From: Solirubrobacterales bacterium
GTDB lineage: Bacteria > Actinomycetota > Thermoleophilia > Solirubrobacterales > Solirubrobacteraceae
NCBI GenBank assembly: GCA_019240655.1
Contig: JAFAXX010000125.1
Span: forward strand, 1 to 38,641
Length of the DNA stretch: 38,641 bases
Direction: 5' to 3'
In this document: piece by piece, positions 1 to 38,641 of the stretch
Layout: every line of letters begins with the position of its first letter
How positions within the stretch are numbered: position 1 is the stretch's first letter
Notes under the pieces: model-generated
The model's database searches: none
What the model was told of the DNA's origin: nothing
Seen by the model: the letters and a program-made list of their open reading frames with translations, nothing else
Made by a program: the position numbers and the translations under genes

Positions 1-1
1 C

Positions 2-130
2 AAGCGTTCGATGGCCTCCGGCTTCGCCGGGATCGACAATCCGTTGTTCTACGAGGCCGAGACGAGCATGCTGTTCGGCGATGCCAAGTCGTCCGTGAGC
101 GAAATCACAGCTGCAGTCGAGTCGCTGTAG
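2..130 (+). CDS. pntB: NAD(P) transhydrogenase beta subunit, C-terminal end (partial)
   Basis: Only the last 42 codons lie in the window, in the frame starting at base 2 and ending in TAG. The peptide contains KRSMASGFAGIDNPLFY and then MLFGDAK, which matches the strongly conserved C-terminal NADP(H)-binding end of PntB. PntB, with PntA, forms the membrane proton-translocating transhydrogenase that passes hydride from NADH to NADP+ using the proton gradient. The rest of the gene lies to the left of the window. The next gene starts 18 nt downstream but has its own -10-like box, so it need not be co-transcribed. The family call is confident because this tail is distinctive, even though little of the protein is seen. 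Confidence 0.88.
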   Translation, partial: KRSMASGFAGIDNPLFYEAETSMLFGDAKSSVSEITAAVESL

Positions 131-133
131 ATA

Positions 134-139
134 TAGAGT
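134..139 (+). promoter_or_regulatory. -10 box for leaderless cNMP-binding gene
   Basis: TAGAGT (overlapping TATAGA) ends 9 nt before the ATG at 149. No Shine-Dalgarno sequence is visible in the gap. No clear -35 hexamer is seen. Confidence 0.4.
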
Positions 140-148
140 GCGCGCCGA

Positions 149-553
149 ATGGATCCTGCCCGGCTGAAAGCTATTCCGATTTTCTCGGAGCTCTCCGACG
201 AGGAGGCGTACCGCTTGGCGGCCTTCGCCACCGAGACCAGCGTGGCCGAGGGGCAGATCCTCATGAAGCAGGGCGACTACTCGACCGAGCTGATCGCGAT
301 CGAGGAGGGCACCGCTGACGTGGTCCGGGACGGCGACCGGGTCGCCACGCTCGGGGACGGCGACCTGATCGGCGAGATCGGCCTGTTCGAGCGGCGGCCC
401 CGCAACGCGGACGTGATCGCGACCTCGCCGATGCGCGTGCTCAAGCTGACCCACTGGGAGATCAGGCGGATGTCCGAGGACACCGTCGAGCGGATCCGGG
501 CGATCATCGCCGAGCGGACCCGAGCCGGCGTGGCCGACCATCCGGCCGCCTGA
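149..553 (+). CDS. stand-alone cyclic-nucleotide-binding domain protein
   Basis: This 134-residue protein is a single Crp/cNMP-binding beta-roll with nothing else attached. The phosphate-binding cassette reads [15 protein letters not shown] at about residues 75-89. It keeps the Gly-Glu pair and the Arg of the R-x-A motif (Arg85), so cAMP or cGMP binding is plausible. There is no helix-turn-helix after the domain, so it is unlikely to be a DNA-binding regulator itself; it may act through a partner protein. The ATG at 149 places the short N-terminal helix and [11 protein letters not shown] where CRP-like proteins normally begin. It lies just after pntB, but no functional link is evident. The domain is certain; the ligand and role are not. 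Confidence 0.82.
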
Positions 554-559
554 ACCGAA

Positions 560-576
560 GTTCCCGACGCGGGAAC
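560..576 (+). terminator. hairpin after the cNMP-binding gene
   Basis: GTTCCCG, loop ACG, CGGGAAC: a perfect 7-bp stem starting 6 nt after the stop codon. No T-run follows, so it is a GC-type terminator or a transcript-end stabiliser. A smaller hairpin (CCTGC-CGGC-GCAGG) follows at about 588-601. The remainder of the 554-705 gap shows no recognisable element. Confidence 0.5.
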
Positions 577-705
577 CTCGGGCCGATCCTGCCGGCGCAG
601 GCGAAATTGCAACCCGGCTCCCGCGGGGGGTCCCGGGTGTCCGCTTTCGGCAGCTTTCCATGCGAGACTGCGTGCAACGCCGCGACGCGAGCGGGAATTC
701 GGGGC

Positions 706-1602
706 ATGTACGCCGAACGTGGCGGGGCAGTGACCCGTGCCGGACGCATCATCCTCGTCGCGGCCATCGCGCTCCTCCCCGGCGCGCCGTCGGCGCTGGC
801 GAGCAGCGGCGGCGCCGCCCTGGTCCCCGTCCACGCGCCCCACGGGATCGTCCGCGCCGCCCGGACCGCCTCGGTGTTCGCCCGCGTACTGCGCAAGGGC
901 ACCTCGGGCGGGGACGTGAAGACGCTCCAGACCTGGCTGGGCGACGTCGGCTACGGCGTGTCCGCAGACGGATACTTCGGGCCCCTCACGCAGTCGGCGG
1001 TCAAGCGCTTTCAGTTCGCCAAGGACCTGCAGCCGCCGAGCGGAACCGTCGGGCGCCGCACGGCGTCGTCGCTGCTCGTGGCGGTGCGGACGGCGGCCAA
1101 GCAGGGCGGGATCCCCGAAGCGGCCCGGGCCGCCGTGGCGTCGAGCTCGGGCGCCTCGCTGGTGTTCCCGCTGCGCCCGCTCGCGCTCGTCCTGCCGCCG
1201 AGCGCGTGGTCGCTCGACCAGGGCATCGACATCGCCACGGTGAACGGCGCCTGCGGCGACCAGGTCCCCGAAGTGGCGATGACCTCGGGAACGATCATCC
1301 AGGAGGGCATCAGCGGCTTCGGTCCCTACGCCCCGATCCTGAAGGTCGACAGCGGCCCGTATGCCGGCCGCTACATCTACTACGGCCATGCCGCCCCGGC
1401 GCTCGTCCCGGTCGGCACGCACGTGACCGCCGGCCAGCCGATCGCCGACGTCGGGTGCGGCGACGTCGGGATCTCGACCGGCCCGCACATCGAGATCGGC
1501 ATCAGCGCGCCGGGCGGCCCGCCGTGTTGCCCGGGGTACCAGGAAACCTCGCCGGTCTGGTACGGCGTCGTCCTCGGGCTCTATCGCCAGGCTGGCGGCT
1601 GA
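706..1602 (+). CDS. secreted peptidoglycan-binding / M23-like protein
   Basis: A signal peptide (core [19 protein letters not shown]) is followed by a PG_binding_1 domain (about residues 65-125, with [18 protein letters not shown] and [16 protein letters not shown]) and a C-terminal LytM/M23-like domain. Standard M23 enzymes bind zinc through H-x-G-x-D and H-x-H. Here the first site reads Asp171-Gln-Gly-Ile-Asp175 and the last reads His261-Ile-Glu263, so two usual His positions are acidic. A YGH motif is present. It may bind metal differently or be a non-catalytic cell-wall-binding or activator protein. Start is uncertain: ATG 706 or GTG 730 both leave an intact signal peptide. A longer TTG start at 607 is less likely because it would place about 40 extra residues before the signal. 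Confidence 0.75.
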
Positions 1603-1692
1603 GCCTGAGGCGCCCGCGTTGTCATTTGTCGGGGCGCGCGCGGCCTGAGGGCGTCCATGAGCCGGCAGGAACGAGGCTGGAAGGACTAGGCT

Positions 1693-1708
1693 GCCGGCCG
1701 ATGCCGGC
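1693..1708 (+). terminator. short hairpin in the folP upstream gap
   Basis: GCCGGC, loop CGAT, GCCGGC lies between the M23-like gene and folP. It could end the upstream transcript. It sits just before an alternative in-frame ATG (1701), which has its own TAGGCT box at 1687-1692. Confidence 0.25.
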
Positions 1709-1762
1709 CCGCCCGGACCGGCGCGACCGACCCCGCCGACTAGGCCGCGCTCGAGCGCCGGA

Positions 1763-1768
1763 TAACCT
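1763..1768 (+). promoter_or_regulatory. -10 box for leaderless folP
   Basis: TAACCT lies 7 nt before the folP ATG at 1776, with no Shine-Dalgarno sequence. A second candidate, TAGGCT at 1687-1692, lies 8 nt before an in-frame ATG at 1701. Confidence 0.42.
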
Positions 1769-1775
1769 CACCGCG

Positions 1776-2678
1776 ATGGCCAGCAGGGACCGCCTCGGCT
1801 TCCGAACGACCCGGGGAAGGGTCGAACTCGGGGAGCGCCCGTGGCTTATGGGCGTGGTCAACGCCAGCCCTGACTCGTTCTCCGACGGCGGCGCCCACGG
1901 TACCGTCGAGGACCGCGTGGCGCTCGCCGGCAAGCTGCTCAGCGCCGGCGCCGATCTGATCGACGTCGGCGGCGAGTCCGGCGTCACGAACCGCCCGTCG
2001 ATCAGCGCCCAGGAGGAGATCGCGCGGGTGGTACCGCTGATCGAGCGCGTGAGCGGCGAGCTCGGCGCACTCGTCTCGATCGACACCTACAAGCCGGCCG
2101 TGGCCAGGGCGGCGATCGCGGCCGGCGCCGCGATCGTCAACGACCCAACCGGCCTGCGAGACCCCGCAACCGCCTCGGTGTGCGCCGAGACGGGCGCCGG
2201 GCTGATCCTCACCCACACCCGTGCGGCGCCCAAGCAGAAGCTGCTCGATCCGTCTCTCGATCGCGGCATCGTCGCCGACGTGGAGGCGTTCCTGGCCGAG
2301 CGGATCGGACTCGCCCGCACCCGCGGAGTGGCGTTTGAGCAGCTGATGGTCGACCCGGGCCCGGACCTCGGCAAGACGCCGTTTCAGACCGTGGAGGTGA
2401 TGCGCGCGCTGCCACGGCTGCACTCGCTCGGGCGGCCGGTGCTGCTGGCCGTCTCCCGCAAGGACTTCATCGGGGCGCTCACCGGCCGCTCGCCCCGCGG
2501 CCGGCTTGCCGGCACGCTGGCCGCCGTGGCCCACGGGCTCGACGCCGGCGCCCACGTGCTGCGGGTCCACGACGTCGCCGAGGTCTCGGACTTCCTCGCG
2601 GTCCGGGCGGCGCTGCGCGGCGAGGTCGGCGTCGAGCGCGCGCTGCGGCTCTCCGGCGAGCTTCGCTGGGCACAGTGA
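1776..2678 (+). CDS. folP: dihydropteroate synthase, divergent
   Basis: A TIM-barrel pterin-binding protein of 300 residues. FolP condenses 6-hydroxymethyl-dihydropterin pyrophosphate with p-aminobenzoate. Signature segments are MGVVNASPDSFSDGG (residues 25-39), IDVGGES (62-68), SIDTYKP (101-107), VDPGPDLGKT and the SRKDFIGA phosphate-binding stretch. Loop 2 differs from the usual GGESTRPGA: it reads GGES-GVTNRP-SIS, so the Thr and Arg that normally adjoin are separated by Asn. The usual NDI-x-G and HM-x-G-x-P motifs are NDPTG and HTRAAP. No other folate gene is nearby. I chose ATG 1776 because it gives a normal N-terminus; ATG 1701 would add 25 Arg-rich residues. A FolP-like paralogue with another pterin substrate is possible. 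Confidence 0.82.
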   Translation: MASRDRLGFRTTRGRVELGERPWLMGVVNASPDSFSDGGAHGTVEDRVALAGKLLSAGADLIDVGGESGVTNRPSISAQEEIARVVPLIERVSGELGALVSIDTYKPAVARAAIAAGAAIVNDPTGLRDPATASVCAETGAGLILTHTRAAPKQKLLDPSLDRGIVADVEAFLAERIGLARTRGVAFEQLMVDPGPDLGKTPFQTVEVMRALPRLHSLGRPVLLAVSRKDFIGALTGRSPRGRLAGTLAAVAHGLDAGAHVLRVHDVAEVSDFLAVRAALRGEVGVERALRLSGELRWAQ

Positions 2679-2724
2679 CCCGCGACCGCGGCCGGCCGGT
2701 CGACGAGCCTTAGGCGATCGACGC

Positions 2725-2730
2725 TACTGT
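2725..2730 (+). promoter_or_regulatory. possible -10 box of the Rho-like gene
   Basis: TACTGT lies about 75 nt before the start. Unlike most neighbours, this gene has a leader with a strong AAGGAGG ribosome-binding site (about 2794-2800) ahead of ATG 2807. No convincing -35 hexamer is seen. Confidence 0.3.
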
Positions 2731-2806
2731 CATCGGTCACTGAATCGCCGGTCGCTGGCGCAACGCGGCCGGAGCCCACCGATCCGCCCGACCAAGGAGG
2801 AACCCG

Positions 2807-4357
2807 ATGTCCATCCTCGACCGCTCCGCCCTCGAGGAGAGCCCCCTCGCCGATCTCCACGCGATCGCCTCCGAGCTGTCGATCGACGGCTATCGCCGCC
2901 TGCGAAAGCCCGAGCTGATCGACGCGATCCTGGGCCGCCAGGGCCGAGGGGAGGGTGAGGCCGAGCCAGACGCCGCTCGCCAGGAGCCCGACGCGGAGGC
3001 CGAGCCCGAGGCCGCTCGCGAGGAGCCCGATGCGGAGGCCGAGCCCGAGGCGGAGGCCGAGCCCGAGGCCGCTCGCGAGGAGCCCGAGGCGGAGGCCGAG
3101 CCGGTCGCGCCGCCCGCCGACCTGGCGGAGGAGCCGACCTCGGCCGAGCCCGAGGAGCTGACCGAGGCGGTCGCCGAGGAGCTCGGCGCACGGGCGGGGG
3201 ACCGCGCCGGCATCCGCCGCCGCCGCGGCCGGCGCGGTGGCCGCGGACGCGCGGGCGGGCCTGACGACCGCGAGGAGCTCGAGGCCCGGGAACGGCGCGA
3301 GGAGCCCGAGGCCCGCGAACGACGCGAGGAGCCCGAGGCCCGCGAGGAGCGCGGCAAGCGCGAGGACCGCGAAGACACCGAGCCGCGCGCGAAGCGGGAG
3401 GCGCACGAGGAGGCGCCGGAGCCCGAACACGCGGGAGAGACGCAGCCGCTGGAGCGCCCGGCGGAGGAGATCGTCGAGGGCGTCGTCGAGCTGCTGGCCA
3501 ACGGCTCCGGCTTCATGCGCGTCCATCCCCCCGATCCGTCCGACGACGACGTCTACATCTCGGCCGCCCAGGTCAAGCGCTGCGACCTCGTCTCGGGCGA
3601 CCGGATCTCCGGACCGCGGCGCGCCCCCCGGCGATCGGAGCGGTTCGCGTCGCTCGTCCGGGTGGACACGATCAACGACCGGCCGGCCGCCGAGGTCGCC
3701 GACAGCTCCCGCTTCGACGAGCTGCCCGTGGCCTTCCCGAGCGAGCGCCTGCGCCTCGGCTCCGAGGACCCGACGATCACGGCGATCGAGTCGCTGGCGC
3801 CGATCGGGCGCGGGTCGCGGGTGGTGATCGCGGGGCCCGCGCAGGCCGGCAAGACCGAGGCGCTCCGGCGGATCGCCGCCGAGCTGGCCGGCCAGGACGA
3901 GGTCCAGCTGCTGCTCGCGCTGGTCGGCGTGCGCCCCGAGGAGATCCCAGAGTGGCCGGGGGAGCCGGTCGCGGCGGTGGCGCTCGGCGCGTCGGCGGAC
4001 GTGCAGGCGCTGGCGCTCGAGCGCGCGATCGACCAGGGACGCCGGCTCGCGGCGCGCGGGTCGCACGCGGTGGTGCTCGTCGACACGCTCGAGGGACTGC
4101 CCGCGCCGGCGGCGCGCCGGGCGCTGGCGGCGGCGCGCAGCATCCGCGACGGCGGGTCGGTCACCGTGATCGCCACCGCCGCGGCGCCGCTGGGCGGCGA
4201 GACGACGGTGGTCGCCCTCGACCCGGCGCTGGCCCGAATCGGCCGCTTCCCGGCGCTCGACCCGGCGGGGAGCTGGACCATGCGCCCGGAGCTTTTGGTC
4301 GGCGAGGCGGGCGCCGAGGCGATCCTCCAAGCGCGCAGCGAGGCGTCTGGGGGGTAG
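2807..4357 (+). CDS. Rho-like RNA-binding ATPase-domain protein, degenerate motor
   Basis: Order of parts: a Rho_N/SAP-like helical domain (residues about 8-45); a long low-complexity stretch of Glu/Ala/Pro and Arg/Glu repeats with an RRRRGRRGGRGR patch; a Rho cold-shock RNA-binding fold (about 220-290, GVVELLANGSGFMR then DDVYISAAQVKRCDLVSGDRISG); and a shortened RecA-like domain with Walker A GPAQAGKT (about 343-350). Rho's ERPEEV catalytic Glu is replaced (VRPEEI), DSITRL is DTLEGL, and the region holding the Q-loop and the R-loop KGTGN is missing. The C-terminal RFPALDPAGSWTMRPELL still echoes Rho's FPAIDxxxSGTRxEELL. It is probably a paralogue of the termination factor that binds RNA and perhaps ATP but cannot translocate like Rho. 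Strong ribosome-binding site. Confidence 0.78.
   Translation: MSILDRSALEESPLADLHAIASELSIDGYRRLRKPELIDAILGRQGRGEGEAEPDAARQEPDAEAEPEAAREEPDAEAEPEAEAEPEAAREEPEAEAEPVAPPADLAEEPTSAEPEELTEAVAEELGARAGDRAGIRRRRGRRGGRGRAGGPDDREELEARERREEPEARERREEPEAREERGKREDREDTEPRAKREAHEEAPEPEHAGETQPLERPAEEIVEGVVELLANGSGFMRVHPPDPSDDDVYISAAQVKRCDLVSGDRISGPRRAPRRSERFASLVRVDTINDRPAAEVADSSRFDELPVAFPSERLRLGSEDPTITAIESLAPIGRGSRVVIAGPAQAGKTEALRRIAAELAGQDEVQLLLALVGVRPEEIPEWPGEPVAAVALGASADVQALALERAIDQGRRLAARGSHAVVLVDTLEGLPAPAARRALAAARSIRDGGSVTVIATAAAPLGGETTVVALDPALARIGRFPALDPAGSWTMRPELLVGEAGAEAILQARSEASGG
2955..3110 (+). repeat. imperfect in-frame tandem repeats, acidic linker
   Basis: Repeated units encode variations of EAEPEAAREEPDA inside the Rho-like gene. 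They preserve the reading frame and build a highly acidic, presumably disordered linker after the N-terminal domain. Confidence 0.8.
3281..3345 (+). repeat. 27-bp in-frame tandem repeats (EARERREEP)
   Basis: Two full 27-bp units (3281-3307 and 3308-3334) and a partial third encode EARERREEP in tandem. They follow the Arg/Gly-rich patch of the Rho-like protein and give a charged helical or disordered linker before the RNA-binding fold. Confidence 0.8.
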
Positions 4358-4359
4358 GG

Positions 4360-4405
4360 GCCGGGCTTCGCCCGGCGTCCATGGGACCGGGCCAGTCCGG
4401 GCCCG
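4360..4405. terminator. paired hairpins between convergent genes
   Basis: Two perfect stem-loops lie in the 68-nt gap between the Rho-like gene and the facing Qng1 gene. They are GCCGGGC-TTC-GCCCGGC at 4360-4376 and CGGGCC-AGTCCG-GGCCCG at 4388-4405. They can fold from either strand and probably form a bidirectional terminator without a U-tract. Confidence 0.6.
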
Positions 4406-4425
4406 AGCAGGTCGGCGTCGGCGCC

Positions 4426-5331
4426 TCAATACGCCGTGCAGCGCGAGCGGTGGCGCGGGACCGCCTTGTAGCGCGGCTCCTGGCCGCGGTTCCACAGCAG
4501 CTGGTCGACCGCGGCAGGGCAGGACCCGGGGCGCGCGGCGACGATCAGCTCGACGGCGTGCAGCGCGCAGGCCCGGATCTCGACCTCCTCGGGTGAGCCG
4601 TGCGCGATCAGCTCCCCGCGCTCGATCGCCGCCACCAGCGCGGGGTCGAATCGCAGCACCCCGTCGAGGCGGAGCACGTGCGGGACGAGGTTGTCGGCGA
4701 ACATGGTCAGGCGGTCGAGGTCGGCGAGCTCCGCCACGCCGGCGCGGTGCAGGTCGGCGACGGCGATCTGCGCGCGCTTGAGGAACGGCACGGTGAGTCC
4801 GTCGTAGAACGACACATCGGCGAAGCACGGCCAGCCTCCCAGATGCAGCGCCAGCGCCACCGCGGAGCCGCCGGCGGAGTCGGCCACCGCGGCGAACCGA
4901 GCGCCCGCTTGCGCGAGCACGCGGGCGCCGAGGCCGCGCAGCGAGCCGGCGAACAGCTCCATCAGCTCGTGTCGGGGATCCTGGCCGAGCACCCGGGCGA
5001 TCGCGGCGGCCTCGATGTCCGCCAGCTCGCGGGCACTCCACGGACCGGCGTCCTCGAACCGCCGCCGGAGCCCACCGGCGATCGTCTGGTATCCGGAGCG
5101 GCCCTCGGGCTTGCGCAAGGTGGGAAACCACCCCGAGCCGAAGTTGATCGCGTCGAGGGTGAGCCAGAACGCCGCCCGCTCCTCGCGTGAGCCGGGCGGC
5201 TCCCGGTCGGCTCCGGCCGCCGGCGCGAACGCCGGAAGCCCGGCGGCGTAGGCGGCGATCCGCTCGGTGGCGATCCGCACCGACGCGGCCCGCTCGGCCA
5301 CCCGCGCGCATGCCGCTCTGAGCTCGTCCAC
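4426..5331 (-). CDS. qng1: queuosine-5'-phosphate hydrolase (Qng1 / DUF2419 family)
   Basis: The 301-residue protein matches the queuosine salvage glycosidase family across its length. Shared stretches are FWLTLDAINFGSGWF (about 55-69), FLKRAQIAVADL (183-194), LTMFADNLVPHVLRLDGVL (208-226), GSPEEVEIRACALHAVELI (245-263) and the C-terminal YKAVPRHRSRCTAY. These line up with the human C9orf64 segments SFYKRAQILVAD, ITMFADYRVPQVL, EVEIRGCSLWCVELI and KGIPFHRIRCIYY. The family releases queuine from queuosine 5'-monophosphate so the base can be put back into tRNA by a transglycosylase. The start is GTG at 5331; upstream on the minus strand only a weak CATCCT box is seen, 7 nt away. It diverges from pcrA with 41 nt between starts. 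No tgt or queuine transporter gene is in the window. Confidence 0.88.
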   Translation of the reverse strand: MDELRAACARVAERAASVRIATERIAAYAAGLPAFAPAAGADREPPGSREERAAFWLTLDAINFGSGWFPTLRKPEGRSGYQTIAGGLRRRFEDAGPWSARELADIEAAAIARVLGQDPRHELMELFAGSLRGLGARVLAQAGARFAAVADSAGGSAVALALHLGGWPCFADVSFYDGLTVPFLKRAQIAVADLHRAGVAELADLDRLTMFADNLVPHVLRLDGVLRFDPALVAAIERGELIAHGSPEEVEIRACALHAVELIVAARPGSCPAAVDQLLWNRGQEPRYKAVPRHRSRCTAY

Positions 5332-5357
5332 GCGGCAGAGGATGCCGCTCGCCTCGC

Positions 5358-5363
5358 TACCGT
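5358..5363 (+). promoter_or_regulatory. -10 box for leaderless pcrA
   Basis: TACCGT lies 9 nt before the pcrA ATG (5373), in the 41-nt gap shared with the divergent qng1. Confidence 0.42.
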
Positions 5364-5372
5364 TGGGCCCAG

Positions 5373-7613
5373 ATGGCCGCCTCCGAGACGACGACCGAGC
5401 TCGACGCCCTGCTGGCGGGGCTCAACGACCCCCAGCGGGAGGCGGTCACCCACGGCGACGGTCCGTTGCTGATCCTGGCCGGCGCCGGCTCGGGCAAGAC
5501 CCGGGTGCTCACTCACCGGATCGCGTACCTGACCGCCACCGGGGCCGCCCAGGCCAGCGAGATCCTCGCCATCACGTTCACGAACAAGGCGGCCGGCGAG
5601 ATGCGCGACCGCGCCGAGCTGCTGGTCGGCCGTCGCGTCCGGGCGATGTGGGTGATGACCTTCCACGCCGCGTGCGCCCGAATGCTCCGCGCGCACGCGG
5701 ACCGGCTCGGCTACACGCGGCAGTTCACCATCTACGACCAGGCCGATGCCCGCCGGCTGGTCAAGCGGTGCCTGGACGAGCTCGGGATCGACCCCAAGCG
5801 CTTCACCCCGAACTCCGTGCACGCCCAGATCTCCGACGCCAAGAACAAGCTCCGCGACGCCGATGCCTACGGCCGGATGGTGGGCTCGTACTTCGAGCAG
5901 ACGGTCGCTGACGTCTACCGCATGTACGAGCGCGAGCTGCACCGGATGAACGCGATGGACTTCGACGACCTGCTGGTCCGCGCGGTCAACGTGCTCGAAC
6001 TGTTCCCCGAGGTGCGCGCGCGCTATGCCACCGGCTTTCGCCACGTCCTGGTCGACGAGTACCAGGACACCAACCACGCCCAGTACCGGTGGCTCCAGCT
6101 GCTGGCCGAGGAGCGCCGCAACCTCGCGGTGGTCGGAGACCCGGATCAGTCGATCTATGAGTTTCGAGGCGCCGACATCCGCAACATCCTCGAGTTCGAG
6201 GACGACTTCCCGGACGCCCACGTGGTTCGACTGGAGCAGAACTACCGCTCGACCCAGACGATCCTGGACGCCGCCAACGCGGTGATTGCCAACAACCGCG
6301 GACGCAAATCGAAGCTGCTGTGGACCGACATCGGCCAGGGCGATCCGCTCAAGGTCCGTGAGCTCGACGACGAGCACGCCGAGGCCCGGTTCGTCACCGG
6401 CGAGGTGCTGCGGCTGGTCGACGACGGGACGGCGCGGTCGGAGATCGCCGTCTTCTATCGCACGAACGCGCAGTCGCGCGTCCTGCAGGACACGCTCGTG
6501 CGCTCGGAGATCGCCTACCAGGTGATCGGCGGCACCAAGTTCTATGAACGGGCCGAGATCAAGGACGCGATCGCCTACCTGACCGTGCTGGTCAACCCGC
6601 ACGACGTGGGCGCGTTCACGCGAATCGTCAACTCGCCGCGCCGCGGCATCGGCGCGACCTCGCTGAGCCGCGTGCTGGCGTTTGCCAACACCATGGGGGT
6701 GTCGATCTGGGAGGCCGCCTCTGAGCCTGACCAGGTGCCCGGCCTCGGCGCCGCCGCGGTCAAGGCGTTCAAGCGATTCATGGCCACGATGCACGTGCTG
6801 CGCGAGCGCGTGGAAAGCGGCGCGCCGATCTCCGCCCTGCTCAAGGAGACGCTCCAGGAGACCGGCTACCTCGAGGCGCTCGAAGCCGAGCGGACGATCG
6901 AGGCGCAGGGACGGCTCGAGAACCTCGAGGAGCTGGTCAACGTGGCGGCCGAGTACGACGGCGCGCAAGGCGATGGCGACGGTGACGGCGCGCAGCCGGC
7001 GCCGTCGCTGCCGGATTTCCTCCAGCAGCTGGCGCTGGTTTCCGACGCCGACGACCGGACCGACGCGGAGGGGCTCCTGACGCTGATGACCCTCCACAAC
7101 GCCAAGGGGCTCGAGTACCCGATCGTGTTCATCATCGGCTGCGAGGAGGGAGTCTTCCCGCACTCCCGGGCGCTCGACGAAGGCGGACTCGAGGAGGAGC
7201 GGCGCCTCTGCTACGTCGGGATCACCCGCGCCCAGCGCGATCTGTACCTGACCTACGCGCGGACACGCACGGTGTTCGGCGCGCGCAACTTCGGCGCGCC
7301 GAGCCGCTTTCTGGCCGAGATCCCGCCCCAATTGACCGATCGCGCGCAGCAGCAGCCGCTCGGGCTGGGTGCGGTGAGGGCGCGGGCTACCTCGTGGGCG
7401 GCGGCGGCCGCCGGCGACCCGCATGCAGGCGCCGCCGCCAGCGGCGGCGGGGTCGGCGCCCGCTTCCGCCTCGGCGAGGACGTCCACCACCCGAGCTTCG
7501 GCGAAGGGGTCGTCACGGGCTTGGAGCCGGGCGGGATCGTGGTCATCCGCTTCAGCCGGGACGGCTCCGAGCGCAAGCTCGTCGCCGACCTCGCGCCAAT
7601 CTCGCGACGCTAG
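5373..7613 (+). CDS. pcrA: ATP-dependent DNA helicase PcrA/UvrD
   Basis: A superfamily 1A 3'-5' helicase of 746 residues, normal length. Visible motifs: Q-motif LNDPQREAV (17-25), Walker A AGAGSGKT (36-43), Ia AITFTNKAAGEM, II VDEYQDTN, III VVGDPDQSIYEFRGAD, IV VRLEQNYRST, V LMTLHNAKGLEYPIVFI, and VI VGITRAQRDLYLTYA. It unwinds DNA in nucleotide-excision repair and clears transcription-replication conflicts. The last 60 residues (FRLGEDVHHPSFGEGVVTGLEPGGIVVIRF) form the Tudor-like tail typical of PcrA, which contacts RNA polymerase. The linker before it is Ala/Gly-rich. ATG 5373 is preceded by a -10 box at leaderless distance. Confidence 0.96.
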   Translation: MAASETTTELDALLAGLNDPQREAVTHGDGPLLILAGAGSGKTRVLTHRIAYLTATGAAQASEILAITFTNKAAGEMRDRAELLVGRRVRAMWVMTFHAACARMLRAHADRLGYTRQFTIYDQADARRLVKRCLDELGIDPKRFTPNSVHAQISDAKNKLRDADAYGRMVGSYFEQTVADVYRMYERELHRMNAMDFDDLLVRAVNVLELFPEVRARYATGFRHVLVDEYQDTNHAQYRWLQLLAEERRNLAVVGDPDQSIYEFRGADIRNILEFEDDFPDAHVVRLEQNYRSTQTILDAANAVIANNRGRKSKLLWTDIGQGDPLKVRELDDEHAEARFVTGEVLRLVDDGTARSEIAVFYRTNAQSRVLQDTLVRSEIAYQVIGGTKFYERAEIKDAIAYLTVLVNPHDVGAFTRIVNSPRRGIGATSLSRVLAFANTMGVSIWEAASEPDQVPGLGAAAVKAFKRFMATMHVLRERVESGAPISALLKETLQETGYLEALEAERTIEAQGRLENLEELVNVAAEYDGAQGDGDGDGAQPAPSLPDFLQQLALVSDADDRTDAEGLLTLMTLHNAKGLEYPIVFIIGCEEGVFPHSRALDEGGLEEERRLCYVGITRAQRDLYLTYARTRTVFGARNFGAPSRFLAEIPPQLTDRAQQQPLGLGAVRARATSWAAAAAGDPHAGAAASGGGVGARFRLGEDVHHPSFGEGVVTGLEPGGIVVIRFSRDGSERKLVADLAPISRR

Positions 7614-7646
7614 CCCGCCGGCGCAGGGCCGCGATGAGGATGCGGA

Positions 7647-7665
7647 AGCCCGCAAAGAGCGGGTT
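7647..7665 (+). terminator. hairpin terminator after pcrA
   Basis: AGCCCGC, loop AAAGA, GCGGGTT (7-bp stem with one G-T pair) is followed by GTTC. It is one of the few stem-loops here with a partly T-rich tail. Confidence 0.5.
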
Positions 7666-7706
7666 GTTCACTCGCTCGCCGCGCCCCCGGTGCTCGGAAG
7701 GCGCGC

Positions 7707-7712
7707 TATGTT
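7707..7712 (+). promoter_or_regulatory. possible -10 box of the WS/DGAT-like gene
   Basis: TATGTT lies 42 nt before GTG 7755. The resulting leader would carry the GAGGAG ribosome-binding site at 7744-7749. Confidence 0.3.
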
Positions 7713-7754
7713 CGTGACCCTGACGAGCACGACGCTCGATCCCGAGGAGAACGC

Positions 7755-9170
7755 GTGACCGTGGAGCACCTGTCCGCGCTCGACGAGAGCTTTCTGCGGA
7801 TCGAGACCGGCTCGGCGCCCCTGGCGCTCGGCTGGACGATGCTGCTCGCCGGCGCGCCGCCGAGCCGTCGGCAGCTGTGCGCCCACGTCGCGGGGCGGCT
7901 CGAGCGCCTGCCGCGCCTACGCTCGCGGGTCGAGAGGTCCTCGCTGCGGCTACACGACCCGATGTGGGTGAGCGACGATCGCTTCCGGATCGGCGAGCAC
8001 GTGCGCACGGCGCGGATTCCCCGCGGAGGCGGCCTGCCCGGGCTCCGCCCGCTCGCCGCGCAGCTGCTCTCCGAACCGCTCCAGCATGACCGTCCGCGCT
8101 GGCGTCTGCATCTCGTGGACGGGCTCGATCGCGACCGGTTCGCGCTCGTCGCGGTCGTCCACCCGGCCGTGTTCGCCGGCGCCCCGCCGTCGGCCCTCGA
8201 ACCGTTGCTGCTCGACGCCGGCCCGCTGGCCGCGGCGGAGGTCGGGGCACCGCTCCGGCCGTTGCGGACGCCGGGGGTTCTCGAACGCGCTCGCGCGTCG
8301 GCGGCGGAGCGCTTCGGCCTGGCCGGCGCCGCCGGCGCCCTGGCGGTGCGCGCGGTGATCGACCCCTCGCTCGCCGCCGAGGCGGCCGGCGAGCTCAGGC
8401 GTCTCGGATCGGCGCTGGGCGCGGTCGGCGCTCCGGCGCCGGCGACGGCGCTGAACCGGCCGATCGGCGGGGATCGCTCGCTGGCGTTCGGCCGGCTCTC
8501 GCGTCACGTCGCCCGAGAGCTTGCCCGGCTCGCCGGCGCCACCGAGGATGACGTCGTGCTGGCGACGGCGTCGCTCGCCCTCGGCCGCTACCTGCGCCGC
8601 CACGGCGAGTCGCATCCGTGGCTCCGGGCCCTGGTGCCGTCGCGCTCCGGCGAGCGACCGTCGGCGGTGCTGGTGGAGCTGCCGGTCGGCGAACGCAATC
8701 CGCGCGCCGCGCTGGTCGAGGTCGCGCGGCAGGCCCGCGAGAACCGGCGCACCGACTACGCCTCCGCGCTCAGCTCGGCGCTGGCCCTGTCGCGGCTCGC
8801 GCCGGCGCCGCTGCGGGGCGCCGCCGCCTGGGTGGCGACGCGGCCGCAGACATTCAACGTGGTCCTCGCGCTGCAGAGCGGTCCGGCGGCCGGGCGCTAC
8901 ATGCTCGGCCGTCGTGTGCTGGCGATCTACCCGGCCGCTCCGCTGGTGCGGGGGCACGGAGTGTCCGTGGCCGTCCAGTCCTACTGCGGCTCGCTCGACG
9001 TCGGCCTTTGCGCCGACCCCGCCGTGGTCCCCGATGTCGTCGACCTGGCCCACGACCTGAGCAGCGCGTTCGACGCCCTGCGGCTGGCTCTGGAGCCGCA
9101 CCGGCGGCCGCCGGTCGGGGGTCGCCGCCGGCAGGGGCGCGCGGCCGCGCCCGTCCGCGTCCTCGGCTGA
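7755..9170 (+). CDS. WS/DGAT-like acyltransferase-fold protein, active site degenerate
   Basis: The N-terminus (LSALDESFLRIETGSAPLALGWTMLL), the middle RPRWRLHLVDGL and a C-terminal block around TFNVVLALQSGP follow the wax-ester synthase/diacylglycerol acyltransferase layout (471 residues, usual length). Active members carry HHxxxDG, whose second His is the catalytic base. Here the site reads His136-Pro-Ala-Val-Phe-Ala-Gly142, so the second His is Pro and the Asp is Ala. Normal wax-ester or triacylglycerol synthesis is therefore unlikely; the protein may bind acyl-CoA or lipid, or use another chemistry. Start is GTG 7755, chosen for the GAGGAG site 5 nt upstream. The C-terminal 25 residues are Arg/Pro-rich and probably disordered. 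No lipid gene lies next to it. Confidence 0.68.
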   Translation: MTVEHLSALDESFLRIETGSAPLALGWTMLLAGAPPSRRQLCAHVAGRLERLPRLRSRVERSSLRLHDPMWVSDDRFRIGEHVRTARIPRGGGLPGLRPLAAQLLSEPLQHDRPRWRLHLVDGLDRDRFALVAVVHPAVFAGAPPSALEPLLLDAGPLAAAEVGAPLRPLRTPGVLERARASAAERFGLAGAAGALAVRAVIDPSLAAEAAGELRRLGSALGAVGAPAPATALNRPIGGDRSLAFGRLSRHVARELARLAGATEDDVVLATASLALGRYLRRHGESHPWLRALVPSRSGERPSAVLVELPVGERNPRAALVEVARQARENRRTDYASALSSALALSRLAPAPLRGAAAWVATRPQTFNVVLALQSGPAAGRYMLGRRVLAIYPAAPLVRGHGVSVAVQSYCGSLDVGLCADPAVVPDVVDLAHDLSSAFDALRLALEPHRRPPVGGRRRQGRAAAPVRVLG

Positions 9171-9196
9171 TCCACGCTCCGAGTGCGGCAATCGTC

Positions 9197-9202
9197 TAGC
9201 GT
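9197..9202 (+). promoter_or_regulatory. -10 box of membrane gene 9211
   Basis: TAGCGT lies 8 nt before ATG 9211, with no ribosome-binding site between. Confidence 0.42.
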
Positions 9203-9210
9203 CCGGCGCC

Positions 9211-9684
9211 ATGCCGGCGCGGGCAGGCCATCTCCGCGGCGAGATCGTGAGCGCGATCAGCGCCCTGCTGCTGGCGGTGACGATGTTCGCGCTCGCGTGG
9301 TACGGGGTCGACGGCGTCCCCGGCCGGACCGCGCGGCTGGTCGGCACCGAGAACGCGTGGCAGGGCCTGAGCGTCCTGCGGTGGCTGATGCTGGCGACGA
9401 TCGTCGCGGCCCTCGCGGCGGCGCCGCTTCGCCTCGGCGGGCGCTCGAACGGCGCCCGCCCCAATACCGGCGCGCTGGTGATGCTGCTCGGGACCGCGAC
9501 CTCGGCCGTGCTGATCTACCGCGTCCTGATCGCGCTCCCGTCGCCCGACGAGGTCGTCGATCAGAAGCTTGGGGCGTTCCTGGCCGTCGTATGGGCGCTC
9601 GGGATCGCCTACGGCGGACTCGAGTCGCTGCGCGACGAGCGGGCCGCGGCCGCGGCCACGCAAGCGCGAATGCGCAGCGCGTAG
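9211..9684 (+). CDS. four-helix membrane protein, uncharacterised
   Basis: 157 residues with four likely transmembrane segments: about 15-30 (AISALLLAVTMFALAWYG), 48-68 (LRWLMLATIVAALAAAPL), 85-105 (ALVMLLGTATSAVLIYRVLIAL) and 118-135 (LGAFLAVVWALGIAYGGL). A short basic C-terminus follows. I do not recognise a named family. It shares with the next gene a first-loop pattern of AWYG or PWYG, then WQ-x-L, then a V/L-RW motif opening the second helix, and a similar C-terminal L-x-SLR. The two look like tandem paralogues. It starts just after the WS/DGAT-like gene from its own -10 box. Confidence 0.68.
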   Translation: MPARAGHLRGEIVSAISALLLAVTMFALAWYGVDGVPGRTARLVGTENAWQGLSVLRWLMLATIVAALAAAPLRLGGRSNGARPNTGALVMLLGTATSAVLIYRVLIALPSPDEVVDQKLGAFLAVVWALGIAYGGLESLRDERAAAAATQARMRSA

Positions 9685-9687
9685 GCT
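9682..9687 (+). promoter_or_regulatory. -10 box fused to a stop codon
   Basis: TAGGCT begins with the TAG stop codon (9682-9684) of the upstream membrane gene and lies 8 nt before GTG 9696. Confidence 0.42.
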
Positions 9688-9695
9688 TGCCCCGC

Positions 9696-10142
9696 GTGGG
9701 ACTTCAGCTTTCGAGGCTGCGTGGTGGAGAGCTGCTCGCCGGCGCCGGTGCGGTGGCGCTCCTCGTGCTGCTGTTCGCGGCGCCCTGGTACGGCGCCCGG
9801 ACCGGGTGGCAGGCCCTCACCGGAGTGCGGTGGATGGCGCTGCTGGCCGTCCTGGCCGCGTTCGCGCTGGCGTACCTGCAGGCCTCGCGGCGAGCGCCGG
9901 CGCTGCCGGCGACGATGAGCGTGATCGCCACCGTGCTCGCATTGCTCAACGCCGTGTGGCTCGCGGTCGACGTGGCGGTCAGCCATCCGCCGCAGCAGAG
10001 TGTCTGGGCGCCGATTGGATTGGCCGCCGCGTGCGGGCTGCTCGCCGGGGCGTTTCTGTCGCTGCGCCAGGAGGGAGTCGGTGCGCGCGACGAGCGCACC
10101 GACATCCCCACCGTCGCCGCGAGCGGTGGGGTGCGTTCCTAG
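9696..10142 (+). CDS. four-helix membrane protein, paralogue of its neighbour
   Basis: 148 residues from GTG 9696, with four likely membrane helices: AGAVALLVLLFAAPWYG, RWMALLAVLAAFALAYL, TMSVIATVLALLNAVWLAV and IGLAAACGLLAGAFLSL. The family is not recognised. WYG, WQALTGVRWM and the closing FLSLRQE resemble the preceding gene, which suggests an old tandem duplication. The C-terminus is hydrophilic (ARDERTDIPTVAAS). GTG 9696 is preferred over upstream in-frame starts because those would overlap the previous gene and because a -10 box sits 8 nt before it. Its stop codon is in turn part of the likely gatC promoter. Confidence 0.66.
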   Translation: MGLQLSRLRGGELLAGAGAVALLVLLFAAPWYGARTGWQALTGVRWMALLAVLAAFALAYLQASRRAPALPATMSVIATVLALLNAVWLAVDVAVSHPPQQSVWAPIGLAAACGLLAGAFLSLRQEGVGARDERTDIPTVAASGGVRS

Positions 10143-10145
10143 AAT
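10140..10145 (+). promoter_or_regulatory. -10 box of gatCAB, fused to a stop codon
   Basis: TAGAAT, the best -10 match in the window, uses the TAG stop codon (10140-10142) of the upstream gene. It lies 8 nt before the gatC ATG at 10154. Confidence 0.5.
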
Positions 10146-10153
10146 GGTGCTCA

Positions 10154-10444
10154 ATGCTCGATCGTGCCCAAGTGCTCCATGTCGCCCGGCTCGCCCGGCT
10201 CGAGTTGACCGAGGTGGAGCTCGAGCGGATGGCCGCGGAGCTGTCCCACGTGCTCGAGCACATCGAGAAGATCCGCGAGCTCGACCTCGACGACGTACCA
10301 CCCACCTCCCACGTGGTCGACGTGGTCAACGTCCTGCGCCACGACGATCCAGAGCCGTCGCTGCGCCGTGAGACGGCTCTGCGCCCGGCGCCCGAGCCCG
10401 TCGACGCCGGCGGCTTCGGCGTCCCGAGCCCGGCGGCGGCGTGA
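10154..10444 (+). CDS. gatC: Asp/Glu-tRNA amidotransferase subunit C
   Basis: A 96-residue GatC: the helical N-terminus (VLHVARLARLELTEVELERMAAELSHVLEHIEKIRELDLDDVPPTSH) matches the family through the conserved LARLELTE and the DVPPTSH turn. GatC wraps around and stabilises GatA in the GatCAB complex, which converts Glu-tRNA(Gln) and/or Asp-tRNA(Asn) to the amidated forms in the cytoplasm. Start at ATG 10154 follows a -10 box at leaderless distance. The stop overlaps the gatA start by 4 nt (GTGA), so translation is coupled. Confidence 0.95.
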   Translation: MLDRAQVLHVARLARLELTEVELERMAAELSHVLEHIEKIRELDLDDVPPTSHVVDVVNVLRHDDPEPSLRRETALRPAPEPVDAGGFGVPSPAAA

Positions 10445-11892
10445 ACGAGCTGATCGAGCTGACGGCCGCGGCCGCGGCCCAGCGCGTCCGCGCCCGGGAG
10501 ATCGACCCGGCCGAGCTGTTCGAGGCCTACCGGGCGCGCGCGGCAGCCGACGACCTGAACGCGTTCACGTGGGTGGCGCCCAGGGCGCCGGCAGGCGAGT
10601 ACCCCGGCGATGCGCCATTGGCCGGCGTCCCGCTCGCCGTCAAGGACCTGTTCTGCACGGAGGGAGTGCCGAGCCAGGCCGGGTCGCGGATCCTCGAAGG
10701 CTACCGGCCGCCCTACACCGCGACCGTGGTGGCCAATCTCCAGCGCGCCGGAGCGCCCCTGCTCGGCAAGACCAACCAGGACGAGTTCGCGATGGGCTCC
10801 TCCAACGAGAACTCCGCCTACGGCCCGGTGCTGAATCCGTGGGACCGTGCCCGGGTTCCCGGCGGATCCTCGGGCGGCAGCGCGGCCGCCGTCGCCGCGG
10901 GCCTCGCCCCGTGGGCGATCGGCACCGACACCGGCGGCTCGATCCGCCAGCCTGCGGCGCTGTGCGGGATCGTCGGGCTGAAGCCGACCTACGGTGCGTG
11001 CTCGCGCTTCGGGATGATCGCCTTTGCCTCCTCGCTGGACCAGGCCGGCCCGCTAACTCGCGATGTCACCGACGCGGCGCTGCTGCTGGCGCACATGGTC
11101 GGCCGCGACCGGCGCGATTCGACCTCGCTCGAGTTTCCCGAGGCGATCCGGGTGCCGCGCGCGGAGGACCTGAGCGGCATCCGGCTCGGGGTACCGGAGG
11201 AGCTGACCGGCGCCGGCGGCGGCGTCGAGCCGGGGGTGCGGGAAAGCTTCGAGGCGACGCTCGCCCGGGCCGAGGGCCTCGGCGCCTCGGTCGAGCCGTG
11301 CCGGCTGCCGCACGCGCCGCACGCCCTGTCGGCGTATTACCTGATCGCCCCGGCCGAGGCGTCGGCGAACCTCGCCCGCTTCGACGGAGTGCGCTACGGG
11401 CTGCGTGAGGATGGCGAGGCCGGCCTCGTCTCGATGTACAGCCAGACCCGTTCGCACGGCTTCGGGGCCGAGGTCAAGCGGCGGATCATGCTCGGCACCT
11501 ACGCCCTCTCGAGCGGCTACTACGACGCCTACTACGGCACCGCCCAGAAAGTCCGGACGAAGATCGCCGAGGACTTCCGCACCGCCTTCGAGCGCTTCGA
11601 CTTCATCGTGACGCCGACGAGCCCGTGGACGGCGTTCGCGCTCGGGGCGAAGACCGACGACCCCCTGGCCATGTACCTGAACGACTTCTGCACCGTGCCG
11701 ATGCCGCTCGCCGGCATCCCGGCCATCTCGATCCCGTCCGGGCTCAGCGACGGCCTGCCGGTCGGCTTCCAGCTGGCGGGGCCGGCGTTCAGCGAGAACC
11801 GCCTGCTCGACGCGGCCCACGCGCTCGAGCGAGCGATCGGGTTCGACGGCAGCCCGGCGCGCCGGAGCGGGGAAAGCGCGGCCCGCGGATGA
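10441..11892 (+). CDS. gatA: Asp/Glu-tRNA amidotransferase subunit A
   Basis: An amidase-signature enzyme of 483 residues. The Ser-cisSer-Lys triad is intact: Lys68 in AVKDLFC, Ser143 in PGGSSGGSAAA and Ser167 in GTDTGGSIRQPAALCG. GatA hydrolyses glutamine and passes ammonia through a tunnel to the GatB kinase site. GTG 10441 overlaps the gatC stop codon, and its own stop overlaps the gatB ATG (ATGA), so gatC-gatA-gatB forms one translationally coupled operon. Nothing is missing relative to the family. Confidence 0.97.
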   Translation: MNELIELTAAAAAQRVRAREIDPAELFEAYRARAAADDLNAFTWVAPRAPAGEYPGDAPLAGVPLAVKDLFCTEGVPSQAGSRILEGYRPPYTATVVANLQRAGAPLLGKTNQDEFAMGSSNENSAYGPVLNPWDRARVPGGSSGGSAAAVAAGLAPWAIGTDTGGSIRQPAALCGIVGLKPTYGACSRFGMIAFASSLDQAGPLTRDVTDAALLLAHMVGRDRRDSTSLEFPEAIRVPRAEDLSGIRLGVPEELTGAGGGVEPGVRESFEATLARAEGLGASVEPCRLPHAPHALSAYYLIAPAEASANLARFDGVRYGLREDGEAGLVSMYSQTRSHGFGAEVKRRIMLGTYALSSGYYDAYYGTAQKVRTKIAEDFRTAFERFDFIVTPTSPWTAFALGAKTDDPLAMYLNDFCTVPMPLAGIPAISIPSGLSDGLPVGFQLAGPAFSENRLLDAAHALERAIGFDGSPARRSGESAARG

Positions 11893-13337
11893 CCGAGTAC
11901 GAGCCCGTAATCGGCCTCGAGATCCACGTCCAGCTGAAGACCCGGACGAAGATGTTCTGCGGCTGCGAGCTGTCGTTCGGCGATTCGCCGAACATCCACA
12001 CCTGTCCGGTCTGCCTGGGCCTGCCCGGGGCGCTCCCCGTGGTCAACGAGCGCGCGATCCGCTTTGGGATGATGATCGGCCTCGCGCTCGGGTGCGAGAT
12101 CGCCGAGCGCTCGCTGTTTCACCGCAAGAACTACTTCTATCCCGACCTCCCCAAGGGCTATCAGATCTCTCAGTACGACGTGCCGCTGTGCCGGGGCGGC
12201 CGTCTCGGAGACGTCCGCATCCATCGCGTGCACCTCGAGGAGGACGCGGCCAAGCTGAACCACCTCGGGGCCAGCGGCCGCATCCACGGCTCGGACCGCA
12301 GCTGGGTCGACTTTAACCGCGGCGGCACGCCGCTGGTCGAGATCGTGACCGAGCCGGACATTCATTCCCCCGAGCAAGCCCGGGAGTGGCTGAGCCTGCT
12401 CCGCACCACGCTCAAGCAGATCGGAGTCTCCGACGTCAACATGGAGGAGGGCTCGCTGCGGTGCGATGCCAACGTCTCCGTCCGGCCGGCCGGGTCGGCC
12501 GTGCTCGGGACGAAGACCGAGCTCAAGAACATGAACTCGTTCCGCTTCCTCGAGCGCGGCGTGCGAGCCGAGATCCAGCGGCAAATTGGGCTAATCGAGG
12601 CCGGCGAGGCAGTCGTCCAAGAGACTCTGCACTACGACCCGGTGTCGGGCGGCATAACGCCGCTGCGCTCCAAGGAGGAGGCGCACGACTACCGCTACTT
12701 CCCCGAGCCGGACCTCGTCCCGCTGGTCGCCACCGACGCGATGCTCGCCGCCGCGCGCGAGGCCCTCCCGGCCGAGCTCCCGGCCGAGCGGGCCGCCCGG
12801 TTCGAACGCGAACTCGGCTTGAGCGCCGGCCGCGCCCGTGACCTCGCCTTCCGCGCCGACCTGGCTGACTACTTCGAGCGCGCGCTCGCCGCTGGGGCCG
12901 CCGACGGCGGCGTAGACCCGGTCGAGCTGTCCAACTGGATCCCCCAGCTGGTCGAGCGGATCGGCTCTGACCGCGACCCCGCCGAGAGCAACGTGGCGCC
13001 GGAGAGCCTCGCTGCGCTGGCGACGATGGTCAAGGCCCGGGAGGTCAGCCGTGACGCCGCCCGCGAGGTCCTGAGCCGACTGGTGGCCGACGGGGGGGAC
13101 CCGCGGGCGATCGTCGCGCGGGAGGGCCTCGGCGCGCTGAGCGCCGAGGACGACGGCCTCGGCGAGCTCGTCGATCGCGCGATCGCCTCCGATCCCGCCG
13201 CCGCCGAGCAGGTTCGCGCCGGCAATCTCAAGGCGATCGGACCTCTGGTCGGGTACGTGATGCGGGAGACCAAGGGGCGAGCCGACGGCGCCACGATCAC
13301 CCGGCTGATCCGCGAGCGCGTCCGGCAGGCGGGCTGA
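11889..13337 (+). CDS. gatB: Asp/Glu-tRNA amidotransferase subunit B
   Basis: 482 residues. The N-terminal domain opens with YEPVIGLEIHVQLKT and carries the zinc-site cysteines Cys24, Cys26, Cys39 and Cys42 (MFCGC and HTCPVCLG), then NYFYPDLPKGYQISQYD, HLEEDAAKL, DFNRGGTPLVEIV and DYRYFPEPDL. The C-terminal YqeY-like helical tail ends with KAIGPLVGYVMRETKGRADG. GatB phosphorylates the mischarged aminoacyl-tRNA and uses ammonia from GatA to amidate it. ATG 11889 overlaps the gatA stop. The next gene begins 45 nt downstream with no clear -10 box, so gatCAB transcription may run on into the carrier-protein cassette. Confidence 0.97.
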   Translation: MTEYEPVIGLEIHVQLKTRTKMFCGCELSFGDSPNIHTCPVCLGLPGALPVVNERAIRFGMMIGLALGCEIAERSLFHRKNYFYPDLPKGYQISQYDVPLCRGGRLGDVRIHRVHLEEDAAKLNHLGASGRIHGSDRSWVDFNRGGTPLVEIVTEPDIHSPEQAREWLSLLRTTLKQIGVSDVNMEEGSLRCDANVSVRPAGSAVLGTKTELKNMNSFRFLERGVRAEIQRQIGLIEAGEAVVQETLHYDPVSGGITPLRSKEEAHDYRYFPEPDLVPLVATDAMLAAAREALPAELPAERAARFERELGLSAGRARDLAFRADLADYFERALAAGAADGGVDPVELSNWIPQLVERIGSDRDPAESNVAPESLAALATMVKAREVSRDAAREVLSRLVADGGDPRAIVAREGLGALSAEDDGLGELVDRAIASDPAAAEQVRAGNLKAIGPLVGYVMRETKGRADGATITRLIRERVRQAG

Positions 13338-13382
13338 GGCCTCCGGGGCGCGCGGTTCCCGGGGGATGGTCGACATCGGTCG

Positions 13383-13781
13383 ATGACCGTTCGCATCGGA
13401 ATCGACCTGGTCTGTCCCGACGAGGTGCGGGAGTCGCTCTCAATCCACGGCGAGCGGTATCTCGAGCGTATCTACACCCGGGAGGAGCGCGTCGACGCCG
13501 CCGGCGATCCGGCGCGGCTGGCGGCCGTGTTTGCCGCCAAGGAAGCTACGATGAAGGCGCTGCTCGCGGGAGAGCAGCCGGTCGACTGGCGGTCGATCTC
13601 GGTACGCCGTGATCCGGCGGGCCGGGCGTCGGTACGCTTGACCGGTACTGCGCACGCGCTGGCACGAAGCGCGGGCGTGGAAGCGCTGTCGGTCACGCTC
13701 AGTCACAACCGACACCTCGCCGCCGCGGTGGTGGTGGCGACGAAGGCAGACGGAGACGACGAAGGCAGAGGGACACGCTGA
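13383..13781 (+). CDS. holo-[acyl-carrier-protein] synthase family phosphopantetheinyl transferase
   Basis: 132 residues, the usual AcpS length. IGIDLV with Asp8 and FAAKEATMKAL with Glu54 provide the Mg2+ ligands of AcpS-type enzymes, and the C-terminal LSVTLSHNRHLAAAVVV is the characteristic SH motif strand. It would transfer 4'-phosphopantetheine from CoA to a carrier-protein serine. Its stop codon shares one base with the start of the adjacent carrier protein (TGATG), which suggests it serves that protein, though it may also be the cell's general AcpS. The C-terminal tail KADGDDEGRGTR is an extra hydrophilic extension. No ribosome-binding site or -10 box is obvious at ATG 13383. Confidence 0.87.
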   Translation: MTVRIGIDLVCPDEVRESLSIHGERYLERIYTREERVDAAGDPARLAAVFAAKEATMKALLAGEQPVDWRSISVRRDPAGRASVRLTGTAHALARSAGVEALSVTLSHNRHLAAAVVVATKADGDDEGRGTR

Positions 13782-14038
13782 TGAATGACAGGCTCGCATC
13801 CGAGGTTCGGCGGGTGCTGCGCGAACACGCGCGGTTGGCGGTCGACGTCGATACGCTCGACGACCACGCCGATCTCTTCAGGGCCGGCATGAGCTCGCAC
13901 GCGAGTGTCAACGTGATGCTGGCGCTAGAGGACACGTTCGACATCGAGTTCCCGGACAGCATGCTCAAGCGAAGCATGTTCGAGACCGTCGCAGGGATCG
14001 CCGCCGCGGTCGGGCAGCTCGACGCTCAGGCGGCGTGA
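13781..14038 (+). CDS. carrier protein of the aa:CP ligase system
   Basis: An 85-residue acyl-carrier-type four-helix protein. The phosphopantetheine site lies in DLFRAGMSSHASVNVMLALEDTFDIEFPD. The usual G-x-D-S-L is G-M-S-S-H, with Ser39 the expected attachment residue and the Asp before it replaced by Ser. The following IEFPDSMLKRSMFETVAGIAAAV helix is typical of the small carrier proteins that accept amino acids from aaRS-like ligases. It sits between the AcpS-like gene and the flavoprotein with 1-nt and 4-nt overlaps, so the three are translated together. It is unlikely to be the fatty-acid ACP, given the altered motif and the location. Confidence 0.87.
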   Translation: MNDRLASEVRRVLREHARLAVDVDTLDDHADLFRAGMSSHASVNVMLALEDTFDIEFPDSMLKRSMFETVAGIAAAVGQLDAQAA

Positions 14039-15213
14039 GCGTCGCCGTCGACCGCGATCAGCAGTTTGTCGCGGAGCTACGGAGGATCGCCGACGACGTA
14101 GCCGGCCGCCACGCCGAGCAGGTCGATCGCGACGCCCGGTTCCCGTTCGAGGCGGTCGACGCCCTGCGCGAGGCCGGCGCCCTCTCCGCGCTCGTGCCCG
14201 CCGAGCTCGGCGGCGGCGAGATCTCGCTTGCCGGCGTGGCCCGAGGCTGCCTCGAGCTGGGCCGGCGCTGCGCCGCCGCGGCGATGGTGTTCGCGATGCA
14301 CCAGATCCAGGTCGCCACCCTCGCACGCCACCTCGAGGCGGGGTCGTGGTTCGAGTCCTACCTCGGCGAGGTGGCCGGCGATCAGCGCCTGATCGCTTCG
14401 GTCACCTCGGAGATCGGCACCGGCGGGGACTTGGGCCGTTCGATCGCGGCGGTGACGCCCGGAGAGCCGGGACGGCTGCGCTTCGAGAAGCAAGCGCCGA
14501 CGGTCAGCTACGGCGCTCACTGCGACGACCTGCTCACCACCGTACGGCGCTCCGAGGATGCGCAGCCCGGAGACCAGGTGATGGTCCTCAGCCGTGGCTC
14601 GGAGACCGAGCTCGAGCCGGCCGGCACGTGGGACACGATCGGCATGCGGGGGACCTGTTCGCCCGGCTTCGTGGTTCGGGCCCAATTCGCGCCTCAGCAG
14701 GTGCTTGGATTCCCGTTCGCGACGGTGCTGAGCGAGTCGCTGGTGCCGCTGTCTCACGTCCTGTGGTCGTTCGTATGGCTCGGCATCGCCACCGATGCGT
14801 TCGAGCGCGGGCGGTCCTTCGTGCGCGAGAGCGCCCGCCGGCGGCCCGGCGAGCCGGTGCCGGCGGGCACCCGCCTCTCCCGTGTGATGAGCGAGCTCAC
14901 GATGTTCGGCGCCGAGGCCGAGTCCGCGCTGCGGGACTTCCTGCTGTGGAGCGAGGAGCCGGGGCGCGAACGCCTGCAGACGATGAGCTCGGTGCTGCGC
15001 TTCAACAACCTCAAGCTGGCCGCCTCCGAGCAGGCGCCGCGGATCTGTGCCGAGGTGCTCGAGGTGATCGGCATCGCGGGGTACAAGAACGACTCGCCGT
15101 TCGGCGTCGGGCGCCACCTGCGCGACGCGCTCTCGGCGCGGCTGATGGTCGCCAACGAGCGCATCCACTCGACCGATGCCGGCCTGCTGATGATCGCGGC
15201 CAAGGAGCGCTGA
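14035..15213 (+). CDS. acyl-CoA-dehydrogenase-like flavoprotein of the carrier-protein cassette
   Basis: 392 residues with the acyl-CoA dehydrogenase fold: N-terminal helices (FPFEAVDALREAGALSALVPAELGGGEISL), the middle beta domain (IASVTSEIGTGGD; TWDTIGMRGTCSPGF) and a C-terminal helical domain ending RHLRDALSARLMVANERIHSTDAGLLMIA. In many family members a Glu eight residues after the RDA aspartate is the catalytic base; here that position is Val372. A base elsewhere is possible, as in isovaleryl-CoA dehydrogenase. By analogy with prolyl-carrier-protein dehydrogenases (PltE/RedW), it may act on an aminoacyl group held on the carrier protein. That is inference. GTG 14035 overlaps the carrier gene stop. 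Confidence 0.8.
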   Translation: MSVAVDRDQQFVAELRRIADDVAGRHAEQVDRDARFPFEAVDALREAGALSALVPAELGGGEISLAGVARGCLELGRRCAAAAMVFAMHQIQVATLARHLEAGSWFESYLGEVAGDQRLIASVTSEIGTGGDLGRSIAAVTPGEPGRLRFEKQAPTVSYGAHCDDLLTTVRRSEDAQPGDQVMVLSRGSETELEPAGTWDTIGMRGTCSPGFVVRAQFAPQQVLGFPFATVLSESLVPLSHVLWSFVWLGIATDAFERGRSFVRESARRRPGEPVPAGTRLSRVMSELTMFGAEAESALRDFLLWSEEPGRERLQTMSSVLRFNNLKLAASEQAPRICAEVLEVIGIAGYKNDSPFGVGRHLRDALSARLMVANERIHSTDAGLLMIAAKER

Positions 15214-15215
15214 CG

Positions 15216-16148
15216 GTGCCTGAGGTGCGTGAGGCCTCCGCGGAGCAGGCTCGCTTCCTGGCCGAGCTGATCGACCACGGGTTGATCCTCCCGTCGGGGG
15301 TGCCCGGTGTCTATGGCCACAGTGCCGAGTTCGAGGACGTCCGGCTGCGGCTCGAGGCGCTGCTGACCCGCGCCGCGGTGGAGAATGGCGCCGAGCGCCT
15401 GCGCTTCCCCCCGCTGTTACCGCGCCGGCACTTCGAGCAGAGCGGGTACCTGAGCTCGTTTCCGCATCTGGCCGGCACGGTGTACGCGTTCGAGGGCGGC
15501 GAGCACGACGCCGAGGCGCAGGCCGAGCGCGCGAGCCGGCGCGAGGACTGGGACGAGTTCCAGCAGATGACCGACCTCACGCTGTTGCCGGCCGCGTGCT
15601 ACCCGGTATACCCGGCGATCGCCGCCCGCGGAGCGCTCCCCGCCGGCGGCGTGTTCGTCGAGGCCGGGGGCTCGTGGGTGTTCCGCCACGAGCCTTCCCA
15701 CGACCCGGCGCGGCGGCAGATGTTCCGCCAGCACGAGCTGGTCCGGATCGGCGATCCGGAAGTCGTCGCGGGGTGGCACGACGAATGGGCGCAGCGCGGC
15801 CTCGAGCTGCTGCGCCGGCTCGGCCTCGAGGCCGAGCTGGACAACGCCAGCGACCCGTTCTTCGGCCGCCGCGGGCGCATGCTCGCCACCAGTCAGCGCG
15901 ATCAGGCGCTGAAGCTCGAGATCCTCGCGCCGATCGCCGGGTCGGAGCCGACCGCGCTGGCGTCGTTCAACCAGCACCGCGATCACTTCACCGCCGCCTA
16001 CGGGATCGCGCTCGCCGGTGGCGGCGTCGCACACAGCGCCTGTGTCGGGTTCGGCCACGAGCGGATCGTGCTCGCGCTGCTGGGTGCCCATGGCCTCGAT
16101 CCGAGCCGCTGGCCGGCTTTGGCCCGGGAGGCGCTGTGGCGGTCCTGA
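15216..16148 (+). CDS. amino acid:[carrier protein] ligase (SerRS-like class II catalytic core)
   Basis: 310 residues from GTG 15216, with AAGGAG about 9 nt upstream. It is a class II aminoacyl-tRNA-synthetase catalytic core with no tRNA-binding domain: motif 2 FRHEPSHDPARRQMFRQHELVRIG (157-179) and motif 3 ACVGFGHERIVLALLG (275-290). Cys128 (PAACYP), Glu174 in motif 2 and Cys276 fit the Cys-Glu-Cys zinc site of atypical SerRS and of the characterised ligases (Bll0957 type). Those enzymes activate glycine or alanine with ATP and load it on the phosphopantetheine of a small carrier protein. The flanking carrier gene and DUF1839 support this. The amino acid cannot be read from sequence. The 3' end overlaps DUF1839 by 13 nt. 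Confidence 0.9.
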   Translation: MPEVREASAEQARFLAELIDHGLILPSGVPGVYGHSAEFEDVRLRLEALLTRAAVENGAERLRFPPLLPRRHFEQSGYLSSFPHLAGTVYAFEGGEHDAEAQAERASRREDWDEFQQMTDLTLLPAACYPVYPAIAARGALPAGGVFVEAGGSWVFRHEPSHDPARRQMFRQHELVRIGDPEVVAGWHDEWAQRGLELLRRLGLEAELDNASDPFFGRRGRMLATSQRDQALKLEILAPIAGSEPTALASFNQHRDHFTAAYGIALAGGGVAHSACVGFGHERIVLALLGAHGLDPSRWPALAREALWRS

Positions 16149-17122
16149 GCGCCACGGGGGACCGGCGCCTGCGCAGCCTGTCGGGGCAAGACCCCGCGGC
16201 CTATCGCCCGCATCCGCTGCACGGCGACGGCCGCACGTATCCGGAGACCAACTGCTACGCGGACATCGTGATCGAGCTGCTGCACGCGTGCGGCTACGAG
16301 CCGCTGGCGGCCTTCGGTCATCTCGTCCGGACCGACTTCGAGGGCGACCAGTGGACGTTCTTCAAGCCGCCGCCCGACGATCTGGAGCGGCTGTTCGGGA
16401 TCGACATCCACGAGATGCAGGCCTACCGCCCGCTGCCGGCGCAGATCGCCGAACAGCTCGAGCGGGGCCGTACGATGATCGTCGAGCTCGACTCGTGGCA
16501 TCTCCCGGACACCGCGGCGACCAGCTACCGCCGCGAGCACGTGAAGACCGCGGTCGCCGCCGACGCGATCGACATTCCGGGTGAGCGCCTGCGCTACTTC
16601 CACGGGGGCGGACTGCACGAGCTCCAGGGCGAGGACTACCGGGGCGCCTTCCGCCTCGACGGTCCGTCCTCCGGCGACGTGCTGCCCCCGTACACAGAGC
16701 TCGTGCGCTTCGACGGCGGGCCGGCCTTGCGCGGTGATGCGCTGCGGGAGGCCGCCCGCGAGCTCCTGGCCCGGCATCTGGCCCGGCGCCCGGGCGGGAA
16801 CCCGTTCGAGCGCTTCGGCACCCAGCTGGACCGGGAGTTGCCGGCGCTCCTGACGGGCAGCCTCGAGGAGTACCACGCCTACGCGTTCGCGACCGTGCGG
16901 ATGGCCGGCTCGGCGTTCGAGATCGCCGGCTCGCACGTCGAATGGCTGCTCGGGGCCGAGGCGGCGCCCGCCACCGGGCCCCTGCGCGAGATCGTCGGCG
17001 GTTGCAAGGCGCTGTCGTTCCGCCTCGCCCGCCGCCGCCGCTTCGATGCCGGGCCGCTCGTGCGGGCGCTGGCGGACGCGTGGAGCAACGCGATCAGCGC
17101 GCTGGACGGGGCCGTGCGGTGA
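16136..17122 (+). CDS. DUF1839 family protein, possible aminoacyl transferase
   Basis: 328 residues from GTG 16136 (GGGAGG just upstream), overlapping the ligase end by 13 nt. The family has no proven function. N-terminal block: YPETNCYADIVIELLHACGYEP, with Cys40 at a helix start, then TFFKPPPDDLERLFGIDIHEM. Second block: VELDSWHLPDTAATSYRREHVKTAVAADAID, with Asp119, His135 and Asp146. This Cys-helix, D-x-x-x-LP, Y-x-x-x-H, D order resembles BtrH-type papain-fold acyltransferases, which move an acyl group from a carrier protein to an aminoglycoside. I infer that Cys40 could accept the aminoacyl group. The C-terminal half is helical, with repeated Arg patches. The link to the carrier protein is contextual. 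Confidence 0.75.
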   Translation: MAVLSATGDRRLRSLSGQDPAAYRPHPLHGDGRTYPETNCYADIVIELLHACGYEPLAAFGHLVRTDFEGDQWTFFKPPPDDLERLFGIDIHEMQAYRPLPAQIAEQLERGRTMIVELDSWHLPDTAATSYRREHVKTAVAADAIDIPGERLRYFHGGGLHELQGEDYRGAFRLDGPSSGDVLPPYTELVRFDGGPALRGDALREAARELLARHLARRPGGNPFERFGTQLDRELPALLTGSLEEYHAYAFATVRMAGSAFEIAGSHVEWLLGAEAAPATGPLREIVGGCKALSFRLARRRRFDAGPLVRALADAWSNAISALDGAVR

Positions 17123-19665
17123 CCCTCTGGGCGGGGTGGGAGCTCGCGTCGGCTCCCCCCGGGCGCTACACCGACCCGACGCAGCTCGACGGCCTCGCCT
17201 GGCTGCCGGCGCAGGTGCCGGGCACCGCGGCCGCCGCGCTACGCGCCGCCGGGCTCTGGCACGCGGACGAGGAGCGTGACTTCGACCGTGAGGACTGGTG
17301 GTTCCGCGTGCAGTTCGAGACCGAGCCGCCCGCGGAGGACGAGGCACTGTGGCTGGTGCTGGAGGGCATCGCCACCGTGGCCGAGGTGTTCGTCAACGGG
17401 CGGTTGGTGCTCGAGAGCGACTCGATGTTCGCCGCCCACGCGCTCGAGGTCACCGACCGGCTTGCCCGGGTCAATGAACTCGCGATCCGCTGCCTGGCGC
17501 TGAGCCCGCTGCTCGCCGGCAGCCGCCGGCCGCGTGCGCGCTGGCGCACGCAGATCGTGGTCGAGCGCAACCTCCGCTTCTTCCGGACCATGCTGCTGGG
17601 CCGGGCGCCGGGGTTCGCTTCGGGCCCGGCGGCGGTCGGACCGTGGAAGCCGGTCCGCCTCGAGCGTCGCCGGGGCATCCGGGTCGAGGACTTGCGGCTG
17701 CGCAGCCGGCTCGAGCGGGGGGAGGGCAGGCTCGCGGTGTCCGCCCGGCTGCGCCGGCCGGCCGGTGCGCCCGCGCTCCGCGGGGCGGCGGTCGCGCTGA
17801 ACGGGCCGAGCGGGCGCCACGAGGCGGCGCTCGCGCTCGAGGAGCGCGGCGAGAGGGTGCTCCTCGCCGGCGCGCTGACCGTGCCCGAGGTGTCGGCCTG
17901 GTGGCCCCACACCCACGGCTCACCGGGGCTCTACGAGGCCGAGCTGGTGCTCGCCACCGACGGTGGCGAGCAGCGCCACCGCGGCGGACGGGTCGGCTTC
18001 CGCTCGTTGCAGTGGCCTTCGGCGCTCGAGCGCGACGGGCTTCAGCTGTCGGTCAACGGGACGCCGGTGTTTGCCCGCGGCGCCGTGTGGACACCGCCCG
18101 ACGTGGCGCTCCCGTGCTCTTCGCCTGAGCGGCTGCGGCCGGTGCTCGCGGCGGTGCTCCGCGGCGGGATGAACATGCTGCGCGTGCCCGGGATCGGCTG
18201 CTACGAGGGCGAGGCCTTCCACGATCTGTGCGACGAGCTCGGCATCCTGGTCTGGCAGGACTTCATGTTCGCCAACTTCGACTATCCGGCCGCCGATCCC
18301 GGGTTCCGAGCGGCGGTCGAGCGCGAGGCGCGCCAGCTCCTCGGCGCGATCGGGGGCCGACCCAGCCTGGCGATGCTGTGCGGCGGCAGCGAGGTCGCCC
18401 AGCAGGCGGCGATGATGGGGATCGATCCGACGAGCGCGATGGCCCCCCTCTACGAGCAGCTGCTGCCGGGGGTGATCGCCGAGGCGGAGGTGGAGGCGCC
18501 GTACGTGCCCTCGACGCCATGGGGCGGCGACCTTCCGTTCCGGCCGGGCGCCGGGATCGCGAACTACTACGGCGTCGGGGCCTACCGGCGGCCGCTCGAG
18601 GACGCCCGCCGCTGCGGCGTCCGCTTCGCCGCCGAGTGCCTGGCCTTCGCCAACGTGCCCGACGACGATGCGCTGGTGGAGATCTCCGCACTCGAAGGGC
18701 CGGCCATGAACGATCCGCGCTGGAAGCTCGGCGTCCCGCGTGACCCCGGGGCCGGCTGGGACTTCGAGGACGTCCGCGACCACTACCTGCGGGAATTCTT
18801 CGGGGCCGACACCGTGACGCTGCGCAGCGTCGACCCGGAGCGCTACCTGGCCCTCTCGCGGCAGGTCTCGGGCGAGGTGATGAGCGAGGTGCTCGGGGAG
18901 TGGCGGCGGGGCGCCTCGGCGTGCGGCGGCGCGCTAGTCCTGTGGCTGAAGGACCTCCGGCCCGGGGCCGGCTGGGGGCTGCTCGATCACCGCGGCGCGC
19001 CGAAGGTCGCCTACCACCACGTTCGCCGTGCCTGCGCCCCCGTGGCGGTGTGGAGCACCGACGAGGGGCTGGACGGCGTCGCCGTCCACCTCGCCAACGA
19101 CGGGCCGAGGCCGCAGGCGGCGACGCTCCGCGTGGCCATGTACCGCGACCTCGAGGTGCGCGTCGAGGAGATCGAGCGCGACGAGGTCCTCGCGCCGCAC
19201 AGCGGGCGTAGCGAGAACGTCGAGGCGCTGCTCGGCCGGTTCGTGGACGCCTCGTGGGCATATCGCTTCGGTCCGCCGGCTCAGGACCTGATCGTGGTCA
19301 GTCTCGAGCAGCGCGGCGCCGAGACGACCCGTCTGCTCTCGCAGTGCTTCCGCCTGCCCGCCGGGCGGCCGCCGGCCCGCGAGACGCCCGAGCAGCTGGG
19401 GCTGAGCGTCGCGCTGTCGGCGCTCGAGGACCGCGGCGCCCGGCTCACCGTCTCGGCACGCCGGTTCCTCTACGGCGTCCGGCCGCTGGTTCCGGGCTAC
19501 GCGCCCGACGACGACGCGTTCTCCGTCGAGCCGGGCCGGGCGCGGGAGGTGTGGTTGCGCCGAATCGAGTCGGCGGCGGCGCCCGGGCCGCCGCCGCCGC
19601 CGGCCGGCTGCGTGAGCGCGCTGAACCTGAGCGGGACCCTCGCCGTCACCGCGGCGACGGCGTAG
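17119..19665 (+). CDS. glycoside hydrolase family 2, beta-mannosidase-like
   Basis: 848 residues from GTG 17119, overlapping the DUF1839 stop (GTGA). A jelly-roll sugar-binding N-terminus (VPGTAAAALRAAGL, EDWWFRVQFE, LVLEGIATVAEVFVNG) and an Ig-like domain lead into a TIM barrel with GGMNMLRVPGIGCYEGEAFHDLCDELGILVWQDFMFAN, typical of beta-mannosidases. The acid/base would be Glu425 in CGGSEVAQQ, where the usual Asn before the Glu is Ser; the nucleophile would be Glu506 in RFAAECLAF. There is no signal peptide, so it is probably cytoplasmic. It closes the coupled cassette, suggesting that a sugar or glycoside is part of the unknown pathway. The substrate could be another beta-linked sugar. The stop TAG overlaps the next promoter. 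Confidence 0.87.
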   Translation: MTLWAGWELASAPPGRYTDPTQLDGLAWLPAQVPGTAAAALRAAGLWHADEERDFDREDWWFRVQFETEPPAEDEALWLVLEGIATVAEVFVNGRLVLESDSMFAAHALEVTDRLARVNELAIRCLALSPLLAGSRRPRARWRTQIVVERNLRFFRTMLLGRAPGFASGPAAVGPWKPVRLERRRGIRVEDLRLRSRLERGEGRLAVSARLRRPAGAPALRGAAVALNGPSGRHEAALALEERGERVLLAGALTVPEVSAWWPHTHGSPGLYEAELVLATDGGEQRHRGGRVGFRSLQWPSALERDGLQLSVNGTPVFARGAVWTPPDVALPCSSPERLRPVLAAVLRGGMNMLRVPGIGCYEGEAFHDLCDELGILVWQDFMFANFDYPAADPGFRAAVEREARQLLGAIGGRPSLAMLCGGSEVAQQAAMMGIDPTSAMAPLYEQLLPGVIAEAEVEAPYVPSTPWGGDLPFRPGAGIANYYGVGAYRRPLEDARRCGVRFAAECLAFANVPDDDALVEISALEGPAMNDPRWKLGVPRDPGAGWDFEDVRDHYLREFFGADTVTLRSVDPERYLALSRQVSGEVMSEVLGEWRRGASACGGALVLWLKDLRPGAGWGLLDHRGAPKVAYHHVRRACAPVAVWSTDEGLDGVAVHLANDGPRPQAATLRVAMYRDLEVRVEEIERDEVLAPHSGRSENVEALLGRFVDASWAYRFGPPAQDLIVVSLEQRGAETTRLLSQCFRLPAGRPPARETPEQLGLSVALSALEDRGARLTVSARRFLYGVRPLVPGYAPDDDAFSVEPGRAREVWLRRIESAAAPGPPPPPAGCVSALNLSGTLAVTAATA

Positions 19666-19668
19666 GAT
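19663..19668 (+). promoter_or_regulatory. -10 box fused to the GH2 stop codon
   Basis: TAGGAT begins with the TAG stop of the GH2 gene. It would give a leader of about 28 nt before ATG 19703, which has an AGGAGG site. Confidence 0.38.
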
Positions 19669-19669
19669 G

Positions 19670-19686
19670 CGCGGGGGTAACCCGCG
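19670..19686 (+). other. hairpin at the start of the 19703 leader
   Basis: CGCGGG, loop GGTAA, CCCGCG: a perfect 6-bp stem immediately after the likely -10 box and before the AGGAGG site at 19689-19694. It may stabilise the short leader or end the cassette transcript. Confidence 0.4.
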
Positions 19687-19702
19687 TCAGGAGGCTCGGA
19701 GG

Positions 19703-19927
19703 ATGTCGCGACTCATCAGGATGGACCACACCGGCCACACGACGCTGGCGGAGTGGACGGCCGAGGACCCCGCGAGCGTCGAGGCGGCGGTGGCCGCCTT
19801 CCACGCCGAGCTCGAGCAGGGCTACTTCGCGGTCGTCTCGGAGGGCGAGGGCCACGCCGAGCAGGTGCGGGAGCTGCCCCTCGAGGCGCCCGTGGTCATC
19901 CTCCGCCGGCCGATCGCCGGAGGCTAG
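19703..19927 (+). CDS. small protein of unknown function (74 aa)
   Basis: ATG 19703 follows AGGAGG at 8-nt spacing, a strong start. The sequence (MDHTGHTTLAEWTAEDPASVEAAVAAFHAELEQGYFAVV, ending EAPVVILRRPIAGG) has an alternating strand-helix-strand look, is acidic in the middle and is soluble. I recall similar small proteins in Thermoleophilia genomes but no assigned role. It is followed almost at once by a membrane protein whose only start candidates are unusual, so the two are probably one unit. No motif suggests a catalytic activity. Confidence 0.65.
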   Translation: MSRLIRMDHTGHTTLAEWTAEDPASVEAAVAAFHAELEQGYFAVVSEGEGHAEQVRELPLEAPVVILRRPIAGG

Positions 19928-19929
19928 AG

Positions 19930-20619
19930 ACGGCTACCGGGGGCTCGGCGCCGGCGACGGCCGGCCAGGCGCTTCCCGAGCTGGCGCGGGTCCATTGGCG
20001 CCCGCGCGCAGACGAACGCGCGCTGCGCCGCGCCGGCCGGCTGTGGACGCTCTCGACGGTCGCACACACGCTGCCGTTCCTCGCCGCGGCGGTGGTGCTG
20101 GGCGCGGCCGGGCCGATCACGCTGCCGTTCGCGCTGCTCTGCCTCGCCCACGCCTGGGCGATCCCCGAGCTCTACGCGGCTCGCGGAGCTCGCGTGCTCA
20201 AGCCGCAGCGGCCGGCGGGCGCGCCGGGCTCCGAGCAAGTCGCCCTCGGCTTGCTCGCCGATCTCGTCGGCCACGCCGCGCGGGAGCTGCACGGGCGGAG
20301 CGGGCTCGTGCTCGAGCGCGGCCGCCTGGGGGTGTGGCTGGTCGGCGAAGCCGGGGCGCTGCTGGTGCGGCCGGGCGGACGGCGGGTGCACTGCTACTGC
20401 GTGCGGGCGACCGATCGCCAGCTCCCGGCGTCGGATCGGATCGCGCACCTGCTGCTCGCCCTGCGGGCCGATGAGATCGGGTTCGTCACCCTGGCCAACC
20501 TCGCGTTCTCCGGGGCCCGCCGGCGGGTGCGCCGGCGACTCGACGGGCGCGCCCGCGCGGCGCTCGACGCCGCCACCCGTGCCGTGCCCGCGCCTCAGCC
20601 GGCGGCGGCGCGCAGCTGA
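19930..20619 (+). CDS. membrane-anchored protein of unknown function, probable ACG start
   Basis: 229 residues. A hydrophobic hairpin (TLSTVAHTLPFLAAAVVLGAAG and TLPFALLCLAHAWAIPELYAARG, about residues 42-85) is followed by a soluble domain with RSGLVLERGRLGVWLVGEAGALLVRPGGRRVHCYCVRA and a basic C-terminus. The family is unrecognised. The frame is clearly coding, but it has no ATG, GTG or TTG between 19756 and the inside of the first membrane helix (GTG 20092). GGAGG at 19919-19923 sits 6 nt before an ACG codon at 19930, which I take as the start. A distant GTG at 19753 would lie inside the previous gene. A sequencing or assembly base change (ATG to ACG) is an alternative. Confidence 0.58.
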   Translation, partial: TATGGSAPATAGQALPELARVHWRPRADERALRRAGRLWTLSTVAHTLPFLAAAVVLGAAGPITLPFALLCLAHAWAIPELYAARGARVLKPQRPAGAPGSEQVALGLLADLVGHAARELHGRSGLVLERGRLGVWLVGEAGALLVRPGGRRVHCYCVRATDRQLPASDRIAHLLLALRADEIGFVTLANLAFSGARRRVRRRLDGRARAALDAATRAVPAPQPAAARS

Positions 20620-20636
20620 CTGGTACCGATCGCCGC

Positions 20637-20670
20637 ATCCGGCCGAGCCGGGCCGCGCGGAGGGCCGGAT
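20637..20670 (+). terminator. stem-loop after gene 19930
   Basis: ATCCGGCC pairs perfectly with GGCCGGAT across an 18-nt loop, 17 nt after the stop codon. No T-run follows. Confidence 0.42.
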
Positions 20671-20695
20671 CGAAGCAAGTTTGTACCGAGGGCCA

Positions 20696-20896
20696 ATGCC
20701 GGGTCCCGAGGCGCGGGCGATGATGCTCCCCATGACCGCACCCATCCGCTCCTCCAGACTGCTGCTGGTGGCCGACCGGCGCACCGACGGGCCCGCCGCC
20801 GCCGTGCGGCGCTACCGGCTGGCCAGGCTCCGCCTCGAGGGCCGCCAAGCGGCCCCGCAGGCCCGTTTCGAGCACCTCAAGCGCGTATACGACTGA
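20696..20896 (+). CDS. possible small basic protein (66 aa)
   Basis: An open frame with ATG codons at 20696, 20720, 20723 and 20732, ending at TGA 20894-20896. The protein is rich in Arg (RRYRLARLRLEGRQAAPQARFEHLKRVYD) and has no recognisable motif. A TACCGA box lies 6 nt before the first ATG, close to the leaderless geometry seen elsewhere. It is listed because it fills an otherwise empty 328-nt gap, but open frames of this length are common at such GC content. Treat as tentative. Confidence 0.3.
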   Translation: MPGPEARAMMLPMTAPIRSSRLLLVADRRTDGPAAAVRRYRLARLRLEGRQAAPQARFEHLKRVYD

Positions 20897-20934
20897 CCCG
20901 CTCCGGGCCCGCGATCGGGGGTGGCCCGGAGCGC

Positions 20935-20940
20935 TACGCT
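20935..20940 (+). promoter_or_regulatory. -10 box of small membrane gene 20948
   Basis: TACGCT lies 7 nt before ATG 20948, with a locally T-rich spacer (TTGTTGT). Confidence 0.42.
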
Positions 20941-20947
20941 TTGTTGT

Positions 20948-21142
20948 ATGCAAACGCAACTCGAGCCTAGTCCGTCGCGTCCGCCGGTGGTTCGCCGGGC
21001 GGCCGCGGGCGTGGTCTTGCTCCTCGCTGGAGCACTGGCGGTGAAGCTCGTCATCGGCTTCGTGATGGCGATCTTCTGGACCGTGGTCGCGGTGGCCGTG
21101 GTCGTCGCGGTCCTCTGGGCGCTCAAGACGCTGGTTTGGTGA
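20948..21142 (+). CDS. small membrane protein (64 aa)
   Basis: A short polar N-terminus (MQTQLEPSPSRPPVVRRA) leads into a long hydrophobic stretch (AGVVLLLAGALAVKLVIGFVMAIFWTVVAVAVVVAVLWAL) that can form two membrane helices. No family is recognised. It probably shares a transcript with the zinc-ribbon membrane protein that starts 10 nt after its stop. ATG 20948 is supported by the -10 box 7 nt upstream; an upstream in-frame start at 20921 is less likely because it would precede this box. Confidence 0.6.
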   Translation: MQTQLEPSPSRPPVVRRAAAGVVLLLAGALAVKLVIGFVMAIFWTVVAVAVVVAVLWALKTLVW

Positions 21143-21152
21143 GGGCGGGCCC

Positions 21153-21452
21153 ATGGCTGACATGGGCCTGCTCGTCATCATGTTCTTCTTCGGCCTGGCC
21201 GGAGGGATCGTCGGGCGGATGAAGGGAAGCTCGTTCTTCCTCTGGTTCCTCGTCTCCGGCCTGATCCCGTTCTTTGGCCTGCTCGCGGCGGTCTGCTACC
21301 GCTGGGAGGACCGCGAGCTTCGCCGCCAGTGCCCGGGCTGTGGCCGCGTGGTCAAGCTGCACGACGCGCTGTGCATCAGCTGCGGAACCGAGCTCGAGTA
21401 CCCCGACGTGGCGATCGCCTCGGAAGCGAGCATGCGCGAGCGGGCGGCCTGA
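21153..21452 (+). CDS. membrane protein with C-terminal zinc ribbon (99 aa)
   Basis: Two membrane helices (LLVIMFFFGLAGGIVG and SSFFLWFLVSGLIPFFGLLAAVCY, separated by a short RMKG turn) are followed by a cytoplasmic zinc ribbon with CPGC and CISC pairs about 14 residues apart (QCPGCGRVVKLHDALCISCG). Such proteins may sense or scaffold at the membrane, but no role is known. It starts 10 nt after the upstream small membrane gene and is likely in the same operon. The start ATG 21153 keeps the first helix complete. Confidence 0.72.
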   Translation: MADMGLLVIMFFFGLAGGIVGRMKGSSFFLWFLVSGLIPFFGLLAAVCYRWEDRELRRQCPGCGRVVKLHDALCISCGTELEYPDVAIASEASMRERAA

Positions 21453-21458
21453 GCGCGA

Positions 21459-21483
21459 GGCCGGCAAAACGCGACCGCCGGCC
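21459..21483 (+). terminator. stem-loop after the zinc-ribbon gene
   Basis: GGCCGGC pairs with GCCGGCC over an 11-nt A-rich loop, 6 nt after the stop codon. Confidence 0.5.
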
Positions 21484-21798
21484 GGTGTGCCCCCGGTCCG
21501 GAGCGATCAAAACGTTCCTCGCGCCGCGCTGGGAGGGCCGCGGACGCGATCTCTGGCGATCAGCGACCACTAGCGCGGCCGCGGCCCGGGTCTCGAGGCT
21601 GGGAGGTACGAAATGTGCGGTCAGGCGGCCACCGCGCAGACCCGGACGCCCGGCGGCAGCGCCCGGGGCCGCCGGCCACAAGTCGTCAACACCGTTCACG
21701 GCCGATACCGCGCGATTCGATGGTGCTCCGGCCGGTGGCGCTGGGCGGCAGCCGGCGGCGGCGGCCGAGCCGGGCGTCCGGATGACCGGCCCCAGGGA

Positions 21799-21817
21799 GG
21801 CTGCGCGCAGCGCAGCC
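21799..21817 (+). other. perfect 8-bp hairpin between leader ORF and ilvB
   Basis: GGCTGCGC, loop GCA, GCGCAGCC. It starts 14 nt after the stop of the candidate leader ORF. It could be an attenuator stem, but no T-run follows. Confidence 0.35.
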
Positions 21818-21845
21818 CGAGACCGGCGAAACGAAAACCCGCTGG

Positions 21846-21851
21846 TACACT
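21846..21851 (+). promoter_or_regulatory. possible -10 box of ilvB
   Basis: TACACT lies 77 nt before ATG 21923. No clear -35 hexamer is present. Confidence 0.28.
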
Positions 21852-21922
21852 CGGCCTTCCGGCCGCGTGCGGCCCGTCCGCGCGCGCTTCAGACCCCTCA
21901 TCGCTGGAAGGAGGCGAGCGCC

Positions 21923-23599
21923 ATGCGTGCAGTCGACGCCCTGATGGAATGCCTGAAGGCAGAAGGTGTCGACGTCGTATTCGGCCTGCCCGGCGGCGCG
22001 AACCTTCCCACCTACGACGCCTTCTACGACGCCGGGATCCGCCACATCCTCGTGCGCCACGAGGCCGGCGGCGGCCACGCCGCCGAGGGCTACGCCAAGG
22101 CCACCGGCAAGGTGGGGGTGGCGCTCGCCACCAGCGGGCCGGGCGCGACCAACCTGGTCACGCCGATCTGCGACGCGATGATGGACTCGGTGCCGGTGGT
22201 CTTCATCACCGGGCAGGTCCGGACCGAGCTGCTCGGGACCGACGGGTTCCAGGAGGCGGACACGATCGGCATCACGATGCCGGTCGTCAAGCACAGCTTC
22301 ATGATCCAGCACCCGCTCGAGCTCCCGCGCTCGATCCACGAGGCCTTCCACGTGGCCCGGACCGGCCGTCCCGGTCCGGTCGTGGTCGACATCCCGCAGG
22401 ACTACAGCCGCGCCGACATCCCCTACGAGCCGGTCACCGACGTGCACCTCCCCGGCTACCAGCCGACCACCGACGGCAACCAGAAGCAGATCCGGTTCGC
22501 CGGCAAGGCGCTGGCCAACGCCCGCCGGCCGGTGATCTACGCGGGCGGCGGGGTGATCAGCGCCGGCGCCGCCGCCGAGCTGACCGAGCTGGCGACCGTC
22601 GACCGCTTCCCGGTGACGTGCACGGTCAACGGGCTCGGCGCGTTCCCCGCGCCGCATGCGCAGTGGCTAGGGATGCTCGGGATGCACGGCACCCGAGCGG
22701 CCAACTACGCGATGGACGAGGCGGATTTGATCGTGGCGATCGGCGCCCGCTTCGACGACCGGGTGACCGGGAAGCTGTCGGAGTTCGCCCCGCGGGCGAA
22801 GTTCATCCACATCGACATCGACCCGGCGGAGATCTCGAAGAACGTCCCCGCGCACATCCCGATCGTCGGCGACGCCAAGAACATCCTGCCGCGGCTGACC
22901 GCCGAGTATCGGGCGCTCACCCCCGACCCGCAACGCCTCGACGAGTGGTGGTCGCGGATCCGCGTGTGGCAGGAGCGCCACCCGCTCGCCTACGAGGAGT
23001 CGGCCGACTCCGAGATCAAGCCGCAGTACATGATCCAGGCGCTCTACGAGGCCACCGGCGGTGAGGCGATCGTCACCAGCGACGTCGGCCAGCACCAGAT
23101 GTGGACGGCCCAGTACTACCACTTCCCCGCCCCGCGCCGGTGGATCAACTCGGGTGGCCTCGGGACGATGGGCTTCGGGCTGCCGGCGGCGATGGGCGCC
23201 AAGGCCGGCTGCCCCGAGCAGACCGTGATCTGCATCAGCGGCGACGGCTCGTTCCAGATGAACGCGCAGGAACTTGCCACGTGTGCCCAGGAGGGCATCG
23301 CGGTCAAGGTGTTCATCATGAACAACGGCTACCTCGGGATGGTCCGGCAGTGGCAGGAGCTCTTCTGGGACCGCCGCTACAGTCACGTCGAGATGGGCCG
23401 CTGGCCGGACTTCGTCAAGCTCGCGGAGGCCTACGGCGCCACCGGGGTACGCCTCGAGGACAAGGCGACGCTGGCGGAGGGCATCCGCGAGGCGCTGGCC
23501 ACCGAGGGACCGGTCGTGGTCGACGTGCGCGTCACCCGGGAGGAGAACACCTACCCGATGATCCCGGCGGGGCAGCCCGCCCGGAACATGGTGGGGTGA
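21923..23599 (+). CDS. ilvB: acetolactate synthase large subunit
   Basis: 558 residues of a thiamine-diphosphate enzyme. The conserved N-terminal Glu47 lies in RHEAGGGHAAEGYAKATGK; the middle FAD domain reads GMLGMHGTRAANYAMDEADLIVAIGARFDDRVTG; the diphosphate motif is ISGDGSFQMNAQELATCAQEGIAVKVFIMNN. It condenses pyruvate with pyruvate or 2-ketobutyrate, the first committed step of Val, Leu and Ile synthesis. AAGGAGG ahead of ATG 21923 and the ilvN start 4 nt after the stop show a two-gene operon. The RHE-x-G-GG-HAAEG variant differs slightly from the common RHEQGAAHAADG, but the key Glu is kept. Confidence 0.96.
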   Translation: MRAVDALMECLKAEGVDVVFGLPGGANLPTYDAFYDAGIRHILVRHEAGGGHAAEGYAKATGKVGVALATSGPGATNLVTPICDAMMDSVPVVFITGQVRTELLGTDGFQEADTIGITMPVVKHSFMIQHPLELPRSIHEAFHVARTGRPGPVVVDIPQDYSRADIPYEPVTDVHLPGYQPTTDGNQKQIRFAGKALANARRPVIYAGGGVISAGAAAELTELATVDRFPVTCTVNGLGAFPAPHAQWLGMLGMHGTRAANYAMDEADLIVAIGARFDDRVTGKLSEFAPRAKFIHIDIDPAEISKNVPAHIPIVGDAKNILPRLTAEYRALTPDPQRLDEWWSRIRVWQERHPLAYEESADSEIKPQYMIQALYEATGGEAIVTSDVGQHQMWTAQYYHFPAPRRWINSGGLGTMGFGLPAAMGAKAGCPEQTVICISGDGSFQMNAQELATCAQEGIAVKVFIMNNGYLGMVRQWQELFWDRRYSHVEMGRWPDFVKLAEAYGATGVRLEDKATLAEGIREALATEGPVVVDVRVTREENTYPMIPAGQPARNMVG

Positions 23600-23602
23600 G
23601 CG

Positions 23603-24160
23603 ATGGGTGAGCCAGCCACAAAGGACGTCCTGTCGCTCGATGAGCTCGAGGCGGCGGGGGGCCTGCGCACGGGCCGCAAGCACATCCTCTCGATCCTGGT
23701 CGAGAACAAGCCGGGCGTCCTGACGCGGATCGCCGGGCTGTTCGCCCGGCGCGGGTTCAACATCGACACGCTCGCGGTCGGCCCCACCGACGACGAGCGG
23801 ATCTCGCGGATCACGCTCACCCTCGACGGCGCCGTGCACCCGATCGATCAGGTGACCAAGCAGCTCCACAAGCTGGTCAACGTCCTGAAGATCCGCGATC
23901 TCGAGCCGGCCGAGACGCTCGCGCGCGAGCTTGCCATGTTCAAGATCTCCGCCGACGGCGTGGCGCGCGCGGAGGTCATGCAGATCTGCGAGATCTTCCG
24001 GGCGAAGATCATCGACGTCTCCAAGCGTTCGCTGATCGTCGAGGTGACCGGCACCTACGACAAGGTCGACGCCTTCGAGCGGCTGGTGCGGCCGTTCGGC
24101 CTGATCGAGATGGCTCGCACCGGGGAGATCGCGATCGCCCGCGGCCGCGGCGAGACCTAG
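23603..24160 (+). CDS. ilvN: acetolactate synthase regulatory small subunit
   Basis: 185 residues with an N-terminal ACT domain (HILSILVENKPGVLTRIAGLFARRGFNIDTLAVG) and the C-terminal small-subunit domain (RELAMFKISADGVARAEVMQICEIFRAKIIDVS). It binds valine and controls IlvB activity. The 27 residues before the ACT domain (MGEPATKDVLSLDELEAAGGLRTGRK) are longer than in many IlvN proteins. It starts 4 nt after ilvB. In related bacteria ilvC usually follows directly; here it is 11.5 kb away. Confidence 0.95.
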   Translation: MGEPATKDVLSLDELEAAGGLRTGRKHILSILVENKPGVLTRIAGLFARRGFNIDTLAVGPTDDERISRITLTLDGAVHPIDQVTKQLHKLVNVLKIRDLEPAETLARELAMFKISADGVARAEVMQICEIFRAKIIDVSKRSLIVEVTGTYDKVDAFERLVRPFGLIEMARTGEIAIARGRGET

Positions 24161-24174
24161 GTTCGTGACCCGGT

Positions 24175-24190
24175 CGGCGGACAGCCGCCG
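24175..24190 (+). terminator. stem-loop after ilvN
   Basis: CGGCGG, loop ACAG, CCGCCG lies 15 nt after the ilvN stop, with no T-run. It separates ilvBN from the methyltransferase gene. Confidence 0.4.
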
Positions 24191-24234
24191 GCGGCGATGA
24201 GCAACCACGCCGCGCCGTCGGCGGACCCCGGGCG

Positions 24235-24816
24235 GTGGACCTCTCGGTGTGGGGCACGGGCCGCTTCGTCCACCGCTACAGCAACCGACAGCTGCGGCCG
24301 GTCGAGGTGATGATTCTGATCCGTCACCGCGAGGACCTCTCGGGGCGCGTCCTCGAGCTCGGATGCGGCGCGGGCCGGATCGCGGGATACCTGGTCGAGG
24401 TCGCGCATGAGCTCCACGGGCTCGACCTCTCGCCGCGGATGGTCGCGGAGTGCCGGCGGCGCTATCCGGGCGGGCACTTCCAGACTGGGGACATGCGGCA
24501 CCTGTCGCGCTTCGAGACCGGCTCGTTCGACGCGGTTCTGGCCGGCTTCAACGTGCTCGACGTGCTCGGCGACGAGGAGCGGCGGCTGACGCTCCGAGAG
24601 ATCGGGCGGGTCCTGCGCGACTACGCGCTGGTCAGCGACGGGGCGCACGGATTCATGCTCGTGCACTACTTCATCACCGCGGCGGCTCAGCTCCGCCAGC
24701 TCGCGGAAGAGGGCTTCGAGCCGGTCAGCTGCCTGGACCTGGACGGGCGGGCGCTCGCCTCGGGGGAGAGCGCGCCCGAGGTGGACGAATTGCACTACGT
24801 CGCGCGCCGTGCGTAG
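24235..24816 (+). CDS. class I SAM-dependent methyltransferase
   Basis: 193 residues from GTG 24235. Motif I VLELGCGAGRIAGYL, the acidic GLDLSPRMVAECR, DMRHLSRFETGSFDAVLAGFNVLDVL (motif IV region) and EIGRVLRDYALV are those of small-molecule methyltransferases. The C-terminus (HGFMLVHYFITAAAQLRQLAEEGFEPVSCLDLDG) is typical of a free-standing enzyme. The substrate is unknown. It directly precedes the menaquinone genes, but it lacks the MenG/UbiE signature, so a quinone role is only possible. The start lacks both a ribosome-binding site and a -10 box; the ATG at 24197 is in another frame. Confidence 0.78.
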   Translation: MDLSVWGTGRFVHRYSNRQLRPVEVMILIRHREDLSGRVLELGCGAGRIAGYLVEVAHELHGLDLSPRMVAECRRRYPGGHFQTGDMRHLSRFETGSFDAVLAGFNVLDVLGDEERRLTLREIGRVLRDYALVSDGAHGFMLVHYFITAAAQLRQLAEEGFEPVSCLDLDGRALASGESAPEVDELHYVARRA

Positions 24817-24823
24817 CGCCGGA

Positions 24824-24829
24824 TAGCCT
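24824..24829 (+). promoter_or_regulatory. -10 box for leaderless menF
   Basis: TAGCCT lies 7 nt before ATG 24837, with no ribosome-binding site. Confidence 0.42.
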
Positions 24830-24836
24830 GCGAGTC

Positions 24837-26276
24837 ATGACCGAGGCCCTCCGCTCCGTCTCCCCGGCCGAGCCGTGGCTCGGACCGGCGGAGTGGCGCC
24901 GGCTCGAGCGGCGACTGGATGCGGCGCTCCGGCGCTCGCGCACCACGGCGGGGCCCGTGCTTGCCAGCTTCAACGCCGAGATCGACCGGAAGCTCGACCC
25001 CACCGCGCTGGTGACCGCCGCCCGGCGCCCGGGCGAGCCGTGGTTCTGCCTCGAGCAGCCCGACCGCGGGGGCTCGGCGCTCGCCGCGCTCGGCTCCGTG
25101 CGCGCGATCGAGGCGCGCGGCCCGGGGCGTTTCGGCGAAGTGGCCTCGCGCTGGCGGACGATGGCCGCCGCCGCTCTGGCTGACCCGCCGAGCGGGCCGC
25201 CCGGCTCGGGTCTCACCGCGGTTGGTGGGTTCGCGTTCGGCGATGACGGCGGCGAGTCTCCGGCGTGGACGGGCTTCGCACCCGCGTCGCTCGTCGTCCC
25301 GGAGCTGTCGCTCGCCCGCGGCGACGGTGAGGTGGCGCTGACGCTGAACGTCGAGGCGGCGCCCGACGACACCCTCGAGGACCTGCTCGCTCGCGTCCAC
25401 CGGCGGCTCGGCGCGCTGCGGCCGGCCGCGCTGCCGCTGCTCGACCCGGCCCCGACCGGCGCCTATCGGGTGATCAGCCCGATCCCCCCCGCGCATTACG
25501 AGGAAGCTGTGGCGCGCGCGGTCGAGCGTATCCGCGGGGGCGAGCTCGAGAAGATCGTGCTCGCGCGCGAGGTCGACGTCCACGCGCCGGTCGAGCACGA
25601 CGCCGCCGCCGTGCTCGGCCTTCTCCGCGAGGCGTTCCCGTCCTGCTTCGTGTTCGCGGTCGGGCGCGGCGAGGCGACCTTCCTGGCCGCCAGCCCCGAG
25701 CTCCTGGTACGGCGGGAGGGCCACCGCGCGAGCACCGTGGCGCTGGCCGGCTCGACGCGGCGAAGCGCCGATCCGGCCGTCGACGACCATCTCGGCGAGC
25801 AGCTGCTGCAGAGCGAGAAGGACCGCAGCGAGAACGCGATCGTGGCCCGCCGGATCGCCCGGTCGCTGCGCCCGCACGCCGTCTGGGTCACCGCGGCGCC
25901 GGAGCCGGTACTGGTCCGCGTGGCCAACATCCAGCACCTGGCCACCCCGATCCGGGCGCAGCTGACCTCCTCGCTCGGCGCGATCGAGCTGGCCGGCGTG
26001 CTTCACCCGACCCCGGCCGTGGGGGCCGAGCCGGCCGGCGGGGCCGCGCTGATCCCGGCACTCGAGGGTCTCGACCGGGGCTGGTACGCCGGCGCCGTGG
26101 GTTGGGCCGACTCGCTCGGCGACGGGGAGTTCTGCGTCTCGCTGCGCTGCGGGCTGCTGCGCGGACGGCTCGCGCGCCTGTACGCCGGGTGTGGCATCGT
26201 CGGCGACTCGGATCCGGCGTCGGAGCTGGCCGAGTCGGAGACCAAGCTCGACGCGTTGCTGCCGCTGCTGGCGTGA
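24837..26276 (+). CDS. menF: isochorismate synthase
   Basis: 479 residues, a chorismate-utilising (MenF/EntC) enzyme that isomerises chorismate to isochorismate, the entry to menaquinone synthesis. Motifs: GELEKIVLAREVDV, FLAASPELLVRREG, ALAGSTRRSADP with LLQSEKDRSENAIVARRI, HLATPIRAQL, LHPTPAVGAEP and YAGCGIVGDSDPASELAESETKLDALLPLL. A pabB/trpE or salicylate synthase role is unlikely given the adjacent men genes. Its last 274 nt overlap, in antisense, the coding end of menD. ATG 24837 is set by a -10 box at leaderless distance. Confidence 0.92.
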   Translation: MTEALRSVSPAEPWLGPAEWRRLERRLDAALRRSRTTAGPVLASFNAEIDRKLDPTALVTAARRPGEPWFCLEQPDRGGSALAALGSVRAIEARGPGRFGEVASRWRTMAAAALADPPSGPPGSGLTAVGGFAFGDDGGESPAWTGFAPASLVVPELSLARGDGEVALTLNVEAAPDDTLEDLLARVHRRLGALRPAALPLLDPAPTGAYRVISPIPPAHYEEAVARAVERIRGGELEKIVLAREVDVHAPVEHDAAAVLGLLREAFPSCFVFAVGRGEATFLAASPELLVRREGHRASTVALAGSTRRSADPAVDDHLGEQLLQSEKDRSENAIVARRIARSLRPHAVWVTAAPEPVLVRVANIQHLATPIRAQLTSSLGAIELAGVLHPTPAVGAEPAGGAALIPALEGLDRGWYAGAVGWADSLGDGEFCVSLRCGLLRGRLARLYAGCGIVGDSDPASELAESETKLDALLPLLA

Positions 26277-27967
26277 GCGGCGAGCGCGCCCTGCACCGCC
26301 GCCGCCACCCTGCGGTGCAGGTCGAGGTTCTCCTCGCGGTCGGTGCGCACCTCGATGATCGTGCTCGCGCCGGCGCGGAGCGCCTCGGTCACCGCGTGCT
26401 CGAGCTCCGGCACGCTCGCCGCCCGGGCGTACCCGATCCCGTACAGGCGCGCCGCCTCGGCGAACGGCAGGCCGTGGGGTGTGGCGACGTGCTCCTCGAA
26501 GGCATCGCGCTGCCCGGCCACGGGCAGGAAGTGGAAGATCCCGCCGCCGTCGTTGTTGAGCAGCACCACCACCAGCGCGAGCCCCAGCCGGCGCGCGGCG
26601 AGCAGCCCGCCGATATCGTGGGCCAGCGCGACGTCGCCGATCAGCAGCACCACCGGGCTCTCGCCGGCCGCGGCGGCGCCGAACGCGCTCGAGACAGTCC
26701 CGTCGATTCCGTTGGCCCCGCGGTTCGAGAGCACGCGCGGCGCCAGCTCGTGGGCGGCGAAGAACTCCTCCACGTCGCGGATCGGCATCGAGGAGGCCAC
26801 GAACAGCGTGGCCGAGCCGGGCAGCCACTCGCCGAGCCGGCGGGCGACGAGCGGCTCCGAGAGCCGGTCGCCGAGCGTCGCCTCGATCGCGCGGGCGGCT
26901 GCGTCGTCGGCGGCCCGCCACCGCGCCAGCCAATCCGGATCGCGCGGGGTGGCCGGCGCGGCGGCGCGTAGCGTGGCCGCCGGGTCGCCGCCGAACACTG
27001 CGCACAGGGAGGCCGAGGGGTCCTGCCACGCCTGCTCGGGGTCGAGCGCGATCTGATCCACGTCGCGCAGCGAATCGAGCCAGGTCCGCAGCGGCTTCGA
27101 GGTCGGCAGGTCACCGACCCGGATGACGAGCTCCGCGCGCGGGCCGCCCGTGAAGCGCTCGTCGCGGAGCAGCAGGTCGTAGTGGGCGATCGCCGCGGGC
27201 CCGTGGCGGGCGCCGGACAGCGGGTCGGCCAGGAGCGGGAACCCGGCGCGCTCGCAGAACTCGGACACGACGGCCCCGAGCTCGCGGTCACGCTCTTCTC
27301 GCCCCGCCACGACGACGCCGCGCGCCGGCAGCTCCGCCGGCCCGAGCGAGACCGCGTGACGGCCCGAGCTCCGCGACACCCACGGCCGGCCGCCCGGCCG
27401 CCCGGTGTGGTCGGCCGGGAGCGGCTCCTCGAGCACGAGCGGCTCGGGTAGGGGGACGTTCACGTGCACCGGCCCGGGCCGCCCCTCGAATGCGGTCCAG
27501 TAGACGCGGCAGGCCAGCGCCCGGATCCAGCGCAGCCGCGCCGGGTCGGCGTCGTGGACGCCGAGCTCGACGAACCATTTGACCGCGTCGCCGTAGAGCT
27601 TCAGCTGATCGATCGTCTGGCCGGCGCCCACGTCGCGCAGCTCGGGCGGGCGGTCGGCGGTGAGGACGATCAGCGGCACCCGGGCCCAGAACGCCTCGAT
27701 CACCGCCGGGGCCAGGTTCGCCGCCGCCGTCCCGGAGGTGCACGACACCGCCACCGGCCGCCCTGAGGCCTTGGCCGCGCCGAGCGCGAAGAACCCGGCG
27801 CAGCGCTCGTCGATGTGCGACCAGCAGCGGATCCGCGGCTCCCGCACCAGGGCGAGCACGACCGGGGTGCAGCGCGATCCCGGCGAGCTGCAGGCGTGGC
27901 GCAGGCCGCAGCGCGCCAGCTCGTCGCAGAAGGCGCGCAGGAGGAGGTGGCTGGCGATCGCGGTCAT
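26003..27967 (-). CDS. menD: SEPHCHC synthase MenD with a long C-terminal extension
   Basis: A thiamine-diphosphate enzyme that adds 2-oxoglutarate-derived succinic semialdehyde to isochorismate. Motifs: SSPGSRCTPV (28-37), IDERCAGFFALGAAK with Glu54, SSMPIRDVEEFF, LSNRGANGIDGTVSSAFG and GDVALAHDIGGLLAARRLGLALVVVLLNNDGGGIFHFLP. The family normally ends near RREENLDLHRRVAAAVQGALAAH. Here the frame continues for about 88 more Ser/Pro/Ala/Arg-rich residues to a stop at 26003, running antisense through the last 274 nt of menF. The tail is probably disordered, a product of GC-rich antisense sequence. ATG 27967 faces the menH ATG with only 9 nt between them. Confidence 0.92.
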   Translation of the reverse strand: MTAIASHLLLRAFCDELARCGLRHACSSPGSRCTPVVLALVREPRIRCWSHIDERCAGFFALGAAKASGRPVAVSCTSGTAAANLAPAVIEAFWARVPLIVLTADRPPELRDVGAGQTIDQLKLYGDAVKWFVELGVHDADPARLRWIRALACRVYWTAFEGRPGPVHVNVPLPEPLVLEEPLPADHTGRPGGRPWVSRSSGRHAVSLGPAELPARGVVVAGREERDRELGAVVSEFCERAGFPLLADPLSGARHGPAAIAHYDLLLRDERFTGGPRAELVIRVGDLPTSKPLRTWLDSLRDVDQIALDPEQAWQDPSASLCAVFGGDPAATLRAAAPATPRDPDWLARWRAADDAAARAIEATLGDRLSEPLVARRLGEWLPGSATLFVASSMPIRDVEEFFAAHELAPRVLSNRGANGIDGTVSSAFGAAAAGESPVVLLIGDVALAHDIGGLLAARRLGLALVVVLLNNDGGGIFHFLPVAGQRDAFEEHVATPHGLPFAEAARLYGIGYARAASVPELEHAVTEALRAGASTIIEVRTDREENLDLHRRVAAAVQGALAAHASSGSNASSLVSDSASSDAGSESPTMPHPAYRRASRPRSSPQRSETQNSPSPSESAQPTAPAYQPRSRPSSAGISAAPPAGSAPTAGVG

Positions 27968-27976
27968 GATGGCGGC

Positions 27977-28711
27977 ATGGCGCCGGCGGTCGTCTTCCTC
28001 CACGGCTTCACCCACACCGGGGCGAGCTGGGATCCCGTCCTCGCAGCGCTGCCCCAACGCTACCGGGCGATCGCCCCCGACCTCCGCGGGCACGGCCGCG
28101 CGTCGGCCGCGCGGCCGGTCGATCTCGCCTCGGTGCTCGCCGACGTGAACGCGCAGGCCCCGCCCGAGCCGTTCACGCTGGTCGGGTACTCGATGGGCGG
28201 GCGGATCGCCCTGCACTCGGCGCTCGCCCTGCCCGGTCGGGTCGCGCGGCTGTTCCTGATCGGCGCCAGCCCCGGGATCGCCGACCCTGGCGAGCGCGAG
28301 CAGCGCCGCCGGGCCGACGAGCGGCTGGCCCAAGAGCTCGAGCACAGCGACCTCGAGACGTTCGCGCGCCGGTGGGCGCACACCCCCGTGCTGGCCGGCC
28401 AGCCCGAGCGCGTCCGCGCCGACGCGCATCGCGACCGGCTCCGGAGCACCCCCCAGGGACTGGCCGCGGCGCTCCGGGGGCTCGGGACGGGGGCGCTGCC
28501 GTCCCTGTGGCCGCGCCTGGGCGAGCTCGACTTTCCGGTCACGCTCCTGGTCGGAGAGCGCGACGAGAAGTTCCGCGCCATCGCCGCCGAGATGGCCGCC
28601 GCGCTGCCTGTCGCCGCCGTCCGCGCCATTCCCGGGGCCGGGCACGCCGTCCACCTGGAGGAGCCCGCCGCGGTGGCGGCCGCGATCACGAGCGGCGGTA
28701 CCAGTCGATGA
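27977..28711 (+). CDS. menH: SHCHC synthase, alpha/beta hydrolase
   Basis: 244 residues of alpha/beta-hydrolase fold: oxyanion region FLHGFTHTGASWDPV, nucleophile Ser72 in GYSMGGR, acid in GERDEKF and His in PGAGHAVHLEEP. MenH eliminates pyruvate from SEPHCHC to give SHCHC. The family call rests on the menD neighbour and the MenH-like FLHGF start; other hydrolases look similar. A CATGAT sequence 6 nt before ATG 27977 is a weak -10 candidate that overlaps the menD start codon. The 3' end overlaps the facing menC by 26 nt. Confidence 0.87.
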   Translation: MAPAVVFLHGFTHTGASWDPVLAALPQRYRAIAPDLRGHGRASAARPVDLASVLADVNAQAPPEPFTLVGYSMGGRIALHSALALPGRVARLFLIGASPGIADPGEREQRRRADERLAQELEHSDLETFARRWAHTPVLAGQPERVRADAHRDRLRSTPQGLAAALRGLGTGALPSLWPRLGELDFPVTLLVGERDEKFRAIAAEMAAALPVAAVRAIPGAGHAVHLEEPAAVAAAITSGGTSR

Positions 28712-29726
28712 GCCCGTCGCCGAGTCCGGCGCCGGTCGGTGGCGCGATCTGGCCTGCCCGCGCCGGCAGCGGGTCGGGCCGGCCGGCGAACATCGACAGT
28801 GTGGCCAACCCGCACGCTCGCGCCGGCGCGAGCGAGCAGGCGGCGTGAAGCGCGGCGGCGATCCCGAGCGGCCCGTCGAGTGCCGAGGCCAGGTAGACGT
28901 CGTAGCCGACCTTCCGCGCCCGCCGGGCCGCGGCCAGCAGCCCGCTGATGCCGCCGCAGCGGCCGACCTTCAAGCAGACGGCGTGGCAGCGGCGGCGGTC
29001 GAGCGCACCGGCCTGCTCCGCGCTCTCATCGAGGGCCAGGCGGACCCCGACCAGGCTCGAGAGCCGCTCGATCTCCTCGTAGCCGCGCACCGGCTCCTCG
29101 CACAGCTCGAGCCCGACCGGCGCCAGCACACGTAGCGTCGCGAGGGCCTCGGCGAGCGACCACGCGCCGTTGGCGTCCACGCGGATCGCCAGCTCCGGGC
29201 CGGCGACCGCGCGCACCGCGGCCAGGCGCCCGGCGTCGTCGCCGACGCCGACCTTCGCCTTGAGGCACCTGAAGCCGGCCGCCCGCGCCGCGCCGGCCTC
29301 GGCGGCCGCGCCGGCGCGGTCGGAGGCGGCGATCGTGTAGTTGACCGTGACCGGGTCCGGGGCGGCGGCGCCGAGCAGCGCCCACACCGGCCGCCCCGCC
29401 TCCCGTCCGGCCAGATCCCACAGCGCGAGGTCGACGGCGGCCAGCGCCTGCGGGACGACGGAAGCCTCCGCGCACTGGGCCAGCAGCTCCGCCCGGTCCA
29501 GTGCCCGTGCCCGGGTCAGGAGCTCCCGGCAGCGCTCGAGCTCTCCGAGGACGTCCTCGACGCTGACGCCGTCGTAGGGCTCGAGCGGGGCCGCCTCGCC
29601 GTAGCCGACGCGGCCGGCGGAGTCGTGCACGCTCACCACCACGAGCTCGCGCTCCTCGACCTCTCCCCAACCGGCCACGAACGGCGCGCGCAGGCGTGCC
29701 CTCACCAGCTCGATCCCGACCCGCAC
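28686..29726 (-). CDS. menC: o-succinylbenzoate synthase
   Basis: 346 residues, enolase superfamily. The K-x-K lysine site (CLKAKVG), metal ligands RVDANGAW, CEEP and ALDES, and the second lysine in CLKVGRCGG are all present. MenC dehydrates SHCHC to o-succinylbenzoate. Starting at GTG 29726, it lies 6 nt after menA in a menB-menA-menC operon on the minus strand. Relatives include N-succinylamino-acid racemases and dipeptide epimerases, but the operon supports MenC. The end overlaps menH by 26 nt on the opposite strand. Confidence 0.92.
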   Translation of the reverse strand: MRVGIELVRARLRAPFVAGWGEVEERELVVVSVHDSAGRVGYGEAAPLEPYDGVSVEDVLGELERCRELLTRARALDRAELLAQCAEASVVPQALAAVDLALWDLAGREAGRPVWALLGAAAPDPVTVNYTIAASDRAGAAAEAGAARAAGFRCLKAKVGVGDDAGRLAAVRAVAGPELAIRVDANGAWSLAEALATLRVLAPVGLELCEEPVRGYEEIERLSSLVGVRLALDESAEQAGALDRRRCHAVCLKVGRCGGISGLLAAARRARKVGYDVYLASALDGPLGIAAALHAACSLAPARACGLATLSMFAGRPDPLPARAGQIAPPTGAGLGDGLIDWYRRS

Positions 29727-29732
29727 GGCGAC

Positions 29733-30644
29733 CTACCGGCTGAGCAGCACTCCGCCCGAGAGGAGCAGGCAGAACACGAGCTGGAGCAGGCCCGACCGGC
29801 CCAATGCCCGGTTCAGAGACGGCCCGTCGGCGCGGTTTCGGACCGTGCGCACGACCCGCGCGGCGATCGGCAGTGAGAGCCATGAGAGCAGCAGCCAGGG
29901 CGTGAGCGGCCCGAACACCCAGCTCACCAGCGCCAGCAGGAACGCGAGGTAGACGATCAGCGCAAGCATGTTCCGGCTGCGGTGCCTTCCCAGCCGCACC
30001 GCCAGCGTCCGCTTCCCGGCGCGGCGGTCGCTCGCGATGTCCCTGACGTTGTTGACGACGAGGATCGCCGCGGCCAGGAGCCCGACCGGGACGGCCAGCG
30101 CGAAGGCCTCCCACTGCAGGTGCTTCACTTGAACGAAGTAGGAGCCGGCCACGGCGACAATTCCGAAGAACAGGAACACGAAGACCTCGCCGAGCCCTTC
30201 GTAGCCGTACGGCCGGGGGCCGCCGGTGTACAGGACCCCGGCCAGGATCGAGGCGGCGCCGACCAGCAGGAGCTGCCAACCGGCCACCACGATCAGGTAG
30301 ACCCCGGCCAGCACGGCGACGCCGAAGGTCAGGTAGGTGGCCACCAGCACCCGCCGGGGCGGGACGAGGCCGCCGGCGGTCACGCGGACCGGGCCGAGCC
30401 GGTCCTCGGTGTCGGCGCCGCGGCGGGCGTCGGAGTAGTCGTTGGACAGGTTGGTCCCGATTTGGATGAACAGCGCGCCGACCAGCGCGGCGAGGAACCG
30501 GAGGGGATGAAAGACATGCTCGTAGCCGGCGAGCGCGGTGCCGACGAGAACCGGCGAGGCGGCCGCCGGCAGGGTGCGGACGCGCGCGGCCATCAGCCAG
30601 ATCCGCAGCCCGCTGGGAGCGCTCGGAGCGCCGCGCGTGCCCAT
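29733..30644 (-). CDS. menA: 1,4-dihydroxy-2-naphthoate polyprenyltransferase
   Basis: 303 residues, UbiA superfamily with about eight to nine membrane helices. The two Asp-rich Mg-prenyl sites are visible: [21 protein letters not shown] and [23 protein letters not shown]. MenA joins DHNA to the polyprenyl tail in the membrane, giving demethylmenaquinone. ATG 30644 shares its A with the menB stop (TGATG), so translation is coupled. A short soluble N-terminus precedes [23 protein letters not shown]. Confidence 0.94.
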
Positions 30645-31504
30645 CACGCGCGGCGGGGGAACTTCGAGAAGTCGGGCCGGCGCTTCTCCAGGTAGGCGTC
30701 GCGGCCCTCCTGGGCCTCCTCGCTCATGTAGAAGAGCAGGTTGGCGTCGTGGGCGAGCTGCTGGATCCCGGCCAGGCCATCCTCGTCGGCGAGGAAGCTC
30801 GCCTTGAGCATCCGCAGCGCGAAGGGGGAGAGGGCGAGCATCTCCCGGCACCACTGGACGGTCTCCTCCTCGAGTCGCTCGAGCGGGACCACGGCGTTGA
30901 TCAGCCCCATCTCGAGCGCCTGGTGGGCGTCGTACTGACGGCAGAGGAACCAGATCTCCTTCGCCTTCTTGGGGCCGACCAGCCGGGAGAGCACGGTGGC
31001 GCCGAAGCCGCCGTCGAACGAGCCCACGCGCGGGCCGGTCTGGCCGAAGCGCGCGTTCTCGGCGGCGATCGTGAGATCGCACACGACGTGCAGCACGTGG
31101 CCGCCGCCGACCGCGTAACCGGCCACCATCGCCACCACCGGCTTGGGCAGGCGGCGGATCTGCACGTGCAGGTCGGTGACCTCGAAGCGCCCGACCGCCT
31201 GGTGGCGGCCGGCCTCGGATGGATCAGCGCCGGTGACGTAGCCGCCGCGCTGGCCGCGGACGCGCTGATCGCCGCCGGAGCAGAACGCGTCGGGGCCCTC
31301 GCCGGTCAGGATCACCACGCCGACGCGGAGGTCCTCCCGCGCGCGGGTGAAGGCGTCGGAGAGCTCGAGCACGGTCTCCGGGCGGAACGCGTTGCGAACC
31401 TCCGGACGGTTGATCGTGATCTTGGCGATCCCGGCGTCCTCGCCGGTGGACAGCTCGTAGCGGATGTCGGCGTACTCGCCGGCGGGCTCCCAGGGCGTTG
31501 CCAC
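30644..31504 (-). CDS. menB: 1,4-dihydroxy-2-naphthoyl-CoA synthase
   Basis: 286 residues, crotonase fold. The MenB-specific strings [49 protein letters not shown] and the C-terminal [21 protein letters not shown] are clear. It cyclises o-succinylbenzoyl-CoA. GTG 31504 opens the protein with [17 protein letters not shown]; the TAGTCT box 7 nt upstream overlaps the box for the divergent menE. It is the first gene of the minus-strand menB-menA-menC operon. Confidence 0.96.
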
Positions 31505-31511
31505 GCGGGCG

Positions 31512-31521
31512 AGACTACCGT
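31512..31521. promoter_or_regulatory. overlapping divergent -10 boxes of menB and menE
   Basis: Plus strand: TACCGT at 31516-31521, 6 nt before menE ATG 31528. Minus strand: TAGTCT at 31517-31512, 7 nt before menB GTG 31504. The two boxes share 2 bp in a 23-nt gap, leaving no room for leaders. Confidence 0.5.
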
Positions 31522-31527
31522 GTGAGC

Positions 31528-32859
31528 ATGCCCGTCTGGGTCCACGCCGCCGCCGCCCGCCGCCCCGACCGCGTGGCCGTCGAGGGGCCGGAGCGCTCCC
31601 TGACCTACGCCGAGCTGGCTGCCGCCGCGGCGCGCGCGGCCGGCGCGCTCGCCCGCGAGGGAATCGCCAGCGGCTGCCGCGTCGCGCTGGCGCTCGCGCC
31701 GCCGGAGGAATTCGTGATCGCGCTGCACGGCTGCCTGCTCGCGGGGGCGGCGGCGGTGCCGATCGACCTGCGCCACAGCGAGGCCGAGCGAGCGCGGCGG
31801 ATGGCCGGCGCGGACCTGGTCCTCTCCCGGCCGCTCGACGGGGCGCCGGCGGGCGCGCCGCGGACGCGAGCGCCGGCGGGCGGTCCGAGTCAGCGAGCGC
31901 CGGCGGGCGGGCCGGGTCAGCGGCCCGCCGGGGACCCCGACGTGGCCGTGATGCACACCTCCGGCACCACCGCCGCCCCAAAGCCGGTCGTGCTGAGCCA
32001 CGGGAACTTCGAGGCCAGCGCGCTCGGCTCGGCGGTTGCGCTCGGGCTTCACCCCGCTGAGCGGTGGCTGTGCCCGATGCCGCTGACCCACGTCGGCGGC
32101 CTCTCGATCCCGATCCGCAGCGCCGTCTACGCGACCACCGCGGTCCTGCCCGGTCGCTTCGACACCGACGCGGTTCTGAACGAGCTGAGGGACCCGGCGC
32201 GGCGGATCACGCTCGTCTCGCTCGTGCCGACGATGCTGGCGCGGCTGCTCGACGCCGGGCTCGCCCACCCGCCCACGCTCCGCTGGGTGCTCCTCGGCGG
32301 CGGTCCGATCGCGCCCTCGCTGCTCGAGCGCTCCGAGCGGGCCGGGATCCCGGTGGCGCCCACCTATGGGATGACCGAGGCGTGCTCGCAGATCGCGACC
32401 TTCGGCTGGCCGCTGACCGGCGTGGAGGTCCGCACCGAGGCCGGGGAGGTGATCGTCCGCGGTCCGATCGTGGCTCGCGACGCGCTGGCGGAGGACGGCT
32501 GGCTGCACACCGGCGATCTCGGTCACTTCGACTCGCGCGCTCGCCTGGTGATCACCGGCCGCCAGGCCGATACGATCATTACCGGGGGCGAGAACGTGGC
32601 GCCGAGCGAGGTCGAGGCGGTGCTGCTCGAGCATCCCGCCGTGGCCGACGCCGGCGTTCACCCCCGTCCGGACGCGGACTGGGGCGAGGCGGTCGTCGCC
32701 ACCGTGGTGTTGCGGCCGGACGCGCACACCGATCCGGAGGAGCTGCGCGCCCACTGCGCCGCTCGCCTCGCCGGCTTCAAGGTGCCGAAGGAGATCACCT
32801 TCCGCGAGCAGCTGCCGCGCACCGCCTCGGGAAAGCTGCTGCGCCGGCAACTGGCGTGA
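31528..32859 (+). CDS. menE: o-succinylbenzoate-CoA ligase
   Basis: 443 residues of the ANL adenylate-forming family. P-loop [17 protein letters not shown] (a variant of the common TSGTTGxPKG), [47 protein letters not shown] and the catalytic Lys436 in [12 protein letters not shown] are present. MenE activates o-succinylbenzoate with ATP and CoA, just before MenB. An in-frame tandem repeat of 9 residues ([18 protein letters not shown]) sits in the loop before the P-loop, an unusual disordered insertion. ATG 31528 is set by the box 6 nt upstream. Confidence 0.92.
31867..31920 (+). repeat. 27-bp tandem duplication in menE
   Basis: Two 27-bp copies (31867-31893 and 31894-31920) differ at two positions and encode RAPAGGPSQ and [10 protein letters not shown] degenerate third copy precedes them. 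In frame, inside the linker before the ATP-binding loop. Confidence 0.75.
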
Positions 32860-32863
32860 TTCG

Positions 32864-32869
32864 TATGAT
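32864..32869 (+). promoter_or_regulatory. -10 box for leaderless merR-family gene
   Basis: TATGAT lies 6 nt before GTG 32876. It is a near-perfect -10 hexamer. Confidence 0.48.
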
Positions 32870-32875
32870 CGGCCG

Positions 32876-33649
32876 GTGTCAACCGCTCCCCGGACCCACG
32901 ACTCCGACTCGCCCAACCGCCTGACCGTCGAGCAGCTGGCCGCCGAGTCCGGGATGTCGGTGCGGAATATCCGCGCCCATCAGGCCCGCGGCCTGCTCTC
33001 GCCGCCCGAGGTGCGCCACCGCGTCGGCTACTACGGCCCCGAGCACCTGGCACAGCTACGGCTGATTCGCGACCTCCAGGCCGACGGCTTCAACCTCAAC
33101 GGGATCAAGCGGCTGGTCGAGGACGGCCACGCCACGGCCGAGCGGTTGCTGCGCTTCCGGGAGGCGCTCAGCGCCGGCCCGAGGGCCGAGCCGGCCGAGA
33201 CGCTGTCGATCTCCGAGCTCGGCCGGCGCTTCCGGGTGAGCGCCGCAGAGGCGCCCGAGCTGCTGGCCAAGGCGGTTGCGCTCGGGGTGCTCACGCCCGT
33301 CTCCGCCGACCGCTACGAGGTTCCGAGCCCGTCGCTGCTGGCGATCGCCGAAGAGGTGGCCAAGGCGGGGATCCCGGTGCGGAGCACGCTCGCGGCGCTC
33401 GAGGAGATCCAGGGCGAGCTCGATGAGGTGTCCCGCTCGGTCGTGCAGCTGTTCCTGGAGGGAGTGTGGAAGCCGTTCGCGCGCGCCGACATGCCGGCCG
33501 AGCGGTGGCCGGCGGTCGAACAGGCGGTCGAGCGCCTGCGGCCGATCGCCTCCGAGGCGCTGATGGCGATCTTCGAGCAGCGCCTCGGTTCGCAGATCCG
33601 AGCCGCGTTCGCCGAGATCACCCGCCGGTTGGCCGAGCGCGGGAGTTAG
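32876..33649 (+). CDS. MerR-family transcriptional regulator
   Basis: 257 residues. The winged helix-turn-helix reads LTVEQLAAESGMSVRNIRAHQARGLLSPPEVRHRVGYYGPEHLAQLRLIRDLQADGFNLNGIKRLVEDG (residues about 19-82). The region after it is long for MerR (about 175 residues) and helical, with no cysteine or known ligand motif. A second HTH-like stretch (LSISELGRRFRVSAAEAPELLAKAVALGVL) is possible. It starts just after menE but from its own -10 box. The following methyltransferase begins 2 nt after the stop, so they form an operon. The target genes are unknown. Confidence 0.85.
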   Translation: MSTAPRTHDSDSPNRLTVEQLAAESGMSVRNIRAHQARGLLSPPEVRHRVGYYGPEHLAQLRLIRDLQADGFNLNGIKRLVEDGHATAERLLRFREALSAGPRAEPAETLSISELGRRFRVSAAEAPELLAKAVALGVLTPVSADRYEVPSPSLLAIAEEVAKAGIPVRSTLAALEEIQGELDEVSRSVVQLFLEGVWKPFARADMPAERWPAVEQAVERLRPIASEALMAIFEQRLGSQIRAAFAEITRRLAERGS

Positions 33650-33651
33650 CG

Positions 33652-34506
33652 ATGGCCGGTGGGGACCCCGAGACGCTGCGGCTCGAGATGCTCGAGCGCT
33701 GGGAGCGGGCCGCCGCGGGCTGGGGGCGCCGGGCGGCGAACGTGCGCGAGTGGGGGATGCCCGTCTCGGCCTGGATGGTCGAACAGCTGGCGCTGCAGCC
33801 GGGCCAGCGCGTGCTCGACCTCGCGGCGGGACCCGGCGACACCGGCTTCCTGGCCGCCGAGCTCGTGCGACCGGGCGGAACCCTGATCTCGAGCGACGCT
33901 GCCGAGGCGATGCTCGAAATCGCCCGCGGGCGCGCCGCCGAAGCCGGGGTCGACAACGTCGAGTTCAAGCGGCTCGAGCTCGAATGGATCGACCTCTCGA
34001 CCGCCTCGGTCGACGCGGTGCTGTGCCGCTTCGGCGTGATGCTGAGCGTCGACCCCGCCGCCGCGCTGCGCGAGATCCGCCGCGTGCTCCGCCCGGGCGG
34101 GCGCGCCGCCGTGGCGGTGTGGGACCGGGCGGAGGACAACCCGTGGGCGACGATCCCGAGCCGGGCGCTGATCGAGCTCGGCCACGCCGAGCCACCCGAC
34201 CCGGCGGGCCCCGGCATGTTCGTGCTCGCCGACCACGCCCGGCTGCGCGAGCGACTCGAGGAGGCGGGGTTCCTCGACGTGTGGACCGAGTCGATCGACG
34301 TGCCTCGCGCCTACGCCTCTGCCGAGGCGTTCGTCGCCGAGACGCTCGACTGCTCGCACATGTTCGCCGTCGTATACCGCGAGCTGTCCGCCGACGAGCA
34401 GGCGCGCGTGAGCGCAAGGATCGCCGCGGAGCTCCGGCCGTTCGCCGCCGGGGACGGATCGCTGGTGCTGCCGGGCCGCGCGCTCGGTGCCGCCGCCGAC
34501 GCCTGA
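33652..34506 (+). CDS. UbiE/COQ5-like SAM methyltransferase
   Basis: 284 residues with motif I VLDLAAGPGDTGFLAAEL, the acidic LISSDAAEAMLEIARG, DAVLCRFGVMLSVDPAAALREIRRVLRPGGRAAVAVWD and a C-terminal substrate domain. It resembles menaquinone/ubiquinone methyltransferases in the core, but the family GLRNV motif is RFGVML here, so MenG is not established. It is coupled to the MerR gene (GGGAG site, ATG 33652) and lies at the edge of the menaquinone island. Alternatives are a methyltransferase of another small molecule, perhaps regulated by the adjacent MerR. Confidence 0.8.
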   Translation: MAGGDPETLRLEMLERWERAAAGWGRRAANVREWGMPVSAWMVEQLALQPGQRVLDLAAGPGDTGFLAAELVRPGGTLISSDAAEAMLEIARGRAAEAGVDNVEFKRLELEWIDLSTASVDAVLCRFGVMLSVDPAAALREIRRVLRPGGRAAVAVWDRAEDNPWATIPSRALIELGHAEPPDPAGPGMFVLADHARLRERLEEAGFLDVWTESIDVPRAYASAEAFVAETLDCSHMFAVVYRELSADEQARVSARIAAELRPFAAGDGSLVLPGRALGAAADA

Positions 34507-34519
34507 GAGCCACGGACAT

Positions 34520-34537
34520 GCATGCAAAGTTGCATGC
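34520..34537. promoter_or_regulatory. 18-bp palindrome upstream of the LysM gene
   Basis: GCATGCAA, centre AG, TTGCATGC: perfect arms 56 nt before ATG 34594. It is either an operator or a terminator stem for the upstream methyltransferase; an A-rich stretch (TGAAAAG) follows. Confidence 0.45.
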
Positions 34538-34593
34538 TGAAAAGAGGGTTGCAGCTATTCCCCGCGACGGCACGGTGGGCTTGACTGCCGCGC

Positions 34594-35598
34594 ATGCGCT
34601 TTCGAGTCCTGCCCTTCATCGTCGCGGCCGTAGCGCTGGTTGTGCCCTCGGCCGCGTCCGCGTACTTCGCGCACACGATCTCGCGCGGGGAGTCCCTGTA
34701 TTCGATCGCCGCGGCTGACGGCCTGAGCGTCGGCCAGCTCGCCGCGGCCAACGGGCTCTCCGCGGGGTCGCAGCTGATCGCCGGCCGCACCCTGCAGATC
34801 CCGCCGCGGAGCGCGGGCGCCACGTCGTACGCGGCTCCGGCGAGCACCGGGGAGGGCGCCGCCCAGACCTGCGACGGCGACGGGGACAGCGACGACGTCG
34901 GTTGCGCGACCGCGGTGGCGAGTCCCACGGGCTCCGTCGCGAGCAGCGGCGGGGGCTCCTACGTGGTCCAACCCGGCGACACCCTGAGCGCGATCGCCGC
35001 CCGCGCCGGGATCAGCGTCAGCAGCCTGGCCGCCGCCAACGGCATCAACCCGCGCGGCGTGCTGCTTTCCGGCAGGGCGCTCCGGCTCGCCGGCTCGCCG
35101 GCTGCGACGTACGTGTCGACCGGCTCAGCCGCGACCTCCCAGCCGGTCGGCGCGTCCGCCCAGGGCTCGGTCACCGGCCCGCCCTACCCGACTCCCGAGC
35201 GGCTGAGCGCGTCGACGATCGGCCAGGTGGCCGCGAACCAGGGTGTCTCGCCATCGCTCGCCGACGCGATCGCCTGGCAGGAGAGCGGCTTCAACAACGA
35301 CCTCGTCTCGAGCTCCGACGCGCGCGGGATCATGCAGATCCTGCCCGGTACCTGGCAGTACATCCAGGACTCGCTCAACCCGGGCACGCCGCTGGCGCCC
35401 GCTTCGGCGATCGACAACGTCCGCGGCGGGGCGCTGCTCCTGCGCTCGCTGCTCAACTCCACCGGCGGCGATTCGACGCTGGCCGCCGCCGGGTACTACC
35501 AGGGCCTGCCCTCGGTCGAGCGCCACGGAATGTTCCGCGACACGCAGCAGTACGTCAGAGACGTGATGATGCTGCGCCAGGAGTTCGGCGGCGGTTGA
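34594..35598 (+). CDS. secreted LysM / lytic transglycosylase-like protein
   Basis: 334 residues: signal peptide (FIVAAVALVVPSAASA), LysM 1 (AHTISRGESLYSIAAADGLSVGQLAAANGL, about 27-66), a Ser/Gly-rich spacer with an Asp-rich patch, LysM 2 (YVVQPGDTLSAIAARAGISVSSLAAANGI) and a C-terminal SLT domain. The SLT domain has Glu in AIAWQESGFNNDLVSSSDARGIMQILPGTW and YYQGL. It should bind peptidoglycan and cleave its glycan strands outside the cell. ATG 34594 lies inside a GCGCATGCGC palindrome; TTGACT 7 nt upstream is a weak -10 candidate. The gene is bordered by GCATGC-centred palindromes on both sides. Confidence 0.88.
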   Translation: MRFRVLPFIVAAVALVVPSAASAYFAHTISRGESLYSIAAADGLSVGQLAAANGLSAGSQLIAGRTLQIPPRSAGATSYAAPASTGEGAAQTCDGDGDSDDVGCATAVASPTGSVASSGGGSYVVQPGDTLSAIAARAGISVSSLAAANGINPRGVLLSGRALRLAGSPAATYVSTGSAATSQPVGASAQGSVTGPPYPTPERLSASTIGQVAANQGVSPSLADAIAWQESGFNNDLVSSSDARGIMQILPGTWQYIQDSLNPGTPLAPASAIDNVRGGALLLRSLLNSTGGDSTLAAAGYYQGLPSVERHGMFRDTQQYVRDVMMLRQEFGGG

Positions 35599-35610
35599 TA
35601 CGGGTGGTGT

Positions 35611-35682
35611 CGGGGGCGCGCATGCGCGCCCCCGGCGCTCGCCGCATGCGGCGAGCGCGGCTGGGGCGCATGCGCCCCAGCC
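35611..35682. repeat. array of three abutting 24-bp perfect palindromes
   Basis: Three units follow without a gap: 35611-35634, 35635-35658 and 35659-35682. Each is a perfect palindrome with the same central octamer CGCATGCG and different 8-nt arms: CGGGGGCG with CGCCCCCG, GCGCTCGC with GCGAGCGC, and GGCTGGGG with CCCCAGCC. As RNA, each makes a 10-bp stem with a CAUG loop. The array begins 12 nt after the LysM gene stop and ends 7 nt before the ilvC -10 box. Confidence 0.92.
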
Positions 35683-35689
35683 TCCCAGA

Positions 35690-35695
35690 TAGGCT
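35690..35695 (+). promoter_or_regulatory. -10 box for leaderless ilvC
   Basis: TAGGCT lies 6 nt before ATG 35702. The usual -35 zone falls inside the third palindrome. Confidence 0.45.
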
Positions 35696-35701
35696 CCACC
35701 C

Positions 35702-38641
<2,940 letters not shown>

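What the first reader, a model, noticed from the sequence alone, without database searches (positions are those of the whole stretch)
35611..35682. Three directly abutting 24-bp perfect palindromes with one shared core and three unrelated arms
Seen directly: units at 35611-35634, 35635-35658 and 35659-35682 are each perfect 24-bp palindromes, with no spacer and an exact 24-bp pitch. All have the centre CGCATGCG; the 8-nt arms differ completely but stay self-complementary. Simple duplication would copy the arms, so either pairing is selected (hairpin or cruciform) with a fixed core read by a protein or loop, or some process generates palindromes around the core. The array separates a cell-wall hydrolase gene from ilvC and covers the ilvC -35 zone. 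I know no named element of this form.
Basis: seen in the sequence. Interest (0 to 1): 0.82.

Follow-up and report, generated by a model that had tools for sequence, protein, structure and literature searches.

The report
Hairpin arrays with perfectly coupled arms
Some soil bacteria carry, mostly just behind genes, rows of three or more back-to-back 24-letter DNA palindromes whose centre never changes and whose arms change freely but always in matched pairs, which suggests an undescribed family of dispersed hairpin-forming DNA elements.

Summary
Confirmed, and larger than reported. Window 35611-35682 is three abutting perfect 24-bp palindromes. It is one copy of a dispersed element found in four genera of one Solirubrobacterales family. 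I collected 83 arrays (267 units). Pitch is always 23-25 bp, mostly three units (up to six), centre always YRCATGYR, arms diverse yet about 99% paired. In 36 arrays, 330 pair cells changed on both sides and none on one side; no G-U pair occurs. Arrays at matching sites in different species show 181 two-sided against 4 one-sided changes. Arrays cluster just behind stop codons and between convergent genes. The constraint is therefore on a DNA-level hairpin/cruciform with a CATG tip. The best reading is a REP-like, probably mobile or once-mobile, non-coding hairpin array. Its stems appear to be rewritten by arm-to-arm copying (quasipalindrome template switching) and/or selected for exact Watson-Crick pairing. 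No GTAG/CGTC tag of the kind that defines REPs was seen, Y1 transposase is missing from six of seven array-bearing genus genomes, and no U-tract follows the hairpins. Mobilising enzyme and host function are unknown. I found no published description of this form.

The parts
35611..35634 (.). palindrome unit (unit 3 in the element's own orientation), CGGGGGCG-CGCATGCG-CGCCCCCG; the same 24-mer occurs in all three arrays of this genome
35635..35658 (.). palindrome unit (unit 2), GCGCTCGC-CGCATGCG-GCGAGCGC
35659..35682 (.). palindrome unit (unit 1), GGCTGGGG-CGCATGCG-CCCCAGCC; overlaps the expected -35 zone of ilvC
35620..35625 (.). invariant core GCATGC (hairpin tip CATG plus closing G-C pair), unit 3
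35644..35649 (.). invariant core GCATGC, unit 2
35668..35673 (.). invariant core GCATGC, unit 1
35683..35686 (-). 5' flank of the element read on the minus strand: GGGA (family consensus GGRA)
35604..35610 (-). 3' flank of the element read on the minus strand: ACACCAC, a variant of the consensus (G)AACAsC
34594..35598 (+). LysM + SLT transglycosylase gene; its stop codon lies 12 bp before the array
35702..36697 (+). ilvC (ketol-acid reductoisomerase); its start lies 19 bp after the array
35690..35695 (+). TAGGCT, a -10-like hexamer about 7-12 bp before the ilvC ATG, conserved in array-free relatives
   Evidence: inspection

Best explanation
The feature is one copy of a dispersed non-coding DNA element: a short oriented sequence (GGRA-[hairpin]x3-GAACA) made of three, sometimes four to six, abutting 24-bp perfect palindromes. 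SHOWN by comparison: (1) each unit can form a 10-bp hairpin or cruciform arm with an invariant tip (CATG, closed by G-C or A-T, inside an alternating YRCATGYR); (2) stem sequence is free except for self-complementarity; (3) changes come in matched pairs, including single-pair steps; (4) copies lie mostly just behind stop codons, are kept at some sites between species and even genera, and are absent at others. INFERRED: the hairpin or cruciform DNA form is the functional unit and its tip is read by a trans-acting protein (probably the unknown mobilising or maintaining enzyme). INFERRED: arms stay perfect because a mutation in one arm is soon copied to or erased from the other by intramolecular template switching at the extruded hairpin, with or without added selection for pairing. 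Arms therefore drift faster than their flanks while the pairing stays exact. At gene ends the hairpins may also block or bound transcripts, but that role is not shown.
For: Recurrence: 3 arrays in the own genome. In 28 genus genomes the triple pattern gives 48 matches in 7 genomes, nearly all palindromic (the known non-palindromic one is G014:C67). It is found in 24 of 232 order genomes, 4 genera of one family, and in none of the sampled class genomes outside the family except one non-palindromic match. Regularity: 83 arrays, 267 units, spacings 24 (138), 23 (29), 25 (17). Core: with the middle unit left free, palindromic middle units in 6 genomes were all GCATGC except one ACATGT; one damaged copy was seen (G153:C41). 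Covariation: 1080 cells, 99.3% paired, 330 two-sided and 0 one-sided changes, score 0.838 against 0.183 in shuffles and at most 0.144 when slid. Paralogs in G155: 31 two-sided, 0 one-sided, neighbours mostly zero or one pair apart. Matching sites between species: 181 two-sided, 4 one-sided of 456 pairs. Arm divergence exceeds flank divergence in most clear ortholog pairs (e.g. 8 of 24 pairs changed against flanks about 89% identical, L028/L353). Position: 53 of 66 within 30 bp of a gene 3' end; convergent 26/78 against 16/175 baseline junctions, p=6e-6. Dispersal: an identical three-unit array at two unrelated sites of G025 (L336, L347); array-free syntenic ilvC and uvrC sites in relatives. 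Template switching that perfects quasipalindromes is an established process in E. coli (PMC7202029).
Against: No mobilising enzyme was found. Clean element ends with a target duplication were not defined. The shared G025 array is a single case in a draft assembly. Persistence at the same sites across species and genera (citE-maoC, uvrC, L325/L354/L457) argues that many copies are old and inherited, not recently moved. Template switching is inferred from pattern only, and strong selection for exact pairing in very large populations could give the same pattern. The genus genomes are drafts except two single-contig ones (G012, G016), which have no arrays.
Confidence: 0.6

Rival explanations
1. 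RNA-level element: tandem hairpins at mRNA 3' ends that act as bidirectional, U-tract-free terminators or protect mRNAs from exonucleases; pairing is selected in RNA and the CAUG tip is a tetraloop.
For: Strong bias to positions just behind stop codons and between convergent genes; very stable RNA fold, z -6.3; no strand preference, as expected for symmetric hairpins.
Against: Not one G-U pair in 1080 cells, although RNA helices tolerate them; only 2 of 21 mismatched pairs are G-T. No U-tract: 2 of 46 inbound reads have 4 or more T in the 8 nt after the array; no terminator hit. 12 of 78 arrays lie between divergent genes. Flanks are oriented independently of gene strand.
Confidence: 0.22
2. 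Canonical REP/REPIN element mobilised by a RAYT (Y1 transposase).
For: Palindromic, extragenic, dispersed, near gene 3' ends, tandem clusters, oriented flank.
Against: Y1_Tnp is absent from G025, G009, G010, G003, G014 and G027 and present only as a partial match in G000. No GTAG or CGTC tag was seen in the flanks. REP families are defined by conserved stem sequence (PMC3733652), which is absent here.
Confidence: 0.05
3. Double-stranded operator sites: each palindrome binds a homodimer that reads the core, and the outer arms are by-products.
For: Fixed palindromic core and fixed 24-bp pitch (about 2.3 helical turns) suit side-by-side dimers.
Against: A dimer that reads the core does not need arms of changing sequence to stay exactly self-complementary over 10-12 pairs. 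Location behind genes and between convergent genes is unusual for operators.
Confidence: 0.06
4. Pure selection on a DNA hairpin or cruciform landmark (for example for a chromosome-structure, replication or recombination protein), inherited vertically and not mobile; paired changes arise by ordinary compensatory mutation.
For: Arrays kept at the same sites between species and genera; array-bearing genus members all fall in one supported half of the uvrC tree.
Against: Almost no intermediates (0 of 330, 0 of 31, 4 against 181) and arms diverging faster than flanks in most ortholog pairs. Identical array at two unrelated sites of one genome, and per-genome families of similar arrays, point to copying between sites.
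Confidence: 0.2

Closest known systems
Repetitive extragenic palindromes (REP, BIME, REPIN), mobilised by RAYT (PMC3733652, PMC3116915, PMC2817692)
   Same: Short dispersed palindromes outside genes, biased to gene 3' ends and convergent gene pairs, hairpin-forming, often clustered.
   Different: REP families keep a stem sequence and a GTAG or CGTC tag and are linked to Y1 transposases. Here the stem sequence is free, the tip is fixed, units abut at a fixed pitch, and Y1 transposase is missing from six of seven array-bearing genus genomes.
Double-hairpin elements and repetitive hairpin-forming elements of fungal, algal and sponge organelle genomes (PMC2800124, PMC2670323)
   Same: Dispersed GC-rich or palindromic hairpins, also as double or triple hairpins, considered mobile or selfish; Volvox palindromes share a loop motif.
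   Different: Sponge elements keep the stem and vary in the loop (PMC2800124), the reverse of the present case. No near-perfect stem coupling of this kind was reported in the passages I read.
Quasipalindrome template-switch mutagenesis (PMC7202029)
   Same: Turns imperfect inverted repeats into perfect ones by copying one arm from the other; would produce two-sided changes.
   Different: Known as a mutational hotspot mechanism in reporters and single genes, not as the upkeep of a dispersed repeat family.
Tandem intrinsic terminators (from general knowledge)
   Same: GC-rich hairpins behind genes, sometimes in tandem.
   Different: No U-tract, exact Watson-Crick stems, fixed tip, copies also between divergent genes.

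Membership tests
REP / REPIN (GTAG or CGTC superfamilies) | Dispersed extragenic short palindromes | tested here: met
REP / REPIN (GTAG or CGTC superfamilies) | Conserved stem sequence within a genome's family | tested here: not met
   132 distinct 7-nt arms in 267 units; partial families of related arms in G153 and G155
REP / REPIN (GTAG or CGTC superfamilies) | Unpaired GTAG or CGTC tag at one end | tested here: not met
   flank consensus GGRA before and GAACA after
REP / REPIN (GTAG or CGTC superfamilies) | Cognate RAYT / Y1 transposase in the genome | tested here: not met
   PF01797 absent from 6 of 7 array-bearing genus genomes; drafts, so absence is not proof
Intrinsic transcription terminator | GC-rich hairpin followed by a U-tract | tested here: not met
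Intrinsic transcription terminator | RNA 3' ends map to the hairpin | not testable with these tools
   no transcript data
Known structured RNA family (Rfam 15) | Covariance-model match above the gathering score | tested here: not met
   only sub-threshold chance hits
Conserved structured RNA (any) | Helices tolerate G-U as well as G-C and A-U | tested here: not met
   0 one-sided standard changes in 1080 cells
Mobile hairpin element (DHE/RHE-like) | Presence/absence differences at syntenic sites and identical copies at unrelated sites | tested here: inconclusive
   empty syntenic sites and one identical pair L336/L347, but also long site persistence
Mobile hairpin element (DHE/RHE-like) | Defined ends, target duplication or transposition intermediate | not testable with these tools
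   no near-identical strains with and without a copy were at hand

The most novel reading that the evidence does not exclude
A mobile or maintained DNA element in which hairpin form and CATG tip are heritable but stem sequence is not: an unknown enzyme or a replication template switch repeatedly re-synthesises one arm from the other, so that hundreds of hairpins change sequence freely and stay perfectly paired. This would be a repeat family conserved in structure only, outside REP, MITE and terminator categories.
Probability: 0.3. Interest if true: 0.87.

Novelty: new variant of a known kind. Interest (0 to 1): 0.77.

Why it matters
It gives a natural system in which hundreds of independent units record how inverted repeats evolve. 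Matched arm changes almost without intermediates make the question 'selection for pairing or arm-to-arm copying?' directly testable by counting. It also suggests an unknown protein that reads a CATG hairpin tip, and shows that sequence-based repeat finders miss repeat families conserved only in structure. The arrays may break assemblies: one relative's contig ends in a fold-back exactly at such a site.

Tried and rejected
Chance palindromes: rejected by recurrence, pitch and reversed-pattern controls. The 19 reversed-control matches in G180 are a coding direct repeat with core CGTACG, unrelated. RAYT/IS200-type mobilisation: not supported. Rfam: nothing. G014:C67 triple match: direct, not palindromic, repeats. 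Literature searches on GCATGC palindromes, Thermoleophilia/Solirubrobacter repeats and tandem palindromes gave no description of this form.

Full report
WHAT IS THERE. Window 35611-35682 holds three abutting perfect 24-bp palindromes, each centred on GCATGC, between a LysM/SLT transglycosylase gene (stop 12 bp before) and ilvC (start 19 bp after). They are the longest perfect palindromes in the window. The sequence folds as single-stranded DNA or RNA into three 10-bp hairpins with a CATG loop.

IT RECURS. The own genome (4.06 Mb, draft, 191 contigs) has two more triplets: one between a divergent HpcH/HpaI-type lyase gene and a MaoC gene, and one between the convergent ends of a GH79-like gene and uvrC. 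One outer unit, CGGGGGCGCGCATGCGCGCCCCCG, is the same in all three; the others differ. In 28 genomes of the genus the triple pattern gives 48 matches in seven genomes, against 6 for the reversed pattern. At least one of the 48 (G014:C67) is a direct repeat, not palindromic. In 232 genomes of the order it occurs in 24, in four genera of one family. In a class-wide sample the only match outside the family is not palindromic.

ANATOMY. From 83 arrays and 267 units: centre-to-centre spacing is 24 bp (138), 23 (29) or 25 (17), with no other value within an array. 67 arrays have three units; in genus g37 four to six occur. The core is GCATGC (256) or ACATGT (11), preceded by C or T (two G exceptions), that is YRCATGYR. 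Over the first ten pairs 95% of units are perfect. There are 132 distinct 7-nt arms. Leaving the middle core free in six genomes still finds only GCATGC or, once, ACATGT in palindromic middle units, so core conservation is not a search artefact. One damaged copy was seen (G153:C41). Outside the hairpins there is a weak oriented flank, GGRA before and (G)AACAsC after. Its orientation shows no bias relative to gene strand (11 against 11).

ARMS CHANGE ONLY IN PAIRS. In an ungapped alignment of 36 arrays from several genera, 1080 pair cells are 99.3% Watson-Crick paired. 330 cells differ from the commonest pair on both sides and none on one side; there is not a single G-U pair. The covariation score is 0.838, against 0.183 in shuffles and at most 0.144 in slid structures. 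Within one genome (G155) middle units depart from their consensus in 31 pairs on both sides and 0 on one side, nearest relatives mostly differing by zero or one pair. Between species, arrays with matching flanks differ in 181 pairs on both sides and 4 on one side, out of 456; a few of these comparisons rest on short or weak flank matches, and comparisons that share a locus are not independent. In most clear ortholog pairs the arms diverge more than the flanks, for example 8 of 24 pairs against flanks about 89% identical over 150 bp each side (L028/L353); L477/L479 is an exception with 2 of 24.

WHAT THIS SAYS ABOUT MECHANISM. RNA helices under selection pass through G-U pairs; their complete absence, the exactness, and the symmetry of the tip speak for a DNA-level hairpin or cruciform. 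The near absence of intermediates says either that both arms change in one event, or that half-changed units are removed very efficiently. Copying one arm onto the other by template switching at an extruded hairpin is an established mutational process in E. coli (PMC7202029) and predicts this pattern, as well as fast neutral drift of stems. The tip is a loop and cannot be repaired this way; its conservation therefore needs selection, most simply a protein that reads it. These last steps are inference.

WHERE COPIES SIT. With gene calls from my own simple codon scorer: 26 convergent, 40 codirectional, 12 divergent, 3 overlapping a called gene. Convergent sites are enriched about five-fold over other junctions in the same loci (p=6e-6). 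53 of 66 arrays with a facing gene end lie within 30 bp of it. REPs have a similar distribution (PMC3733652). No U-tract follows (2 of 46).

HISTORY. LysM-ilvC synteny is kept without the array in several relatives (L392, L393, L397, L399, L401, L402, L407), and the uvrC site is empty in most genus members but filled in G000, G025 and G010. I cannot say that the ilvC copy is unique to this lineage among array-bearers, because G009, G010 and G025 show no ilvC match in their drafts. Some sites are shared by species and even genera (L325/L354/L457), so many copies are old. The seven array-bearing genus members all lie in one supported half of a uvrC tree. An identical three-unit array lies at two unrelated places of G025, and G153 and G155 hold families of similar arrays, which points to copying between sites. 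No Y1 transposase is detected in six of the seven array-bearing genus genomes.

COMPARISON WITH KNOWN KINDS. It works like REP, DHE or RHE elements in being a dispersed hairpin repeat, but fails REP-defining features (conserved stem, GTAG/CGTC tag, RAYT) where tested. Sponge hairpin elements show the opposite conservation pattern: stems kept, loops variable (PMC2800124). I found no paper that describes this form, within an open-access library only.

VERDICT. It is a new structural variant of dispersed palindromic repeats, with an unusually clean paired-change record. The enzyme, the exact ends and the host function remain open.

Noticed in passing
L424 (G019:C11, end of contig at the uvrC 3' end): The contig ends in a fold-back palindrome (GGTTTAGGCAGCGG-CGCATGCG-CCGCTGCCTAAACC) exactly where relatives carry the array, which suggests that arrays stop sequencing or assembly and are under-counted in drafts.
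   Followed up: partly
G009, G010, G025 whole genomes: Three array-rich relatives give no convincing ilvC match although ilvC is found well in most of the genus; perhaps lost at assembly breaks.
   Followed up: no
window 34520-34537: GCATGCAA-AG-TTGCATGC, a short inverted repeat with the same GCATGC hexamer at both ends, just before the LysM/SLT gene; not a member of the arrays.
   Followed up: no
window 35690-35695 and L392-L412: TAGSCT-like hexamer conserved about 7-12 bp before the ilvC ATG in most relatives, as expected of a -10 element of a leaderless transcript.
   Followed up: partly
G180:C3:459735-460532: A long 24-bp coding direct repeat with core CGTACG explains the only high count of the reversed control pattern.
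   Followed up: yes
L356 (G010:C219) and L469 (G156:C68): Arrays that overlap high-scoring open reading frames, perhaps insertions inside or at the very end of coding sequence.
   Followed up: no
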